Part shown: positions 1-64,000 of the stretch, piece after piece | Numbering within the stretch: the stretch's first letter is position 1 | How the letters are laid out: each line of letters opens with the position of its first letter | DNA from: Anaerostipes butyraticus | Lineage (GTDB): Bacteria; Bacillota; Clostridia; Lachnospirales; Lachnospiraceae | Assembly (NCBI RefSeq): GCF_016586355.1 | Contig: NZ_BLYI01000062.1 | Coordinates: forward strand, 1-64,000 | Length of the DNA: 64,000 nucleotides | Reading direction: 5' to 3' | Translations under genes and position numbers: made by a program | The notes under the pieces: generated by a model | The model's input: only the letters and a program-made list of their open reading frames with translations | What the model was told of the DNA's origin: nothing | Database searches by the model: none

Positions 1-72
1 GTAGGTGCGTCCTTCCTCCAAATGGAGACGGACAATCTTCTTTTTAAACTCTTGTGTGTAATTCTGTGGCAT
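1..72 (-). CDS. IS3-family transposase OrfA, N-terminal 24 codons only
   Basis: Reading leftwards from an ATG at 70-72, 24 open codons run to the window edge. The peptide begins MPQNYTQEFKKKIVRLHLEE, which is the usual start of the helix-turn-helix OrfA of IS3-type elements. An AGAGG ribosome-binding site lies just upstream on the same strand. The gene continues outside the window, so neither its integrity nor the terminal repeats can be judged. The family assignment rests on the short N-terminal motif alone. Confidence 0.6.
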   Translation of the reverse strand, partial: MPQNYTQEFKKKIVRLHLEEGRTY

Positions 73-98
73 GATAAGAACCTCTTTTCTCATTGTTT

Positions 99-533
99 TT
101 AGTATATCTTATTAGCCACTTTCGTTACAACTTTATTATAGCACTTCACTTCTCTTTTTCCATCACTCACTTCACTTTTGTCTTTAAATATATCTCCTTC
201 TAAAAATAAGAGCATAAAAACAACTAATATAATCAAAACTATTGCTTTAATAATAGACATATTATTTTGTCCAATATTTAAAATCATAGAACCACTATTA
301 AAAGTAATGTGTCTAGAACTGTCAAAATTTTGTTGATTCGCTTCATATTTGTTTACAACATGAGTTTTCTCTTCTTCACGAGGTTTTCTTTTTTCACGAG
401 CTTTTCCCTCTTCATTTCCTTTTTTACCAATATATTTATGCTTAATAATTGTAGATACAATTATTGCAACTAGAATAAAAAGGGCACCTTTTAATCCTGC
501 CATTTCTATGATATAAGTTTCAATTGCTTCCAT
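99..533 (-). CDS. Small membrane protein of unknown function
   Basis: 144 residues. I do not recognise the family. A hydrophobic segment lies at about residues 14-31 (GALFILVAIIVSTII) and another at about 93-112 (IIKAIVLIILVVFMLLFLE). Between them is a charged Lys/Glu/Arg-rich stretch and a loop rich in Asn and Ser. The start is supported by an AGAGGT ribosome-binding site a few bases upstream. It sits next to a transposase start and a long non-coding stretch, so it may be cargo or a leftover of a mobile region. Base composition is as AT-rich as the surrounding DNA. Confidence 0.5.
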   Translation of the reverse strand: MEAIETYIIEMAGLKGALFILVAIIVSTIIKHKYIGKKGNEEGKAREKRKPREEEKTHVVNKYEANQQNFDSSRHITFNSGSMILNIGQNNMSIIKAIVLIILVVFMLLFLEGDIFKDKSEVSDGKREVKCYNKVVTKVANKIY

Positions 534-2150
534 ATTTACCTCTTATATAATAAGTTTTTATCTTGATACTATTAAAATTTTATATTTCATCCCCACAATC
601 ACTTTTTCTTAAAATATTAACTAAACTCCCTTTATCTTTTGGAAAAAAATTATTATTTTAAGACTAATTTCAATTCACAGTACATATTATACAATATTTT
701 TATCATATTATATTTACACTACTGTAATTGTCAATTTAGCTCACTATTTGTCAATTAACAGCGAAAAAAGTAAAACATCTCTTTAGGGCAGATATATTGC
801 AATTATTTATTATGAAAATAATTTTTAAGATTTACTGTTTTACAATTTGCATTCAAATTCCATATAGTGAATTCTTTATTACTTGAAATCCTCACTGCAG
901 CGTTGAATACTTTATGAAATTGTAAATGCACCTTATTTGTGTTTTACTTTTCTTTTATATATCCTACCTTCTCTTTATTTTTTATTCTGGAACTATTTCA
1001 ATAGTACCGGTGTCAAGTTTATAGAATCGGACGGAATCTTCTCCAAACTAAAAGATTCGCAGTCTTATAGTCATAATTCTTGATAAAATGATTGATTGAA
1101 TCCTGTCCATTCCATTTTTCTTATGGTTGTGGATTGATATATTTCATCATTTTCCTAATCTCTTCTTCCGTATGTCTATCTTTCACATACTTTTCGGTAT
1201 GATATAACAATCAGTTCATGGTTCTATTCACAGTGACTCTTCTGGTTTTCATTCATCGGATTACAATAGAATACTCAGCACTAGATTTCCGCAATCTCCA
1301 TATCTATTTTGAGCTTTTCTAAATTTCTGAATTTATCTCATCAATCCACAAAAACAACTTGGAACAGCATCCAAAATCTCTTAACTCCAAAAGATTTTCT
1401 CAACTACTGGAATATATCCGTTATGGATTCCGCTGTATTGCATCTTCTCAGGAACATGAATAGCAAATCGCAATTGATAAATAAGATTATCACCATCATC
1501 TGATCCCTAAGGATCCTGCGTCAATATAAAAATAAATTGCTCTGATACTGGCAATCCACCTCTGTAACATTCATAAATGACTGGTAATTGCTGATATTTT
1601 TTATGAACAATAGTCTAATCATTGATTTAATCCAACTCCTGCTCTATGAGTGAGATTCCCTTACGGGTCTCAAAGTGTATCTGCTCATACTACTGCTGAG
1701 CATATTAGGTATCATACAGCAGACGGCATCGGGGCCGACGTCCAAGCATTTCAGATAAATGGCGACTTTCCATAATCTGCACAGAACCCTTCCTGATAAT
1801 TCAGGCATTCTCCTCTGTCTGACTGGCACTGCTATTCCCCATCTGAAATAGCCTGAATGTCAATCCAAGTACAGGTATAATGGTGGATATAGTCATTATC
1901 TTTTAATATTCTGATTAGTCTGCAACGAATTTTGATCTTCCTGCTGAAAATCCACCTAGATTACCAGTCTGTCATTGTATATAAGATAATTTGTTACTCA
2001 TGATTTTCTCCATTCTGAAGGCAAGACAAAGATAACTATATTGGAAAAATAATAAAAAATAAACCATAAAGTTACAACTGTAACTCCATGGTTCTTATGC
2101 TTTGTAATTCTAACTGCAACAATCTGCGTTGCAAGTATTTTTTCAATTAA
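534..2150. other. 1.6 kb of decayed sequence without an intact gene
   Basis: No open frame here has both a credible start site and coding character. Short coding-like stretches with in-frame stops occur on the minus strand, for example around 1120-1200 (YHTEKYVKDRHTEEEIRKMM) and 1560-1640 (KKYQQLPVIYECYRGGLPVS). The second weakly resembles the core of DDE transposases, but I cannot assign it. The stretch is most simply explained as eroded mobile or surface-protein DNA. Confidence 0.45.
2045..2093 (-). terminator. Rho-independent terminator reading leftwards
   Basis: AACCAT (2062-2067) pairs with ATGGTT (2088-2093) and AGTTACA (2070-2076) with TGTAACT (2079-2085), leaving a small AA/CC internal bulge. 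On the minus strand the hairpin is followed by a T-rich tract (2045-2061). The sequence to its right is plus-strand coding, so the gene it once served is gone. Confidence 0.55.
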
Positions 2151-3031
2151 CATTACAAATTCACAATGTCATTTTCTAGAAGAATCAACCTTTCCATGAC
2201 TTCAAACATGGCATGCATTTGCTACTATCTGTATGACAGCTCTGGAAATCAATTGTGGACTGGTTACTCCTACTGGAACAGTTCCACAGAAATAAACAAA
2301 ATAAATGAAAATATTGACCTTACAAAGGGTACTCATTATCTTGCTATCACTCAGTATTCTTCTTATACTGGAAACTACTCTTTTAAGCTTTCCGGAACGT
2401 CGGGTGCAACTTCGCACATACATTCCTATAAGCAGACAATTACGAAAACAACACCGAAATCCAACGGTAAAATTGTAAAAAAATGTTCTTGCGTTTAACT
2501 AATGGAACAAGTACAATTTATGCTACAAAAACAATGAATTTGTCTTCATCCAATTATACTTATGATGGAAAAGTGAAAAAACCGTCTGTAACGGTAAAAG
2601 ACATTAAGGGGAAAACCATCAGTTCCTCCAATTATAAAGTAAGCTATTCCAGCGGCAGAAAGTATATTGGAAAATATACTGTAAAAGTCACCTTTACAGG
2701 AAAATATTACAGCGGTTCCATGTCAAAGACATTTACGATTCGTCCAAAATCAACCTATATTTCCAGCTTAACAGCAAAATCAAAGGGCTTTACAGTAAAA
2801 TGGACCAAACAGACATCACAAACAACAGGATACCAGATTCAGTATTCAGCGAATAAGCACTTCTCTGTTGCAGCAACTAAGACTATTACAAAAAATTCTA
2901 CAACATCTGCATCTTATACAAAATTGAAGGCAAAGAAAAAATATTATGTACGAATTCGAACCTATAAAAAGATATCAAATGCATACTACTATTCTTCCTG
3001 GTCTTCTGTAAAAACAGTCACCACGAAGTAA
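2151..3031 (+). pseudogene. Truncated, frameshifted surface protein (PPC domain plus fibronectin-III-like repeat)
   Basis: Two overlapping frames belong to one former gene. The first (to 2498) carries the second half of a bacterial pre-peptidase C-terminal domain (YYLYDSSGNQLW, then GTHYLAITQYSSYTGNYSFKL) and ends in a HSYKQTITK / VKKCSC linker. The second frame (from about 2483) carries LTNGTSTIYATKTMNLSSSN and the YTYDGKVKKPSVTVKD repeat. It ends in a fibronectin type III domain (TGYQIQYSAN, YYVRIRTYK). Loss of one G near 2492-2495 (a Gly codon in TGC-GGT-TTA) restores the frame, so this is a single-base frameshift. The 5' end is also gone: a stop at 2148-2150 lies directly before the PPC remnant, with no signal peptide. 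Such proteins are secreted and wall-associated in Lachnospiraceae. Confidence 0.75.
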
Positions 3032-3068
3032 TCGCCTTCTAAATTAGTAAAAGAATAGCAAAAGGGAA

Positions 3069-3098
3069 ATCGCCTCATTATCTGGATAATGGGGCGAT
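3069..3098 (+). terminator. Hairpin after the surface-protein pseudogene
   Basis: ATCGCCTCATTATC pairs with GATAATGGGGCGAT across a 2-base loop, a 14-bp stem with one G-T pair. The following sequence is only weakly T-rich, so termination efficiency is uncertain. Confidence 0.5.
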
Positions 3099-3131
3099 AC
3101 TTCCATTTTGGGAATATTTAAATACAGTTAT

Positions 3132-3323
3132 TTATTTCCTTATTTTTTTGTATTTATTTAAGTTGGGAATATATTTATTTCTTATATTCATGGTCTTCGA
3201 TGCATATCTACGCCAAAATTTAACCAATACAAATAAGAAGATTGCAGAACATATGCAAACTGCATCAAAGAAGTGCGCCTCTCCTATATTTTGAAGCGTA
3301 ATTTTATTATTGTAAATACTCAT
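3132..3323 (-). pseudogene. Possible C-terminal remnant of a membrane protein
   Basis: 63 residues with one hydrophobic stretch (VCICSAIFLFVLVKF) followed by a basic tail. The ATG lacks a convincing ribosome-binding site. Upstream on the same strand, coding-like fragments in other frames (for instance a stretch reading FLEEGIGWESDYKDILNET around 3425-3500) suggest that the open frame is the tail of a longer decayed gene. No family recognised. Confidence 0.25.
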
Positions 3324-3861
3324 CCCAATGCTTTTCTAACTACAAAACAATCCTAACTGGGTAACAGCAATGTATCCTGACAATATGTCCACTATTTTAA
3401 AATATACAACTTTTTATTCTAATTTTTCACACGTTTCATTCAATATATCCTTATAATCACTTTCCCAACCGATTCCTTCTTCTAAAAAACTACAATATAT
3501 GCAACTATTCTAATACTTTCTTCTCGTATTGACAAAAACTGTCTTTCAAATGCGACAAGAATAATATATGTTTTCATAAAAAAATACCATGCATTTTTTA
3601 CTTCTAACATAAATATAGATATGGTAATCATAATTTTATACATTGCTGTAACATAATTTTAGCCTTTTTACTATCTAAGTTCAATATTTCCTGCTTTAAT
3701 ATCGCATTCTCAATCTCTTTATTCATCATGGATTTTCTCACTTAATCTCATCTCTTGACTTTTATGATATGAATAAATTTTCTGATTCAATTACATTACT
3801 AAAATCCATTATTATCTTGTGGTTATATGTTATAGTGACTATTTATCTCTTTTAAATTTTA
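3324..3861. other. Non-coding AT-rich stretch before the nitroreductase
   Basis: Nothing certain lies here. Minus-strand coding-like fragments with several frame changes extend from the 3132-3323 frame up to about 3730. They include the 33-codon frame listed separately. No hairpin or promoter stands out. Confidence 0.35.
3628..3729 (-). CDS. Very short open frame, doubtful
   Basis: 33 codons beginning MMNKEIENAILKQEILNLDS and ending QQCIKL before a TGA stop at 3628-3630. The composition is coding-like and predicts a helix, but the ribosome-binding site is weak. It lies at the upstream end of a decayed stretch on the same strand, so it is as likely to be the first exon-like fragment of a dead gene as a real small protein. 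Confidence 0.2.
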   Translation of the reverse strand: MMNKEIENAILKQEILNLDSKKAKIMLQQCIKL

Positions 3862-4473
3862 TCATATATATTTCATTACTTCTTTTAAACCTCTTCTAGA
3901 TACTTTTTTCCCAATGTCCATTCCATATCCTAACGCAATCGCTGCCACCATACAACCCTCTTCTCCCAAATACGCCTGCAATTCGTTATATGCGTAAAAA
4001 ATATCTGCTATCCAAAGACTGTTAACTTCCTTTTCCGTAGCCATTAATAACATATTTTGTATCGCTGCACCGATTGCCATAATATGTGTACATTCTATAT
4101 CTTTAGCGTTTAATTCCCATCTGACTCCATCATCATGGCCCTTACATTTTTGAAAATCTAAATAAACAAAAATAAGAGTAGGCGCTTCTTTAATTATTCT
4201 CACAGTTTCAAATGCACCTATAATGTCTTCTCGGTAGTTTCCTTGTCTTATATATTTACTTTTAATTCTATTCAACTGATTTTCCAAAATATCAGCTATT
4301 CTTTTTTTCTTCTCAATAGATTTTATTACCAGAAACTTCCATGGTTGATCATTCTTAGGTGATGGTGCCTGAGTTCCTGCCGCTATAATCTCTTCAATAA
4401 TATTTCCCGCTATCTCACTTTTTGTAAATCTTCTGGTACTCTTCCTTTGATAAATTGCGTCTTGTACTTTCAT
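3862..4473 (-). CDS. Nitroreductase-family FMN oxidoreductase
   Basis: 203 residues, the normal length for a single-domain nitroreductase. These cytosolic flavoproteins form homodimers that use NAD(P)H to reduce nitro compounds, quinones or flavins. The FMN phosphate-binding motif RKSTRRF lies at residues 10-16. The conserved APSPKNDQPW loop is at 36-45 and the C-terminal ALGYG motif just before a basic tail. Start supported by GGAG upstream of ATG. It is a lone gene between decayed DNA and an IS110 remnant, with no partner to reveal its substrate. The family is clear; the physiological reaction cannot be told from sequence. Confidence 0.9.
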   Translation of the reverse strand: MKVQDAIYQRKSTRRFTKSEIAGNIIEEIIAAGTQAPSPKNDQPWKFLVIKSIEKKKRIADILENQLNRIKSKYIRQGNYREDIIGAFETVRIIKEAPTLIFVYLDFQKCKGHDDGVRWELNAKDIECTHIMAIGAAIQNMLLMATEKEVNSLWIADIFYAYNELQAYLGEEGCMVAAIALGYGMDIGKKVSRRGLKEVMKYI

Positions 4474-4762
4474 AATTAGTATCTCCTACTACAATATATT
4501 TATGATTAATATCTCTTATCACTGGTAAGGAATTATCCCTCTTGTTACTTAAACCGTTAAAATGATGAAGGCGGTCGGTATCTCAAATTTCTCCCTAGAC
4601 TTCGCTCCCGCAAAATAATCAACTAACTCATTCACAGCATTCGTTTTATGCAGATTAAGCCGCCATCAAGATGTCGCTCATGTCACACCGCAGTAAATAG
4701 AATAGATAATAAGTAAAACTGATATTGACTAATTATAATTTTTAATCCGGAGTGATGTTTTT
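4474..4762. other. Intergenic DNA, probably left end of an IS110-type element
   Basis: No gene. It lies directly before the decayed IS110-type transposase start, where these elements carry a long non-coding left end. A GGAGTGATG ribosome-binding-like sequence stands at about 4749-4757. Confidence 0.35.
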
Positions 4763-5080
4763 ATGGACATAAACACAGTAGAAATCAATATTTCCAATTA
4801 AAAATGCACTGCTGTGATCTTCAATTCTATTAAAAGATCATTGTAAGCCCCTTCAATCTCCCTCTAAAAAAACTCATCAAGAAACTGGATGGCAATACTC
4901 GTATTGTCATGAAGTGCATAGGTCACTACTATGCACCGATAAATACATGGACTATTCTAGGTTATTTTTTTGTAAACGCGTGAATTCTCAGACCATCCGT
5001 AACTTTCAGAAACAGGGCAAAATTTCTCCTCCATAAAGTAAAAACCGATAAGACAGATTCCGTAAAGACCGTATCTAATT
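4763..5080 (+). pseudogene. IS110-family transposase, N-terminal remnant
   Basis: Frame 1 from the ATG at 4763 gives MDINTVEINISN, stop, then KCTAVIFNSIKRSL, matching the first acidic strand of the RuvC-like DEDD domain of IS110 transposases. After a frame change in the CTAAAAAAAC tract near 4865, the sequence continues LKKLIKKLDGNTRIVMKCIG followed by HYYAPINTW and, past a stop, KVKTDKTDSVKTVSNSLY. The family's hallmarks, DGNTRVxMExTGxYYEP and KTDKxDAxKIA, are both recognisable. At least two stops and one frameshift are present, and the C-terminal Tnp_20 domain is absent. The remnant ends against the stop of the pentapeptide-repeat gene. Confidence 0.75.
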
Positions 5081-5082
5081 CT

Positions 5083-7137
5083 TTATATTGCCTCTTTTCC
5101 ATAGGACTCCTCAGAAAAATGTCTCCAATTTAAATCTTCTAGTTTCCCATATTTAGGTTTTTCAGACTTTATAAATGCTACTTCCTCCATCCAAATTTTT
5201 TGCGTGACTGTATTATCCAAATTTTTACATTCAATAAATTTAACATTAATCAACCGGGCATTTGTAAAATCCGCCCCTTTAAAATCGCACTTATAAAATT
5301 CTACATTCGCAATTGCTACATCACTAAAATTTGTGTTTATAAATTTACAATTACTTATGCGAATTCTATTTTTTGCATCTCCTACAAATCGAGCATTCGA
5401 TAAAACACATCGTTCAAAATTTGAATTCTCTATTCGAGCATTAATCCATAATGTATCACGGCATACTGCATCACAAAAAGAAATCTGTTCTAAATGTACA
5501 TTCGACATATCCACAGATATCATAATAGCAAATATAAAAGAAGAATCACTTATAATTGCACCTTTCATTGAAAGATTTGCACAATAAGATTTCCCAAAAT
5601 AGCAATTTTCTATTTTACATTCCGAAAAACTACTTTTATTTAACCTAGCTTCTTCAAAACTTACTTTTTCAAGAATTGAATACGTAAATGTAGCTTCTTG
5701 TAAATTCGCATTTTGAAAATTGCATCTTTTAATGATACTTCTCAATAGATTTGCCTTCTCCATATTGGCATAAGAAAATATAATATTATTTTCTTTTTGT
5801 GCTGAATCCCCTATTTTAGCATCTACAAGACGTACATCAGAAAAATCTGCAAATTCAAAAGTTGTATTATAAATATCTAAATGGCTCAGATTAGCCTTTG
5901 AAAAATTAGAATAATCAAAGTTAAGCAAAGCTCCCTCTTTATCACATGGTCCAATTCTATCCATACCACTCAAATCAGCATTTGTAAAAATAGTACGTTG
6001 CAATTTCATTTTAGTATCAAACAATATCCCTATTAACTTGCAATTTGTAAAATTGGCATTCTCACAATTAGTTTCTTTAAAATGAACTCCATTTAAAGTA
6101 GAATCTCTAAAATCAGTATTTTTCAAATTTGTTTTTCCGTCAAAATATATATTTTTAAGTAAAGAATTACTAAATGATGTTTTTTCTAAATCAGCATTAC
6201 AAATAGTAAAATTACTAATGCTCACTCCTGTTAATAACTCACTTTTTAAATAATTTTGGAAAAGTCGATTCATGATACTTTTTATTTGATCCCCCATTGC
6301 AACATTCCTACTATCTGCAATAGATTTATTCTGTAAAAGCAGATTTCTGTAATTTATAATTTTCTTATAATCTTCCGCTAATATTTCTCTTGTAGTTATA
6401 TCTCCTGAATCTGTTATTCCATCACAAATAGCTCTTTTTAAATCTGAATCATATGTAGAACTCATTTTAGCATGAGAATGATTTTCAATCAATCTTTCTA
6501 CAATAACTTCTATGTTATTTACTAAATTAAGGAACTCTCCTTTTGTCATTTCCTGATAATAACTTATCTTATCATATTCATCCATTTGTTGCTTAGCAAG
6601 TTTTGACAATCCTTCTTCATAATTGATTATTCCATATGTAAAATGCACTAACTTGTATATATTATATAGTGTTATCAAAATAATTCCAGTAATCGCAGTA
6701 TAAACGGATAAACTTAGTGAAATTTTCATTGCTGAAAAAAACGCTTTTACAGATGATTGAAATATGATTATTATACATTCAACAGTTATTGCTATTGCCG
6801 AAAAAAATACACTTATCATCAATTTATTTCTTTTCCTATTTTGAAATAAATCAATTACTTCTCTCTCAAATTGATTACTGTTTCTTCTATTCTGAAAAGT
6901 ATTATTAAGAAACACATAGATTGATACAGAAAAACCCAACATAGAAATTAATATAGTAACTGAAACTTTTATAGTCTCTATAAAACCATCATATATCTTT
7001 TCATAACTACTATAGTAATTTAACTCATAAAAATTTTTTATTAATATCAGAAATAAAATAACAATAAAAATTATGCACAAATTATTTTTTATCCATTTCC
7101 AAATTTTTTCTTTTAACTTTCTGATCTTTACTTTCAT
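5083..7137 (-). CDS. Four-TM pentapeptide-repeat protein
   Basis: 684 residues. Four transmembrane helices fill the N-terminal quarter (about residues 18-35, 54-75, 103-125, 130-160). A helical, probably cytoplasmic linker follows (165-300). From about 300 to 670 it is a long series of A(D/N)LxX-type pentapeptide repeats (NADLEKTSF, NTDFRDSTL, NANFTNCKL, KANLSHLDI), predicted to form a right-handed quadrilateral beta-helix. Soluble pentapeptide proteins such as Qnr, MfpA and McbG protect DNA gyrase, but the membrane anchor here makes that analogy weak. It is the last gene of a three-gene operon, 28 bp after the radical-SAM gene, with an AAGGGG ribosome-binding site. Self-protection or scaffolding for the operon's product is inference only. 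Confidence 0.85.
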   Translation of the reverse strand: MKVKIRKLKEKIWKWIKNNLCIIFIVILFLILIKNFYELNYYSSYEKIYDGFIETIKVSVTILISMLGFSVSIYVFLNNTFQNRRNSNQFEREVIDLFQNRKRNKLMISVFFSAIAITVECIIIIFQSSVKAFFSAMKISLSLSVYTAITGIILITLYNIYKLVHFTYGIINYEEGLSKLAKQQMDEYDKISYYQEMTKGEFLNLVNNIEVIVERLIENHSHAKMSSTYDSDLKRAICDGITDSGDITTREILAEDYKKIINYRNLLLQNKSIADSRNVAMGDQIKSIMNRLFQNYLKSELLTGVSISNFTICNADLEKTSFSNSLLKNIYFDGKTNLKNTDFRDSTLNGVHFKETNCENANFTNCKLIGILFDTKMKLQRTIFTNADLSGMDRIGPCDKEGALLNFDYSNFSKANLSHLDIYNTTFEFADFSDVRLVDAKIGDSAQKENNIIFSYANMEKANLLRSIIKRCNFQNANLQEATFTYSILEKVSFEEARLNKSSFSECKIENCYFGKSYCANLSMKGAIISDSSFIFAIMISVDMSNVHLEQISFCDAVCRDTLWINARIENSNFERCVLSNARFVGDAKNRIRISNCKFINTNFSDVAIANVEFYKCDFKGADFTNARLINVKFIECKNLDNTVTQKIWMEEVAFIKSEKPKYGKLEDLNWRHFSEESYGKEAI

Positions 7138-7165
7138 AGTTTTCCCCTTACTTATCCACTGTAAT

Positions 7166-8242
7166 TTACAAATATTCTTTCAACCAGTTTTGTATTTTCT
7201 CTATTTTTTCCCCATCTTTTTTTGACTGAATCATATTTTCCTCAAATATTTTTTTACAATCACACTTCGAACTCAAAATTGTTTCATATTTTTGCAAAAG
7301 TTGTTTCCGTTCTAAATTATCTGATTTCATTAAAAACATCTGATAAAATTCCATCCACTTATTTTCACAAATACTGCATCCATATGGCGGCAAATTATCT
7401 TGTTGATTATATTTCTCATCGTAATCCACCCAATCCCCATACCACGCTAAATAAACTTTGTTAAGGTACCATCGTGGTATACTCTTTAACACCTCAAAAA
7501 CTGCCCAATGAGAAAGTCGTTCAAACTTCTTTTCTATATATAAATCATATAGCATAGTATGTTTTCTAATATTTACTGGAAAAATTACAATTGAATCCAC
7601 CCCATGACTTACTGCCCATTGAATTGTGTTATTTGTATCTTTTACTTGCTCTGATACCGTCAAAAATGGCGCCCCTAAAAAAACATTCGCAGTCAAACTC
7701 ATCCCCCAGTTATGCACTAGTTTTATTTTCGATTCCAATATATAAAGATTTATTTCTTTATTTAAGCAATTTTTTTGGACAAATTCATCTGCGGATTCAA
7801 CCCCTACTTCGATTACAATATCTTTCTCTGGTAACATTGAAAAAAGCCATTGACATATTTCATTCGTAATAAAAGTATAATGGGTTTCAAAAATAATAGT
7901 TTCTATTGGCAATTGGTTTAAAGTTTCACATATCATAGTTAAGCATTTTAGTGGTACTTCTTCTGGATCTAATACACTCCCTAAGGCCCCTATCAAAATA
8001 CTATTCATACCATCAGATGCCTTACTCATATGTTGCAATACCTTTCCCATCTCTTTTTCTGACAATTTGCTTCCTTCACCATAGTCACACATTGTACAAC
8101 TTCCATTTTTCCTAAAACGGCATCCAGAACTATTCAAACATACGTGCAACAATGTTCCTCTGCTTCTTATAATATCATTTGATGTAATTAATTTTTTACC
8201 ATTTCTTTTGTATTGATTGTACTTTGAAAGTAATTCTTTCAT
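7166..8242 (-). CDS. Radical SAM enzyme, Elp3/RaSEA-like, with C-terminal Cys pairs
   Basis: 358 residues. Cys41, Cys49 and Cys52 (GCRFRKNGSCTMCDYG) form a C-x7-C-x2-C cluster motif in the style of archaeosine-synthesis RaSEA and Elp3-type enzymes, where a GCTMC core binds the SAM-cleaving [4Fe-4S] cluster. EVGVES at 145-150 matches the SAM-contacting strand of that superfamily. Cys289/Cys292 (GCSIC) and Cys327/Cys329 (CDC) could bind an auxiliary cluster or zinc. Start: GGAGAG five bases before ATG. It lies 15 bp after a second radical-SAM gene and 28 bp before a pentapeptide-repeat gene, so it is certainly co-transcribed. The substrate is unknown; archaeosine itself is not expected in bacteria. 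Confidence 0.85.
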   Translation of the reverse strand: MKELLSKYNQYKRNGKKLITSNDIIRSRGTLLHVCLNSSGCRFRKNGSCTMCDYGEGSKLSEKEMGKVLQHMSKASDGMNSILIGALGSVLDPEEVPLKCLTMICETLNQLPIETIIFETHYTFITNEICQWLFSMLPEKDIVIEVGVESADEFVQKNCLNKEINLYILESKIKLVHNWGMSLTANVFLGAPFLTVSEQVKDTNNTIQWAVSHGVDSIVIFPVNIRKHTMLYDLYIEKKFERLSHWAVFEVLKSIPRWYLNKVYLAWYGDWVDYDEKYNQQDNLPPYGCSICENKWMEFYQMFLMKSDNLERKQLLQKYETILSSKCDCKKIFEENMIQSKKDGEKIEKIQNWLKEYL

Positions 8243-8257
8243 AAAAACTCTCCGCTA

Positions 8258-10561
8258 TCATAACATATCGAAAGCTACGGTATTATTTTGACAAGCTGCA
8301 CATTCTGGTCCTAATTTCAAACCATATTGTCTGCATATTACCTCGGCTCTCTCATAGGCTTCCAGTATCCACTCATTATCTGGTGGATTTACATCTTCTA
8401 ATTCAGTAAAAGGAATAGGTCGAAATACAGAAAAAATTGGAGCTACACCCAATTTACACACATACTCTACTCCTTCTAATAGGGAATCCATATCCTCCAA
8501 TCCCAACACAAACGCAGTTCTCACTGCTCCCTTATTTCCTAACAATTCAACTGCTTTTTCTAATGCCGCTTGGTATCTCTCCAATGGGATATTCCCCTTT
8601 CCTGGCATATATTTTTTTGCTATTCTTCTATCAAAAATTTCAATATTAAATCCTATCTCTGTTATTCCGGCAGAAACATATTCTTCAATATCTTCTAAAT
8701 TTATGCTTGGTAAAGCCATTAAATAAATCGGCATATTGGATTTTTCTTTTACGTGTTTGGCAATTTTACAAATATTTTCTTTTTCTTTCCCTACACAATT
8801 CGATAATCCTCCAATTAAAATATGACGAAATCTAATATTTTTTTCATTCAAATAAATATCTCCTGCCTCCATCACATCTTCTGCATTAAATTCTATATCC
8901 TTATATTCTGCGTCACAAAACTTACAAGGTACTCCCTGTTCTTTAAATGTGCAAAAATCAGAATTTTGCAATCTGAGCCGATCTGTTGCTAAAAAACACA
9001 TTCTACTAACAGGAATTCCTTTTGAAGTTGACTGCGTTGCTATTTTATCTGCAAATTCAATCCTAACTTTATATATTTCCTTTTCGTAATAAGTGAGATA
9101 CATACTATTTTTATTCAAAATAATTTTAAATGGTGATAATTGGCTAAACTTTACAGACAACGGTGCATTAACAATATATTTCTCTTCAATAACTAGATCA
9201 ACAGAAAAATAAACTCCTTCTCGCATTCCACCTTGTTTTGCAAGATACTGTTTCACTTTCTTATCTAGTATGACACCTTGATTCAAAAGAGAAATTTTAA
9301 TTTTTCGAAAATCTTTTTTTTCAATAATTCCTGTATGCCATTGCTCACTTGGTCCTAATATATTAGGATGAAGCCAAACAAATTTTTCACCGATTATACT
9401 TACTATATTAGTCGAAAATATCAATCGAAATAAATATGCATCTTCTTCTGCTTCTTGCCATGGAGTATAACCGTCATCTATTAATTCTACTATTGTTTTT
9501 TCATTGTCTTTTATTGATGAAATATGTGCTGCATGATATCTTTGATGATCTTGTATGAAAGAATAAATACTATAATTAATATTCAACTTAGCAAGCTCTT
9601 CCTTTTCAATCAACTCAGAAGTTGGTTTCTGAAAAGCCTCATAATTTAATTCATGAAGACTAGGCATATTTTTTTCCTGTAAAACTTTATTAATTAGTAT
9701 CGTTGACGCCTGGAAACGATTATTTACTTCTAAAATCCATGCCACTTTGTCTACAATTATTGCATCAATTCCTATAATTCCTCTATAGCCTAGCTCTTGA
9801 ATTCTTTGGCATAATATTTCTGTATCATCTACAAATTGTTTCAATATCTCTTTGTCAATATCTCTGTAAGCGATATAATCTGCTCCACGATAAAGCATTC
9901 TTTCTTGGTCTAGTACCATAATCTGTATAGATCCTTGCGTAATTAGAATATCCTGATCATAAATAATTGCATGAATATTGATGGGAATATTTTTTTCATA
10001 ATATGGTGACACCAAATATATTTTTTCATCATCTATGTTTTTAAGTATCCCTTGTTCATTCTTCTCATCTAGCAAAAATGTTTCATACCCTCCCGAAGCA
10101 ATATCTGATTGAACAATCCACTTATCATATCCATTAAAAATTCTTTTTAATTTCGCCACTCTACATTCTTTTCCCAGCAATTCTTCCGAATGTAATGTAT
10201 GTACGTACTTTCTAGCAAACTTTCGAAATGAAATTTTTGAATCTAAAAAACGCATAATATTTTCTTCATTCAAACATACTGTATGCTTTACTACATCATC
10301 ATTACAACCATATATCAAATTAGGATTATAAGCCATAAATTTAATTGAAGGATCCTTTTCAATTAATTTTAATTCGTTTTCAACTATAAATTCTGTTTGT
10401 TCCTGTGTTATATGATTATGATTAATACGATAGTCCTTTGTGAGACAAAAAGCTTTATTTTCCCTTTTTGACCCTCCATATAATGTTACTGCTCCTGAAA
10501 AAAAATCTCCAGTATATTCTTTATCACTTTCTCTTGGTCCATTCCAAATTATTTTTGCCAC
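8258..10561 (-). CDS. ATP-grasp / radical SAM fusion enzyme of unknown pathway
   Basis: 767 residues from the GTG at 10559-10561. A GTG nine bases further upstream overlaps the GGAG ribosome-binding site, so it is unlikely to be the start. Residues below are counted from that upstream GTG. About 120-315 form an ATP-grasp ligase domain; the metal-binding strand reads GIDAIIVDKVAWILEVNNRF, with Glu281 and Asn283 as Mg-ATP ligands. About 320-520 is an unrecognised middle region. About 520-770 is a radical-SAM domain with C-x8-C-x2-C (Cys540, 549, 552), a GGLSN loop and a terminal CAAC pair (757, 760). ATP-grasp ligases join a carboxylate to an amine or thiol, so the fusion suggests that ligation and radical chemistry act on one small substrate. 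No precursor peptide was found nearby. First gene of the operon. Confidence 0.85.
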   Translation of the reverse strand: MAKIIWNGPRESDKEYTGDFFSGAVTLYGGSKRENKAFCLTKDYRINHNHITQEQTEFIVENELKLIEKDPSIKFMAYNPNLIYGCNDDVVKHTVCLNEENIMRFLDSKISFRKFARKYVHTLHSEELLGKECRVAKLKRIFNGYDKWIVQSDIASGGYETFLLDEKNEQGILKNIDDEKIYLVSPYYEKNIPINIHAIIYDQDILITQGSIQIMVLDQERMLYRGADYIAYRDIDKEILKQFVDDTEILCQRIQELGYRGIIGIDAIIVDKVAWILEVNNRFQASTILINKVLQEKNMPSLHELNYEAFQKPTSELIEKEELAKLNINYSIYSFIQDHQRYHAAHISSIKDNEKTIVELIDDGYTPWQEAEEDAYLFRLIFSTNIVSIIGEKFVWLHPNILGPSEQWHTGIIEKKDFRKIKISLLNQGVILDKKVKQYLAKQGGMREGVYFSVDLVIEEKYIVNAPLSVKFSQLSPFKIILNKNSMYLTYYEKEIYKVRIEFADKIATQSTSKGIPVSRMCFLATDRLRLQNSDFCTFKEQGVPCKFCDAEYKDIEFNAEDVMEAGDIYLNEKNIRFRHILIGGLSNCVGKEKENICKIAKHVKEKSNMPIYLMALPSINLEDIEEYVSAGITEIGFNIEIFDRRIAKKYMPGKGNIPLERYQAALEKAVELLGNKGAVRTAFVLGLEDMDSLLEGVEYVCKLGVAPIFSVFRPIPFTELEDVNPPDNEWILEAYERAEVICRQYGLKLGPECAACQNNTVAFDML

Positions 10562-10582
10562 AAAAGTCACTCCAATTCTTTT

Positions 10583-10611
10583 ATTATATTTTGTATAACA
10601 AAATACATCTT
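10583..10611 (-). promoter_or_regulatory. Promoter with palindromic operator for the radical-SAM operon
   Basis: On the minus strand a perfect TATAAT (10583-10588) lies about 20 bp before the GTG start. A 19-bp inverted repeat, TATTTTGT-TAT-ACAAAATA (10587-10605), overlaps it and fills the spacer up to a poor -35 (AAGATG, 10606-10611). A weak -35 with a palindrome in the spacer is typical of a regulated promoter. The binding protein is unknown and no regulator gene adjoins. Confidence 0.45.
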
Positions 10612-10706
10612 TATGTATAATAAAGACATATTTTTTATCTTGTTTAATCTTTATTGATGATTATTTGAAAAATTCTTTTTACAGAAATATGTTTTATTAA
10701 ATATCC

Positions 10707-11888
10707 CTAAATTAACCTTCCTATATTGAATAAAAGAATTCTTCTAATCTTCTCTTTCAGTCTCTGCATCACTCTTGGCTTTTTCACTTCAACCGTCGGA
10801 AAGTACTGATTTACCAGTTCTTCAAAATCATCGGCTGTTACCTGTTTTATGAATTCATCTCTTGCCTCATGTGGTTTTGATGAATTTACCATGCTTACGT
10901 TTTCCTTGTAAGCGTCCTCAAGACTAACCTGCAGAGAATCTATCTGATCCTGTAACTCATTCAAAATCTGTCGTCCTTTCTCTGTATGTACAAAAACAAC
11001 GCTGGTTCCTTTATTGTCATCAAATTCAGGATGCTGGTTCCAGATTCCCCAGTAATCACCGAGTGTAAAATCTGTACACCTCTCTACGCCTTTTGCTTTG
11101 CAATCACTACAGGAATTACGGAGACAAATGTTTCCGATAAAAGCCTTCATAAATAAATCTTGTCCGTTTTTCGTTCTTGTTATATGATCCGGACTATAAA
11201 CGAATTCTGTGGAATATCCATATCTGCTCCATCCACTTTCTTTGGATCTCATATTTATTTGAGTCGGCCGCTGTCCGCTATTTTCTTTTTGGGAACGATA
11301 ATCAATATATGCCTGCCAGACCTTAGGCGAAGGCACTCCATGACAAATAAGATCTGTCGTTACCAGATCATCGTATTCTTTCCCTAAATATTTCTTCAAA
11401 CCTGTGCACTGACATGGAGTGCCCGAAAAAAGAACCTTTCTTCCTGTTTGAAGAATCTCCTTTATCTTTAAAAATAAATCATCTAATTTACTCTGGGAAT
11501 ATTTAGCACCCTGGAGTAAACACAGTTGCTCTTTATTTTCTACAAAAGTATGATACACCACAAAATTTTCATCATACGCTGCACCTAATACAATGCCGCC
11601 TTGATTCAAAATGTATTTTGCAAAGATTGGAAAAATACCTCCGGAAGTACTCTTATTTCTTTCGCTATCATTTCTACTCTTAATCGCAAATGCTAATGTC
11701 TGCCTGCTTAATTCAGGTTCATTAATAACCGGACAGACACTTTCACACTGTCCACAGTCAATGCATTTATCCATATCAATAAGAGGATACAAAAACTCTT
11801 CTCCGTTGTCTTCCATCGATATGCAATTTTTAGGGCAGATGTTAACACAGGCGTGACAGCCTGTGCAGTTAAATGGCACTGTAAACAT
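10707..11888 (-). CDS. FrhB-like iron-sulfur protein of the polysaccharide cluster
   Basis: 393 residues. Two ferredoxin motifs open the protein: Cys8/11/14/18 (CTGCHACVNICP) and Cys42/45/48/52 (CIDCGQCESVCP), enough for two [4Fe-4S] clusters. The rest is the domain of coenzyme F420 hydrogenase/dehydrogenase beta subunits, with the FSGTPCQCTGL motif at about 155-165 and CSDCKAKG further on. Such proteins recur in capsule loci beside polysaccharide pyruvyl transferases, as here, and probably act as flavin/FeS oxidoreductases on a sugar or its pyruvyl donor; F420 is not implied. Last gene of the exopolysaccharide operon, 17 bp after a glycosyltransferase. The family is firm, the reaction unknown. 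Confidence 0.85.
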   Translation of the reverse strand: MFTVPFNCTGCHACVNICPKNCISMEDNGEEFLYPLIDMDKCIDCGQCESVCPVINEPELSRQTLAFAIKSRNDSERNKSTSGGIFPIFAKYILNQGGIVLGAAYDENFVVYHTFVENKEQLCLLQGAKYSQSKLDDLFLKIKEILQTGRKVLFSGTPCQCTGLKKYLGKEYDDLVTTDLICHGVPSPKVWQAYIDYRSQKENSGQRPTQINMRSKESGWSRYGYSTEFVYSPDHITRTKNGQDLFMKAFIGNICLRNSCSDCKAKGVERCTDFTLGDYWGIWNQHPEFDDNKGTSVVFVHTEKGRQILNELQDQIDSLQVSLEDAYKENVSMVNSSKPHEARDEFIKQVTADDFEELVNQYFPTVEVKKPRVMQRLKEKIRRILLFNIGRLI

Positions 11889-11905
11889 ATTGAAACTCCT
11901 TTAAT

Positions 11906-12886
11906 CTACCAATGCATTTTTTTAGCAATATAAATATAAGGACGAATCCATTTTATTTTCAAAAAGAATGCATATATTTTCATATCTAAAGCTCCCTTTT
12001 TCAGAACATCTGCGATACATTCTCTAAAAAATGGCTCTCTTATTGCTCTTTTCATATCTTCCATAACTTCTTTTTTCCATTGTCTTCTTGGGTTATCCTC
12101 TAAATGATTAATACAATGGCGAACCGACATATCCCAATAAATATACTTAATCATCCAAAGTTGCTCACTATCAGGGGCAAATTGAGCAAATGTTTTTGCA
12201 ACATTCAATGCATTTTCATAGCGACTCTTCTCATATTTATGCGAAACCGAATTAGCAGTATCAAAATATATATATTCTGCATAAGGTAAGGTTACCATAG
12301 TATTACATTCTTCTAAATACTGTATGTTAAATTTCGTATCTTCACCCCATTTTAAATTTGTATCAAATCTAATTGTTTTTGATTCAATAATTCTTCTAGA
12401 ATATCTCACTCCCCATACATTCGTAATACGGTATCTGCTCCAATAATCCCAGCACTTCTCTTTAAATTCAGCAACAGTTGTTTCTCCTACTTTACCTTTT
12501 GAATCCTTTATTTCATCATTTCGCCGATGTTGTATAATTACAAAATCTTTCTTCGAATCAATTTCCATAAAATATTCAATATATTTCTCATCAACAGAAT
12601 CATCACTGTCAATAAACAAAATAAAATCTCCATTAGAGTTCTCTATACCGACATTTCTTGCATTCGATACACCTCTATTTTGTTTTAAATCTATAAGGCA
12701 TATATCAAGCTTGCCAAAATAAGATTTTACTATTTGAACTGTATCATCTATAGAAGCATCATTAATAACAATAACTTTAAACGCAGTATATGATTGCTTA
12801 CATAAACTATCTAATGTTCTGCTAATCGTTTTTTCTGCATTATATGCTGGAATAACAATATCTATTGTCTTCGTTTTGTTTTTCAT
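11906..12886 (-). CDS. Family 2 glycosyltransferase
   Basis: About 326 residues. A GT-A fold transferase that adds one sugar from a nucleotide-sugar donor to the growing lipid-linked repeat unit at the inner face of the membrane. The N-terminus reads IDIVIPAYNA, followed by NDASIDDT for nucleotide binding and the metal-binding DSDD at about residues 93-96. The ATG at 12884-12886 is preferred because GGGGGA lies eight bases upstream; an ATG three codons earlier abuts that site. The C-terminal third has no known domain. Donor and linkage cannot be told. Confidence 0.87.
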   Translation of the reverse strand: MKNKTKTIDIVIPAYNAEKTISRTLDSLCKQSYTAFKVIVINDASIDDTVQIVKSYFGKLDICLIDLKQNRGVSNARNVGIENSNGDFILFIDSDDSVDEKYIEYFMEIDSKKDFVIIQHRRNDEIKDSKGKVGETTVAEFKEKCWDYWSRYRITNVWGVRYSRRIIESKTIRFDTNLKWGEDTKFNIQYLEECNTMVTLPYAEYIYFDTANSVSHKYEKSRYENALNVAKTFAQFAPDSEQLWMIKYIYWDMSVRHCINHLEDNPRRQWKKEVMEDMKRAIREPFFRECIADVLKKGALDMKIYAFFLKIKWIRPYIYIAKKMHW

Positions 12887-12943
12887 CGTATACATCCCCC
12901 ATTATTTATTTTATGCCTGGTATAATTAATTAAAAAAATAATT

Positions 12944-14479
12944 TTACTTCCTTTTTCTTAATACTCCTATCACCTTTTGCAATGGTCCTTTGATAATGCT
13001 TTTTTCATAATCATTTAAGCAAAAAATATACATAAGAACCGCATAAATACCCACATAAACAATTACAGAAATTAAAAACACTGATACACTAGAAATTAAA
13101 TAATAATGTTTCAATATTAATCCAATAATCATCATTCCTCCCGGAATAAAAGACAGTAGCCCTATATTCTTCCAGAACAATGGAATATTAATTCTTGTTA
13201 CCCTATAATAATATAAATTCATAATAACCCCATGTCCCAAAATGTATGATATGCCAGAACAAAGTGCTGCTCCTATATTACCCATAAATGGAACAACGAT
13301 ATATGTGGATATAACATTTAATATTGCAACGACAAGATAAGTAATCGAACGAAATTTATGTTTATTTTGTGCAGTAACAATGCTTAACCCAGTATTTTGA
13401 ATTAATGGAATACACAAAGGAAATAACGTTAATATGGCAATCCAATAGGAATCTGCATATTCTGCACCCGCCCAAAAATAAATAAAACTTTGTCCAAAAA
13501 CAGTAAATCCCGATATAACTAATGCAATAATTAAATACTGTAATCTTCCAACTCTAATAAATAATTCTGTTAATTGATCTGTCCCTGCATTTGTAACAAC
13601 CATTCCTGTAATTTTAGGCGTTAATACTCCCGAAATAGATGTAGAAAGGTTCATTACAATACTGTTAAATGATGCTCCCACATTATATATAGCCACCGAT
13701 ATACTTCCAGCAAACATTCCCAATATGACTCTATCTGTTGACCAGAACAACAAGTCAACTAATGTTCCAATAAAAGCATAGAATGAAAATCCTAACATCT
13801 CCCGCAAGAGACTAGGAGCGATTCTTCCAAATTTAGGTACAATTTTTAAAACTTTAAAACAGTATCCCATATTCAATGGCAACATAATAAATTGCAAAAT
13901 TGTAGAGGTCAGTGCCATTCCGACAGATGCAAATCCTAAATACAACGCAATAAGATTAAATATAGGTGCTGCAACGGTGGAAAACATGTCAATTACTTTA
14001 CGATATAAATATCTCTCGTAGGACGTAATTACAGAAGAAAAAACACTCAATGGAAAAGATAATGCAGTATTAAATGTCATAATCAATACCAATATATATA
14101 TTTTACTAATTTCAGATCCTGTAAGTCCTCTATGAAAGATACCTTCAACATTAAAAGATATTATTATGCCTACTACGAGAACTAGCAATGCTGCTATACT
14201 ATATAAGCTCAAAAATAATCCGAAAGTTTTTTGTACACCTTCTTTATTATTTTCAGCTCTGTATTTGGACAGATATCGAATTACCGTGCTCCCAAATCCA
14301 AAGGTCAATAACGTCAGATAATTAATAACTGAGTTTGCTAAAGAATATAATCCATATTCAGACTGTCCTAGCATTCGAAGCATTACTGGTGTATATGCAA
14401 AAGGAATAATAAAACTAATTCCTAAATTAATATATGATAAAATAACTCCGATTCGAAGCTGGCTTCTTGAATTATTCAA
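12944..14479 (-). CDS. Wzx-type lipid-linked oligosaccharide flippase
   Basis: 511 residues with about 14 hydrophobic helices, the size and shape of the polysaccharide transporter (PST/MOP) family. The N-terminal PVMLRMLGQSEYGLYSLA is the typical conserved stretch of TM2. The protein flips undecaprenyl-diphosphate-linked repeat units from the cytosolic to the outer face of the membrane, where the EpsG-like polymerase of 25014-26108 would join them. The only flippase in the operon, lying between the pyruvyl transferase and a family 2 glycosyltransferase. Confidence 0.92.
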   Translation of the reverse strand: MNNSRSQLRIGVILSYINLGISFIIPFAYTPVMLRMLGQSEYGLYSLANSVINYLTLLTFGFGSTVIRYLSKYRAENNKEGVQKTFGLFLSLYSIAALLVLVVGIIISFNVEGIFHRGLTGSEISKIYILVLIMTFNTALSFPLSVFSSVITSYERYLYRKVIDMFSTVAAPIFNLIALYLGFASVGMALTSTILQFIMLPLNMGYCFKVLKIVPKFGRIAPSLLREMLGFSFYAFIGTLVDLLFWSTDRVILGMFAGSISVAIYNVGASFNSIVMNLSTSISGVLTPKITGMVVTNAGTDQLTELFIRVGRLQYLIIALVISGFTVFGQSFIYFWAGAEYADSYWIAILTLFPLCIPLIQNTGLSIVTAQNKHKFRSITYLVVAILNVISTYIVVPFMGNIGAALCSGISYILGHGVIMNLYYYRVTRINIPLFWKNIGLLSFIPGGMMIIGLILKHYYLISSVSVFLISVIVYVGIYAVLMYIFCLNDYEKSIIKGPLQKVIGVLRKRK

Positions 14480-14507
14480 AACATTTCCTCCACTTACGAA
14501 AAAATTC

Positions 14508-15677
14508 TTACATCATTTTTTCAACCATATCTTTTGCTAAATACGCTCTATTGATATAATCTGGCATGATTTTTTGAAGATGAATGCGTATTTCATCTTC
14601 ATGATTTTCTAGCCATTGAAACGCTTCCTTCAGTTCATCTTTATCTTTAATCCCCTGTACCGGCAATACATAATTCTTTTCTTCTCCAAACAAATCTCTT
14701 GCGATTCCCCGTGACTTTACCGAATATCCAAGAACCAATGTCGGAACGCAATTGGAATAAGCCGCTATTGTAGCATGCGTTCTTGCACCTATAAAGAATC
14801 GACACCGAGCAATATATCCTTTCAATTCCATGCAATTACAGTCTCGAATTAGTACAATCCGGTTTGAATCTTTAAACCTGTTATAAAGTAATTTTAATGG
14901 TTCCAAATCATTATTGTTTTCCCATACAACATGCGGAATTAACGCAATTCCATATGATGTATAATCTAATATATATTGCATCAATGTAGCATATGTCTCT
15001 ATTATCAAATTTCCATCTTCTGCACTTTTCATAATCAATGGGCTAACATTGATTCCGATCATATTTCCTTCGTTCCACCTCTTTGGAAGTTCTAAATCCT
15101 GTCTTGGCAAGGTAAATGCCGGATCAGATACTAAAATCGTATTTTTATTCACTTTTTTCAATGCTTCAAATGAAATCGATTCCCTGGCTGTAATCAAATC
15201 ATATCGCGCAAAATCCTCAGCAAGCTCTGGTTGATTAACTAACTCTGGCTCAACAGAACAGCCCCATAAAACAGTTTTAGCTCCTTTTTTATGCAGCCAA
15301 TAATTCTGCCCAATAAGTGTTTCGACCCCTTCATAACAATAATTATCTCCTCCTATAGAAAGATAAATATCTCCTTTCTTTGCTTTAGACAATAAATCTT
15401 GAAAACGAAATAGGGATTCCAATTTTCTCGTTCCTTTTGTCTTAAATTCCACTCCAGCTAAATAGTATCGTAATGACGGTTTGCATGCAGGTGCATCAAT
15501 ATTTGTTTCTATCGAGAAAAACTCATTAAGCCCATACATATTATCTTGTTCTACTGAATACGAAAACAGCTTTATTTTATTAGAAAACATTGCAGCCGTA
15601 CTACGCGCTAACGCTTCACATCCATGATTTTTACTTCCAGCATGTCCATATAAATTAATCACTGTTATTTCCTCCAA
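14508..15677 (-). CDS. Polysaccharide pyruvyl transferase family protein
   Basis: 389 residues. Family enzymes transfer an enolpyruvyl group from phosphoenolpyruvate to a sugar, making a ketal that puts a negative charge on the polymer. Family marks are NLYGHAGSKNHGCEAL near residue 8, a GGDNY loop near 110, LIPHVVWE in the middle, and FIGARTHATIAAYS with SRGIARDLFG towards the end. Its neighbours, the Wzx flippase and an FrhB-like FeS protein three genes downstream, form an association often seen in clostridial and Bacteroides glycan loci. It lies 28 bp before the flippase gene. The acceptor sugar is unknown. Confidence 0.9.
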   Translation of the reverse strand: MEEITVINLYGHAGSKNHGCEALARSTAAMFSNKIKLFSYSVEQDNMYGLNEFFSIETNIDAPACKPSLRYYLAGVEFKTKGTRKLESLFRFQDLLSKAKKGDIYLSIGGDNYCYEGVETLIGQNYWLHKKGAKTVLWGCSVEPELVNQPELAEDFARYDLITARESISFEALKKVNKNTILVSDPAFTLPRQDLELPKRWNEGNMIGINVSPLIMKSAEDGNLIIETYATLMQYILDYTSYGIALIPHVVWENNNDLEPLKLLYNRFKDSNRIVLIRDCNCMELKGYIARCRFFIGARTHATIAAYSNCVPTLVLGYSVKSRGIARDLFGEEKNYVLPVQGIKDKDELKEAFQWLENHEDEIRIHLQKIMPDYINRAYLAKDMVEKMM

Positions 15678-15707
15678 TTTAACTCTAATATTTTATAATC
15701 TATTCTT

Positions 15708-16688
15708 CTAAATGCCAATTTTTAAGAGATTTCGAATCATACAAGTTTTTTCAACTGAATATTTTGTCAGATACCACCATATCTTATATTTAAAATTTAT
15801 CTGCTGTAATTCATACTTTGAAAATGGATAATTCCCTAAAATTTTTCTAATGATTTTAAAAGTCTCAATACATTCCTTTTTTTCTAAATATTTAAGTGCC
15901 ATCTGCCCCATATACAAACATGAAAACCATAATTTTTTATGTTCTGCAAATCGCAACTCTGGGAAATTATGAGTAATATATTCAAGCTTTCCCTCATGTG
16001 CTTCTATTCCTTGCAAACGCTTAAGTGAAAAAGATATATGCATCACTGACTGACTCTGCTGTCGATACGCATACAGAACTTTTTCCACATGAACCAGGTT
16101 TCTGGCATTTCCAATCACCTTATAAGTCCAAAACTCATCATCAATTAATTTGCCTTCTGGGAACCGGATATCTCCAATAACATTTCGTCTATATAATTTA
16201 TTCCATATTACCTGCTGGAACCAATGTCCCTCTATATTCTCACGCATTGCTTCTTCAACAGAAAACCTTTTTGCTCTCGGATCTATCGTTTGATCTGAGA
16301 ATTTTTCAGAGTCATTTTCAACCATACAATAATTACACTCCACAATATCGACATCTGTGGAAAAAAAAGAATATAAGGTTTCAAACATATTAGGCGATAT
16401 ATAATCATCACTATCCACAAAAGCTATATATTCTCCTTTTGCACAATCCATTGCGCGATTACGCGCTTTTCCCCCACCTCCATTATGTTGATGAATTACT
16501 GTAATTCTGGAATCTTCTATCTCCCATTGATCACACATTTCCGAACATCGATCTGGTGATCCATCTTCAACAAGTATTATTTCCAGATTCCTATATGTTT
16601 GTTCCACTATACTTTGTATACATTTATCTAGATATTTTTCGACTTTATACACTGGTACAATCACACTAATCAGCGGTGTTTGTTCCAT
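15708..16688 (-). CDS. Family 2 glycosyltransferase
   Basis: 326 residues from the ATG at 16686-16688, which has AAGGAGG eight bases before it; an upstream GTG overlaps that site. GT-A transferase: LISVIVPVYKVEKYLD at the N-terminus, VEDGSPD for UDP binding, and FVDSDDY as the metal-binding motif at about residue 93. Likely one of the sugar-adding steps in repeat-unit assembly. The C-terminus (YPFSKYELQQINFKYKIW) is the type common in clostridial capsule transferases. Donor not predictable. Confidence 0.9.
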   Translation of the reverse strand: MEQTPLISVIVPVYKVEKYLDKCIQSIVEQTYRNLEIILVEDGSPDRCSEMCDQWEIEDSRITVIHQHNGGGGKARNRAMDCAKGEYIAFVDSDDYISPNMFETLYSFFSTDVDIVECNYCMVENDSEKFSDQTIDPRAKRFSVEEAMRENIEGHWFQQVIWNKLYRRNVIGDIRFPEGKLIDDEFWTYKVIGNARNLVHVEKVLYAYRQQSQSVMHISFSLKRLQGIEAHEGKLEYITHNFPELRFAEHKKLWFSCLYMGQMALKYLEKKECIETFKIIRKILGNYPFSKYELQQINFKYKIWWYLTKYSVEKTCMIRNLLKIGI

Positions 16689-16701
16689 CAACCACACCTC
16701 C

Positions 16702-17706
16702 TTATTTCCCAGATACTAATGATCTAAACTTATGTCGTACCGGTCCGCTTTTTTCAATCAACCAATATCGTGCATTCGCATATTCCCATTTGATACGTTT
16801 CTTATTTATAATCTTTTTACGTAATGCCTTCTTTATTTGCTGTTCTGCTTGATTCGAACTTAATGAAATAAAACAATCTGGAAGACATACAAATTCGTCC
16901 TCATTATTCAGCATACTCATATTCATATCACGTTTTTGGAAATGTACATATGCTACTTCTTCTTTTTTCAATTGCCCTCTGATTTTTTTAACAGAATAAA
17001 CATGTCCACTTTTAATCATGGCAATCACCGGCTGTTTGGAAATAATTTCCTTTCTCTTCTCAGGTTTAGTAGCAGTTATTTTTTGAGTCACCTGTTTTAA
17101 TTGATCATCATACGGATAAATATCAAGAAATTTATCCCAAAGTTTTATTTTAAAGCCATTTGAAAGTAATATATGATGGATGCTCGGATATCCCCATTCA
17201 TCAAAAATACAAATAGCGTCTGTAGAAAATACCTCTTTATATCTAACAAGTCCTTGATAGCTTTTTCTAAAAGCTTCTCTCATTTCTTTATTATTTCTAC
17301 AAATAGATAAATGACCTAAATAACCTATTTTATCGTAACTCTCCAGTAAGTCATCTGGCAAAAACTTTCTTAAATCTCCAAATAGCAAATCTATATCGCA
17401 ATATCCCCAAAAGTCATATCCTTTAATAAATTCTTCGAAAATATATCCATATGCAGGTTTATAATCACACAATTTATACGGTTTTTCCAAGTTAATTGCA
17501 AAATCAAATTTTTTTTGAATCTTTTTTCGTAACTCCGAAAAACTTATCAAGACACGTCTGACATTTCCCGGATATTGAAACTCATCATCAATATCAGTAA
17601 AAATAATCCAATCTATGGTTTCGTTTTGCCCGCATGAATTTAAAAACAACTGAAAATAATTCGGAAATTTACCAAAATACGGAATTATCAATACTATTTT
17701 TTTCAT
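16702..17706 (-). CDS. DUF6625-family glycosyltransferase-like protein
   Basis: 334 residues. It starts KKIVLIIPYFGKFPNYFQLF and carries GYCDIDLLFGDLR near residue 108, the conserved blocks of DUF6625, a family found almost only inside polysaccharide loci and thought to be GT-A-like. The CDID element could serve as the metal-binding DxD. Its ATG shares one base with the stop codon of the preceding gene (TAATG), so translation is coupled. Enzymatic activity has not been established for the family to my knowledge; the role is inferred from context. Confidence 0.75.
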   Translation of the reverse strand: MKKIVLIIPYFGKFPNYFQLFLNSCGQNETIDWIIFTDIDDEFQYPGNVRRVLISFSELRKKIQKKFDFAINLEKPYKLCDYKPAYGYIFEEFIKGYDFWGYCDIDLLFGDLRKFLPDDLLESYDKIGYLGHLSICRNNKEMREAFRKSYQGLVRYKEVFSTDAICIFDEWGYPSIHHILLSNGFKIKLWDKFLDIYPYDDQLKQVTQKITATKPEKRKEIISKQPVIAMIKSGHVYSVKKIRGQLKKEEVAYVHFQKRDMNMSMLNNEDEFVCLPDCFISLSSNQAEQQIKKALRKKIINKKRIKWEYANARYWLIEKSGPVRHKFRSLVSGK

Positions 17707-18587
17707 TACTTTCTCCTATGCTTTAATCCAAAACATATTTTTATCAAAAACATCTCTAATATTGATGCATTTATAAAAGTTACAATATCTCTCCACTGAT
17801 AAGTTTCTCTCAAATCAGAATAAAATGAATAGTATACTTTTAATCGTTTCATATAAGAATAGTCAAGCTGCTGCATCATCTCATTTAACCAAAGTCCATA
17901 TCCTCTCGGATTCTCAATAAGAGTACGAAGTATTGAATTGGTTAACCCATCTTCTTGATGCTCACGCATATAAATCACATCATTAAAACAGCGAATTTGA
18001 TATCCATCCTGCGCCATCCTATTCCAGGCAACTGCTTCCGTAATGAAGGATTCCCCTTCAAATTCAGGATATTTATATTTCTTATGTACTTCTGTATAAA
18101 GTACCCAAGGTCGATCATGTCCAATAAATAATCCCGTTTCTGCATATCTATTCAGAAATGTTGCATCTATATACTCCCCTTTGAATAACGGATTTGTAGC
18201 TTTTCCTGTCATATCTCCATCACTGCCTGCTAATCCACAAAATTTCTTATCCTTTGGAAGTGCCTTTTCCCAGCGATCAATCTTCTCCAAAGCATCATTC
18301 GTTAAAATATCATCTGAATCCACTGTGAAAAATAATTCTCCCCTTGCTAAATCCAAAGCCCTGTTAATTTCTCTCTGCTTTCCACTGTTTTCAAAATAAT
18401 AATATCGAATAGAAAATTCTTTTTTTTCTTTACTCCATTTTTCAACTAGCTTTTTAGTATCATCCTCTGAACCGTCATCAATAATAAGCCATTCAAAATC
18501 AGTAAATGTCTGTCTCTTGAGAGATTCATATAGTTTTCCCAGTATATATTCCCGATTATAAGTTGGAGTAAAAACCGTGATTCTCAT
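17706..18587 (-). CDS. Family 2 glycosyltransferase
   Basis: 293 residues. MRITVFTPTYNREYIL leads a GT-A domain with IIDDGSEDDT and the FTVDSDDIL metal motif near residue 92. The layout, including a KQREINRALDLA helix, closely follows the transferase at 23020-23907 (VFTPAYNR, VDDGSTDDT, IDSDDCM), so the two are paralogues within one operon and may add related sugars. Stop overlaps the next start by one base. Confidence 0.9.
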   Translation of the reverse strand: MRITVFTPTYNREYILGKLYESLKRQTFTDFEWLIIDDGSEDDTKKLVEKWSKEKKEFSIRYYYFENSGKQREINRALDLARGELFFTVDSDDILTNDALEKIDRWEKALPKDKKFCGLAGSDGDMTGKATNPLFKGEYIDATFLNRYAETGLFIGHDRPWVLYTEVHKKYKYPEFEGESFITEAVAWNRMAQDGYQIRCFNDVIYMREHQEDGLTNSILRTLIENPRGYGLWLNEMMQQLDYSYMKRLKVYYSFYSDLRETYQWRDIVTFINASILEMFLIKICFGLKHRRK

Positions 18588-18625
18588 AATCTGTCCCTTT
18601 CCATATTTCTCAAATTTTTAAAATT

Positions 18626-19633
18626 TTATTCCACTAAATATTTTTTATCTATACCCGTTATATGTGCATATATCCTATGTATAAAGCCATAACTCCATGG
18701 CCAAATTGAGACCCACAATGCGGCTAATTTATCCTTTTTACTACAAACAGCATTCCGTAAAATTTGCGGCATCCTATTTTTAAGCATTTCTCGAACCTCT
18801 TGCTGAATAATAAGAAACTCTTTTTTGTGCTTCATATTCATAGAAGATATATTTACTAATTGATACGCTAATCTTTTTAATACTATATCCTGCAATTCTT
18901 TTTCACAAACGCTCTCAGATTCTATATACATTAACACTTTAATAGGATCCATAAGTTTTTGTACACTCAATGCTGCTCCTGTGGCAGAATTACCTCTTAT
19001 CATATAATGATATGGACACCAATCTTCGTATATAGCATTGTTACTTTCTTTAAAAAGAAAATAATTCATTAATAGGTCCTCATTATATTTAATTTTTAAA
19101 TCCATCAAATCCTTTTTCAATAATTCATAAAAAAGTTTTTTATGAAAAACCTTATTCCATAGTCCAGGTTCAACAAACTCACCTGATATCAAATCCTTCA
19201 GGCCTGTTATATTGTTTTGCTGTATCAGGCGTCCTGTATTATAATAATAATCAACCCTTTTGGGAAAGACCATCTGATAGCCACAATGTGAAATATCTGC
19301 GTGGTACTTTATAGCATTAGCTAACAGTCTCTCATACATATCAGCCTCTATTTGATCATCTCCATCTACAAAACCAATATACTCTCCCGTTGCCACACGA
19401 ATTCCCGCTAATCTGGCAGATGTCACTCCCCCATTCTCTTTTTGGATTAATTTAATCCTTTTGTCCTTATTCTTATATAACTTAATCACTTCCACTGTTT
19501 CGTCAGTAGAACCATCATCTACGACAATCACTTCTATATCTTTTAAAGTTTGTGCGAGAACGCTTTCTAAACATTTCCCTACATATGAAGCGATATTGTA
19601 CGCCGGTATAACAATTGAAACTTCTACTTTCAT
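18626..19633 (-). CDS. Family 2 glycosyltransferase
   Basis: 335 residues. VSIVIPAYNIASYVGKCLES, then VDDGSTDET and GFVDGDDQI (metal motif DGDD in place of the usual DSDD, an accepted variant). A C-terminal helical region of about 120 residues probably binds the acceptor or membrane. ATG and the TAA of the acetyltransferase gene upstream share a base at 19633, so the pair is translationally coupled. Confidence 0.9.
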   Translation of the reverse strand: MKVEVSIVIPAYNIASYVGKCLESVLAQTLKDIEVIVVDDGSTDETVEVIKLYKNKDKRIKLIQKENGGVTSARLAGIRVATGEYIGFVDGDDQIEADMYERLLANAIKYHADISHCGYQMVFPKRVDYYYNTGRLIQQNNITGLKDLISGEFVEPGLWNKVFHKKLFYELLKKDLMDLKIKYNEDLLMNYFLFKESNNAIYEDWCPYHYMIRGNSATGAALSVQKLMDPIKVLMYIESESVCEKELQDIVLKRLAYQLVNISSMNMKHKKEFLIIQQEVREMLKNRMPQILRNAVCSKKDKLAALWVSIWPWSYGFIHRIYAHITGIDKKYLVE

Positions 19634-20175
19634 TAATCAATATACCCTATCTTTCCCTTTAAATCATTTTTTTGCTGGATCCTTTTTTCCATTGAAACAT
19701 TCTGCCTCAATGTATATTCCTCTCCATAACATGGTGACTCTTTCATGCGGCTGCGTTCTTTTTCCAGATAATCATCCAGAGTACAAAGAAATCTTGCCGG
19801 TGATCCAGTATAAACACTATTATCAGGGACATCATGTGTCACCGTACTATTTGCACCAATGATCACATTATCTCCTATCGTTACACCCGGAAGAATCACA
19901 CTCTCAGCTCCTATAAACACATTGTCTCCTATCGTTACACGACCAATCTTTGTATAATTCAAAAATTGTTTCGTACTGGCATCATGGCATAGTACATGAA
20001 CTCTAGGAGCTATCGTAACATTGTTTCCTATCTCTATCAGCCAACAATGCGATGGATCCAAAATAACTCCCTGCAATCTTTTAAAATTCTTTCCTACTTT
20101 CATTCCCATTTGTACCAATCTCTCAGTAGTACACTCTCCACGAAAACGATATAATATTTCTTTTATATACTTCAC
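19633..20175 (-). CDS. Hexapeptide-repeat O-acetyltransferase
   Basis: 180 residues. Left-handed beta-helix acyltransferase: repeats such as IGNNVTIAPRV, IGDNVFIGAES, ILPGVTIGDNVIIGANS, capped by VYTGSPARF, the usual C-terminal motif of maltose/galactoside O-acetyltransferases. The conserved His of HVLCHDAS is in the expected place. It would transfer acetyl from acetyl-CoA to a sugar hydroxyl, probably on the repeat unit or its precursor. Coupled to the glycosyltransferase that follows. Confidence 0.88.
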   Translation of the reverse strand: MKYIKEILYRFRGECTTERLVQMGMKVGKNFKRLQGVILDPSHCWLIEIGNNVTIAPRVHVLCHDASTKQFLNYTKIGRVTIGDNVFIGAESVILPGVTIGDNVIIGANSTVTHDVPDNSVYTGSPARFLCTLDDYLEKERSRMKESPCYGEEYTLRQNVSMEKRIQQKNDLKGKIGYID

Positions 20176-20315
20176 AATTATCTTTCCTTTACGTTATAAG
20201 ATTGTTTTACATCTTGTTTAAATCCTCTCTCATACGGATATCGTCTTTCCTTATAAAAAATGAATTTGTTGCCTTTTTTAATACTTTTTTGCAATTACAT
20301 ACTGGTATTATAACA

Positions 20316-20903
20316 TCAATATATACTACTTTTATTTCTCTTCTTTCTCTTCAAAAAACGTGCTGAACCACCAACAACAACTGTATCAGCTGGGACATCT
20401 TTGACCACAACAGCCCCGGCACCAATTTGGGCTCGATCACCAATATGTATGCCTCCGATAACGACTGCACCAGTATAGACTGTAACATCATCTCCAATAA
20501 TTGGTATATCATTTCCATTAATTTCTTTTCCTCTTCCCAATGTTACATTCTGGTATATAGAAAAATTCTTGCCTATTGATTTTGCAAAAACAATTGTAGA
20601 ATATCCATGATAAATGCGCATTCCACCTCCAATTCCATTCACTACATCAATTCCCAATCCAAACATAGGTGGAAAAAGTAGTTTTGAAATTTTAGTTAGC
20701 AATGGATAATCTTTCACAGTTCTAGCATAAAATATATTTCGAAAGCAATTCCCTTTATAATATAAAGCTCGATGTAATCCCAAGTAAGTTGATGGCTGAT
20801 TAATTTTTTTTAAATCTTCGTTTATCAGTCCGTTATCACTCATCCTGAAATACATTAAAAAAGCAGGAATACTTCTTATTAGATTTAAATAGCATAGCAA
20901 CAT
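20316..20903 (-). CDS. Serine-acetyltransferase-like hexapeptide acyltransferase
   Basis: 195 residues. The second half is a left-handed beta-helix (GGGMRIYHGYSTIVFAKSIG, IYQNVTLGRG, VTVYTGAVVIGG, GAGAVVVKDVPADTVVVGG), as in serine acetyltransferase and the WcaB/EpsH-type acetyltransferases of capsule loci. The catalytic His is in IYHGYS. A short helical N-terminus replaces the long N-terminal domain of true CysE, and the setting makes serine acetylation unlikely. Probably O- or N-acetylates a sugar of the repeat unit. 140 bp of non-coding DNA separates it from the next gene, with no hairpin. Confidence 0.85.
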   Translation of the reverse strand: MLLCYLNLIRSIPAFLMYFRMSDNGLINEDLKKINQPSTYLGLHRALYYKGNCFRNIFYARTVKDYPLLTKISKLLFPPMFGLGIDVVNGIGGGMRIYHGYSTIVFAKSIGKNFSIYQNVTLGRGKEINGNDIPIIGDDVTVYTGAVVIGGIHIGDRAQIGAGAVVVKDVPADTVVVGGSARFLKRKKRNKSSIY

Positions 20904-20912
20904 AATATTCTC

Positions 20913-22025
20913 CTATTTCAGAGAAAACAACATATTTTCTACGGCTTTTACTGTTTTCTCTGTACTGAACATTTTTCCTCGTACAACTGCCTGTTTTCTA
21001 TAATATTCTAATAAAGAATCATCATCCATGAGACTTTTGATTCCTTGGTATAGTGCTTTGTCATCATTTTCTGTAATTAACCCATATGTATTATTCCCAA
21101 GCATTTCCTTCATTCCGGATACTTCGACAGTACAAACAGGTGTGCCCACAACCAAGGCCTCCGTCGCTGCTGTTGAAAATCCTTCTGCAAAACTGGCACA
21201 TACAAACAAATCGCTTTTAGAAACAAACTTATATGGATTTGTCTGATATCCTAAAAGGATAAACCTCTTTTCCATACCATTTTCTTTAGCGTCACGCTTT
21301 AATGCTGTGAACTCCGGACCCTCTCCTAAAATATAGACATTAACATTATAACCTTCCTCTAACAGTTTCTTTTGAATACGGAAAAGGCGATCAAACCCTT
21401 TACTCTTTAACAGTTTTCCAACACCAATAATATTAAATGTATCAGCCCGAAAAAGATTATTCTCTACATTTTCTTTTGATAATTCTATTATTTTTTCTGT
21501 TTCATTCGTATTATACAAAACCTCTACAGGTTTTTGTATAGACAATAACGATGTAAAATCACTTTTCACCGTTTCAGATACTGTTATAATTTTATCAAAT
21601 CTATTGTAACACCCTTCTGCTTCCCTTTTTGAGCGAAATGATGCCGCTGCTCTGTCTGTTGTTTTCTGTTCGATGTGTATCCAACAAACTAATTTTGTAT
21701 TATTATCTCTGCATCCACTGATTACTCTTGCAGACGGTCCTTCGAGATAAGCAACTTCTATATCATAATGTTCTTTTATTAACCAATTATGTAATTGTTC
21801 TGGTGTCAGTACTTTCATCATTTTTGAATTTCCAGGCGGCATTTTGGAAAAACAACTTTTATACGTAACATGCGGTGCTAAAAACTGCCGATTGACTCCC
21901 ACGTCAAATAAAGTCATCACCGTTATATCAAACTTTTTGGGATTCATGTTATTGACTAAATTCACTAAGACTTTTTCAGCCCCGCCATGCCCTAAATCAT
22001 GAATAAGAAAAAGAACTTTCGTCAT
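20913..22025 (-). CDS. Family 4 glycosyltransferase
   Basis: 370 residues, GT-B fold. N-terminal domain: LFLIHDLGHGGAEKVLVNL, where the GGAEK motif contacts the acceptor side. C-terminal donor domain: NIIGVGKLLKSKGFDRLF and the E-x7-E motif in FAEGFSTAATEA. A retaining transferase of the GT4 group acting on lipid-linked sugars at the cytosolic membrane face. Its start overlaps the end of the upstream gene by four bases (ATGA). Confidence 0.9.
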   Translation of the reverse strand: MTKVLFLIHDLGHGGAEKVLVNLVNNMNPKKFDITVMTLFDVGVNRQFLAPHVTYKSCFSKMPPGNSKMMKVLTPEQLHNWLIKEHYDIEVAYLEGPSARVISGCRDNNTKLVCWIHIEQKTTDRAAASFRSKREAEGCYNRFDKIITVSETVKSDFTSLLSIQKPVEVLYNTNETEKIIELSKENVENNLFRADTFNIIGVGKLLKSKGFDRLFRIQKKLLEEGYNVNVYILGEGPEFTALKRDAKENGMEKRFILLGYQTNPYKFVSKSDLFVCASFAEGFSTAATEALVVGTPVCTVEVSGMKEMLGNNTYGLITENDDKALYQGIKSLMDDDSLLEYYRKQAVVRGKMFSTEKTVKAVENMLFSLK

Positions 22026-23008
22026 CGTCTTTCCTTTCTTTTTAATGGAGGTAAGTTCTGATATTCCTTACTTTTTGTATAATTTTTTGCGTCTTTCACA
22101 GCTTGTTTTTTTGCTGTAAAGGCTTTCGTATCTAACTTTCCAATAATCAATCTAAACACATTATAAAACCCTTTACAAAAAAAGTAATAATGAATTGCCA
22201 TTATATCTATAATCTTCTTCAATCCGTTATCTTCACTATAAATGAAACGATGCCAAAAAACATACCTGTTAAATTCCATTGCGTATGCAATATCAGATAA
22301 TACCCGCCTGGATGTCTTTGCATCCAAATGTTCATATACTGCATTTGTTACCACAATCGTCTTTATTCCTTTCATTTTGGCCTTATAGAACATTGTTTGA
22401 TCATCAAGCGATGCATAACCATGCATTTCTAACCACTTTTCTTCTTCCAAGTGGATTTCTTTTACTGCTTTTACTTCACAGAAAAAGCATGTCCAAGGCA
22501 ACGAATCTGCATACAAATATTCTTTCTTTCTGGTATTAATCTTTCGATAATAAGAATATCCAGATGTAGATAAGATAGAAATATAATTTTTGTCTTTTCT
22601 CAATTTAGGAACTTCTGCGCCTGTTACTGCACGGAAAAAACTCTGTACTCCGGGTTTAGGCAAATAAGACAACAATGGTCCGGCAGATAATCTGGCATAT
22701 CCTTTTTTCACTGGTTCATATAATTTCTGGACAAAATCTGATCCAAAATATACATCATCATCACAAACAAGAGCATATTTGGTTTTGCACTGTTGGAGAC
22801 CATAAAGTCTCTGTGTAACCATTCCTTTTTTAGAATAACAGAACCTCTCCCATCCCAGCTGTTCTTTTGGTAAATCATATCCTTCCGGAAGAACTACAAT
22901 AACTTCCTTCGGGCGGGGAGCAAGCATAGAAATAGAATCCAGCAATTTCTGATATTTCTCTCCAGCCTTTCCCATAGTTCGTATTACAACTGAATAATCA
23001 ATCTTCAT
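22022..23008 (-). CDS. Family 2-like glycosyltransferase
   Basis: 328 residues from the ATG at 23006-23008, seven bases after GGAG; an upstream GTG includes that site and is rejected. DYSVVIRTMGKAGEKYQKLL starts a divergent GT-A domain. CDDDVYFGSDFVQKL near residue 90 is the metal-binding motif, and a single C-terminal hydrophobic stretch (IHYYFFCKGFYNVFRLIIG) may tether it to the membrane. Sits between GT2 and GT4 genes with overlaps or near-overlaps on both sides. Confidence 0.82.
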   Translation of the reverse strand: MKIDYSVVIRTMGKAGEKYQKLLDSISMLAPRPKEVIVVLPEGYDLPKEQLGWERFCYSKKGMVTQRLYGLQQCKTKYALVCDDDVYFGSDFVQKLYEPVKKGYARLSAGPLLSYLPKPGVQSFFRAVTGAEVPKLRKDKNYISILSTSGYSYYRKINTRKKEYLYADSLPWTCFFCEVKAVKEIHLEEEKWLEMHGYASLDDQTMFYKAKMKGIKTIVVTNAVYEHLDAKTSRRVLSDIAYAMEFNRYVFWHRFIYSEDNGLKKIIDIMAIHYYFFCKGFYNVFRLIIGKLDTKAFTAKKQAVKDAKNYTKSKEYQNLPPLKRKERR

Positions 23009-23019
23009 ATATTTCTCCA

Positions 23020-23907
23020 CTATAAATTTCTGTTCTTAAATCCAATGTATTTATATAACAACCATCCTGCCGGGAACATAATCGCAGTTATAAATGATTT
23101 GGGAGATTCTTTTATATAATGCTTATTTCCTGCAATCAAATTACTCGCGACATAATGAACACAAGCAGTGAATATCTTTTTTCGTGAACTCGGATAAGTC
23201 ATATCAAGTTTTCTTAAAAATGCGAAGCCATTTGGATTCATCCAATATTGTTTCCACATCGTATTCGTTGATCCATCTGCTTGATACTCCACATCACACA
23301 AAACTTCATCCAAAACGCGGAGTTTATACTCTTGATCGCACAGCAGATACTTATACGACAATGCAACATACTTTTCTCCCTCAAACACAGGATATGGCGG
23401 ATATTTTTTCATTACATCTGTACGGTAAACCAGCTTTTTGTCTCCCGCACCTCCTGCAGCATAATATTCACCTAAAGTAGTCTCCTTTAATCCTTCTGGG
23501 AAACCCTTTCCAATGATTTCACCGGTATTTAAATCATCATCTAGTCCGATTATACCAGCGTATCCCTTATCCCGTATACGGTTCCATTCATCCTTTATTT
23601 TTCTAACAGCCCCCAAAGCCATACAATCATCTGAATCAATACAGACATTTAACTCTGTATAAATATTCTCATATGCAGTATTATGGGCAGTATGCATTCC
23701 ACCGTTTTCTTTATAAATGTATTGAATTTCAAATCCATTATCACGATTTTTCCATTCGTCTACCAATTTTTTCGTATCATCTGTTGAACCATCATCAACA
23801 ATCAGCCAGATGAAATCCTTGCAGTCCTGCTGGCAAAGACTTTTATATGTCCGTGGCAGCGTATGTGCTCTATTATAGGCTGGTGTAAATACTGTTAATA
23901 AAACCAT
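23020..23907 (-). CDS. Family 2 glycosyltransferase
   Basis: 295 residues. LTVFTPAYNRAHTLPRTYKS, VDDGSTDDT and CIDSDDCM are the GT-A signatures. Paralogue of the 17706-18587 protein by motif layout and length. A C-terminal hydrophobic segment (FITAIMFPAGWLLYKYIG) is likely membrane-associated. The ATG lies two bases beyond the stop of the GT4 gene upstream. Confidence 0.9.
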   Translation of the reverse strand: MVLLTVFTPAYNRAHTLPRTYKSLCQQDCKDFIWLIVDDGSTDDTKKLVDEWKNRDNGFEIQYIYKENGGMHTAHNTAYENIYTELNVCIDSDDCMALGAVRKIKDEWNRIRDKGYAGIIGLDDDLNTGEIIGKGFPEGLKETTLGEYYAAGGAGDKKLVYRTDVMKKYPPYPVFEGEKYVALSYKYLLCDQEYKLRVLDEVLCDVEYQADGSTNTMWKQYWMNPNGFAFLRKLDMTYPSSRKKIFTACVHYVASNLIAGNKHYIKESPKSFITAIMFPAGWLLYKYIGFKNRNL

Positions 23908-23909
23908 TT

Positions 23910-25001
23910 CTATCTTTTCGAACTCCTAACATAAAAATCTTCCAAATTCTGTGCTGCAGATGTAATATCATATCCAGAATCTTTAATCTCCTGGTCATGA
24001 CTTTTTCTTGGAAGCAATGACTGTTGCATAATAATTTCCGCCCATTCTGACGGTTTATCTTCCAATTTACAATAACGCACCAAATCTTTAGTTACTACAC
24101 ATTCATCTGGTACTGTCTCTGAAATCACGCAATGCAATCCTGATGTCTGCGCTTCTATCATCGTCAAAGGAAGCCCCTCATATAAAGAAGGAAGGACAAA
24201 TACATCCATAGCCTGCATTAAATCATTTACATCTGAACGGGCTCCTGTAAATATTACTTTATTATAAAGTCCCATTTCCTTAGCCTTCTCTTCTATTTTT
24301 TCTTGCTCTTCCCCTTCTCCTACTAAAAGTAATCTGACATTTGGATTTATCTCTTCACATTCCTTGAAAATTTTAAGCAAAAATCCATGATTTTTCTGTG
24401 GATTAAATCGACCAACATGACCTATTACAATTGAATCCTCTACTTGAAGCTTCTTCCGTACCTGCTTTGCCCGTTCTGGAGAATAACGATACTTTTCGCT
24501 GTCAATTGCATTTTTTAACAGTGAATACGAATGACCTCTAAACATCCAATCACCTGCTTCTTTTCCGCAGGCAAAGAAATCTGTAGCAAACTCAGGAATA
24601 AATCTCATATAATATAGTTTTACTATATATTTCCAATTTTTATCCTGATTGCTATTATGGCTATGGGCGATTCTCACAGGGATTCCACATTTTTGAGCGC
24701 ACTCCAATGCTACAGAACTCAAACAATCTTGGTGAACATGCACAATTCTATATTCCGGATGTTCCTTGAAAAAGGCGCAGAGTTTTTTTCGGTATAATTT
24801 ACTCCATGGTATAAGGCGTGAAATATGATATATTTTCCCGCCCAGAGCCTGTATTTCCTGATCATAATCTGATTCATAATCACGATGTACCAGAAAATCA
24901 AATTGTACCTTGTTTCGATCTATATGGCGGTAATAATTCATCAACATTGTCTCCAATCCGCCTCGCCGCATATTTGTAACTATTTGAAGTACTCTTATCA
25001 A
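23910..25001 (-). CDS. Family 4 glycosyltransferase, EpsF-like
   Basis: 363 residues. GT-B protein starting VLQIVTNMRRGGLETMLMNY, the RGGLET form typical of EpsF-type transferases, with VHVHQD and IAHSHN in the acceptor domain. GHVGRFNPQKNH and PSLYEGLPLTMIEAQ (E-x7-E) form the donor domain. Placed directly after the polymerase gene, as epsF and epsG adjoin in Bacillus-type loci. Adds one sugar to the repeat unit. Confidence 0.9.
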   Translation of the reverse strand: MIRVLQIVTNMRRGGLETMLMNYYRHIDRNKVQFDFLVHRDYESDYDQEIQALGGKIYHISRLIPWSKLYRKKLCAFFKEHPEYRIVHVHQDCLSSVALECAQKCGIPVRIAHSHNSNQDKNWKYIVKLYYMRFIPEFATDFFACGKEAGDWMFRGHSYSLLKNAIDSEKYRYSPERAKQVRKKLQVEDSIVIGHVGRFNPQKNHGFLLKIFKECEEINPNVRLLLVGEGEEQEKIEEKAKEMGLYNKVIFTGARSDVNDLMQAMDVFVLPSLYEGLPLTMIEAQTSGLHCVISETVPDECVVTKDLVRYCKLEDKPSEWAEIIMQQSLLPRKSHDQEIKDSGYDITSAAQNLEDFYVRSSKR

Positions 25002-25013
25002 CTTTTACTCCTT

Positions 25014-26108
25014 TCACCCCAGATTCCAAGTAACATGCATCTGAAAATAATAAAATAATAAATAACATCCAATTAATACAAGATATATTAATCTTGCCGA
25101 ATTCTTTGTAAAACAATGTTCTATTAACCACGGAAGTAAAATATAATTATATAATGAAAAATATATTGGAATTCTTCCAAGAAAAATTCCACTGGTAAAA
25201 GCTGAAAGCAAATACGTTAATGCCGTAATTAATGCCATATTTGCCGCCAAATTTATTACTGGATGATTTTCCCTGTCTATTCTGCGTTTTAATACTAAAG
25301 ATAATATTGCAGGTATAGAATATACCAGCACCCTTTGTAGACTTGTACCCTCTGTACTTAAATACTGATCTACTTCTCCGCTATACTGAGTATTTTCCAT
25401 AATTCCTGTTACCAAATCAGTAAATTGTTCCAAAGAGGCAATTGCTATAATAACTGCGATCATCAATAACATTGTTTTCCTATTCCATGCTCGTCCCTGA
25501 ACAATAAATACCATTGGAATCATAAGCAAAGCTGAGGCATGAATTGTAGATAAAATTAATGTTAACATTATAAAAGGTATATATTTTTTCTTTAATATTA
25601 ATCCAGTACAGGCAAATAAAATGGCAACCGGAATAAACTGACGTATCCCATTATAAGTCCATTGAATATACTCTCCTGAAGCAATAAAAAGGAAAACAGA
25701 GATAATAAAATTACATGAATATTTTCTATAAGTTAATACAACACATAATATACAAATTGCTGCAATTATTGTAAAATACACTACATCTTTGTTTCCTATA
25801 ATTGATTTTATCACTACGGAAAGTACTGCGAATCCTTTATCCCTCATATCATCAGTAATATAGCCCGGAATTGCAGAAATCGAAGAAGGCATATTTAAAA
25901 AACTTTCTCTGTATACATATGTATCACCAATATTATCGCCTCTTGTTCCTGCTAAATATATAAGCGGTATTGCAACAAATAATGCAGGTGCTAATTTATA
26001 TCTTGTCTCGATTTGACCAAAAGAGTTTACTCCCTCTATCATATTAGCTGAACCAGCTAATACTCCTACAACTATCAGCAAAACAAACAACTGCCACTGA
26101 AATATCAC
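25014..26108 (-). CDS. EpsG-family (Wzy-like) polysaccharide polymerase
   Basis: 364 residues, about ten transmembrane helices. The signature LAGTRGDNIGDTYVYRE near residue 55 (RxxxxGxDxxxY type) and a long outer loop with YNGIRQFIPVAILFA are the marks of the EpsG family, which polymerises flipped repeat units on the outer face. It is the only polymerase candidate in the operon and pairs functionally with the flippase at 12944-14479. Confidence 0.88.
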   Translation of the reverse strand: MIFQWQLFVLLIVVGVLAGSANMIEGVNSFGQIETRYKLAPALFVAIPLIYLAGTRGDNIGDTYVYRESFLNMPSSISAIPGYITDDMRDKGFAVLSVVIKSIIGNKDVVYFTIIAAICILCVVLTYRKYSCNFIISVFLFIASGEYIQWTYNGIRQFIPVAILFACTGLILKKKYIPFIMLTLILSTIHASALLMIPMVFIVQGRAWNRKTMLLMIAVIIAIASLEQFTDLVTGIMENTQYSGEVDQYLSTEGTSLQRVLVYSIPAILSLVLKRRIDRENHPVINLAANMALITALTYLLSAFTSGIFLGRIPIYFSLYNYILLPWLIEHCFTKNSARLIYLVLIGCYLLFYYFQMHVTWNLG

Positions 26109-26124
26109 TTACTCACACCTCCCT

Positions 26125-27252
26125 TTACATTATCTGCTGATACAATTCTGCCATTTTGTCTACTATTTCTTCCGTTCTATACTGTTGTATCTTATTAAGA
26201 TTATATCGCCTGATTCCATCTAAACGATCTCGATTCTTCTCCATTTTTTCAATTCCTTTAGCAAATCCATCCACATTTGTCGGCTTTATCAGATATCCTC
26301 CCTTTTTTCGATCGATAAGATCGCTGTTCCCTCTGATGTTAGACGCAATAACAGGAAGTCCACATGCCATGGCTTCCATCATTGCCACCGGCAGTCCCTC
26401 CTGTAATGATGGAAATACAAATACATCACATGCATTGTAGATTTCCGGAATATCTTTTCTAAATCCTAATAAAAAAATCTGATCATTCAGACCATATTCT
26501 TTTATTAAATCTTTGAGTTCATTCTCCAGAGCCCCACAGCCGCAAATGAAGTATTTAATTTTTCTATTTTCTAATTGATGTAATGCTTCAATTACAACCC
26601 TGTGATTTTTTCTCCTACTTAACTCTCCTACAGATACCAGAGCGAATTCATCATCTGAGATATTTAATTCCTTTCTCTTCTCTTCCCTTATTCCAGGCAA
26701 TACAGAAAATCGATTCAAATCGATTCCTACACCCGGAATATATTCAAGACGCTTCATATGAAATGATTTCGCTCTTCCATAATCTTCTTTATTAATAGTA
26801 ATCAGCAGATCTGTAAATCTTGATAAAAACTTTTCCGCCGGGTAATATAACAGCCAGTTTGCCAATGGAGCCCCTTTGTAAAAATGAAATCCATGTGCCA
26901 TATAAATAACTTTCGTTCCGTTTCTTCTTTCTGACACTGCGGCAAGTCTGGCAACTGCCGCCCCTACCGGGGTATGACAATAAACAATATCAAATTTTTC
27001 TTTTTCTATTAGCTTTTTCATGCTGCGGTAAGCTTCTATGTTCTGTATTTTCAGAGGGAAACGTGCGAAGTCCGTTTCATGGAAATAATCACAGTACGGT
27101 ATTTCGCATGTTTCATCTGCATCAAAATCATCTTTCGCGCATACATGCGTTTCCCATCCCTGATCATGAAACCATTTCAACATAGGAATATGAAAAACAT
27201 TAATATGCATTTTTACTACTGTTGCCACAAAGAGCACTTTTTTTCTTGTCAT
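26125..27252 (-). CDS. Family 4 glycosyltransferase, EpsD-like
   Basis: 375 residues. VLFVATVVKMHINVFHIPML and HTPVGAAVARLAA match the N-terminal half of EpsD/PglA-type transferases, which often add the second sugar to the undecaprenyl-linked primer. Donor domain: SVGELSRRKNH and FPSLQEGLPVAMMEAMACG (E-x7-E). It is the first gene after the priming transferase and overlaps it by four bases, in keeping with an early step. Confidence 0.9.
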   Translation of the reverse strand: MTRKKVLFVATVVKMHINVFHIPMLKWFHDQGWETHVCAKDDFDADETCEIPYCDYFHETDFARFPLKIQNIEAYRSMKKLIEKEKFDIVYCHTPVGAAVARLAAVSERRNGTKVIYMAHGFHFYKGAPLANWLLYYPAEKFLSRFTDLLITINKEDYGRAKSFHMKRLEYIPGVGIDLNRFSVLPGIREEKRKELNISDDEFALVSVGELSRRKNHRVVIEALHQLENRKIKYFICGCGALENELKDLIKEYGLNDQIFLLGFRKDIPEIYNACDVFVFPSLQEGLPVAMMEAMACGLPVIASNIRGNSDLIDRKKGGYLIKPTNVDGFAKGIEKMEKNRDRLDGIRRYNLNKIQQYRTEEIVDKMAELYQQIM

Positions 27253-28745
27253 TTCACTTTCTCCGTTAATTTTATGGTTTCATAGAAATCCTCTACAGCA
27301 TTTGCTTTCTTTAATGGGCATCGATATACCAGATTTCCAAACACTTTTTCTATCAAAGGCATTTTGATTTTTTGAATCAGTGCATTAAATACCGGGATAA
27401 ATAAAATCTTTTTCCCATGCACTTCCGCAATTGCCTTCACCATATCCGCTGTACAGACATATTTCTGGTTCTGAGGATAATATATTCCGGCTCGTTCTTC
27501 ATCAATCAGCCATTGGATATAATCACACAGATTATCAATAAATATCATGCTCCTCTTATTTTTAACCGATGGAAAAACAGGTGTTTTCAACGCCAGTTTC
27601 CTCAGAAGCTGATAGTTACCTTTACATCCGTTCCCATAAACCATTGGCGGCCGAATGATGCATACCCGGAAATTTTCCCCGTTCATTTTCATTAAGTTTC
27701 TGTCTGCCTGTAATTTTGATTTTCCATAATTGGTTGTTGGTTCTTTTTTAGAATGCGGTGTAATAATTCCTGTTACTTTCCCAAATACGCTCATGGAGCT
27801 CATGAAAATAAACTGTGATACGCCTTCTTTTCTGGCTTTTCTTGCAGCCTGAAGCGGCATATCCCGATTTACCCGGTAATATAATTTTCGATTTTCGGAT
27901 GTTTCCTTCTGATGTGCTATTCCGGCAACAAAAAATACACAGGAATCTTTTTCAAAACGGAATTCTTTGAAACCAGTTTTTTGAATATCAATTGTTATTA
28001 TCTGATATTTCCTTTCATTCTTCAACAGCCAGTTTTCGACCGATGTCCCAATATAACTGTTTTCTCCCAGTATGTATATCTTTTTCCCGTCTGCGTCTCC
28101 ACTGCAGCGGATTCCTGTATCACGTTCTGCCTCTGCTGCCATTTCCATCGCTCCGGTTCCGCCTTCTACGACTCCTTCGCTCTTTAATACAGATTTAACG
28201 CTTCCCAGCAGGCATCTTACATCCATGAGGAATCCGATGTGCTGTGCATAATATCCATCCAGTTCTGCTTTTACAGGAATTTCCAGTTCGTCTCTCCCAT
28301 GAATCTGAGCCCATCCTGAGATTCCCGGTTTCACGTCATTTGCCCCATATTTATCTCTCTCTTCAATCAGGTCATACTGATTCCAGAGGGCTGGCCGTGG
28401 CCCTATGATCGACATATCCCCGTTGATCAGAACATTATGTAAGATCTGCGGCAGTTCATCCAGGCTGGTTTTCCGAAGAAATTTTCCCATCCTGGTAATG
28501 TAAGCATCTGGATCTTTCAGCAGATGCGTCGGCATATCTTTTGGCGTATCAGTCCGCATGGTTCGGAATTTATAAATATAAAAATGTGTTTTATGAATTC
28601 CCACCCGCTTCTGCTTAAAATAAACCGGTCCTTTGGAATCCAGTTTGATCAGCACAGCGATGATAAGGAATACTGGCCACAGAAATATCATAGCGCCTCC
28701 GCAGCATATGATATCCAGCCATCGTTTGATTACTTTCTGATACAT
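27249..28745 (-). CDS. Priming sugar-phosphate transferase fused to an SDR epimerase-like domain
   Basis: 498 residues in two parts. Residues 1-200 are a monotopic bacterial sugar transferase: one hydrophobic segment (11-34), YKFRTMRTD, the SLDELPQ motif with catalytic Asp-Glu (96-97), SIIGPRP and GISGWAQIHGRDE. It would move a sugar-1-phosphate onto undecaprenyl phosphate and start the repeat unit. A linker at about 200-222 (EGGTGAMEMAAEAERDTG) leads to an extended-SDR domain (223-498) with GENSYIG as nucleotide loop, SSMSVFG, a YGKSK active-site motif and RPPMVYGNG. In other genomes these are usually separate genes. The glycine loop departs from the usual GxxGxxG, so NAD binding may be weak. 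Base composition drops at the linker. Start: GGAG before ATG. Confidence 0.88.
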   Translation of the reverse strand: MYQKVIKRWLDIICCGGAMIFLWPVFLIIAVLIKLDSKGPVYFKQKRVGIHKTHFYIYKFRTMRTDTPKDMPTHLLKDPDAYITRMGKFLRKTSLDELPQILHNVLINGDMSIIGPRPALWNQYDLIEERDKYGANDVKPGISGWAQIHGRDELEIPVKAELDGYYAQHIGFLMDVRCLLGSVKSVLKSEGVVEGGTGAMEMAAEAERDTGIRCSGDADGKKIYILGENSYIGTSVENWLLKNERKYQIITIDIQKTGFKEFRFEKDSCVFFVAGIAHQKETSENRKLYYRVNRDMPLQAARKARKEGVSQFIFMSSMSVFGKVTGIITPHSKKEPTTNYGKSKLQADRNLMKMNGENFRVCIIRPPMVYGNGCKGNYQLLRKLALKTPVFPSVKNKRSMIFIDNLCDYIQWLIDEERAGIYYPQNQKYVCTADMVKAIAEVHGKKILFIPVFNALIQKIKMPLIEKVFGNLVYRCPLKKANAVEDFYETIKLTEKVK

Positions 28746-28757
28746 ACTTCTTTTCTC

Positions 28758-30617
28758 CTAATGTCCATTAATTGTATATTCCGGCACCAGTTCTTTTACA
28801 ATATCCCGGATATTCGGGTCTTCTGAGAATGCTGCTGTTTCCAGTCTTCTGATGTCTTCGATAAATTTCTCTTCATCCAGCGGAATCGGCTGTCCGATAA
28901 AGATTCGTTTGTTCGGTGTTTCTTTCTTGTTATCTTCATCAATCAGCAGTTCTTCATACAGCTTCTCTCCCGGTCGTAATCCGGTAAATTTAATCTCAAT
29001 ATCTTCTCCCGGCGTCAGTCCTGACAGACGAATCATGTTTTCCGCAAGATCCAGGATTTTCACCGGCTCACCCATATCCAGAATGAAGATTTCTCCTCCT
29101 TTGGCGTAGGCCCCGGCCTGAAGCACCAGGCTGACAGCTTCCGGTATAGTCATAAAGTACCGGATAATCTCCGGATGAGTGACTGTAACCGGTCCGCCTT
29201 CCTGAATCTGTTTCCGGAACAGCGGCACAACGCTTCCGTTGCTTCCCAAAACATTTCCAAAACGTACCGCTACATATTCCGTATCAGAGTGCTGATTGAA
29301 GGTCTGGATGACCATCTCGCAGATTCGTTTGGACGCACCCATGATATTGGTCGGTCTCACGGCCTTATCCGTAGAAATCAGTACCATACGTTTTGTTCCT
29401 ACAGCGCTGGCTTCTTTTGCCACGTTGATAGTTCCAAATACATTATTCTTAATAGCATCACATGGACTGTTTTCCATCAAAGGTACATGTTTATGAGCAG
29501 CCGCATGGAATACAATCTCCGGACGGTATTTTGCGAAAATATTGCGGATTCTCTGGCGGTTCTGTACAGAAACAATGAGAACCATCACATCCAATTCCGG
29601 ATAGTGACGTTTCAACTCCATCTGAAGTTCGTAGGCATTATTCTCGTAATTATCCAGAATCAACAGGGATTCCGGATGATAGTTGGCAATCTGACGGCAC
29701 AGCTCACTTCCGATGGAGCCTCCGCCTCCGGTTACCATAACCTTATGACCTTCCACATACTGCATAATATCCGGAAGATCTGTTTTAACCGGTTCTCTTC
29801 CCAGCAGGTCTTCAATCTGAACATCCCTCAGCATGGATACTTTGACCTCACTGTTGATCAGCTGATACATACCCGGAAGCATGCTGAGCTTGCATCCTGT
29901 CTGTTTGCATATATTTAAGATTTCTTTCCGGTCATGAGCCTCTATTGTCGGCACGGCAAGAATGATTTCTTTGATTCCAAATCTTACGGCATACTGCAGA
30001 ATCTTATGCCGTCCACCTACCACAGGAACCCCATTTAAGAAAGTTCCCCATTTTTTGGAATCATCGTCGATGATACAGCAGACTTCTTTGTCCACGAACT
30101 GGCTGTTCTTGATCTCATTTAAGATCATATTTCCGGCTTCTCCGGCTCCGATCAGCATAACGGCAGTCGGCTGTTTGTCCACTTTCTGCAGCGGAATCTT
30201 TCTGCCTCCCCGCAGCACCCGGATCAGAATTCTTGGCATTACGACGATCAGTCCTGCCCATCCGATATAAAGGATGATATAACTTCTCGGAATCGGCCAT
30301 GCCAGCAGATGCATTCCAATAAACTGAAATGCACTGGCCACTAGAACCGCTTTTACCACATTAAAGAAGTCCATCACGCTGGCGAATCTCCATAGAATCG
30401 CATACAGACGGTAGGCTGCGAAGATAAATAAACTGCAGAATGTATTTAAGACTGCATACCGCAGCAAAGTGTCTACAAAGTATGGTTCCACCGTTGACGG
30501 CTGAAATTCAAACCGTGTCAAAATTGCCAGAGCTGATGCCAGCTGAAGTCCCACAATATCACAAAGAAGCAGGACAATGGCTGACCTTTTTCTCATGAAT
30601 TTTTCTTTTATCTTCAT
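28758..30617 (-). CDS. WbpM/CapD-like UDP-HexNAc 4,6-dehydratase
   Basis: 619 residues, the long membrane form. Four N-terminal transmembrane helices (to about 130), then a first Rossmann-like domain (MLIGAGEAGNMILNEI), then the catalytic SDR domain with VTGGGGSIGSELCRQIA near residue 292 and ISTDKAVRPTNIMGASKRI. The Met in place of the active-site Tyr is normal for WbpM/PglF-type enzymes. They convert UDP-GlcNAc to the 4-keto-6-deoxy sugar used for QuiNAc, FucNAc or bacillosamine-type residues. Sits between the WbpP-like epimerase and the priming transferase, so it likely supplies the priming sugar. Confidence 0.9.
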   Translation of the reverse strand: MKIKEKFMRKRSAIVLLLCDIVGLQLASALAILTRFEFQPSTVEPYFVDTLLRYAVLNTFCSLFIFAAYRLYAILWRFASVMDFFNVVKAVLVASAFQFIGMHLLAWPIPRSYIILYIGWAGLIVVMPRILIRVLRGGRKIPLQKVDKQPTAVMLIGAGEAGNMILNEIKNSQFVDKEVCCIIDDDSKKWGTFLNGVPVVGGRHKILQYAVRFGIKEIILAVPTIEAHDRKEILNICKQTGCKLSMLPGMYQLINSEVKVSMLRDVQIEDLLGREPVKTDLPDIMQYVEGHKVMVTGGGGSIGSELCRQIANYHPESLLILDNYENNAYELQMELKRHYPELDVMVLIVSVQNRQRIRNIFAKYRPEIVFHAAAHKHVPLMENSPCDAIKNNVFGTINVAKEASAVGTKRMVLISTDKAVRPTNIMGASKRICEMVIQTFNQHSDTEYVAVRFGNVLGSNGSVVPLFRKQIQEGGPVTVTHPEIIRYFMTIPEAVSLVLQAGAYAKGGEIFILDMGEPVKILDLAENMIRLSGLTPGEDIEIKFTGLRPGEKLYEELLIDEDNKKETPNKRIFIGQPIPLDEEKFIEDIRRLETAAFSEDPNIRDIVKELVPEYTINGH

Positions 30618-30640
30618 TTTCTTTTCCTCTGCGTTTCTTT

Positions 30641-31615
30641 CTACAAGTTCTCTTTATACCAGTCGATGGCCAGTTTTAATCCGGTTTCGAAGTCATAGTC
30701 CGGATCGTATCCCAGCTTTTCTTTGGCTTTCGTGATGTCCGCGTTAGAGAACTTGATATCACCCTGACGCTCCGGACCGAATTCCGGTTTGGTATCAAGG
30801 TTCAGAGTTTCGCATAATACATCGTATACATGAAGAAGGCTTTCTTCTGCGCCGTATGCGATGTTGAAGGCCTCTCCGGCACATTCCTCCGGTGCCTGGC
30901 AGGCTTTTAAGTTGGCTTCTACCACATTTTCTACAAAGGTAAAGTCTCTTGTCTGCTTTCCGTCACCATTGATCTTCGGCGCTTTGCCTTCCAGCAGGAT
31001 TTTGATGAATTTTGGAATGACGGCTGCGTAAGCTCCTCCCGGATCCTGGCGTCTTCCAAATACATTAAAGTAACGCAGGCCGCAGGTCGGCAGGCCATAC
31101 AGATTTGTATACAGACGTCCGTATTCTTCACAGGTTTTCTTATGAAGGGCGTATGGTGACAGAACCTGTGCTTCATATCCTTCTTTGTTCGGAATCACAT
31201 CACAGTCGCCATATACAGCGGAGCTGGATGCGTAGATGAAACGTTTCACACCCTGGCGTCTGGCTGCCTCCATCATATGTAAGGTTCCCTGGGCGTTGAC
31301 CGCGTCATACTCCAGCGGATTTTCAATGCTGCCTGGCACACTTCCAAGAGCTGCCTCATGAAGGACATAATCAACTCCTTCGCAGGCCTTCATACATGTA
31401 TCGAAATCCCGAATGTCTCCTTCAATGAATTTGAAATCCGGGTGGGTCATAAATTCTTCCATATTTTCCATCTTTCCGGTGGAAAGGTTATCAAGACAGA
31501 CGACCGGATATCCCAGCCCTAAGATTGCTTCACAAAGATTAGATCCGATAAACCCTGCTCCCCCTGTCACAAGGAATCTGGTTCCTTCTGAAAATTTCAT
31601 TGTCTGGTACCCCAT
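30641..31615 (-). CDS. WbpP-like UDP-N-acetylglucosamine 4-epimerase
   Basis: 324 residues. Extended SDR: VTGGAGFIGSNLCEAI binds NAD, SSSAVYGD and SPYALHKK (YxxxK) form the active site. LRYFNVFGRRQDPGGAYAAV matches the WbpP/TviC group, which prefers N-acetylated UDP-hexoses over UDP-Glc/Gal. It is the first gene of the exopolysaccharide operon, with AAGGAG seven bases before the ATG and a promoter at 31679-31707. Moderate GC, like the purine genes behind it, marks it as part of the conserved head of the locus. Confidence 0.88.
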   Translation of the reverse strand: MGYQTMKFSEGTRFLVTGGAGFIGSNLCEAILGLGYPVVCLDNLSTGKMENMEEFMTHPDFKFIEGDIRDFDTCMKACEGVDYVLHEAALGSVPGSIENPLEYDAVNAQGTLHMMEAARRQGVKRFIYASSSAVYGDCDVIPNKEGYEAQVLSPYALHKKTCEEYGRLYTNLYGLPTCGLRYFNVFGRRQDPGGAYAAVIPKFIKILLEGKAPKINGDGKQTRDFTFVENVVEANLKACQAPEECAGEAFNIAYGAEESLLHVYDVLCETLNLDTKPEFGPERQGDIKFSNADITKAKEKLGYDPDYDFETGLKLAIDWYKENL

Positions 31616-31678
31616 ATTTTTATCTCCTTTTTTCTTTTCACTTCTTCACACTCTGCCCCAAATAGGCATATTAAGTTT

Positions 31679-31707
31679 ATTATATCACCTTTTTTCTCAT
31701 TTCTGAA
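31679..31707 (-). promoter_or_regulatory. Probable promoter of the exopolysaccharide operon
   Basis: On the minus strand a perfect -10 TATAAT (31679-31684) with a 17-bp spacer to TTCAGA (31702-31707, four of six consensus bases). It lies 63 bp before the epimerase ATG. A long leader before the AAGGAG site leaves room for post-initiation control. Confidence 0.5.
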
Positions 31708-31885
31708 TTCCATTCCCGCAATATTTTGTCCATTTATACATCTTTGTGTACTTTTCCAGTATTTACCGCTTGACATTTTTGTATAAAAATGGTATTTCTT
31801 TTTAATTTTTCCGTTTTCTTTGATTTTTATCTAATTCCGTTTTTTAACGCATTCTTTGATTTTCTCTCTCTTTCCAAATGAGAAA

Positions 31886-31920
31886 ACAGCCGCAGGGCAG
31901 AGTTATCTGCCGGCGGCTGT
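31886..31920 (-). terminator. Terminator of the purC-purF-purB operon
   Basis: ACAGCCGC pairs with GCGGCTGT and inner GGCAGA with TCTGCC. On the minus strand the hairpin is followed by TTTTCTCATTT. It stands 19 bases after the purB stop. Confidence 0.8.
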
Positions 31921-31938
31921 TTGGGATTTGTTTTCTGT

Positions 31939-33372
31939 TTATACGTTGATTTCGGCTGTCATTCCAAGGATATCTTTGTTTTCGTCTAAGATCGGCTGTA
32001 CCACTTCCTGAATGAATTCTTCAGTCTGCTGCGGCGCCCGTCCTACGAAGTTCTTTGGATCCATGATGGATTCCAGCTGTTCCATGGTCATTCCGAAGGC
32101 CGGATCGTTGGCGATCCTGCTTAACAGATCGTTTGGTTTTCCTTCTTCTTTTACTACTTTTCCTGCTGCCATGGAGTGCACACGGATTCTCTCATGAAGT
32201 TCCTGACGGTCTCCGCCGGCTTTTACCGCATCCATCATGATGTTCTCGGTTGCCATAAATGGCAGTTCGCTCATCAGACGGCTTTCGATGACTTTCGGAT
32301 ATACCACCAGGCCGTCTACTACGTTCAGGTACAGATCCAGGATACCGTCAATGGCAAGGAATCCTTCCGGTACGGATAAACGTTTGTTGGCGGAGTCATC
32401 CAGAGTTCTCTCAAACCACTGGGTAGATGCTACCATTGCAGGGTTCATGGCGTCTGCCATCACATAATTTGCCAGGGAAGCGATTCTCTCACTTCTCATT
32501 GGATTTCTCTTATATGCCATTGCGGATGACCCGATCTGGTTTTTCTCAAACGGCTCTTCGATTTCTTTCAGGTGCTGAAGCAGACGAATATCGTTGGAGA
32601 ACTTATGGGCTGACTGGGCAATCTGGCTTAAAACATTGATAACACGGGAGTCGATCTTTCTTGAGTATGTCTGTCCGGATACCGGCTGACACTTGTCAAA
32701 TCCCATTTTTTCCGCGATCATTCCATCGATCTTCTTGATTTTCTCATGGTCTCCTTCAAACAGCTCCAGGAAGCTTGCCTGGGTTCCTGTCGTTCCTTTG
32801 GAACCTAAAAGACGCATGTTTTTGATCACATGATCCAGATCTTCCAAGTCATATACAAGATCCATCAGCCATAAGGAAGCTCTCTTTCCTACGGTTGTCG
32901 GCTGTGCCGGCTGGAAATGTGTAAATCCCAAAGTCGGCAGATCTTTGTATTTCATGGCGAACTTGGAAAGTTCGTTCATAACGTTCAGAAGTTTTTTCCG
33001 CACTAATTTCAGCGCTTCTGTCATGATGATGATATCTGTGTTGTCGCCTACATAACAGGATGTGGCTCCCAGATGGATAATTCCCTTTGCTTTTGGACAT
33101 TGTTTTCCGTAAGCGTAAACATGGGACATAACATCATGGCGTACCTGTTTTTCTCTTTCTTTGGCAACTTCATAGTTAATGTCGTCTGCGTGGGCTTTCA
33201 GTTCATCGATCTGTTCCTGGGTAATGTCCAGTCCTAATTCTTTCTCTGTTTCTGCCAGCGCGATCCATAATTTTCTCCATGTCTTGAATTTCTTGTCCGG
33301 AGAAAAGATATACTGCATTTCTTTGCTGGCATAGCGTTCTGATAATGGGCTCTGATATCTGTCGTTACTCAT
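31939..33372 (-). CDS. purB: Adenylosuccinate lyase
   Basis: 477 residues, the longer, eukaryote-like form of the fumarase-superfamily lyase. It removes fumarate from SAICAR and from adenylosuccinate in purine synthesis, as a cytosolic tetramer. The superfamily signature loop reads GSSAMAYKRNPMRSE near residue 290, and the catalytic His lies in LGFTHFQPAQPTT near 155. Third gene of purC-purF-purB, ten bases after purF. Confidence 0.95.
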   Translation of the reverse strand: MSNDRYQSPLSERYASKEMQYIFSPDKKFKTWRKLWIALAETEKELGLDITQEQIDELKAHADDINYEVAKEREKQVRHDVMSHVYAYGKQCPKAKGIIHLGATSCYVGDNTDIIIMTEALKLVRKKLLNVMNELSKFAMKYKDLPTLGFTHFQPAQPTTVGKRASLWLMDLVYDLEDLDHVIKNMRLLGSKGTTGTQASFLELFEGDHEKIKKIDGMIAEKMGFDKCQPVSGQTYSRKIDSRVINVLSQIAQSAHKFSNDIRLLQHLKEIEEPFEKNQIGSSAMAYKRNPMRSERIASLANYVMADAMNPAMVASTQWFERTLDDSANKRLSVPEGFLAIDGILDLYLNVVDGLVVYPKVIESRLMSELPFMATENIMMDAVKAGGDRQELHERIRVHSMAAGKVVKEEGKPNDLLSRIANDPAFGMTMEQLESIMDPKNFVGRAPQQTEEFIQEVVQPILDENKDILGMTAEINV

Positions 33373-33381
33373 ATTAACTCC

Positions 33382-34809
33382 TTACTTTTCATAATTGCCA
33401 CGGATATCCCGTGTTGGCGGTTCCATTGGATATTTTCCTGTGAAGCATCCTTTACAGATCGGCAGTCCCTTGGCCATCTCGGAAAGTCTTTCTTCCTTTA
33501 AATAGCCTAAGCTGTCCGCTCCGATGATCTTTCGGATGTCTTCGATGGTTCTGTTATAAGCAATCAGCTGTTCTCTTGCCGGAATATCGGTTCCGAAATA
33601 ACATGGCCATAAAAATGGCGGAGAGCTGATCCTTACATGGACTTCAGTGGCTCCTGCGTCTCTTAACATAGAAACGATGCGGTCACTGGTTGTGCCTCGT
33701 ACGATGGAGTCATCAATCATGATGATACGTTTTCCTTCCACCGCTTCTTTGATGACGTTTAATTTAATCTGTACACTAGATTCCCTGCTGCTCTGACCCG
33801 GCTTGATGAAGGTTCTTCCTACATAGGCATTTTTCACAAACGCCTTGCCGTAAGGGATTCCGGATTCTCTGGAATATCCCAGAGCGGCTGTGTTTCCGGA
33901 TTCCGGCACGCCGACTACCATGTCTGCTTCTACCGGTGAATCCTGTGCCAGGAAACGTCCTGCCTGGATCCTGGAGTCATAAACGTCCACGCCATCGATC
34001 CGGCTGTCCGGTCTTGCGAAATAAATGTATTCAAAAATACATCTTGCTTCCTGTTCTTTTGGGAGACATTTTTCACAATTGGATTTTATGCCGTCTTTTG
34101 TGATGACAACAATCTCTCCCGGTCTTACGTCCCGGACAAATTCTGCGCCGATGGTGTCCAGGGCACAGCTTTCAGACGCAAGGATATAGGCATTGTCCCT
34201 CTTTCCGATGCAAAGCGGCTTGAATCCATACGGATCCCTTGCTCCGATCAGTTTTCTTGGGGACATGACGATCAGAGAATAGGCTCCTTTGATCTTGTCC
34301 ATGGCGTTTGCCACTGCTTTTTCTACACTGTCTACTTTGATTCTTTCTCTTGCGATATGGTACGCAATAACTTCAGAATCGATGGTTGTCTGGAAAATGG
34401 CTCCAGTCTGCTCCAGTTCTTCTCTTAATTCCAGAGCGTTGATCAGGTTTCCATTATGGGCTACCCCAAGGATTCCCTTCACATAGTTTAATACCAGAGG
34501 CTGGGCATTTTCCCTGGTGCTTTCTCCGGCGGTAGAATAACGGACATGTCCGACTCCGATGTCTCCTTTTAAGCCATCTAAAATCTCCGGAGTGAAGACT
34601 TCGTTGCAAAGTCCCATTCCTTTGTGAGTGCAAATGTTGCGTTTCGGCCCGTTGGTGTCTGCTGTGGCAATTCCGCAGCTTTCCTGGCCTCTGTGCTGCA
34701 ATGCGAATAATCCATAATAAATGGTGGATGCTACGTCATTTCCATCGAAATCGTAAATTCCAAATACTCCGCATTCTTCTCCTAACTTATCAAAGTTCTC
34801 TCTGCTCAT
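33382..34809 (-). CDS. purF: Amidophosphoribosyltransferase
   Basis: 475 residues. Commits PRPP and glutamine to phosphoribosylamine. The N-terminal nucleophile is Cys13 in GEECGVFGIYD, so a 12-residue propeptide must be cleaved, as in Bacillus-type PurF. GHVRYSTAGES is the glutaminase loop. The PRPP loop is IIMIDDSIVRGTTSDR near residue 348. Cysteines near 250, 398-447 (CIFEYIYFARPDS, CKGCFTGKYP) could hold the [4Fe-4S] cluster of the Bacillus class. Between purC and purB. Confidence 0.95.
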   Translation of the reverse strand: MSRENFDKLGEECGVFGIYDFDGNDVASTIYYGLFALQHRGQESCGIATADTNGPKRNICTHKGMGLCNEVFTPEILDGLKGDIGVGHVRYSTAGESTRENAQPLVLNYVKGILGVAHNGNLINALELREELEQTGAIFQTTIDSEVIAYHIARERIKVDSVEKAVANAMDKIKGAYSLIVMSPRKLIGARDPYGFKPLCIGKRDNAYILASESCALDTIGAEFVRDVRPGEIVVITKDGIKSNCEKCLPKEQEARCIFEYIYFARPDSRIDGVDVYDSRIQAGRFLAQDSPVEADMVVGVPESGNTAALGYSRESGIPYGKAFVKNAYVGRTFIKPGQSSRESSVQIKLNVIKEAVEGKRIIMIDDSIVRGTTSDRIVSMLRDAGATEVHVRISSPPFLWPCYFGTDIPAREQLIAYNRTIEDIRKIIGADSLGYLKEERLSEMAKGLPICKGCFTGKYPMEPPTRDIRGNYEK

Positions 34810-34826
34810 TGTAATTTTAAGCCTTC

Positions 34827-35531
34827 CTATAATACTAATCTTCTATATACTTCTTCGTAAGCTGACTCTACATTTCCCATATCATAACGGAATCTGTCTT
34901 TGTCCAGCTTTTCATTGGTGTGCATATCCCAGAGACGGCAGGTGTCCGGTGAGATCTCATCGATCAGGATGATCTCTCCTTCATACCGCCCAAATTCAAT
35001 CTTAAAATCTACCAGCTTGAGATTGGATCTGGCCAGTTCTTCTACCAGTACCTGGTTGATCTGGAATGCATAGTTGGTGATCGTCTCAATTTCTTCATAT
35101 GTCCCGATTCCTAACGTGAGGGCATAATGTTCATTGATCCATGGATGATTCCGCCTGTCATCTTTAAAATGAAATTCCAGCGTTGGCGGCAGCAGTTCAT
35201 ACCCTTCCGGTATTCCCAGTCTCCTGGTCATGCTTCCCGCCGCAATGTTCCGGACAATGACTTCCATTGGGATGGCTTCCGCCTTCTTGACGACCGTCTC
35301 CCGGTCACTGATTTCCTGTACATAATGAGTTGGGATTCCACTTTGTTCTATGATCTTCAGCATGCAGTTGGTCATCCGGTTGTTGACAATGCCTTTATCC
35401 TTGATGTTTCCTTTTTTCTTTCCGTCACAGGCAGTGATGTCGTCTTTGTAATCGATGATCAGCAAATCCGGATCGTCTGTCTCGAAGACCTTCTTTGCCT
35501 TTCCCTCATACCGCAAGTTTCTTTTTTGCAT
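34827..35531 (-). CDS. purC: SAICAR synthetase
   Basis: 234 residues, typical length. Ligates aspartate to CAIR with ATP. YEGKAKKVFETDD is the ATP loop near residue 9; VEVIVRNIAAGSM-like EVIVRNIAAGSMTRR and DEISPDTCRLWD are the family signatures. First gene of the purine trio, with AAAGGAG before the ATG. A possible weak promoter (TTGCAG, 17 bp, TAGTAT, about 35580-35608) overlaps the terminator of the gene upstream. Confidence 0.95.
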   Translation of the reverse strand: MQKRNLRYEGKAKKVFETDDPDLLIIDYKDDITACDGKKKGNIKDKGIVNNRMTNCMLKIIEQSGIPTHYVQEISDRETVVKKAEAIPMEVIVRNIAAGSMTRRLGIPEGYELLPPTLEFHFKDDRRNHPWINEHYALTLGIGTYEEIETITNYAFQINQVLVEELARSNLKLVDFKIEFGRYEGEIILIDEISPDTCRLWDMHTNEKLDKDRFRYDMGNVESAYEEVYRRLVL

Positions 35532-35596
35532 GATGAAACTCCTTTATTCCTTGACATTTCAAGACTTACTCCTCCTAGATACTACCATATGAAAGA

Positions 35597-35629
35597 AGAA
35601 ACTGCAAGGAAGGATTCCCTGCAGTTTCT
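35597..35629 (-). terminator. Terminator of the nagZ-like gene
   Basis: AGAAACTGCA (35597-35606) pairs with TGCAGTTTCT (35620-35629), with inner GGAA/TTCC pairing. A TTCTTTC tract follows on the minus strand. It begins four bases past the stop codon. Confidence 0.8.
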
Positions 35630-35632
35630 CTG

Positions 35633-36838
35633 TTATCCATTGTCTTTTAAAAGATCGGTATCCGGCGGTATCACGCCTCGTTTTAACTTAGTATAAATAA
35701 TCCGCTCAACGGATTCATCGATTCTGGACTCTTTGATCTCTCCGTTATCCACCGCTTTTTTGACCGCTTTATATGCCTCTGCCAGATCGTCCGGCATTAA
35801 GATGACGTCCACTCCTGCCTGCAGCGCCTTAACTGCCGCTTCCCCGGCGGAATAGTCATCGGTAATAGCTTTCATGTTCATGGCGTCTGTCATAACAACG
35901 CCGTCAAATTCCAGTTCGTTTCTTAAAATATCAGTTACCACTCTCTTGCTTAAAGTAGAAGGTTCCCTTTCATCGGTTACATTGCTTAACATCAGATGGG
36001 ATACCATGACTGCATCCACATCGGCGTCAATTCCTGCCTCAAACGGCTTAAAGTCTATTTTACGCAGAGTCTGGATCGTCTGCTCTGCTTCCGCACTGCC
36101 CCGGTGGGTGTCTCCCCAGGTCTCTCCGCTGCCTGGAAAATGTTTTAAAACAGCTGAAATCTGCTGTTTCTGCATGCTTGTTACCAAAGTTGAGATGATA
36201 TCTGATACATCCCCTGCGTCGGATCCGAAACTCCTGTCCCCGATCTCTGTATTGGATTCATTGGTCAGGACATCGGCTACCGGCGCCAGATTCATGTTAA
36301 ATCCCAGTTTCTTCAGCTGGCTGCTCTGCGTCTTTCCCATCTCCTCCAGCTGATCTTCGTTATAGGTCTCCCCGATCTCTCTGGCGGCCGGATAATGAGT
36401 TACTCCCATCTTTTCGTTGGAAGATACACGGGCCACGGAGCCTCCTTCTTCATCCACCGATACAAACAGCGGAATCCTTGACGCATCCTGCAGACCGCTG
36501 ATCAGTTCCTTTGTCTGACCGGCGTCGGTCATATTTTTGGAAAACAAAACAACGCCGCCCATCTTGTACTGCTTCATGGTCTTCTTCATCTGACTGGTGA
36601 TCTTCTGCTGATTCTTCGTATCTCCTTCATCCAGCGAGTACAGCGGCACCATAAACAGCTGTCCGATCTTTGTTTCCAGAGACAGGTCTTTTGTGATGTC
36701 CTCAGACATTCCCTCTAAAGTTGCTTCGTCCAGGTCTTCCGTCCTGGCCGCTGTCTTCTCTTTCTTGTCCTTGGACTGGCATCCGGCACAGAAAAGCATT
36801 ATGAAAATTAGAACGAGACTTAAGATTCTTCTCTTCAT
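35633..36838 (-). CDS. nagZ: Glycoside hydrolase family 3 beta-N-acetylhexosaminidase lipoprotein (NagZ-like)
   Basis: 401 residues. A lipoprotein signal peptide (MKRRILSLVLIFIMLFCAGC) has its lipobox ending at Cys19, so the enzyme is anchored outside the membrane, unlike cytosolic NagZ of Gram-negatives. GH3 domain: LFMVPL, SVDEEGGSVAR, LKHFPGSGETWGDTH (acid/base motif KHFPG...DxH) and VMTDAMNM with the nucleophile Asp. It should trim GlcNAc from muropeptides during wall turnover. Monocistronic, with its own promoter and terminator. Confidence 0.9.
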   Translation of the reverse strand: MKRRILSLVLIFIMLFCAGCQSKDKKEKTAARTEDLDEATLEGMSEDITKDLSLETKIGQLFMVPLYSLDEGDTKNQQKITSQMKKTMKQYKMGGVVLFSKNMTDAGQTKELISGLQDASRIPLFVSVDEEGGSVARVSSNEKMGVTHYPAAREIGETYNEDQLEEMGKTQSSQLKKLGFNMNLAPVADVLTNESNTEIGDRSFGSDAGDVSDIISTLVTSMQKQQISAVLKHFPGSGETWGDTHRGSAEAEQTIQTLRKIDFKPFEAGIDADVDAVMVSHLMLSNVTDEREPSTLSKRVVTDILRNELEFDGVVMTDAMNMKAITDDYSAGEAAVKALQAGVDVILMPDDLAEAYKAVKKAVDNGEIKESRIDESVERIIYTKLKRGVIPPDTDLLKDNG

Positions 36839-36913
36839 CCTTTGCGTTCCTTTCTATCAAAAAAATGAATGATGCCTGATCCTGCTGCTTCCGTCTTCAC
36901 ATCATTTGTTAAC

Positions 36914-36942
36914 AGTATATCATTTTTCCAAAAACGTGTCTA
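36914..36942 (-). promoter_or_regulatory. Promoter of the nagZ-like gene
   Basis: Minus strand: TAGACA (36937-36942), 17-bp spacer, TATACT (36914-36919). Five of six and five of six matches to consensus; about 75 bp before the start codon. Confidence 0.6.
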
Positions 36943-36957
36943 TGAATCTTCTGTGAA

Positions 36958-36999
36958 TCAAAAAAAGAAAAAGTTCCTGCCCAAGGGCGGCAAGAACTT
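36958..36999 (-). terminator. Terminator of the histidine kinase operon
   Basis: On the minus strand AAGTTCTTGCC pairs with GGCAGGAACTT (one G-T pair), followed by TTTTTCTTTTTTT. About 200 bases of non-coding DNA (37000-37201) separate it from the kinase stop; I see nothing else there. Confidence 0.8.
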
Positions 37000-37201
37000 C
37001 CTCTTAAAACCGTACCTGAAATATAAGGCGAACGATACGTCAACCATGTATCATAAGCTATACCGTCCCACACTTCCGCATATCTCTCAGTACATTATAT
37101 AGTATATACTTTTCTATTTACATTTTCTACTGTTTATTAGAAAAAATACAATTTTTTTTGCATTTTTTTCTTTTTTGCCGAAATATAGGCTGTTTTTTAC
37201 A

Positions 37202-39316
37202 TCATTTTACTTTTTCTGTGTATTTCTGGAAGGAAATCTCCACTCTGAACTGGTCTCCCCGGACCTCAATGCCGAAATCTCCCCCACAATTTTTGGTAAA
37301 ACTATCTGCAATTGACAATCCCAGTCCATTGCCTTCACTGGTTCTGGATTTTTCTGCCCTGGCAAATCGTTCCATAATTTCTTCTTCCGTGAAATCCATT
37401 TCATAGGATGCGGTGTTGACGACTTCCAGTTTCAGCCTCTGATCGGTTTCTGTAATGTCAATAAAAATCCTCGTCCCCTTCATGGAATATTTTAATGCAT
37501 TTTCCAGGACATTTTGTACCACCCGGTACATGCGGTTGACGTCTCCCAGGAATTTTGTATTTTGTGCTTTGCACTGAAACCGGATGTGGAATCCGGATGC
37601 TTCGATCTTATCACCCATATCTGCCATCGTCTGTTCCAGGAGTTTTCGCATATCCATAACTTCCAGAGATATTTTTGCATTTCCGCTGGTAGACTTTGCC
37701 AGTTCAAACAAATCTGAAATGATATTTTTCAGCCGTTCTGTTTTCTGGGTCAGGATCTTAACATAATCTCTCGCTTCCGGCGATAACGTCTCATCCCGGC
37801 TCAGGAGATCCACATAGCCAATGATGGACGTCAGCGGCGTTTTTAAGTCATGGGATACATTGGTGATCAGATCGATCTTCATGCGCTCATTTCGCATCTG
37901 ATCTTCCAGCGCTTTCTCCATTCCATTTCCGATGTTGGCAAGCTTCTGGCTGTAATCGTAATAAACGCTTCCTTCCTCAATATCTGTCGTTGCCGTCAAT
38001 TCTCCATTGGCGATCCGGTCAATCTGTTCTACCAGTTTGTTTAAGTCTTTCTGCTCTGCCGCATATTTATCAGAATATTTTACCAGATATTTCAGCCCGA
38101 CAGCTCCCAGAATGATAAATCCAAGTCCCAGGGCGCCGGATATGTTCATAATACAAATTCCAAACAGGATAAAGACAATCAAAATCCTTCTCCCGATCCG
38201 GTATTGATGAATCCTGTCTTTTACATGCTGCTGCTCAAAACTCATTGCTTCATATTCCAGCTGATTTCTCTTTTTGGAATTCCGGTACCATTTTCGAAAA
38301 TATCCGATGCATAAAGTCGAATCCAGCAATTTATGCTCCTTCAGTCTCCATACCGTTGTCTGAATGCAGACCGCAGCCAACGCAATCAGCGCCGGCACTA
38401 GGAAACTGCAGATCATAACGATCATCTCTTCCTGTGCCTGATCTGTCAGTCCCATCATATAGTCCTGACCTACACTCCAGGTCCATGCATACAAACCAAT
38501 CAGGCCGACTCCGATCCAAAAAGCTGCCAGCAGGATCACTTCCCACCATATATGATCCAGCCACCGGAAAAATCTGGTCCGGCTTCCCTGCAGCGCAAAC
38601 AATACGATCAGCAGAATGACACCCAGAACTTCCAATCCCAGAATGATTGTCATTTCTTTTACATAACGGATCAGCTGAGTCTGCTCTTTCTTATATTCCT
38701 GCTCAATCAAATCCATACCCTTTTGAGTGATGCGGATGCGAATCGTTCCTGATTCCAGCCGCCTTCCTTCTTCCCCATTGATCAGCAGACCCTCTGGCAG
38801 AGTAATCATCATATCTCCGGAAACCTGATAAAAGTTTTCCGGATCGTACTGGCCTTCATATCCGTTTTCCCAGTTCACAAACTGTCCGGCCTGATTAATC
38901 TGCTCGCTTTGATCTCTCTGTATTGTCATCTGCATTGTGTTGCCGCCCTGAAAATCGGCCTTCTGACTGCCATACTGGCTTTCTTCCCGGACTGTTTTCT
39001 TCCCATATGGTTTAAACACCAGATCCGCATCCAGATCCATTTCATTTTCCAGCTTATCGAGAAGATTCCGGGAAATTCCCTGATAATCTTCTGTCTCCAG
39101 GGAGTATCCCTGTTCTTTTGACCACTGAAACAAGAGTCCCTGCTGAAACAGATTGGTAAAATATCCGTTTTCTTCAAACTCATCCAGAGAAACTCCGGTC
39201 TGAAGAGATGCCGCCCCATTGGTTCCATTCAGCCCATACACGCCCCCTGCCGTCATCAGACAGATAACGGCCGCAATACACAGCGTATTAATCCATTTTT
39301 TCCATCTTATATCCAA
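37202..39316 (-). CDS. Membrane sensor histidine kinase
   Basis: 704 residues. A first transmembrane helix at about 10-28, an extracellular region of about 190 residues (29-220) with no recognised domain, then several further helices (about 220-245, 258-282, 300-322, 385-410). A short HAMP-like linker (IDRIANGELTATTDIEEGS) follows. The kinase core has the H-box NVSHDLKTPLTSIIG, the N-box VLENALKYS and the G-box SEGNGLGLSI. Autophosphorylates on the H-box His and passes phosphate to the regulator encoded just upstream, with a 29-bp gene overlap. The signal is unknown. Confidence 0.9.
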   Translation of the reverse strand: MDIRWKKWINTLCIAAVICLMTAGGVYGLNGTNGAASLQTGVSLDEFEENGYFTNLFQQGLLFQWSKEQGYSLETEDYQGISRNLLDKLENEMDLDADLVFKPYGKKTVREESQYGSQKADFQGGNTMQMTIQRDQSEQINQAGQFVNWENGYEGQYDPENFYQVSGDMMITLPEGLLINGEEGRRLESGTIRIRITQKGMDLIEQEYKKEQTQLIRYVKEMTIILGLEVLGVILLIVLFALQGSRTRFFRWLDHIWWEVILLAAFWIGVGLIGLYAWTWSVGQDYMMGLTDQAQEEMIVMICSFLVPALIALAAVCIQTTVWRLKEHKLLDSTLCIGYFRKWYRNSKKRNQLEYEAMSFEQQHVKDRIHQYRIGRRILIVFILFGICIMNISGALGLGFIILGAVGLKYLVKYSDKYAAEQKDLNKLVEQIDRIANGELTATTDIEEGSVYYDYSQKLANIGNGMEKALEDQMRNERMKIDLITNVSHDLKTPLTSIIGYVDLLSRDETLSPEARDYVKILTQKTERLKNIISDLFELAKSTSGNAKISLEVMDMRKLLEQTMADMGDKIEASGFHIRFQCKAQNTKFLGDVNRMYRVVQNVLENALKYSMKGTRIFIDITETDQRLKLEVVNTASYEMDFTEEEIMERFARAEKSRTSEGNGLGLSIADSFTKNCGGDFGIEVRGDQFRVEISFQKYTEKVK

Positions 39317-39995
39317 TTCCCCACACCACCTTTAAATATTTTGGATTCTTCGTATCAATCTCAATCTTTTCCCGAATCCTCCGGATATGGACCATAACTG
39401 TATTTTCCGTCGCGTAAGCTTCTTCCTGCCACACTCTTTCATAGATTTCATCCGCAGAAAATACCCGGCCCAGATGATTCATCAACAAATAAAGTATTTT
39501 GTATTCCGTTGCCGTCAGCTTTACCGGCTCCCCATCTACCAGAATCCGCTTTCCTTCTGTATCCAGGATCAGACCGCCATTTACAATCTTATCTTTGCTC
39601 TGCTTTGCGGAACTCATGCTGCCAAGCTGCATGTATCGGCGAAGCTGTGATTTCACTCTGGCTACCAGTTCATCCGGGCGGAATGGTTTGCTGACATAAT
39701 CATCGGCTCCCATGGATAATCCCAGGATCTTATCACTCTCCTCTGTTTTTGCTGATAAAATAATGATAGGTATGTTCTTGCTCTCACGAATTTTCATAGT
39801 TGCGGACAACCCATCCATTTTCGGCATCATCACGTCTATAATAAGCAGCTGTACATCCTGAGACATCAGGATATCCATGGCTTCCAGCCCGTCGTAGGCT
39901 GCCAGGACCTGATAGTTTTCCAGTTCCAGGCGTTTTTTGATTGCTCCGACAATTTCTCTGTCATCGTCTACTACTAGGATCTTCGTTTGATTCAT
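39288..39995 (-). CDS. OmpR-family response regulator
   Basis: 235 residues. Receiver domain with the acidic pair DDD (10-12), the phospho-acceptor Asp54 in LLIIDVMMPKMDG, and the Lys of VSKPF near 104. Then a winged-helix DNA-binding domain ending AYATENTVMVHIRRIREKIE and VVWGIGYKME. A GGGAGGG ribosome-binding site precedes the ATG. Cognate of the kinase it overlaps. Targets unknown; a distant resemblance to VanR-type regulators is no evidence of glycopeptide resistance. Confidence 0.92.
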   Translation of the reverse strand: MNQTKILVVDDDREIVGAIKKRLELENYQVLAAYDGLEAMDILMSQDVQLLIIDVMMPKMDGLSATMKIRESKNIPIIILSAKTEESDKILGLSMGADDYVSKPFRPDELVARVKSQLRRYMQLGSMSSAKQSKDKIVNGGLILDTEGKRILVDGEPVKLTATEYKILYLLMNHLGRVFSADEIYERVWQEEAYATENTVMVHIRRIREKIEIDTKNPKYLKVVWGIGYKMEKMD

Positions 39996-40109
39996 AATGC
40001 CCTCCCTATCTTTGATGATATTATCATATCAGTTGATTCTGTATTTTATGTTAATACAAACCTTTCAAAATTCTTACATTCTCCTTCTATTATAACGGCC
40101 ATTGGAGAT

Positions 40110-40148
40110 AAAACAAGGCGGAAGAATTATATTCTTCCGCCTTGTTTT
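40110..40148 (-). terminator. Symmetric terminator after the metallophosphoesterase gene
   Basis: AAAACAAGGCGGAAGAA pairs perfectly with TTCTTCCGCCTTGTTTT across a 5-base loop. Both flanks end in T or A runs, so it can work in either direction. It overlaps the stop codon of the gene. Confidence 0.85.
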
Positions 40149-41691
40149 ATTCCTTTTCCAGCACAACTTCCCAGTCAGTCTTTCTCCCACAATCCGTCCG
40201 GTATGTATTGATTGTAAGTGTATCTTCTGCTGCTTCCAGAATCGAATATGCAGGTACATTTTCCTGCCACCGCGCTGCGATGTAGGACTGCCTGTCTTCT
40301 GCCAGACCATAGTATTTGCTGCCGGAAGAAGACCCGCCGGTGAGATAAAGAATGCCTTTGGGATTCTTATAAAGAACCCGCTGATTTTCTTTTACTCCCG
40401 AATCGGATTCTTTCCCGCCTTTTAACATTTTGCTTCTGGAATAGGCATGGTCATGTCCGGAAAGCACCAGATCAATCTTATTTTTTTCCAGGACAGGCGT
40501 CATTTCTTCCCTCATGGAAATAATTTCCGGTTCACTGGAATGAAGGGCAGAACCGTAAATATCCTGATGAAGCACGGCAATCCGCCATCTGCAGTCTTCG
40601 TTTTTTCTGATTGTTTCTTCTATAAATTTCCTGTGTTCTTCCGTATCATCATTCTGGGCGTTGATCATCAGAAACAGGCCGTTTCCATAGGTAAAATAGT
40701 AATCTCCTGCTGCTGCCGTACGTCCCAGTCTGCTTTGATTCGGCATATGGAAATGATAAGAAAAATTCGTATTGTCCCCATCGTGATTCCCCACAGATAC
40801 TGCAGCCGGAAGAGACCGTAAAGCCGGAGGACTTAAAAATCCTGTATATTCGATTTCGTTATAGGAGACATCTCTGCCCGGGCATTGAGACTGCGGCGTC
40901 TGAATCTGATCTCCCGCTGAGATTATAAAAGAAGCTTTGTTCTTTGTCTGTTTCATGGCTGCCTGGATTGTCTGATTCCATCCTTTCGCATCCCGGCTGA
41001 CTGCCTCTGACTGAGTTTTCCTGTATGTCTCAGAACCTGTATTTTTTGCCTCATTGGGAGATCCGATCTGAGGATCTCCTGCAAAAATAAAGCTGAATTC
41101 CTTAAATCCTTTTGTCCGGTACTCCATCGGTTCCGTGTATCCTTTTCCGTTGTCATAACTGTAATAATATACTGTGTTTTCTCTTAATCCTGATACTGTT
41201 ACATAATTATAATGATACGTTTCCCCTCTGGAATCTTTCACTCCTTCTGCCGATGCCTGGACAGCCGGATAAAGTTTAGCTTTCTTCATATTCTTTCCCT
41301 CTCCGATTAATAAAGAAGGGATTTTTCCATCTGCCGTTTCCGGATCCATTTTTTCTGCAAGAGCTTTCATATCCGGATCGCTCTCTTCATCGGTGGTGTT
41401 CTCCGGCGTATACCACGCAAAATTGAGTTTGGATTCATCACTTCCGGGAAGCAGTGAAATCTGCGTCCAGTCATCCTTTACATCGTTCCAGTATGCCTGC
41501 CATCCGGCATCTTTTTGATTTTCCTGTGAGGCATCTCTCCTGATGAGAATCATTCCTGCTGCCGTAATGATTCCAATGATTATCAGGACACTGCCCCATA
41601 AGATCCTGTTTTTCTTTTTCATGTTTTCGTTTCCTATGTTTCCGTCTTTACCTGTGCGGCCTCTTTGATCTACAGGAGGCTCCTTCTTCAT
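40147..41691 (-). CDS. Membrane-anchored purple-acid-phosphatase-type metallophosphoesterase
   Basis: 514 residues from the ATG at 41689-41691, which has AGGAGGAGATAAGC directly before it; an ATG 23 codons in (41620-41622) has a weaker AGGA site. A signal-anchor helix (ILWGSVLIIIGIITAAGMILI) at about 30-50 puts the enzyme outside. A purple-acid-phosphatase N-terminal beta domain follows (YNYVTVSGLRENTVYYYSYD). The catalytic domain has FAGDPQIG, SAGDQIQ, GNHDGDN and LVLSGHDHAYSR, the di-metal ligands of the calcineurin-like fold. The first 23 residues (KKEPPVDQ...) are encoded by the last unit of the adjoining 52-bp repeat array. Substrate unknown. Confidence 0.88.
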   Translation of the reverse strand: MKKEPPVDQRGRTGKDGNIGNENMKKKNRILWGSVLIIIGIITAAGMILIRRDASQENQKDAGWQAYWNDVKDDWTQISLLPGSDESKLNFAWYTPENTTDEESDPDMKALAEKMDPETADGKIPSLLIGEGKNMKKAKLYPAVQASAEGVKDSRGETYHYNYVTVSGLRENTVYYYSYDNGKGYTEPMEYRTKGFKEFSFIFAGDPQIGSPNEAKNTGSETYRKTQSEAVSRDAKGWNQTIQAAMKQTKNKASFIISAGDQIQTPQSQCPGRDVSYNEIEYTGFLSPPALRSLPAAVSVGNHDGDNTNFSYHFHMPNQSRLGRTAAAGDYYFTYGNGLFLMINAQNDDTEEHRKFIEETIRKNEDCRWRIAVLHQDIYGSALHSSEPEIISMREEMTPVLEKNKIDLVLSGHDHAYSRSKMLKGGKESDSGVKENQRVLYKNPKGILYLTGGSSSGSKYYGLAEDRQSYIAARWQENVPAYSILEAAEDTLTINTYRTDCGRKTDWEVVLEKE

Positions 41692-42529
41692 GCTTATCTC
41701 CTCCTGCGCAGGCTTTTTGATCCACCGGAGGCTCTTTTTCTATGTTTATCTCCTCCTGTGTGAGTTTTTTGATCCATGGGAGGCTCTTTCTTCATGCTTA
41801 TTTCCTCCTGTGCAGACTCTTTGGCCCACAGGAGACTCTTTTTCTATGTTTATCTCCTCCTGTGCAGACTCTTTGCCCCACAGGAGGCTCTTTCTTCAAT
41901 TTTGCCTCCTCCTGTGCAGGCTTTTTGATCCACAGGAGGTTCTTTTTCTGAACCTATTTCCTCCTGTGCAGGCTTTTTGATCCACAGGAGGCTCTTTCTT
42001 CATGTTTATCTCCTCCTGTGCGGCCTCTTTGACCCACCGGAGGCTCTTTCTTCAATTTTGGCTCCTCCTGTGCGGCCTCTTTGATCCACAGGAGGTTCTT
42101 TTTCTATGTTTATCTCCTCCTGTGTGAGTTTTTTGATCCATGGGAGGCTCCTTCTCCATGTTTATCTCCTCCTGTGCAGACTCTTTGATCCACAGGAGGT
42201 TCTTTCTCCATGCTTATCTCCTCCTGTGCAGACTCTTTAATCCACAGGAGGTTCTTTCTCCATATCTATCTCCTCCTGCGCAGGCTTTTTGACCCACAGG
42301 AGGCTCTTTCTTCATGCTTATCTCCTCCTGTGCAGGCTTTTTGACCCACAGGAGGCTCTTTCTTCATGCTTATCTCCTCCTGTGCAGGCTTTTTGACCCA
42401 CAGGAGGCCCTTTCTTCAATTTTGGCTCCTCCTATGTGAACTCTTTGATCCACAGGAGGCTTCCCCTTCAAAATTGCCTCCTCCTGTGCAGACTTTCTAA
42501 TTTTCCGGATGCTTCTTTCAAAAAAAACA
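41646..42529. repeat. Tandem array of about 17 units of exactly 52 bp
   Basis: Units start at 41646 (degenerate) and then every 52 bases from 41698 to 42478, with the last one degenerate. A typical unit on the plus strand is CTCCTCCTGTGCAGGCTTTT, TGATCCACAGGAGG, CTCTTTCTTCATGCTTAT. Each contains an inverted repeat, CCTCCTGTG ... CACAGGAGG, around a 14-base loop. Read on the minus strand, units contain AGGAGGAGATAAGC followed in about half of them by ATG, i.e. a complete ribosome-binding site and start codon. 52 is not a multiple of three, so it is not a protein repeat. Variants in the spacer fall into recurring types (CATGCTTAT, TATGTTTAT, CAATTTTG), suggesting spread by unit duplication. Lies between icd and the phosphoesterase gene. 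Confidence 0.92.
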
Positions 42530-42567
42530 GCTCTGTTCCTTACTTTCCCTGTATCTGACAAAGAACT

Positions 42568-42608
42568 AAAAAAATAGAACGATCTCAGGCTGTTTTCCTG
42601 AGATCGTT
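42568..42608 (-). terminator. Terminator of icd
   Basis: AACGATCTCAGG (42578-42589) pairs with CCTGAGATCGTT (42597-42608) across a 7-base loop. On the minus strand it is followed by CTATTTTTTT. Confidence 0.85.
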
Positions 42609-42617
42609 TCTCTTTTT

Positions 42618-43814
42618 TTATAATCTTTCTGCGATTGCCTTGATGAATCCTTCGCTGTTGACTGCGTTTACATTTTCCAGTGTTGTGATCAATGCAAGGT
42701 CTTTGGTCATAGTTCCGGATTCGATAGTATCCAGAGTTGCCTTTTCCAGTCTGTCCGCGAAATCCATCAGTTCCTGATTACCGTCTAACTCACCGCGTTT
42801 TCTTAATGCTCCGGTCCATGCGAAGATGCTTGCTACGGAGTTCGTGGATGTTTCTTCCCCTTTCAGGTGTTTATAATAATGACGCTGTACAGTTCCATGT
42901 GCTGCTTCATACTCATAATAGCCCTGAGGAGATACCAGTACAGATGTCATCATGGCCAGAGAACCAAAAGCAGATGAGATCATATCACTCATAACATCTC
43001 CGTCATAGTTCTTGCAGGCCCAGATAAATCCGCCTTCAGATCTCATAACCCTTGCTACTGCGTCATCGATCAGGGTATAGAAGTATTCAATACCAGCTGC
43101 CTCAAATTTCTCTGCGTATTCTTTATCATAAATTTCCTGGAAAATATCTTTAAAGTTGTGATCATATTTCTTGGAAATTGTATCCTTTGTTGCAAACCAG
43201 AGATCCTGTTTTGTATCCAGCGCATATGTAAAGCAGCTTCTTGCGAAACTTTCAATGGAAGCATCCAGGTTATGCATTCCCTGAATGATTCCCGGTCCGT
43301 CAAAATCGTGAATGGTTTCTCTGATTTCCTGTCCATCTTCTCCTGTAAAGACAAGTTCTGCTTTTCCAGGTCCTGGAACCTTGATTTCTACGCCTTTATA
43401 CACATCTCCATATGCATGTCTGGCGATTGTGATTGGCTTTTTCCACTTGCTTACGGTTGGTGTAATGCCTTTTACAGTAATTGGCGCACGGAATACAGTT
43501 CCGTCTAAGATTGCACGGATGGTTCCGTTAGGACTCTTCCACATTTCTTTCAGGTCATACTCTTCCATACGGGCTGCGTTTGGAGTGATGGTAGCGCATT
43601 TTACCGCAACTCCATATTTCTTTGTTGCTTCTGCAGAATCGAAAGTAACCTGGTCATTGGTTTCATTTCTATGTTCCAGTCCTAAATCATAATATTCGGT
43701 TTTTAAATCTACATAAGGCAGAATCAATTCTTCTTTGATCATCTTCCAAAGAATCCTTGTCATTTCATCTCCGTCCATCTCAACTAACGGGGTCGTCATC
43801 TGAATCTTGCTCAT
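42618..43814 (-). CDS. icd: NADP-dependent isocitrate dehydrogenase
   Basis: 398 residues of the eukaryote-like (IDH1-type) subfamily rather than the E. coli type. It oxidises isocitrate to 2-oxoglutarate, giving NADPH and a glutamate precursor. [15 protein letters not shown] at the start, [19 protein letters not shown] as substrate-binding region, [20 protein letters not shown] with the metal ligands, and [11 protein letters not shown] with the NADP-binding His. Single gene with its own promoter and terminator. Confidence 0.95.
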
Positions 43815-43877
43815 GATTGTTCCTCCTATGGTGTTATTTCATTGCTGCAAGGCCATTTTATCAGCCTTTTAGGCTAT

Positions 43878-43906
43878 ATTATAGCGAAAAAACTGAATTC
43901 TGTAAA
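43878..43906 (-). promoter_or_regulatory. Promoter of icd
   Basis: Minus strand: TTTACA (43901-43906), 17-bp spacer, TATAAT (43878-43883), about 65 bp before the ATG. Near-consensus sigma-A promoter. Confidence 0.75.
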
Positions 43907-43964
43907 CGTTATACAAAAAAAAGCACAATCTCCTGGTATCAAAACTAAGCTTCTTTCTATCTAA

Positions 43965-43993
43965 AAACAAAAGCTGCCTCCATTGGAAGCAGC
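43965..43993 (-). terminator. Terminator of the hydrogenase operon
   Basis: On the minus strand GCTGCTTCC pairs with GGAGGCAGC around AAT, followed by TTTTGTTTTTAG. Eleven bases after the hydrogenase stop. Confidence 0.8.
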
Positions 43994-44003
43994 CTGTTTT
44001 CTC

Positions 44004-45722
44004 TTAAATTCTATGTTCCGTATGCAGCAGCTGATGAGCTCTTTTGCCTCCCGGTTCTCCCATATACTCCTGATATAATGTCCGGATATCCGGATTTTCA
44101 TGAGAAAAACGGATTTTGGCATTCTTATCAAGGAAATATAGATTTTCCCCTCGTTCGCCTGCCAGCTCATATCCGTCATGGATTGGCTGTCCGCCTCCGC
44201 CGGAACATCCGCCCGGACATGCCATAACTTCTACAAAATGATAATGGACTTTTTTCTTTCGAATGGCTTCCATCAGCATCCTTGTATTTTTCAATCCGCT
44301 TACTACGGCAATGGATACTTTCTTTCCTGCAATGTCAAATTCAGCTTCGGTCCAGCCTTTCTGCTTCACGCCGCGGATTTCCTTAAAAGCGTCTGCCGGA
44401 GGATTTTCTCCTGTCACCATAAAATAGGCAGATCGTAAAGCTGCCTCCATCACTCCGCCGGTGGCGCCGAATATTACCCCTGCGCCGCTGCTTTCCCCAA
44501 ACGGACGGTCAAATTCCACATCTTCCAATGTGTGCGGATCAATGTAATCTGCTTTTAACATCCGGTCCAGCTCTCTTGTTGTCAGCACACAGTCTACATC
44601 ATGTCCTGCAAACTCTTCATAAAACAGTGTCATTTCCCGTTCCGCTTTCTTGGCCAGACACGGCATGATAGACACGGCATAAATTCTTTCCGGTTCAATT
44701 CCAAGCTTTTTGGCAAAGGCGCTCTTCATTACGGCTCCGAACATCTGCTGTGGAGATTTTGCCGTGGAGAGACAGCCTGTCATCTGTGGATACTGAGTTT
44801 TCATAAAACTTACCCATCCAGGACAGCAGGAAGTGAACATCGTATCTTCCTCCAGTTCTCCTTTGGTAAATTTCTCCACAAATTCGTGGGCTTCTTCCAT
44901 GATCGTAAGATCTGCGGAAAATGATGTGTCAAAGACATAATCCACTCCCATACGGCGCAGCGCATCCGCGATCTTACCTACTGCCGCCTCTTCTCTGGAC
45001 AAACCAAGGGATTCTCCCCAGGCAGCCCGGACTGCCGGCGCGATCTGCGCAACAACAACGGTATCTTCCCGCTCCAGGGCGCGGTAAAAACTTGTTGTAT
45101 CATCTCGTTCTCTTAAAGCTCCTGTCGGGCAGTGGGTCACGCACTGTCCGCATAACGTACAGTCAGCTGATGTAATGTCTCTGCATCCGGATACACCAAC
45201 CGTTGTTCTTGATCCGGTTCCGGATACATCCCATACGTTCATTCCCTGGACTTTATCACAGATCTGAATGCACCGCATACATTTAATGCATTTGTTTGCC
45301 TCTCTGATAAGAGGGAAATGCATATCCCATTCCTGAAGCACCAGTTCCTGTTTGTAAAAACTTCCTACTACGTTCAGGTCATTGGCAATGGACTGAAGAC
45401 TGCAGTTCCCGCTGCGCACGCACATTGGACATTCCATATTGTGCTGGGACAAAAGCATCTCTATGGTATGCCGGCGGTTTCTCCGGACTCTTGGACTGTT
45501 GGTATAAATCACCATGCCTTCTTCCACTACATTATTGCACGATGTTACCAGACGGCTCTGACCTTCCACTTCTACGACACAGATACGGCAGGCGCTGATT
45601 TCATTTACATCTTTCAGATAACATAATTTGGGAATCTGAATATGGATGGATGCTGCTGCTTCCATAATGGTCGTCCCTTCCGGAACCGAAATCTCCCGGT
45701 GATTGATCGTAACATTTACCAT
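44004..45722 (-). CDS. hydA: [FeFe]-hydrogenase catalytic subunit
   Basis: 572 residues. In order: a [2Fe-2S] domain (Cys34, 45, 48, 62), a His-Cys3 cluster motif (HNMECPMCVRSGNC), two [4Fe-4S] ferredoxin motifs (CIKCMRCIQICD, CTLCGQCVTHCP), and the H-cluster domain with TSCCPGWVSF, MPCLAKKAE and EVMACPGGCSGGGGQ. A C-terminal small-subunit-like stretch ends the chain. It makes or takes up H2 in the cytosol. The start overlaps the stop of the upstream flavoprotein by seven bases, so the two are made together and probably form one NAD(P)H-linked complex. The [2Fe-2S] N-terminus fits the NADH-dependent group A3/A6-like enzymes. Confidence 0.93.
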   Translation of the reverse strand: MVNVTINHREISVPEGTTIMEAAASIHIQIPKLCYLKDVNEISACRICVVEVEGQSRLVTSCNNVVEEGMVIYTNSPRVRRNRRHTIEMLLSQHNMECPMCVRSGNCSLQSIANDLNVVGSFYKQELVLQEWDMHFPLIREANKCIKCMRCIQICDKVQGMNVWDVSGTGSRTTVGVSGCRDITSADCTLCGQCVTHCPTGALRERDDTTSFYRALEREDTVVVAQIAPAVRAAWGESLGLSREEAAVGKIADALRRMGVDYVFDTSFSADLTIMEEAHEFVEKFTKGELEEDTMFTSCCPGWVSFMKTQYPQMTGCLSTAKSPQQMFGAVMKSAFAKKLGIEPERIYAVSIMPCLAKKAEREMTLFYEEFAGHDVDCVLTTRELDRMLKADYIDPHTLEDVEFDRPFGESSGAGVIFGATGGVMEAALRSAYFMVTGENPPADAFKEIRGVKQKGWTEAEFDIAGKKVSIAVVSGLKNTRMLMEAIRKKKVHYHFVEVMACPGGCSGGGGQPIHDGYELAGERGENLYFLDKNAKIRFSHENPDIRTLYQEYMGEPGGKRAHQLLHTEHRI

Positions 45723-47548
45723 TTTATATCCCTGCCTCCTTTAAATATTCCGTATCCGAAGTGATCACATCTCAGACATCTGGATGCCTCCTGACATGCT
45801 TCCGCTGTTGTCATACAATTCTCTACGCCTTCGAAATCACAGATTCGTTCTCCTGCTTCCCGCTCTGTCATGTTAACCCTTCCGCACGGCTGTTTATCTT
45901 CCAGAATCGGTTCCGGTATTTCCACATCACTCCTGATTTCATGATGGTATCCCAGATATTCGTCAATATTTGCCGCAATAACTTTTCCTGCCGCTACTGC
46001 TGAAATTACAGTGGAAGGTCCGGAAGCACAGTCGCCTCCCGCAAATACGCCCGGCATTTCCTCAAATCCTCCGAATTTCTCGACACTGATTCTTCCTCTC
46101 TGAACCGGAACTCCGGATTCTTCAAAATGCTGGTATTCGATGTCCTGACCGATGGCCACGATCAGAGTCTGACATGGAATCAAAACGTCCTCTTCTCCTG
46201 ACGGTCTTACACTCGGCCGGCCATTTCGAATGACGCTGATCATCTGAGGTGTAACCCAGATTCCTTCTACTTTTCCTTCCTCATTTTTTTCAACTCTGGA
46301 CGGCGCCATCAATGTACGTATTTCCACGCCCTCTGCCTCAGCTCCCTGGATTTCGTCCGGGAGCGCGGTCATGTCTGCCACTCTCCTTCGATAGAGAATG
46401 CTGACTTTTTTCGCTCCCAGCCGGACTGCAGTCCGAACTGCATCCATGGACACATTTCCGCCGCCGATTACAGCTACTTCCTGTCCATCCAGTCTTTCTT
46501 CCTGCCCAAGAGCCACATTTCTTAAAAACTGCACCGCTGAGATTACACCATCGGCGTCCTCTCCTTCCAGTCCCATCTTTTTATCGGTGCTTGCCCCGAT
46601 ACTGATCAAAACCGCATCATATTGTTCTTTTAATTCCGCAAGAGAAATGTCTTTTCCGATATCTTTTCCAAATTCTACCTTGACTCCCGTATCCAGAATT
46701 GCCTGAATGTCCTGATCCAGCCGTTCCTTTGGAAGCCGGTAATTTGGAATTCCGTAGCGAAGCATGCCTCCCAGTTCCGGCAGCATTTCATACACAGTCA
46801 CCTGATGTCCCATTAACTGCAGATAATATGCCGCGCTCAGTCCGCTTGGGCCTCCTCCTACTACCGCTACCTGTCTGCCCGTAGACGGCGCGCACTCCGG
46901 CGGCGCCACATAGCCGGCGGCATCGGAAGCCATCCGCTTCAGTCCTCTGATATTCACCGCATCATCGATCATATTCCTCCGGCAGAGATCTTCACAAGGA
47001 TGTTCACAGATAAACCCACAGGTTGTCGGAAAAGGATTATCTTTCCGAATCAGCCGGATTGCGTCTTCATATCTTCCTTCTCGGACCAGAGCTATGTATC
47101 CCGGAATATCAACTCTGGCCGGGCAGCGGAACACGCACGGCACCGGCTGATTTAATGTACTAAGACAGCGGTGATACATAATATGTTCCAGATAATCTTC
47201 TTTGAATCCTACGGCTCCTTTGTACACCATATTGGCTGCCTCGTAGCCGATGGCGCAGTCTGCCGATTCCATAATAGACTGAGCGGTCTCCCGGATGGCA
47301 GTCAGTGTCCGGATATCCGCTTTCCCATCCAGCACATCTGTCAGAAGATTCTTCAGCTGTCCCAGTCCGACCCTGCACGGCACACATTTTCCACAGCTTT
47401 GCGCATGACAAAGTTCCAGAAAAGCCCGTGAAATATCCACCGGACATAAGCCCGGCGGACTGGACTCAATCCTGCGTTCCAGATCTTTGTACAGTCCTTC
47501 TACCACAAGCTGCGCATGATTGGGGGTCTGTAATTCTAAACGACTCAT
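45716..47548 (-). CDS. NuoF/GltD-like flavoprotein, hydrogenase partner
   Basis: 610 residues from the ATG at 47546-47548, which follows AAAGGAGGAATTT; the open frame upstream of it crosses the promoter. Residues 1-120 hold the FeS-binding part of NuoF (SCGKCVPCRVG). From about 130 it is a GltD/NfnB-type oxidoreductase: CPARVDIPGYIALVREG and CEHPCEDLCRR for [4Fe-4S] clusters, VVGGGPSGLSAAYYL for FAD, IGGGNVSMDAVRTA for NAD(P), and GGDCASGPSTVISAVAAGK at the end. It probably passes electrons between NAD(P)H, ferredoxin and the hydrogenase. No separate NuoE-like subunit is nearby. An inverted repeat TCAGAT-ATCTGA lies in the leader at 47569-47586. Confidence 0.88.
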   Translation of the reverse strand: MSRLELQTPNHAQLVVEGLYKDLERRIESSPPGLCPVDISRAFLELCHAQSCGKCVPCRVGLGQLKNLLTDVLDGKADIRTLTAIRETAQSIMESADCAIGYEAANMVYKGAVGFKEDYLEHIMYHRCLSTLNQPVPCVFRCPARVDIPGYIALVREGRYEDAIRLIRKDNPFPTTCGFICEHPCEDLCRRNMIDDAVNIRGLKRMASDAAGYVAPPECAPSTGRQVAVVGGGPSGLSAAYYLQLMGHQVTVYEMLPELGGMLRYGIPNYRLPKERLDQDIQAILDTGVKVEFGKDIGKDISLAELKEQYDAVLISIGASTDKKMGLEGEDADGVISAVQFLRNVALGQEERLDGQEVAVIGGGNVSMDAVRTAVRLGAKKVSILYRRRVADMTALPDEIQGAEAEGVEIRTLMAPSRVEKNEEGKVEGIWVTPQMISVIRNGRPSVRPSGEEDVLIPCQTLIVAIGQDIEYQHFEESGVPVQRGRISVEKFGGFEEMPGVFAGGDCASGPSTVISAVAAGKVIAANIDEYLGYHHEIRSDVEIPEPILEDKQPCGRVNMTEREAGERICDFEGVENCMTTAEACQEASRCLRCDHFGYGIFKGGRDIKW

Positions 47549-47615
47549 AAATTCCTCCTTTTTTATCGTCAGATTTCCACATCTGAAATAATCCGACCAT
47601 TTATGATTGTTCCTA

Positions 47616-47644
47616 ATTATATACAATCTGAGAATAAAAAACAA
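47616..47644 (-). promoter_or_regulatory. Promoter of the hydrogenase operon
   Basis: Minus strand: TTGTTT (47639-47644), 17-bp spacer, TATAAT (47616-47621), about 70 bp before the ATG. The -35 touches the tail of the preceding terminator. Confidence 0.6.
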
Positions 47645-47676
47645 GACAGGGTTCCCTGTGCAGGAATCCCTGTCTT
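47643..47676 (-). terminator. Terminator of the degV gene
   Basis: AAGACAGGG pairs with CCCTGTCTT, with inner TTCC/GGAA pairing. On the minus strand it is followed by GTTTTTTATT. Confidence 0.8.
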
Positions 47677-47695
47677 TATTGATAACAAAACTCAT

Positions 47696-48532
47696 TTAAT
47701 AGGACAAAATAATGCCTCCATCGCAGGCATACAGTGTACTTACGCCCTTTGTCTCGATAATCACGATCTCTCCGACGTCCAGATTTTTTTCAATCAGATT
47801 TTTTACAAATTCTGCTCTCTGGGGACAGTTGCAGTGTGCAATTGCCAGAATCCGCCGGGACAGATCTCTTCCTTCTTTTACAATGGATTCTACCATCCTG
47901 GACAATGCTTTCTTCATTCCTCTGGCCTGTGTCAGCTTCTGGATCACTCCATCTCTCGTTCCTTCCATCACCGGCTTAATATTCAGCGCGCCGGCCAGAG
48001 TCGCCGTCAGACTGGAAAGTCTCCCGTTCCTGCGAAGGACTTCCAGGGTTTCCAGAACAAAATAAGTACGCTGGGTGGAGATATACGCTTCCACTTTCTC
48101 AACCACTTCTTCAAACTTCATTCCGGCAGAGGCATACTCATAAATCTTTCTGGCAATCAGCAGCTGGGTTGTAGAGGCTCCTCTGGAATTGAACACGTAG
48201 ATGTTTTTCTTTCCGTTTTCCTCTTCATAAAGATTCTTCCCCAGTACCGCGCTGTTGTAAGAACCGCTTAATTCCGCGGATAATGTGACAACATAAATAT
48301 CATCTGCCTGATCATAAGCCTCCATATATTTCTCCGGCGCAGGACAGGCGGATCTCACTTCTTTCCGGCTCTCCGCCACCTTTTTGAGAAAGGACGCCTG
48401 GTCAAACGTCTCATCATCCATAATCTCTTCCCCATCTACGATCAGGGTCAGAGGCACCCATGTATAACACCCTTTCGCAAAATCTTCTTTTGTTAAATCC
48501 GTGCAGCTGTCGCATACAATATGAAAGCTCAT
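47696..48532 (-). CDS. DegV family fatty-acid-binding protein
   Basis: 278 residues, standard length. FHIVCDSCTDLT at the start, NSRGASTTQLLIARKIYEYA in the middle and RRNGRLSSLTATLAGALNIKPV are the family marks. DegV proteins bind one long-chain fatty acid; FakB members hand it to the kinase FakA for phosphorylation and entry into phospholipid. No FakA gene lies here, so which fatty acid it binds cannot be told. Single gene with AAAAGGAG before the ATG. Confidence 0.9.
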   Translation of the reverse strand: MSFHIVCDSCTDLTKEDFAKGCYTWVPLTLIVDGEEIMDDETFDQASFLKKVAESRKEVRSACPAPEKYMEAYDQADDIYVVTLSAELSGSYNSAVLGKNLYEEENGKKNIYVFNSRGASTTQLLIARKIYEYASAGMKFEEVVEKVEAYISTQRTYFVLETLEVLRRNGRLSSLTATLAGALNIKPVMEGTRDGVIQKLTQARGMKKALSRMVESIVKEGRDLSRRILAIAHCNCPQRAEFVKNLIEKNLDVGEIVIIETKGVSTLYACDGGIILSY

Positions 48533-48618
48533 ATCGGTATCTCCTTTTCAAAACTTTATTATGTGGTATTGATTACTACTTATTCTACCATATCCATACA
48601 GCCATCACAATCCTTTTC

Positions 48619-49476
48619 TCATGATTCTTTGTCCCCCAGCCGGTTAGCCGCAAACAGTCCGATCAGCAGGGCAGGCACTCCCGTCAGGACAGAAACAGCA
48701 TCAAAGGACATGCCTCTCATTTCTGCCAGGATTCCCACCGGCGATGCAATGATCAGTCCCAGAATGCCCCAGTAAGACGTTGTTTTATGATGCGCCAGGA
48801 GATATTCTACGATTTTCGCTATAACAATAATCCCTGCTCCCAGTCCAAGAACTGCCGGCGCCAGAATCAGGACACCCCGGATCATCTGATCCGCATTCAT
48901 GGTCAGGAACCCCTGGATACATCCTGTAATCTCATCCAGCAAAGGCTGATAATACCCTATCAGTAAAAGAATCATGGAGCCGCTCACTCCCGGCACAACC
49001 ATGGTCGCAGCAGAAATAATTCCTATTCCAAACATTTTTACTGCTGTCGCAAAAGACAGATCCATCACTGCTTCTTTTCCGCTGATATTCAGCATTGGCA
49101 GCACTGCTACCAGAAAGAAAAAGAAGAAAAACGCCAGAATCCCAGCCGTCCTGACTTTCTCTGCCCGGATTGGTTTCAAAATTTCCGGAATTCCGCCCAG
49201 TACAAGACCAACAAATAAAAGATTGGTCTGAAGCGGATATTCTTCAAACAGCCAGCGGATCACAAAAGACAGTCCTGCGAATCCCAGAACAACGCCGATT
49301 CCAATCGGCGTCAGAATCCGGATGCTGTTTTTCAGATCTTTCCTCAAATGAGTAATGGCATAAATAATCTTGTCGTAAATTCCCATGGAAATGGCCAGCG
49401 CCCCTCCGCTGACGCCCGGCATGATATTCGCCACTCCCAGCAGGGATCCTCTGCATATTTCTTTTAATAACCGCAT
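48619..49476 (-). CDS. DUF368 / PopT-type polyprenyl-phosphate translocase
   Basis: 285 residues, about eight transmembrane helices. Two related motifs, MPGVSGGALA near residue 19 and VPGVSGSMILLLIGYY near 160, are hallmarks of the DUF368 family and suggest an internally duplicated fold. Family members have been shown to recycle undecaprenyl phosphate across the membrane, returning the carrier used by peptidoglycan, teichoic-acid and capsule synthesis. That fits this envelope-rich neighbourhood. Its ATG directly follows the stop of the DUF5721 gene. Confidence 0.87.
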   Translation of the reverse strand: MRLLKEICRGSLLGVANIMPGVSGGALAISMGIYDKIIYAITHLRKDLKNSIRILTPIGIGVVLGFAGLSFVIRWLFEEYPLQTNLLFVGLVLGGIPEILKPIRAEKVRTAGILAFFFFFFLVAVLPMLNISGKEAVMDLSFATAVKMFGIGIISAATMVVPGVSGSMILLLIGYYQPLLDEITGCIQGFLTMNADQMIRGVLILAPAVLGLGAGIIVIAKIVEYLLAHHKTTSYWGILGLIIASPVGILAEMRGMSFDAVSVLTGVPALLIGLFAANRLGDKES

Positions 49477-49956
49477 TTACATAAACTCCTTCAAACGCTC
49501 TTTTACTTCCACATCCCAGTATTCTTCCACTCCCCGGTCCATGGTAAACGACCTTCTGGACACACCGGAAGTACATTTCAGGCTTTTTCTGTCATACAGA
49601 AGATTAATGAACAGCCCTGCAATCTCATCCTGTCCTGCAGCCAGGTTATATTTTTCAAGAAATCTTTCCACTTTTTCCGGCTTCAGCATCATAACAAACT
49701 GAAATGACAAAGGCGTCTTCTTTCCTTTGATCAGACCAAACATCCTTGCCTTTTCTCTCTCCCACGGAATATACGGATATATTCCGTATTCTTCCCATTC
49801 TTCTGTATCATAAAACTCCTTTAAAACTTTTCCATTGAATTCATATGCAATATCCATGGATAACTTTCCTTCATTCATCAAAAAGTCATCAAATAAATCT
49901 CCCGCAAGGAATCCTGCCATAAATCTCTTAATATTCTCAATCTCAACTGCTATCAT
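49477..49956 (-). CDS. DUF5721 family protein
   Basis: 159 residues from the ATG at 49954-49956 with AGGAG before it. The open frame extends 48 codons further up, but that part covers the htrA terminator and is not genuine. MIAVEIENIKRFMAGFLAGD starts the family, with WEREKARMFGLIKGKKTPLSF in the middle. No catalytic motif or membrane segment is visible, so it is a cytosolic protein of unknown role common in Lachnospiraceae. The stop TAA is followed at once by the ATG of the translocase gene, indicating coupled translation. Confidence 0.75.
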   Translation of the reverse strand: MIAVEIENIKRFMAGFLAGDLFDDFLMNEGKLSMDIAYEFNGKVLKEFYDTEEWEEYGIYPYIPWEREKARMFGLIKGKKTPLSFQFVMMLKPEKVERFLEKYNLAAGQDEIAGLFINLLYDRKSLKCTSGVSRRSFTMDRGVEEYWDVEVKERLKEFM

Positions 49957-50041
49957 TTTTGATCTCCTGATATAACCTTCACAAAAAACTACAGGTTCCG
50001 ATACAGGACCATTTTCCCGGTCCTTTCTTTCCCAAAAAAGA

Positions 50042-50070
50042 AAATGGACAGCAGTTTCTGCTGTCCATTT
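50042..50070 (-). terminator. Terminator of htrA
   Basis: AAATGGACAGCAG pairs perfectly with CTGCTGTCCATTT around TTT. TCTTTTTTGG follows on the minus strand. Confidence 0.85.
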
Positions 50071-50111
50071 CATTTTATCTTCTATCTGGTATTTTTTCAA
50101 TATCTTTCTAT

Positions 50112-51545
50112 TTATCTGCCATAATTATAATAGTAGCTGCTGCCAGATCCACTCTGTGATCCGCCATAGTTATTGCCGGAACTGCTGTTTCCAGAACTGC
50201 TGCCGGAAGATGATGTTGACGGAGCATCGGATTTTTTGCCAAGGGTTACTGTCAATGTCCTGGATTCATACGTTCCCTGCTGATTCTGACGCTGTACCAC
50301 AACTTTTACTTTTTTGCCTGCCTTTAAGTTAGACATCTTGCTCTGCAGCCCTTCCATGGTAGAAACTGAACTTCCATTGAACTGCGTAATGACATCTCCT
50401 GCACTGATTCCTGCAGTCTCTGCCGGAGATCCGCTGACTACCTGCTGTACATATACACCTGTCGGCATATTGAACTGAGAGGCCATGGAACTGTCTATGG
50501 TCTGACCGGAAATTCCAAGATAAGCCTCTTCATCCTCTGACGGCGCTTCATTTTCAATCAGCTGTTCAATGATCGGTTTTGCTGTATTGATCGGAATTGC
50601 ATAGCCCATTCCTTCTACATCCGTAGAAGCATATTTTACTGTGTTAATTCCAATCAGTTCTCCTTTACTGTTTAACAGGGCGCCTCCGCTGTTTCCAGGG
50701 TTAATGGCTGCGTCTGTCTGAATCAGCGTCATCGTATTATCTGTCATCTGTACTTCACGATTTACCGCGCTGATATATCCGCCCGTTACTGACTGTCCAT
50801 ATCCCAGAGCATTTCCGATGGCGATTGCCTGTTCTCCTGTTTTCAGGTCATCAGAATCTCCCAGTGTAATAATCGCGATTTTACTCTGAGTCGAATCTTT
50901 CATGTCGCTTAAGTTAACTTCAACCACTGCCAGATCCGCATCACTGTCAGTTCCACGGACACTTGCTTTTACGCTTTCTCCATCAACAAAACCGACAGAA
51001 AGAGATTCCGCATCTTCTACTACGTGATTATTGGTAACAATAAGGAGTTTTCCATCTTGTTTTCCAATGATGACCCCGGATCCAACTCCTTCCGTCTGAC
51101 TGCTCTGCTGCTGTCCGAACCATCCCTGAGAAGTATTTTCAAAAATACCGGTGATAGAAACGATCGCCGGCATGGCGTTTTCCGCAACCTCAGAAATTCC
51201 ATCACTGGAATCAGAAGAAGAACCGCTGGTCGTTTTGGTCGTTGCCAGCTGTGTGCCGCTGGTTCCGATACCCGCTTTTGAAAATCCATACTGAACTCCC
51301 TGGAAAGCGACTCCTGCCACCAGCCCAAACACGATCGCTGTGGCTCCGACTTTTGCCCAGTACGCGCCGCCTCTTCGCGTTCCATCGGATCTGCCGCCTC
51401 CATGATTCCTTTTCTCTTTTCTGCGGGCGAAAAATCTATTTTTCTTCTGAGATGTCTCTTCCTCCTGTCTCCATTCTTCGGCGGTCTTCCACTGACCGTC
51501 ATCATTCGCATTATTATTATTTATATTATTATCATATTCACCCAT
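50112..51545 (-). CDS. htrA: HtrA-type membrane-anchored serine protease
   Basis: 477 residues. A cytosolic, charged N-terminus of about 65 residues with an Asn-rich tract (NNINNNNAND) encoded by ATT/ATA-like repeats, one membrane anchor (about 66-88), then a trypsin-like S1C domain outside. Catalytic triad: His in VTNNHVVEDA, Asp in DSDADLAVVEV, Ser in NPGNSGGALL. One PDZ domain follows (EEAYLGISGQTID to VTLGKKSD) and a Ser/Gly-rich tail with Tyr at the end. Degrades misfolded exported proteins. Monocistronic with AAAGGAG before the ATG. Confidence 0.93.
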   Translation of the reverse strand: MGEYDNNINNNNANDDGQWKTAEEWRQEEETSQKKNRFFARRKEKRNHGGGRSDGTRRGGAYWAKVGATAIVFGLVAGVAFQGVQYGFSKAGIGTSGTQLATTKTTSGSSSDSSDGISEVAENAMPAIVSITGIFENTSQGWFGQQQSSQTEGVGSGVIIGKQDGKLLIVTNNHVVEDAESLSVGFVDGESVKASVRGTDSDADLAVVEVNLSDMKDSTQSKIAIITLGDSDDLKTGEQAIAIGNALGYGQSVTGGYISAVNREVQMTDNTMTLIQTDAAINPGNSGGALLNSKGELIGINTVKYASTDVEGMGYAIPINTAKPIIEQLIENEAPSEDEEAYLGISGQTIDSSMASQFNMPTGVYVQQVVSGSPAETAGISAGDVITQFNGSSVSTMEGLQSKMSNLKAGKKVKVVVQRQNQQGTYESRTLTVTLGKKSDAPSTSSSGSSSGNSSSGNNYGGSQSGSGSSYYYNYGR

Positions 51546-51695
51546 GATACTGTCTCCTTTCTTTCATCCTTAATGTTTAACTTGCTTTAAATATACTCAA
51601 TATTTGTGTTTAAATTGTGTTTTAATTGTTATAAAAATGAGAAACCACTCTGTTTTGCACAAAACCGGCATAAGAAAAACCTAAGCTTTTTTCCA

Positions 51696-51724
51696 TTGTA
51701 CATATGAGCTTTTTACCTTATAAT
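51696..51724 (+). promoter_or_regulatory. Promoter of the plus-strand glycan gene pair
   Basis: TTGTAC (51696-51701), 17-bp spacer, TATAAT (51719-51724), 30 bp before the ATG at 51754. Five-sixths and full consensus matches make this the clearest promoter in the window. Confidence 0.78.
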
Positions 51725-51753
51725 AATAAGAAGTAAAAAAGGAGTATTGATTT

Positions 51754-53184
51754 ATGATTAAGCAAAACCAAACTTATTTGAACAGGCTGCACGTCCTGAT
51801 CGATGCAATCTGCATTTATCTCGCGGGAGTTACTGCCTATCAGATCCGGTTTAATTTAAGTATTTTCGGCTTTGAAGTATACAAATATGTTTTCACTTAC
51901 AATCGTTATCCCTTTCCGCTGAAATACTATCAGCTTCCTCTTATTATCGCAATGATCGTACTTCTGATATTATATGCATCTTTTGGGCTTTATACGCCAA
52001 AACGATATCAGAGAGGGAGCAAAGAACTGATCAATCTTTTAAAATCCAATGTGATCGGACTGGGCATCGCGGCATTTGTCATTACGATCTTTCAGATCCA
52101 GAATTTCCCGCGTTCTCTGTATCTGCTGTTTTTCATCATCAATTTTATTTACGGCGTAATTTCCAGATACATTATCCGTAAGATTTTGAAAGTAAACCGC
52201 AAAAGAGGGCATAATATCAAACATACGGTATTCGTCGGATTCAGCACATCTGCTGCCGCTTATATCGACCGTATCAAATCTAATCCTCACTGGGGACTTG
52301 AAGTTCACGGAATTTTTGACGATACTGTCAGTGAAAATTTTGAATACCGCGGCGTAAAACGAATCGGCACACTGAACGATCTGGCTTCTTATCTTGAAAA
52401 TACTTCTCTGGATGAAGTTGCCATTACTCTGAACCTGAACGAATATCATAAACTGGAAAAAGTCGTTGCCATCTGTGAAAAATCCGGTGTACACACAAAG
52501 TTTGTTCCTGATTATTACAACTTTATTTCCACTAACCCGTATACCGAAGATCTGGACGGACTTCCGGTTATTAATATTCGAAATGTGCCTCTTACCAATA
52601 CGATGAACCGAATCATCAAACGGACCATCGATATCATCGGATCTATCGTTGCACTGATCATATTCTCTCCGATCATGCTGGTGGTGGCAATCCTGGTGAA
52701 GAAAAGTTCGCCGGGACCGATCATCTTTGCCCAGGAACGCATCGGGCTGGGAAATAAGCCGTTTAAAATGTACAAATTCCGTTCCATGGGCGTCCAGGAT
52801 CCGAAGAAGGAAGCACAGCAGTGGACCACAAAAAACGATGCCCGTGTTACTCCGGTGGGAAAGATCATCCGAAAAACCAGTCTGGACGAACTTCCTCAGT
52901 TCTGGAACGTGTTAAAAGGCGATATGAGCCTGATCGGGCCTCGTCCGGAACGGCCGCAGTTTGTTGAGAAGTTTAAAGAGGAAATTCCTCGTTATATGAT
53001 CAAACATCAGGTGCGTCCGGGAATTACCGGATGGGCACAGGTCAATGGATTCCGCGGTGACACTTCCATCCGCGGAAGAATTGAGCATGACCTTTATTAT
53101 ATTGAAAACTGGTCCCTGGGCCTGGACATCAAAATCCTGTTTTTAACATTCTTCAAAGGATTTGTAAATAAAAACGCTTACTAA
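51754..53184 (+). CDS. WcaJ-type undecaprenyl-phosphate sugar phosphotransferase
   Basis: 476 residues, the full-length polyisoprenyl-phosphate hexose-1-phosphate transferase form. Four to five N-terminal helices, a cytosolic Rossmann-like middle domain (HTVFVGFSTSAAAYIDRI), then the catalytic sugar-transferase domain with KMYKFRSM, TSLDELPQFWNVLKGDMS, LIGPRPERP and RPGITGWAQVNGFRGDTS. It primes a second lipid-linked glycan, separate from the minus-strand exopolysaccharide operon. Ribosome-binding site AAAAAGGAG. Read with the LCP gene that follows, 45 bases on. Confidence 0.92.
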   Translation: MIKQNQTYLNRLHVLIDAICIYLAGVTAYQIRFNLSIFGFEVYKYVFTYNRYPFPLKYYQLPLIIAMIVLLILYASFGLYTPKRYQRGSKELINLLKSNVIGLGIAAFVITIFQIQNFPRSLYLLFFIINFIYGVISRYIIRKILKVNRKRGHNIKHTVFVGFSTSAAAYIDRIKSNPHWGLEVHGIFDDTVSENFEYRGVKRIGTLNDLASYLENTSLDEVAITLNLNEYHKLEKVVAICEKSGVHTKFVPDYYNFISTNPYTEDLDGLPVINIRNVPLTNTMNRIIKRTIDIIGSIVALIIFSPIMLVVAILVKKSSPGPIIFAQERIGLGNKPFKMYKFRSMGVQDPKKEAQQWTTKNDARVTPVGKIIRKTSLDELPQFWNVLKGDMSLIGPRPERPQFVEKFKEEIPRYMIKHQVRPGITGWAQVNGFRGDTSIRGRIEHDLYYIENWSLGLDIKILFLTFFKGFVNKNAY

Positions 53185-53229
53185 AACCGGACGGCCTTTG
53201 TGCCGTCCTTTCTTTGATTGGAGGTTCTT

Positions 53230-54267
53230 ATGAAAAAAGCATATCAAAAAAAACATCTGAAAAAGAAGCGGCGATCGCCGCTGCGTACGATTCTTTTTCT
53301 TCTGCTGCTTCTGGTTTTGATCATCCTGATCTTCCTCGGCATCGCATTTGTAAAGCTTGGAAACATTCAGACAACCAGCTTAGATGAAACCCAGCTGGTA
53401 ACGGTCAGTGAAGACGCCAATATGCAGAATTACACGAACTATGCTCTTTTTGGCATTGATTCCCAGACAGGCAGCATGTCTGACACCGGGAACCGTTCTG
53501 ACTCGATCATCGTAGTCAGTGTTAACAACAAGACCAAAGATGTAAAACTTCTTTCCATTTACCGGGATACCTTTGTCAGCATCAATGGCCAGTACAATAA
53601 GATCAACGCGGCTTATTCCTGGGGCGGTCCGGTTCTTGCCGTCAGCACTATTAACCGAAATCTTGATCTGAATATCGAAAAATACGCCACTGTAAACTTT
53701 CAGATTATGGCAGACCTCGTGAATGCACTGGGCGGCATTGAAATGGATATCGATTCCAGCATTCTTGATAATCTTAACGACTATATTGGCGATATGAACC
53801 GGATCAACGGCGGAGATTCCCCTGAAATTCCAGCGGCAGGCACCTATACCCTGGACGGCAATCAGGCGGTAGCCTACTCAAGAATCCGTTATACAGCAGG
53901 CGGTGATCTGGCGAGAGCCGGAAGACAGAGAGAAGTCCTTCAAAAGATCTTTGAAAAAGGAAAGCGAAGTCCGTTAAAACTCATGTCAGCTATGGATGAC
54001 GTTCTTCCTCAGATCAAGACCAATATGGATCGTTCTGAATTATTCCGTATGCTGCTGTCTGTTTTCCGATATGATATTATCGATCAGCAGGGATTCCCAT
54101 GGGATCAGAAAGAAATGAAATATAATGGCACTTACTACGGCTTCCCGACAACCCTGGAAGAAAATGCCGTACGTGCTCATGAATATCTGTTCGGCACTTC
54201 CAATTACCAGGTCAGCGATGAGCTGGGAAGAATTAATCAGAAAATCATAAACCGTGTCGGCTCCTGA
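53230..54267 (+). CDS. LytR-CpsA-Psr (LCP) family glycopolymer ligase
   Basis: 345 residues from the ATG at 53230, just after GGAGG; an upstream TTG contains that site and is rejected. A basic N-terminus and one anchor helix (about 20-42) place the catalytic domain outside. ALFGIDSQTG, GNRSDSIIVVSVN, LLSIYRDTFV, NKINAAYSWGG and AYSRIRYTAGGDLARAGRQR carry the conserved Arg and Asp residues that hold the polyprenyl pyrophosphate. LCP enzymes join teichoic acids or capsule to peptidoglycan. Coupled with the priming transferase, it supplies both ends of one wall-glycan pathway. Confidence 0.92.
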   Translation: MKKAYQKKHLKKKRRSPLRTILFLLLLLVLIILIFLGIAFVKLGNIQTTSLDETQLVTVSEDANMQNYTNYALFGIDSQTGSMSDTGNRSDSIIVVSVNNKTKDVKLLSIYRDTFVSINGQYNKINAAYSWGGPVLAVSTINRNLDLNIEKYATVNFQIMADLVNALGGIEMDIDSSILDNLNDYIGDMNRINGGDSPEIPAAGTYTLDGNQAVAYSRIRYTAGGDLARAGRQREVLQKIFEKGKRSPLKLMSAMDDVLPQIKTNMDRSELFRMLLSVFRYDIIDQQGFPWDQKEMKYNGTYYGFPTTLEENAVRAHEYLFGTSNYQVSDELGRINQKIINRVGS

Positions 54268-54284
54268 CATAACAAACGCAAAAG

Positions 54285-54316
54285 TCCCCGCAGTTTTTCC
54301 CTGCGGGGATTTTTTA
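54285..54316 (+). terminator. Terminator between the LCP gene and the DUF1015 gene
   Basis: TCCCCGCAG (54285-54293) pairs with CTGCGGGGA (54301-54309), followed by TTTTTTA. It also reads as a hairpin with a shorter T run on the minus strand, so it may serve both converging genes. Confidence 0.85.
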
Positions 54317-54319
54317 TTT

Positions 54320-55561
54320 CTACCGTATTCTTCTTCCTTCAATATAATATCTTTTTTCACATGCATGACCCATGGAAAATGTTTTCCTTGGCAGAGTTCC
54401 ATCTGTCATAACACTTGGGAACAGCTGGTCTTTCTCAACTGCCGGCAGCAGAAATCCAATGGCCTTTTCCTGTCGTGCCAGCTTTTTCAGCACTCCGTCT
54501 CCATGGATATAATCCATCTCACCGGTATTTTCCGCCAGATACTCATCCAGAAATGTCTGCAGCTTATCTACCGGAAGCTGATTCTTTTTCAGATCCAGAT
54601 ATATCTTTCCCCGTTTCTTTCCTGAATACCAGGAAATCGGGAATCCTCCTTCCCTGCAGGAAGTCTCCTGCAGCTGTTCCATCAGTTCTTCTGTATCCAC
54701 GCTGGTAATGATCCTGTGGATCGGTTCAAATTCCTGCGCTTCGTCATGCAGGTTCTCAAGTTCCACCAGCGCGTATCTGGCCGGATGCTCTGAAAAATCC
54801 TCCTCCGGATGTGCCTGCTTTAACCGCTCATAACAGGCCTTGGCTGTGGCCAGTGAATGATTGCCGTCTCCCACAGCATATACCATCGGCGTTTCTCCAA
54901 ATTCCTTATATTTCTCCATCATCTGCTGTTCATATTCTTCTGTCCTGCGGACGAAAGCGTCAGTGTCTTCTCCCTGGATCAGCCATCCTGCCACATGGCC
55001 TCCGCCTTTCATCAGCTGGAAATCATACAGTTTTGTAAAACTCTTTTTCTTCCTGGTGATCGGCTCGATCAGCTTTTTCTTCTGATCATCGCACAGCAGA
55101 ATCACATGAGGCAGTTCCACAGATGCATTGTAGCGAATCTTCATTCTCGGCGGGATTCTCTCCATAACTGTTTTCTCCGTTGCCCGGATTTTAGCCTCTT
55201 TTCCCGGTGTATAACTGTATTCTTCCAGATCGATCCTTCCCACAATCCCTTTTCGGATTTTTCCATTCTGCAGAGTTCTCTCCACATAAATCAACGCATG
55301 CGGATAACTCCGGAACATCTGGTTGGTCAGATAACGATTCATCGTCTTATGTATTTTTTCAATTTCCTCTTTTTCTCTTCCACTCCCAAGTTCTACTTCC
55401 GGGAGAATCAGATGCAGCGCTGATGGCACATTCTGCACCTTTTCTCTTACTTCTTCCCAGTACTCCGGCTGAGAAGAATACTGATCACAGGCAATCACTG
55501 CCCATTTTCCCATGGAATCTACCCGCGGCATTAAGATATCTGCCGGTAAAAACGTATTCAC
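54320..55561 (-). CDS. DUF1015 family protein
   Basis: 413 residues. LPADILMPRVDSMGKWAVIA is the start typical of the family; YAVGDGNHSLATAKACYE near residue 230 and ALVELENLHDEA are conserved. The GDGNHS motif resembles a nucleotide- or metal-binding loop, but no activity is established to my knowledge. Not obviously part of the wall-glycan cluster that begins 30 bases upstream, although it may share its transcript. Confidence 0.85.
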   Translation of the reverse strand: MNTFLPADILMPRVDSMGKWAVIACDQYSSQPEYWEEVREKVQNVPSALHLILPEVELGSGREKEEIEKIHKTMNRYLTNQMFRSYPHALIYVERTLQNGKIRKGIVGRIDLEEYSYTPGKEAKIRATEKTVMERIPPRMKIRYNASVELPHVILLCDDQKKKLIEPITRKKKSFTKLYDFQLMKGGGHVAGWLIQGEDTDAFVRRTEEYEQQMMEKYKEFGETPMVYAVGDGNHSLATAKACYERLKQAHPEEDFSEHPARYALVELENLHDEAQEFEPIHRIITSVDTEELMEQLQETSCREGGFPISWYSGKKRGKIYLDLKKNQLPVDKLQTFLDEYLAENTGEMDYIHGDGVLKKLARQEKAIGFLLPAVEKDQLFPSVMTDGTLPRKTFSMGHACEKRYYIEGRRIR

Positions 55562-55591
55562 TTCTTACAGCTTCCTTTCTTTCATCCTTTT

Positions 55592-56761
55592 TTATGATAT
55601 GTCTTTCAGAAACTCCAGCAGTTTTCTTCCGACTGCTTTCTGCCCCTGCGCACAGTAAAACAGATCCCTTACGCGCCTGCGCTCCTCTCTCCACTGATCT
55701 TCTCCCTGGAAAATCAGATCCAGCTCATCCAGCAGCTGCCCAAATGTCTCTGCCTTGTATCCTGGCGTTACCTCATCATAGTCATAATACATTTCTCTGT
55801 CCGTCCTTAAGTAGTCCTGATAATCAAAATCATAAAATACCATCGGCCGGTCCAGCAGCAAATAGTCAATATAGGTACTGGAATAATCGGTAATCAGCAG
55901 ATCTGTATCCATTAAAAGTTCCTGGATGTCCATTGACTTGTCTGTGATATCCGCAATATTGGAATATCCGGAAAAATCAACCGGATCCTCCTGATGATAA
56001 AAATGGCGTTTTATGACAAATACGGCATGATGCTCCTGGCACCACTGATTCAATCTCTGAAAATCAAAATGTTCCTCCAGCGGAAACAGAATCCTGCCTT
56101 CCTGCCTGTGGGTCGGGGCATATAAGATGATTTTCCGGCCCCGTGCCGCATTCCTCAGTCTGTGCTGAACCGGAAATTTTCCTTCTCTATCAAAAAAAAT
56201 GTCATTTCTGGGCTGCCCCACTACCAGAATATGATCCGACGGCCTGCGAAATGCACTCTCATAAATTGGCTTATAATTCTCACTTGTAGCTGCCACATAC
56301 TCTCTTCCCAAAGGAATCTGCTGGATCAGACGCCGGATCTTCTGTCCTCTGCTGTCCCAGTTTTTCACCTTATCATCGTCATAACCTACTTTTTTCAGCG
56401 GAACGCCGTGCCATAAGTTCAGAAAAACCGCTCTTCCAAGAAAGGCATGATTCAGATCACTGATTCCATTGCAGACAACTGCGTATTTCGCCCGAAGCTG
56501 CATCCAGATCCCTTTCAGGCTGTGAGACAGATAAGCTTCATATCCCATAGCGCGGACCTGACGGCACACATCCGGATTCTTTGTAATCCAGACCGGACGG
56601 ATTTCAGGATCATCCTGAGCCTCTAAAAACAGATATTTCGGATTATCCGCGAACTTTTCCCCCAGCCATGCGCCGAATACATAAATCTTTCGGCTGCGTG
56701 GGAAGAGGCATGATAAATACATAATAAAATATTTTATTAACAATCCTGCTGCGTTTTTCAT
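55592..56761 (-). CDS. CDP-glycerol glycerophosphotransferase family protein (TagB/TagF-like)
   Basis: 389 residues, single catalytic domain without the extra N-terminal unit of long TagF. FLNLWHGVPLKKVGY, ILYAPTHRQEG, VIKRHFY and LLITDYSSTYIDYLLLDRP are the family motifs; the two His residues act in catalysis. An amphipathic N-terminus (LIKYFIMYLSCLF) should sit on the membrane. It would add glycerol- or ribitol-phosphate to a lipid-linked glycan. TagD, which makes the donor, is encoded nearby, favouring glycerol phosphate. Five bases after the GT2 gene. Confidence 0.9.
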   Translation of the reverse strand: MKNAAGLLIKYFIMYLSCLFPRSRKIYVFGAWLGEKFADNPKYLFLEAQDDPEIRPVWITKNPDVCRQVRAMGYEAYLSHSLKGIWMQLRAKYAVVCNGISDLNHAFLGRAVFLNLWHGVPLKKVGYDDDKVKNWDSRGQKIRRLIQQIPLGREYVAATSENYKPIYESAFRRPSDHILVVGQPRNDIFFDREGKFPVQHRLRNAARGRKIILYAPTHRQEGRILFPLEEHFDFQRLNQWCQEHHAVFVIKRHFYHQEDPVDFSGYSNIADITDKSMDIQELLMDTDLLITDYSSTYIDYLLLDRPMVFYDFDYQDYLRTDREMYYDYDEVTPGYKAETFGQLLDELDLIFQGEDQWREERRRVRDLFYCAQGQKAVGRKLLEFLKDIS

Positions 56762-56765
56762 ATTC

Positions 56766-57701
56766 TTATCCCCAAAGCCACTGCATCAGCTTTCTGATCC
56801 TTCCTTCTTTTAATACCTGGTTATGCCTGTAAAATGCCAGACGGCGTAATTTTCCTTTATAGTACAGCTCCCCATAATTTTTCAGCAGTTCATAGCTGTC
56901 CAGATCCTGAATTTCTTTTCCATAAGTACCTACAAACCCCTGGATCTGCTCCATGGATTCAATCATCATTCTCCGGTAGGAATTCTTTCCTTCTTTCAGC
57001 CGGCCGTACAGAAATTTAACATTCATGGCATCCTTGGCCCCTACCGAATTATGCCCATGCTGACGGTACAGCATCGTCGGCTCATTTACAAAACCAATCT
57101 TTCCAAATACTTTGGCGATCAGCGCTGCCCAGTAATCATGCATAATAATCTTCGGAATCGGAAGCTGCCGCAGGAAAAACTGCTGCAGACACCGGTTGAT
57201 CATTACCGTACACCCTGTCACCGAATTCTGCACGATCAGACGATTCAGCATGACTCGCTTTGGCAGGTTAGCATACTGAAAAAAAGATTCTGCCACCATT
57301 TCCAGATTCTCATCTACCACAGACAAATCAGAATGCACCAGAATCGGCACCTTATCGCCATACCGGGTCTCCAGCGCCTCCATCTTCTGAAGCGTCAGAT
57401 AGATCTTGTCTCTCTTCCACACATCATCCTGGTCACAGAACATAAAATGCGGACCATAGGAATTTCGAAGCAGATTGATAAAATTTCCTTTTGCGCTTCC
57501 AAACGGAGGATTATTTTCATAAATCGTCACCTGGTTCGGATGTTCTTTCTGAAATTCCCTTAAAATTTCCAGCGTCTGATCCGTAGAACCATCATCGCCG
57601 ACCACCAGCTGCCAATTCTCATATGTCTGGGCCGCAATAGATTCTAACTGCGCTTTTAAATATTTTTCTCCATTCAGCGTCGCTAAAAGAATCGTTACCA
57701 T
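56766..57701 (-). CDS. Family 2 glycosyltransferase, rhamnosyltransferase-like
   Basis: 311 residues. VTILLATLNGEKYLKAQLES, VVGDDGSTDQT and FMFCDQDDVWKRDKI are characteristic of RgpB/RfbN-type transferases that often use dTDP-rhamnose. A YWAALIAKVFG helix and MLYRQHGHNSVGA follow. Lies between two CDP-glycerol-transferase genes, so it probably decorates or extends the same wall polymer. No dTDP-rhamnose genes are in the window, so the donor is uncertain. Confidence 0.88.
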   Translation of the reverse strand: MVTILLATLNGEKYLKAQLESIAAQTYENWQLVVGDDGSTDQTLEILREFQKEHPNQVTIYENNPPFGSAKGNFINLLRNSYGPHFMFCDQDDVWKRDKIYLTLQKMEALETRYGDKVPILVHSDLSVVDENLEMVAESFFQYANLPKRVMLNRLIVQNSVTGCTVMINRCLQQFFLRQLPIPKIIMHDYWAALIAKVFGKIGFVNEPTMLYRQHGHNSVGAKDAMNVKFLYGRLKEGKNSYRRMMIESMEQIQGFVGTYGKEIQDLDSYELLKNYGELYYKGKLRRLAFYRHNQVLKEGRIRKLMQWLWG

Positions 57702-57766
57702 AAGACACTAACCTCCTACTTTGTATCTTCCAGGAAAAGAACCTGCTTTTTCATCTGCCAAAATTT

Positions 57767-58951
57767 CTAAGCTTCTTTTGTTTTCTCCTGAATCAAATCT
57801 ATGATCTTTCTGGAAGCTTCTCCACAATCTACATTGTTGAATTTATCGTGGTAAGCTTTGTATTTTTCCTCCCAGTCTTCTTCCCGGTAATTCTGAATAT
57901 CCGAAATCAATGTTTCTGTATCCTGGGAAATCGGTCCCGGAATCTCATTGATAAAATCAAAGTAGAAACCTCTCAGATGATTCTGATAATCTTCCAGATC
58001 ATAGGCAAAAAAGAACATCGGACGGTTCAAAAGACTGTAATCAAACATAACAGAAGAATAATCTGTAATCAGGATATCAGAGACAAGATACAGCCATGCA
58101 ATATCTTTCGTCTCATCAAAAGTATATATAAAACCTTCATATGGTGTCCAGTCTATATTTTCAGATACCAGATAATGATATTTCACAATCATGCAGTATT
58201 CATCAGAAAAAGCCTCCCGCATCCTGTCAAAATCTAATTCTGTAGCAAATTTATAAGCCCCTTTCTGATAAAATTCATTGTCTCTCCAGGTAGGCGCATA
58301 CAGCATAATCTTTTTATCCAGAGGGAGCCCTAACTTTTCTTTCAGGTCCCTGATATCTTTTTCATTATTTTTCTGGAATAAGACATCGTTTCTCGGATAC
58401 CCAATCTCTAAAATCGGCTTATTGGCAAAATCAAAGCAGGATTTAAATACTTCCGTGGAAAACTTATTCTGGGACACAAGATAATCCCAGTCCCTGCATG
58501 CAATGCGGAAATTTTCATGATACCTCTCAATGTTCTGATTCCCTGCCATATCCATCTGATCCATATCCAGCGCCAGTTTTTTCAGAGGCGTTCCATGCCA
58601 TGTCTGAATATACACCGTATCCTTTTTCTTTACATACATCTTTTCCTGCCGGCTGTCGAACACCCAGAATTTTGCTCTCATCAGATTCCAGAAAAATTCC
58701 GGATAATTGCGCCTTATTTTACGGCATTTCCCCGGTACTTCAATGGATGTATCCAGCAGGATCCATGCGCAGTCATATTTCTGATCCAGTCCCTGCCGGA
58801 CCATTTCCTCATAAATATACTTTGGATTTCCTGTATAATTCACGCCGTTATTACTCTGAAACAAAATCAGATTTTTTTTCAACGGCATTGCCGGCGTCAG
58901 ACGTTTATAAGCTGCAATAATGATTTTTTTAATAAACTGTTTAATATTCAC
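57767..58951 (-). CDS. CDP-glycerol glycerophosphotransferase family protein (TagB/TagF-like)
   Basis: 394 residues, GTG start after GGAAGAAAC. YIQTWHGTPLKKLALDMD, MLYAPTWRDNEFYQK, YHYLVSENI and ILITDYSSVMFDYSLLNRP mark the family; RKIRRNYPEFFWNLMRAKFW is the usual run before the catalytic centre. Same length class as the paralogue at 55592-56761 but clearly divergent, so they likely catalyse successive steps (primer then polymer). A possible promoter (TATAAT at 59049-59054, GGGACA 17 bp upstream) precedes it. Confidence 0.9.
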   Translation of the reverse strand: MNIKQFIKKIIIAAYKRLTPAMPLKKNLILFQSNNGVNYTGNPKYIYEEMVRQGLDQKYDCAWILLDTSIEVPGKCRKIRRNYPEFFWNLMRAKFWVFDSRQEKMYVKKKDTVYIQTWHGTPLKKLALDMDQMDMAGNQNIERYHENFRIACRDWDYLVSQNKFSTEVFKSCFDFANKPILEIGYPRNDVLFQKNNEKDIRDLKEKLGLPLDKKIMLYAPTWRDNEFYQKGAYKFATELDFDRMREAFSDEYCMIVKYHYLVSENIDWTPYEGFIYTFDETKDIAWLYLVSDILITDYSSVMFDYSLLNRPMFFFAYDLEDYQNHLRGFYFDFINEIPGPISQDTETLISDIQNYREEDWEEKYKAYHDKFNNVDCGEASRKIIDLIQEKTKEA

Positions 58952-59048
58952 GTTTCTTCCTTCCTTATCTGTCCTTCATTTTCCACAGAAAAGTACCAAA
59001 TTTTATACAACAGTCTATTATTTATTCTAAAAAATCTGATACTTTTAT

Positions 59049-59077
59049 ATTATATCACAATCACAAAACTGTGTCCC
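59049..59077 (-). promoter_or_regulatory. Possible promoter of the 57767-58951 gene
   Basis: Minus strand: GGGACA (59072-59077), 17-bp spacer, TATAAT (59049-59054), about 100 bp before the GTG. The -35 matches only in part. Confidence 0.4.
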
Positions 59078-59178
59078 TGATACATTAAAAAAGAATTTCT
59101 TCTTACAAACAGTATAACCATTTGCAGTTGAAATTCCTTTTTAATTTCATTATTCCATACTTTTCCTTTTATATCCTT

Positions 59179-60078
59179 TTAATTCTTCTCAGCAATACTT
59201 TGGATATATGCCATTACCTGATCTTTCAGTTCCGGACGCTCCAGCGCAAAGTCAATGGTTGCCTTAATGAATCCGAATTTATCTCCCACATCATAACGGG
59301 TTCCCTCAAAATCATAGGCATAGACAGCCTGAGTATCAATGAGACGACAGATTGCATCTGTCAGCTGAATTTCTCCGCCGGCGCCGGCTTCCTGACTCTC
59401 CAGCAGTTCAAAAATCTCCGGCGTCAGTACATAACGGCCTAAAACAGCCATCTGGCTTGGCGCTTCCTCCTGACTCGGTTTCTCTACCATGTTATCCAAT
59501 TTCACCGCGCGTCCATCTGCCGGAACATTCTGGTTCGGCGCTACGATTCCATATTTGCTGACCTGATCTTCCGCAACCGTCTGAACTCCTACCACAGAAG
59601 CATGATGCTTATCATAGGCATGAATCAGCTGCTTCAGCGCCGGTTCGCCTCCTTTATTGATAACTACATCATCTCCCAGAAGCACAGCAAACGGTTCATT
59701 GCCAATGAAAGATTTTGCGCATAATACCGCATGTCCCAGCCCTTTCGGTTCTTTCTGACGAACATAATAAATATTTGCCATATTGGCGATGTCGTTGATC
59801 ATCTCAACTTCTTTCATCTTACCGGATTCTGTTAAACGTGCCTCCAGCTCATAATCTTTGTCAAAATGGTTTTCCATGCAGTGTTTATTAGAATTGGTAA
59901 TAATCAGAATCTCTTCGATGCCGCTGGCAACCGCCTCCTCGACGATATACTGTACCGTAGGGATATCTACGATGGGCAGCATTTCTTTTGGAATTGCCTT
60001 CGTCGCCGGCAAAAATCTTGTTCCCAATCCTGCGGCCGGAATAACGGCCTTCCTTACTTTTTGAGTTTGTTTACTCAT
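59179..60078 (-). CDS. galU: UTP-glucose-1-phosphate uridylyltransferase
   Basis: 299 residues from the ATG at 60076-60078, six bases after [27 protein letters not shown] is the nucleotide-binding loop; [20 protein letters not shown] and [14 protein letters not shown] are further GalU blocks. Makes UDP-glucose for wall and capsule glycosyltransferases. Its ATGAGTAA overlaps the stop of tagD by eight bases, so both are translated together; that UDP-glucose feeds this wall polymer is a reasonable inference. Confidence 0.93.
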
Positions 60079-60511
60079 TCGCATCCTCCTTGTTCTCCTC
60101 ATCCTCTTCTTTTCCTTGTGTACCTAATCCAAGATCCTCTTTGATCTTTGTAGTAGAAATTCCTTCTGTTCTAGGGAGATATACGACTTCACAGTAATCT
60201 TTCAGGAAATCAAATTTCCCTTTCCAGTCATCCCCCATCACAAAGGTATCCACATGATATTCCTTTACATCTGAAATTTTTTGATCCCAACTTACTTCAG
60301 GAATAACCAAATCTACGTATCGTACAGCTTCTACCAGCTTTTTGCGTTCCTCATAAGTAAAATAACATTTTTTATGTTTCTGCTCCCAGTTAAATTCATC
60401 AGTAGAAACTACCACAATCAGATAATCTCCTAATTCTTTCGCTCTTCTGAGCAGATTGATATGTCCTGCGTGCAACAGATCAAAAGTTCCATACGTAATT
60501 ACCTTCTTCAT
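60071..60511 (-). CDS. tagD: Glycerol-3-phosphate cytidylyltransferase
   Basis: 146 residues. [20 protein letters not shown] with the HxGH nucleotidyl-transfer motif, and [14 protein letters not shown] near the end, the cytidylyltransferase signature. Makes CDP-glycerol, donor for the three phosphotransferases in this cluster. A charged tail ([14 protein letters not shown]) of about 15 residues extends beyond Bacillus TagD and overlaps the galU start, so it may exist mainly for coupling. 23 bases after the TagH-like gene. Confidence 0.93.
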
Positions 60512-60534
60512 GAGCCAAGATACCTCTTTCTTAT

Positions 60535-61275
60535 TTATTTTGTTTTTTCCAAATATACTTCACTTACCTCATCAATTCCACCCTCAGCAATAATCCTTCC
60601 CTTTTCAAGCAAAATTGCTTTATTGCAAAGTCTCTTTACCTGATCCAGAGAATGTGACACAAACAATACAGTAACACCTTTATCAAACATACTCATAATC
60701 TTTGCCTCACTCTTTTTCCGAAACTTGGCATCACCAACAGACAAGACCTCATCCAGAATCAGAATATCCGGTTCTACCAGTGTTGCCACAGAAAATCCCA
60801 GTCTGGATTTCATTCCAGAAGAGTAATTTTTAACCGGAACATCAATAAATTTTCCCAATTCTGAAAATTCAATGATCTCATCCAGTTTCTCATCCAGAAA
60901 CTTCTTGGAAAAACCAAGGACCGCACCATATAAATAAATATTCTCTCTTCCTGTGTACTGCTGGTCAAAACCAGCACCCAATTCCAACAGAGGCGCAATC
61001 TTTCCTTTGGAAGTTACTGTTCCTTCAGTCGCTTTCAGCACTCCCGCAATCACCTTAAGCAGGGTACTTTTCCCTGCCCCGTTCAGTCCCAGAATTCCTA
61101 ATCGGTCACCTTTATTTAAAGTAAAACTAACATCCTTTAATGCCCAGAACTCATTGTAGGAAATCTGATGTTTCAGCAGTTTTATAATATAATCTTTTAA
61201 ATCATCTACCTTTTCCTGACTCAGGTTAAATTTCATGCCGACATGTTCTACCCGCAATACTTCTTTCTTCGCCAT
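60535..61275 (-). CDS. tagH: TagH-like ABC transporter ATP-binding protein
   Basis: 246 residues, much shorter than Bacillus TagH, which has a long C-terminal extension. Walker [13 protein letters not shown], the signature [15 protein letters not shown], Walker [14 protein letters not shown] and the switch His in [10 protein letters not shown]. Powers export of undecaprenyl-diphosphate-linked teichoic-acid-type polymer through the permease encoded nine bases upstream. Substrate set by context. Confidence 0.92.
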
Positions 61276-61284
61276 GACACCCTC

Positions 61285-62061
61285 CTAAATATGCAGAATA
61301 AATTCGTCCTGCTTCTTATAAAAGAAATACAGTCCCACAATCACTGACACAATCGCGAACACAATGGATGCTGCCAGAAACTTCATATTCATCGGCCGTC
61401 CAAATACCGCCTGTCTGAAGTTATGAATCAGCAAATACAATGGATTGCATTTCAAAATCCATCCAAATCCGGAATTCAATAATCTCTCCGGATAATAGAA
61501 AATCGCAGACGCATACATAATGATCATCAGTCCCACAGACCAGAGATATTCCAGATCACGGAAAAAAACTGCCAGAGTGGAAAGAATCATTCCAACGCCG
61601 AATGCCGTAAACAAAATCAAAATCAGCGGCACAACCGCCTGCAGCATATATATCGTAGGATACACTTTCAATACAATTCCTACCGCTACCAGTACAATCA
61701 GAGAAATCAGAAAAATAATATAGTTAAACAGCACACTGGATAACGGATAAATATACTTCGGAACATAAACTTTCTTGATCATCCCCGCATTGGTCCGGAT
61801 GGCCTTCATGGCTCCATTAGTCCCTGAGGAGAAGAAACTGTACATCAGTCTTCCGCACAGGATATAAACCGGAAAATGCGGATCGTCATTTCCAAACAGA
61901 GTTCCAAATACAATACTCAGAACAATCATTGTGAGCAGCGGTTCCAGAAGAGTCCAGAGGATTCCCAGATAAGACCGCCGGTACTTTAACTTGACACCTT
62001 TTTTTACAAGCTCCCATAGCAGGAACCTGTACTTCTTAAAATTCTCAATATAAGTTTTCAT
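61285..62061 (-). CDS. tagG: TagG-like ABC-2 polysaccharide export permease
   Basis: 258 residues with six transmembrane helices. KGVKLKYRRSYLGILWTLLEP is the classic cytosolic entry of polysaccharide ABC-2 permeases and is followed by VFGTLFGND. Pairs with the TagH-like ATPase to flip a finished wall polymer. First gene of a promoter-tagG-tagH-tagD-galU operon, with GAGAAAGG before the ATG. Confidence 0.92.
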   Translation of the reverse strand: MKTYIENFKKYRFLLWELVKKGVKLKYRRSYLGILWTLLEPLLTMIVLSIVFGTLFGNDDPHFPVYILCGRLMYSFFSSGTNGAMKAIRTNAGMIKKVYVPKYIYPLSSVLFNYIIFLISLIVLVAVGIVLKVYPTIYMLQAVVPLILILFTAFGVGMILSTLAVFFRDLEYLWSVGLMIIMYASAIFYYPERLLNSGFGWILKCNPLYLLIHNFRQAVFGRPMNMKFLAASIVFAIVSVIVGLYFFYKKQDEFILHI

Positions 62062-62094
62062 TACCTTTCTCCATTTTCGAACATTCTCTGCTTT

Positions 62095-62123
62095 ATTATA
62101 CTATCGAATGCGCAATTATTCAA
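62095..62123 (-). promoter_or_regulatory. Promoter of the tagG-tagH-tagD-galU operon
   Basis: Minus strand: TTGAAT (62118-62123), 17-bp spacer, TATAAT (62095-62100), 34 bp before the tagG ATG. Near-consensus. Confidence 0.7.
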
Positions 62124-62134
62124 CATTTCCGGTA

Positions 62135-63190
62135 CTAAAACTTACCAATCATAAACTTTGCTCTTTCATTAATAAATGTAATAATGGAATATTCCAGAAT
62201 CAGTACAATGGCCAGAGCTCCCAGGCTGTCCAAATAGTATCTCCAGGACAGCGCTTCCACGGCTCCGGATATTTCCTGCCATCCCACTTTTCCGACAGCC
62301 AGGATATAAAACGCTCTCTGTGTCGACATAAGAATCAGGGAGTTCCTGCCAAAATAATTAAGGATTGGAAAACTCCAGTATTTTTCCAAAAACTGAAATA
62401 CAAACAGGGCTCCGAACGATCCCAGAATTCCTCCGATGAAAAATAATTCCGGGTGAATGCCAAAATCCATATGATTCATATCCACTTCCATATTCTGCTG
62501 TGACAGATAAATATTGATAACAGAAAATATAATCCCTGCCCCAAACAGCAGTTCCCCGTTTTGGATCTGCTGACATAATCTGCAGCCCAGATATCCAATG
62601 TACAGATACCACAATGCTACAATGGTTTTCCCTGCCGGAAACAGCACAAAAGACACTCTTTCATACCACAGCGGCGACAAAACCATCTGCAGCTGTTCCA
62701 GATATCCGCCGTACCATGTGGCAATTAGCGGTGGCAGCAGAATCACCAGCAGTTTCACTATTCTCGGAGCATATCGAATCAAACAGTAAAACAAAATTTC
62801 TGCAAAGAACAGCACCGGCAGAAACCAGAGAGCAAAAATACCTCTCAAAGTAATGGTCGCAAAAATGTAGGATTTGATAGAATCCATATTGACCGCATTC
62901 TGCAGGACCATAGCAAAATAACGAAAAGTAATTCCAAATGCACTGAACAGCACATATGGCACCATCAATGATTTGAGCAGTTTAAAAACATATCTTTTCA
63001 AAGTCTGTTTCTCATAAGAATTTGTATAGCAGATCAAATATCCTGCTGCAACAAAGAAAATACTCAATTTCATGGATGACATCCACTGATCCAGAGGATT
63101 TGCCAGGGTTGTCACATGCCCCAAAGTTACCATCAATATTCCTAACCCCTTGCATAAATCAATATACTTTATTCGATTCTTTTCTTCCAT
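62135..63190 (-). CDS. Membrane acyltransferase 3 family protein
   Basis: 351 residues, about ten transmembrane helices. RIKYIDLCKGLGILMVTLGH at the start and SIFFVAAGYLICY are the hallmark of the acyltransferase 3 family (OatA, WecH, NodX type). The conserved His in TLGHV is expected at the active site. It would carry acetyl or succinyl groups across the membrane onto a wall glycan or peptidoglycan. Sits between the exporter operon and a third CDP-glycerol-type transferase, so the target is likely the same polymer. No extracellular SGNH domain is fused. Confidence 0.88.
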   Translation of the reverse strand: MEEKNRIKYIDLCKGLGILMVTLGHVTTLANPLDQWMSSMKLSIFFVAAGYLICYTNSYEKQTLKRYVFKLLKSLMVPYVLFSAFGITFRYFAMVLQNAVNMDSIKSYIFATITLRGIFALWFLPVLFFAEILFYCLIRYAPRIVKLLVILLPPLIATWYGGYLEQLQMVLSPLWYERVSFVLFPAGKTIVALWYLYIGYLGCRLCQQIQNGELLFGAGIIFSVINIYLSQQNMEVDMNHMDFGIHPELFFIGGILGSFGALFVFQFLEKYWSFPILNYFGRNSLILMSTQRAFYILAVGKVGWQEISGAVEALSWRYYLDSLGALAIVLILEYSIITFINERAKFMIGKF

Positions 63191-63271
63191 TTTTTATCCT
63201 TCTACACTCTCTAACTTATTTTTTATCATCCTCCTACACTTACCTCTTTTATCCTTTTCTTATATTTTTAA

Positions 63272-64000
63272 CTAATATCCTTTGCTGATAATATACTGAT
63301 ACGTCCTTTTACTATTATTATTATCTCGATATTCAAAATAGTAATCTCTCATTTCAGCATATTTTTTTTCTTCTTCAAAATCATTTTTCACATATTTTTT
63401 TATACCATCTATCAACTCCTCATATTTTATGTACCGTTCTCCAAATAATGCATGTTCCATATCTAAATAACTTCCATGTACCTGCATATAAACATCATAA
63501 TCAAATTGATAAAATAATACTGGTTTTGCAAGATAATAAACATCCCAGCAGACACTTGAATAATCTGTGATCAACATAGAACATTTTTTCATAATTTCAT
63601 TCAACGGTTCAGTTCCAAATGGTATTAGTTCCAAGTTTTCCCCGCTGACATTAAATTCACTTAAATAATCTTTAAATTTGGGATGTATATAAAATACCAA
63701 TTTTACATTATTCTCTTTTAAAATTTCAGCTAATCTTTTACTTTGGAGAAGTTTCATATAGTTATAATAGTAATCACTATTCTTGAATTCTTCCGCACTC
63801 TTCTCTTCCAGCCAAGATCTCCATGTCGGCATCGCCAAAATAATTCTCTCATCTTTTTTGGATGTATCCTCCAATACATCCCATCTCGTAAATCCTAAAA
63901 TTGGTACATTTTCCGGCTTATAGCCAAAATTATCCACTACTATTTTTTGTTCAAATTCCGAAGTTGTTGTAAAATACGTCATAGGACTTGATCCTTTTCG
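63272..64000 (-). CDS. CDP-glycerol glycerophosphotransferase family protein, C-terminal part
   Basis: 243 codons are visible and the frame stays open to the window edge (RKGSSP before MTYFTTTSEFEQ), so the start lies outside; the internal Met at 63980-63982 is not the start. FTTTSEFEQKIVVDNFGY, VPILGFTRWDVLED, ILAMPTWRSWLEE, YIHPKFKDYL and LITDYSSVCWDVYYLAKP are family motifs. Third such enzyme in the cluster. The AT-rich C-terminal region (NNNSKRTYQYI) differs in composition from its neighbours. Confidence 0.88.
   Translation of the reverse strand, partial: RKGSSPMTYFTTTSEFEQKIVVDNFGYKPENVPILGFTRWDVLEDTSKKDERIILAMPTWRSWLEEKSAEEFKNSDYYYNYMKLLQSKRLAEILKENNVKLVFYIHPKFKDYLSEFNVSGENLELIPFGTEPLNEIMKKCSMLITDYSSVCWDVYYLAKPVLFYQFDYDVYMQVHGSYLDMEHALFGERYIKYEELIDGIKKYVKNDFEEEKKYAEMRDYYFEYRDNNNSKRTYQYIISKGY

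Follow-up and report, generated by a model that had tools for sequence, protein, structure and literature searches.

In phage Mu, the invertible G segment carries two alternative genes that point inward and are reached by a promoter outside the segment. A radical-SAM enzyme (PylB) and an ATP-grasp ligase (PylC) work on amino acids in the pyrrolysine pathway, and the MSMEG_0568, or variant radical-SAM, family is tied to the Nit1C cluster. Among anti-phage systems, Hailong has HalA as its effector. The P segment of Escherichia coli is inverted by PinQ, as stated in a passage of one report (PMC12529663). Passages of two papers by Kaur et al. describe TRADD-N and ternary conflict systems in which constant modules are combined with pentapeptide, TPR or STAND parts; a radical-SAM domain occurs in a subset of them (PMC8195603, PMC7159879). 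These systems differ from the locus described here in that "ATP-grasp" is absent from both main texts and that invertible pairing is unmentioned in the passages concerned (PMC8195603, PMC7159879).

The present locus lies in a 64,000-nucleotide stretch of Anaerostipes butyraticus DNA, the whole of which is called the window, and encodes an ATP-grasp/radical-SAM fusion protein (FUS), a radical-SAM protein resembling RaSEA and a membrane pentapeptide-repeat protein (PENTA) (Table 1). The coordinates and minus-strand orientation of the three genes in the preliminary description, and the gaps of 15 and 28 bp between them, were confirmed by an ORF check. The AT-richness of the region also holds (GC 29.5%, against 38.9% in the window; lower in 2 of 235 intervals of 5.5 kb), as does the neighboring glycan locus, judged from the sequences. 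The supposed IS110 remnant is less secure, being a tblastn match (E 1.5e-4) at 27% identity that overlaps the end of the PENTA gene. The regulated promoter is likewise weak: the best candidate, at 10646-10617, matches 9 of 12 consensus positions, and it lies in a region where such matches number 48, close to the 43.7 expected from shuffles (sd 7.2). A full-text literature search agrees that no system with this gene set has been described; it covered open-access papers only and is therefore weak evidence. On balance, the locus seems to be a locked, operon-type relative of mobile two-arm modules in which a small-molecule arm is set against a PENTA arm, and which are mostly inverted by an XerC-like recombinase.

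Table 1. Genes of the locus in the window
Feature	Coordinates	Strand	Remarks
FUS	8258-10570	-	770 aa, GTG start
RaSEA-like radical-SAM protein	7166-8242	-	358 aa
PENTA (class 2, membrane pentapeptide-repeat protein)	5083-7137	-	684 aa
Nitroreductase, probable fourth member	3862-4473	-	609 bp downstream

FUS is composed of an ATP-grasp part (approximately residues 1-408) and a variant radical-SAM part (approximately 423-747), and the ATP-grasp_3 and Radical_SAM profiles both exceed their Pfam cut-offs (31.7 bits for ATP-grasp; cut-off 23.2). The radical-SAM half contains the cluster motif CX8CX2C, with an additional CX2C at the C-terminus, and passes the variant_rSAM model NF045502 (176.7 bits; cut-off 125). 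It differs from the MSMEG_0568 family in being fused to an ATP-grasp half and in scoring below the cut-off with TIGR04043 (95.1 versus 303.7 bits). Residues Q154, E281, N283, R285, C540, C549, C552, C757 and C760 are invariant across 38 rows of the alignment, and E281 and N283 are presumably metal ligands. A structure was predicted with pLDDT 93 and pTM 0.92; in the fold search it matched the PurK-type structure 3k5i with Z 27.1 over 351 residues and PylC with Z 22.6. Judged by profile, predicted fold and the conserved E/N residues, the N-terminal half is of the ATP-grasp ligase type. The combination of a radical-SAM enzyme with an ATP-grasp ligase recalls PylB and PylC, but FUS is a single fused protein, and PurK and biotin carboxylase fit its fold better than PylC does.

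The second enzyme aligns with positions 13-242 of the 313 in the RaSEA model TIGR01210, and with the queuine lyase 6p78 (E 7.4e-5). It differs from the RaSEA of archaeosine synthesis in that it scores about half the cut-off (112.8 bits versus 212.15), sits in a bacterial host and accompanies FUS in 11 of 47 loci; eight RaSEA-like proteins were aligned. Other optional partners of the enzyme arm in relatives are a nitroreductase, an nspC-like decarboxylase, a methyltransferase and a PPDK-like ligase. The nitroreductase adjoins FUS or is fused to it in five relatives (fused in L040 and L042). The window nitroreductase is the best match in its own genome to the homologue of L048 (41% identity over the full length; the next match covers 61 residues) and probably belongs to the set of the window.

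Relatives were collected by a genome scan with FUS as the sole query, which gave 71 loci; 25 with split or partial FUS were left out, and the remaining 46 and the window make up 47 full-FUS loci. Gene maps cover the window and 58 of the 71. By this FUS-only search, PENTA adjoins FUS in 35 of the full-FUS loci and lies one gene apart in 9 (44 of 47), the window being counted in the latter manner because the RaSEA-like gene stands between; a pentapeptide ORF is present at 1 of the 25 loci with partial or split FUS. FUS and PENTA are the core pair, and RaSEA is optional. The expectation that three genes co-occur thus stands for FUS and PENTA, but the full trio is found in 9 of 47 loci and is not the unit; the scan did not find the three genes scattered without co-occurrence. 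The gene order of the window is unique among the 47 loci. As to a phage origin, a search of viral_contigs gave 51 pattern matches with none confirmed, and one weak, unannotated phage match of 15% coverage. As to a plasmid origin, 507 plasmid records match but none reaches 80% of FUS, and the 15 of these that were listed cover the radical-SAM half alone. Both candidates were rejected.

PENTA proteins fall into classes 1 and 2, and may have different jobs, because only the pentapeptide repeats are common to both. The window protein, of class 2, has four hydrophobic segments at about residues 15-157, a linker and a pentapeptide region at about 311-645, where the pentapeptide models far exceed the Pfam cut-off. 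For the PENTA proteins of L037 and L041, the same scan gives no hydrophobic segment at all. Sizes in the family are about 440-1340 residues, except for L067 and for L049, whose protein is split over two ORFs. The 13 class-2 rows in the repeat test described below include a 176-aa pentapeptide-like ORF at L060, which is left out of the PENTA counts. The predicted fold is that of a class-1 relative (L079), which stands in for the class-2 protein of the window, and its search list is dominated by the beta-helix, so that the helical/alpha-beta part was hardly probed. HalA of Hailong likewise joins pentapeptide and membrane parts and has an enzyme partner whose product may gate it; the profile and fold similarities are weak. 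On the window protein, the HalA profile gives 50.2 bits, in the repeats only (cut-off 250), and the HalA structure 9nyi ranks 48 against the class-1 model (E 9.7e-4, probability 0.66) and is absent among the 50 matches listed by a second search. The partner of PENTA is an ATP-grasp/radical-SAM protein, whereas that of Hailong is a nucleotidyltransferase.

In the relatives, inverted repeats frame the segment in 32 of 33 convergent FUS-PENTA pairs, the exception being L038. Sorted by class, they are found at all 32 class-1 convergent pairs versus none of the 13 class-2 rows. Of 52 other convergent gene pairs at these loci, taken as a control, 4 have inverted repeats with a score of at least 16. 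The repeat of L046, clipped by contig ends, is 16 bp, equal to the shuffle maximum of 16, and L036 and L056 had less than 300 bp of left flank. The repeats nearly always contain a 17-bp core, GATAAY-N5-RTTATC, which occurs 54 times at repeats and 3 times in the remainder of 1.15 Mb, against 1.0 in shuffles. The arms of the core are conserved across loci and the spacers vary (28 distinct); equality of the spacers within a pair follows largely from the way pairs were found, as repeats. Just outside the segment, 15 loci have an XerC-like recombinase of one family (on the FUS side in 10, on the PENTA side in 5), which scores 240.9 bits with the XerC model (cut-off 335). The integrase of L067 was left out of this family (22-39% identity), and the recombinase of L072 is a 64-aa fragment.

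The enzyme arm and PENTA occupy opposite arms of an apparently invertible segment in 32 loci. In one isolate assembly, an identical 4,594-bp recombinase flank leads either to PENTA (L065) or to the RaSEA/FUS arm (L149), the change occurring at the core; such a two-junction assembly could represent a true duplication instead of a mixture. A chromosomal site and recombinase are common to L042 and L048, which turn opposite module ends toward the recombinase; not only the orientation but also the content of their modules differs. The convergent layout, with a same-spacer core on both flanks, recurs at a further locus (G572). For a genus-level search for the same locus in reversed orientation, the genera to which G273 and G149 belong offer one genome each. 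As read from the DNA, inversion in the relatives is well supported. Because repeats, recombinase and both junctions in one assembly are found, the usual form of the family appears to be an invertible module, probably of an either/or kind.

The distance from the repeat to the first gene exceeds 70 bp in just 3 FUS arms and 3 PENTA arms, out of 32 of each, and therefore leaves scant space for an inner promoter. In 8 loci, strong promoter-like sites lie outside just one of the two sides, and in no locus outside both; scores are ordinary in 18 of the 26 loci open to this test, with a cut-off set after the scores were known. The idea that the core serves as a -10 box was dropped, because scoring gave no consistent -35 outside it. 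The repeats could instead be the ends of mobile cassettes, with the recombinase moving or exchanging modules and orientation having no regulatory meaning. In favor of this view, L042 and L048 have different modules at the same site, several module types use one site type, and the modules occur sporadically: counting the window's own genome, full FUS is present in 1 genome out of 11 in its genus and in 3 out of 392 in its order. Tyrosine recombinases, however, cause inversion and not excision at inverted sites with matching spacers, and the presence of both junctions in one assembly and the short inner gaps also argue against this explanation, which we regard as unlikely. Module exchange and switching are mutually compatible.

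The window itself is a relative and not a member of the invertible form, because no core-bearing repeats surround its pair: in the repeat test, a flanking repeat pair of the relatives' kind is absent from its locus. Matches to the core in the window are no more numerous than chance, and no cognate recombinase was found at the locus (the best in the genome has 32% identity); the possibility of a hidden invertible element was rejected on these grounds. A set of 23 inverted repeats (71-94% complementarity) in 8.5 kb, counted without a shuffle control, is read as background of AT-rich DNA. The operon of the window implies co-expression, which sits awkwardly with a need for exclusive expression elsewhere.

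In sibling modules, an enzyme arm is paired with a SIR2-NACHT or P-loop NTPase arm in six of six cases (L069, L142, two in L144, L145 and L146), five of which come from regions fetched for core pairs. Other regions of the same ten include one of the FUS type (L147), four with one core each (L148-L151) and one that overlaps L144 and is partly unreadable (L143). Several module types have the site type in common.

These arrangements bear on two explanations that tie PENTA to the enzymes directly. According to the first, FUS and RaSEA produce an antibiotic or modified metabolite directed at gyrase or DNA, and PENTA shields the target as AlbG and Qnr do. The PENTA repeat region does match AlbG, Qnr and MfpA in sequence and, in the class-1 model, in its beta-helix (Z approximately 18-20); partners such as the PPDK-like protein (similar to prodigiosin ligases), the nspC-like decarboxylase and methyltransferases resemble those of natural products; and a related split ATP-grasp and radical-SAM pair lies in a small cluster of enzyme-like genes. 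On the window protein, however, the Qnr profile reaches 54.5 bits (cut-off 240) and the MfpA profile 35.7 bits (cut-off 360), and the chains of the resistance proteins are about 180-220 residues long, whereas PENTA is large, mostly membrane-linked and has helical, alpha-beta or membrane parts. With PENTA on the opposite arm in 32 loci, a producer would tend to be without its protection; SIR2-NACHT or P-loop NTPase proteins fill the PENTA slot in siblings; and the ABC-ATPase and MATE-like genes that recur in the flanks of some loci all lie outside the repeats. This explanation is quite improbable, and the self-protected pathway suggested by the preliminary description fits badly. According to the second, PENTA is the substrate of FUS, which would introduce amide cross-links into the beta-helix or carry out C-H chemistry there. 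Known RiPP pathways offer precedents for peptide modification by ATP-grasp and radical-SAM enzymes, FUS and PENTA are tightly linked, and in the window's clade both genes are on the same strand. Against these points, the enzyme and its supposed substrate are on opposing arms in 32 loci, an alignment of 29 rows of class-1 PENTA has only 5 invariant columns, which are scattered, and quite different proteins occupy the PENTA slot in sibling modules; it is the least probable of the explanations considered here.

A conflict or defense role is favored over an antibiotic with self-resistance because the arm opposite the small-molecule enzymes in the siblings encodes a SIR2-NACHT or P-loop NTPase protein. 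The earlier suggestion of a defense-like system fits better than self-protection in this respect and in the presence of a TIR protein at two loci, but PADLOC-DB 2.0.0 has no family matching the three window proteins at E up to 1. PADLOC gave no match for the five P-loop NTPases of the sibling modules, and matched five of ten neighbors and partners, with good scores for a type I methyltransferase near L035 (634 bits) and the hydrolase-methyltransferase of L070 (68 bits), and weakly for TIR, PtuA-like and TPR proteins.

In the two-arm module that we favor, one arm would make a small molecule: the ATP-grasp half of FUS would couple an amine to a carboxylate using ATP, and further modification would fall to the radical-SAM half with its optional partners. 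The other arm would supply PENTA, a beta-helix attached to the membrane either through segments of its own or via a helper protein; the product would act on PENTA, which is a likely sensor, effector or guard. The XerC-like recombinase would flip the segment of convergent arms at the GATAAY-N5-RTTATC sites, such that an outside promoter reaches one arm per orientation; in the window's clade, both genes would have been merged into a single operon and the switch lost. The Mu G and E. coli P segments similarly have an outside recombinase and inverted sites around convergent genes, with an outside promoter serving one arm at a time, as would also be so in the present family. They are known, however, for swapping versions of one function, whereas here an enzyme is exchanged for a membrane repeat or NTPase-type protein, the recombinase of the relatives is an XerC-like tyrosine recombinase and the window copy has no switch.

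A broader reading, put forward tentatively and as doubtful, is that these modules represent an undescribed general class of inversion switch, by which individual cells of gut bacteria choose between a small amino-acid-type molecule and an immune-type protein (a pentapeptide membrane protein, SIR2-NACHT or a P-loop NTPase) that senses or answers it. Co-presence of the two would be self-activating, cells would be divided into makers and sentinels, and the window lineage would have escaped via a single operon and a re-built membrane part. The switch lends itself to direct testing, since the modules occur in isolates, one of which has both junctions in its assembly. If correct, this would be a two-state switch, with an XerC-like recombinase and a simple site code, that exchanges a biosynthetic enzyme for an immune-type protein of unlike function, and it would account for lone tyrosine recombinases beside such gene pairs. 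Paired GATAAY-N5-RTTATC sites with equal spacers would provide a search handle for more conflict systems, and the uncharacterized ATP-grasp/radical-SAM chemistry would be tied to a likely signal.

The three minus-strand genes of the operon are separated by intergenic gaps of 15 and 28 bp, in agreement with the close spacing noted in the preliminary description, and the AT-richness reported there is also borne out, the stretch having 29.5% GC against 38.9% for the whole window, with lower values in 2 of 235 windows of 5.5 kb. With 176.7 bits, the fusion of ATP-grasp and variant radical-SAM domains (FUS) lies above the cut-off of 125 for the variant_rSAM domain model. The second radical-SAM protein (RaSEA-like) reaches 112.8 bits with the RaSEA model, below the cut-off of 212, and is matched by the queuine lyase 6p78 at E 7.4e-5. 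In the pentapeptide-repeat protein (PENTA), four hydrophobic segments at the N-terminus precede the pentapeptide region. A single FUS match is present in the window's genome (3.17 Mb, 85 contigs). With that genome counted throughout, full FUS occurs in 1 of 11 genomes of the genus, 6 of 299 of the family and, at a threshold of E up to 1e-100, 3 of 392 of the order and 2 of 391 of the class. This distribution is sporadic, a pattern that fits acquired DNA. A big glycan locus (10707-31615) adjoins the operon; it contains, on sequence reading only, flippase-like, polysaccharide pyruvyl transferase-like, several glycosyltransferase and nucleotide-sugar enzyme genes, and the one gene identified beyond such reading encodes an FrhB/FdhB-type protein (10707-11888).

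Features of the window operon and of core-site-framed convergent pairs without FUS (sibling modules) in genomes of the scanned FUS loci
Feature	Region	Position	Strand	Basis or content
FUS, 770 aa	window	8258-10570	minus	ORF; ATP-grasp and radical-SAM, each over Pfam cut-off
RaSEA-like protein, 358 aa	window	7166-8242	minus	ORF; profile and 6p78 matches
PENTA, 684 aa	window	5083-7137	minus	ORF; pentapeptide region C-terminal
Sibling	L142	5765-12370		HAD and ATP-grasp/methyltransferase vs protein with SIR2-type PADLOC matches, NACHT match below cut-off
Siblings	L144	1248-5259, 7622-11858		two pairs within one region
Sibling	L069	9607-13621		GNAT-SHMT vs membrane P-loop NTPase, looser core
Sibling	L145	5730-9580		SHMT vs membrane P-loop NTPase
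Sibling	L146	4914-12213		methyltransferase vs NTPase-TPR protein

With an alignment of six FUS proteins as the only query, a scan of a genome collection yielded 71 loci, 46 of them with full-length FUS, which together with the window gave 47 loci and 49 FUS proteins. PENTA accompanies FUS in 44 of the 47 (32 convergent loci, class 1, and 12 with a window-type PENTA, class 2), with no intervening gene of at least 150 aa in 35 of these and one in nine. The full-FUS loci without PENTA are L060 and L078, which are sisters 86% identical, and L077, whose contig stops about 120 bp past FUS; among loci with split or partial FUS matches, a pentapeptide ORF is found in 1 of 25. FUS and PENTA are almost certainly functionally paired. 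A RaSEA-like protein is present in 11 of the 47 loci and in the split locus L084. The hosts of FUS are mostly Clostridia and some Bacilli; rarer hosts are one Bacteroidales, one Deltaproteobacterium, one Chitinispirillales and two other Proteobacteria-type records (L070, L080).

The facing coding ends of class-1 FUS and PENTA genes overlap in 14 of 31 measured loci, and overlap or lie at most 15 bp apart in 26. Inverted repeats of 16-124 bp surround the pair in 30 of 32 class-1 loci and 0 of 13 class-2 rows under a tight margin, and in all 32 class-1 loci when the margin allows for over-long ORF starts; the repeat search found none around the convergent class-2 pair L038. A 17-bp core site, GATAAY-N5-RTTATC, is legible in 31 of the 32 repeat pairs if one or two looser positions are permitted, and exact-consensus cores number 54 at repeats and 3 elsewhere in 1.15 Mb, where shuffles expect 1.0. 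The N5 spacers on the two sides are equal in 31 of 31 loci, which mostly reflects that the pairs were identified as repeats. The informative evidence is instead that the core arms are conserved between loci while the spacers vary (28 distinct), and that a repeat-independent pattern scan again found nearby inverted sites with equal spacers elsewhere in these genomes. Among 52 other convergent pairs in the same loci, used as a control, four score at least 16, and the highest (18) is itself a sibling module. Fifteen loci have a tyrosine recombinase directly outside the repeats, on the FUS side in ten and on the PENTA side in five; these recombinases form one family, which scores 240.9 bits against the XerC model, below the cut-off of 335.

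Class-1 modules are very probably invertible. The assembly containing L065 (KE159600, Lachnospiraceae bacterium 28-4) has another contig that terminates in the same recombinase flank, identical over 4,594 bp, and at the core the two contigs diverge, one leading to PENTA and the other to the RaSEA/FUS arm. The two junctions could alternatively be read as a true duplication; the enzyme-arm contig aligns with the other end of the L065 module (103 bp at 97%), and by eye the two are identical over the 91 bp that start at the core. Inversion is further addressed by L042 and L048, which share a flank from the repeat outward (a recombinase gene at 77%, then a gene labelled MutY-like by sequence reading and beyond, at 77-82% DNA identity) that is faced by opposite module ends in the two loci, the module content differing too. 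In five loci (L046, L051, L053, L055, L068), the contig breaks off at or within the repeat on either side, which is suggestive of a mixed population, although assembly with short k-mers may also cause such ends. The later-found region G572 shows the expected layout, its two contigs being joined by inference only: one carries the recombinase, the core and the start of PENTA, and the other a core with the same spacer, followed by RaSEA, FUS, a membrane protein in convergent orientation and a PENTA-like end.

Of 26 testable loci, 8 have strong promoter-like sites, called with a cut-off set after the scores were seen, directly outside the repeat on one side only (L039, L043, L047, L054 and L075 at the FUS side; L044, L045 and L049 at the PENTA side); among the 25 loci legible at both, none has such sites on both sides. 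More than 70 bp separate the repeat from the first gene in 3 of 32 FUS arms and in the same number of the 32 PENTA arms. Because these sites are one-sided and the gaps short, we infer that expression probably depends on orientation, with either one arm or the other transcribed.

A quick-search FUS tree of 53 rows, with SH-aLRT as its only support measure, has convergent invertible loci scattered through it, both Proteobacteria-type rows included. The window FUS groups with other class-2 rows in a clade (support 99) that numbers ten rows and covers eight loci. In this clade PENTA lies downstream of FUS on the same strand and has N-terminal membrane segments in most members, L037 and L041 excepted. 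The repeat search found no flanking repeat pair in the window, core-site matches there are at chance level, and the window's genome holds no close module-type recombinase (best match, 32% identity). On this unrooted tree, the most economical account would be that the clade lost the switch and merged both arms into one operon.

The predicted FUS structure is confident (pLDDT 93, pTM 0.92). Over its N-terminal 408 residues the model matches PurK-type 3k5i (Z 27.1, 351 residues, 3.9 A), and further ATP-grasp ligases match as well, among them lysine-bound PylC (Z 22.6). Invariant in 38 FUS rows are radical-SAM C540, C549 and C552, C-terminal C757/C760, and ATP-grasp E281, N283 and R285. In the model of a class-1 PENTA (L079, pLDDT 85), residues 33-190 form a beta-helix and 225-336 a helical part, followed by a beta-alpha-beta-beta unit at 341-399 and, at 421-445, a hydrophobic helix. 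Matches to the repeats include AlbG, Qnr and MfpA; HalA matches the model weakly (E 9.7e-4).

Judging from its domains and optional partners, FUS is reasonably likely to make a small-molecule product that is amide-linked and amino-acid-derived. Helper genes within the repeats encode membrane proteins of the DUF4760 type in 5 loci, a membrane protein of 240 aa in 5 and RaSEA in 6; ABC-ATPase and MATE-like genes occur in the flanks only, outside the repeats. A nitroreductase is joined to the FUS N-terminus in L040 (733-3618) and L042 (9395-12265), which supports counting the window nitroreductase (3862-4473) as a member. A carboxynorspermidine-decarboxylase-like gene stands near FUS or split FUS in L060, L062, L066, L067, L078 and L084 (382.9 bits against nspC in L062, cut-off 409), and such neighbours hint at a polyamine-like product. 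Directly after PENTA, L034 (14883-16772) and L036 (5427-7052) have a PPDK/PEP-synthase-like protein, that of L034 resembling prodigiosin ligases. In L032 (7292-14503), a small cluster carries ATP-grasp and radical-SAM as separate genes that belong broadly to the FUS family, near proteins named, purely from sequence, as M20-like peptidase, aldehyde-dehydrogenase-like and NTN-hydrolase-like. Between PENTA and a second FUS, L041 encodes a TIR-methyltransferase fusion (15169-16512) and L037 its homologue (10072-11415); the TIR_2 and methyltransferase models were run on the L041 protein only, that of L037 being assigned by homology.

In all six sibling modules, a small-molecule enzyme arm is set against an arm encoding a SIR2 or NTPase protein, the NTPase assignments being mostly below Pfam cut-offs; PADLOC gave no match for any of the five NTPases. 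One L144 pair, whose core is one base off, opposes GNAT-SHMT to a membrane P-loop NTPase; the other opposes a glycosyltransferase to a 1020-aa P-loop NTPase. The recombinase near the L145 sibling is 77% identical to that of L061, and the L146 sibling is broken by what reads as an IS66 insertion. PENTA thus occupies the slot of SIR2-NACHT and STAND-like proteins.

A role in conflict or defence, with PENTA as sensor, effector or guard, has about an even chance of being correct. In the operon form of the window, FUS and PENTA would be produced together. The HalB product keeps HalA quiet, and by analogy one fit for the window operon would be a guard model in which the enzyme product holds PENTA quiet. 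The flip mechanism of the modules is of a known kind, like those of the Mu G segment and of PinQ (PMC12529663). What appears to be new is the combination of genes and the coupling of dissimilar functions; searches of open-access full texts found no description of an ATP-grasp, radical-SAM and pentapeptide set or of inversion modules with NACHT, STAND or anti-phage proteins, an absence that is weak evidence. The six pairs without FUS may define a class wider than the FUS-PENTA modules.
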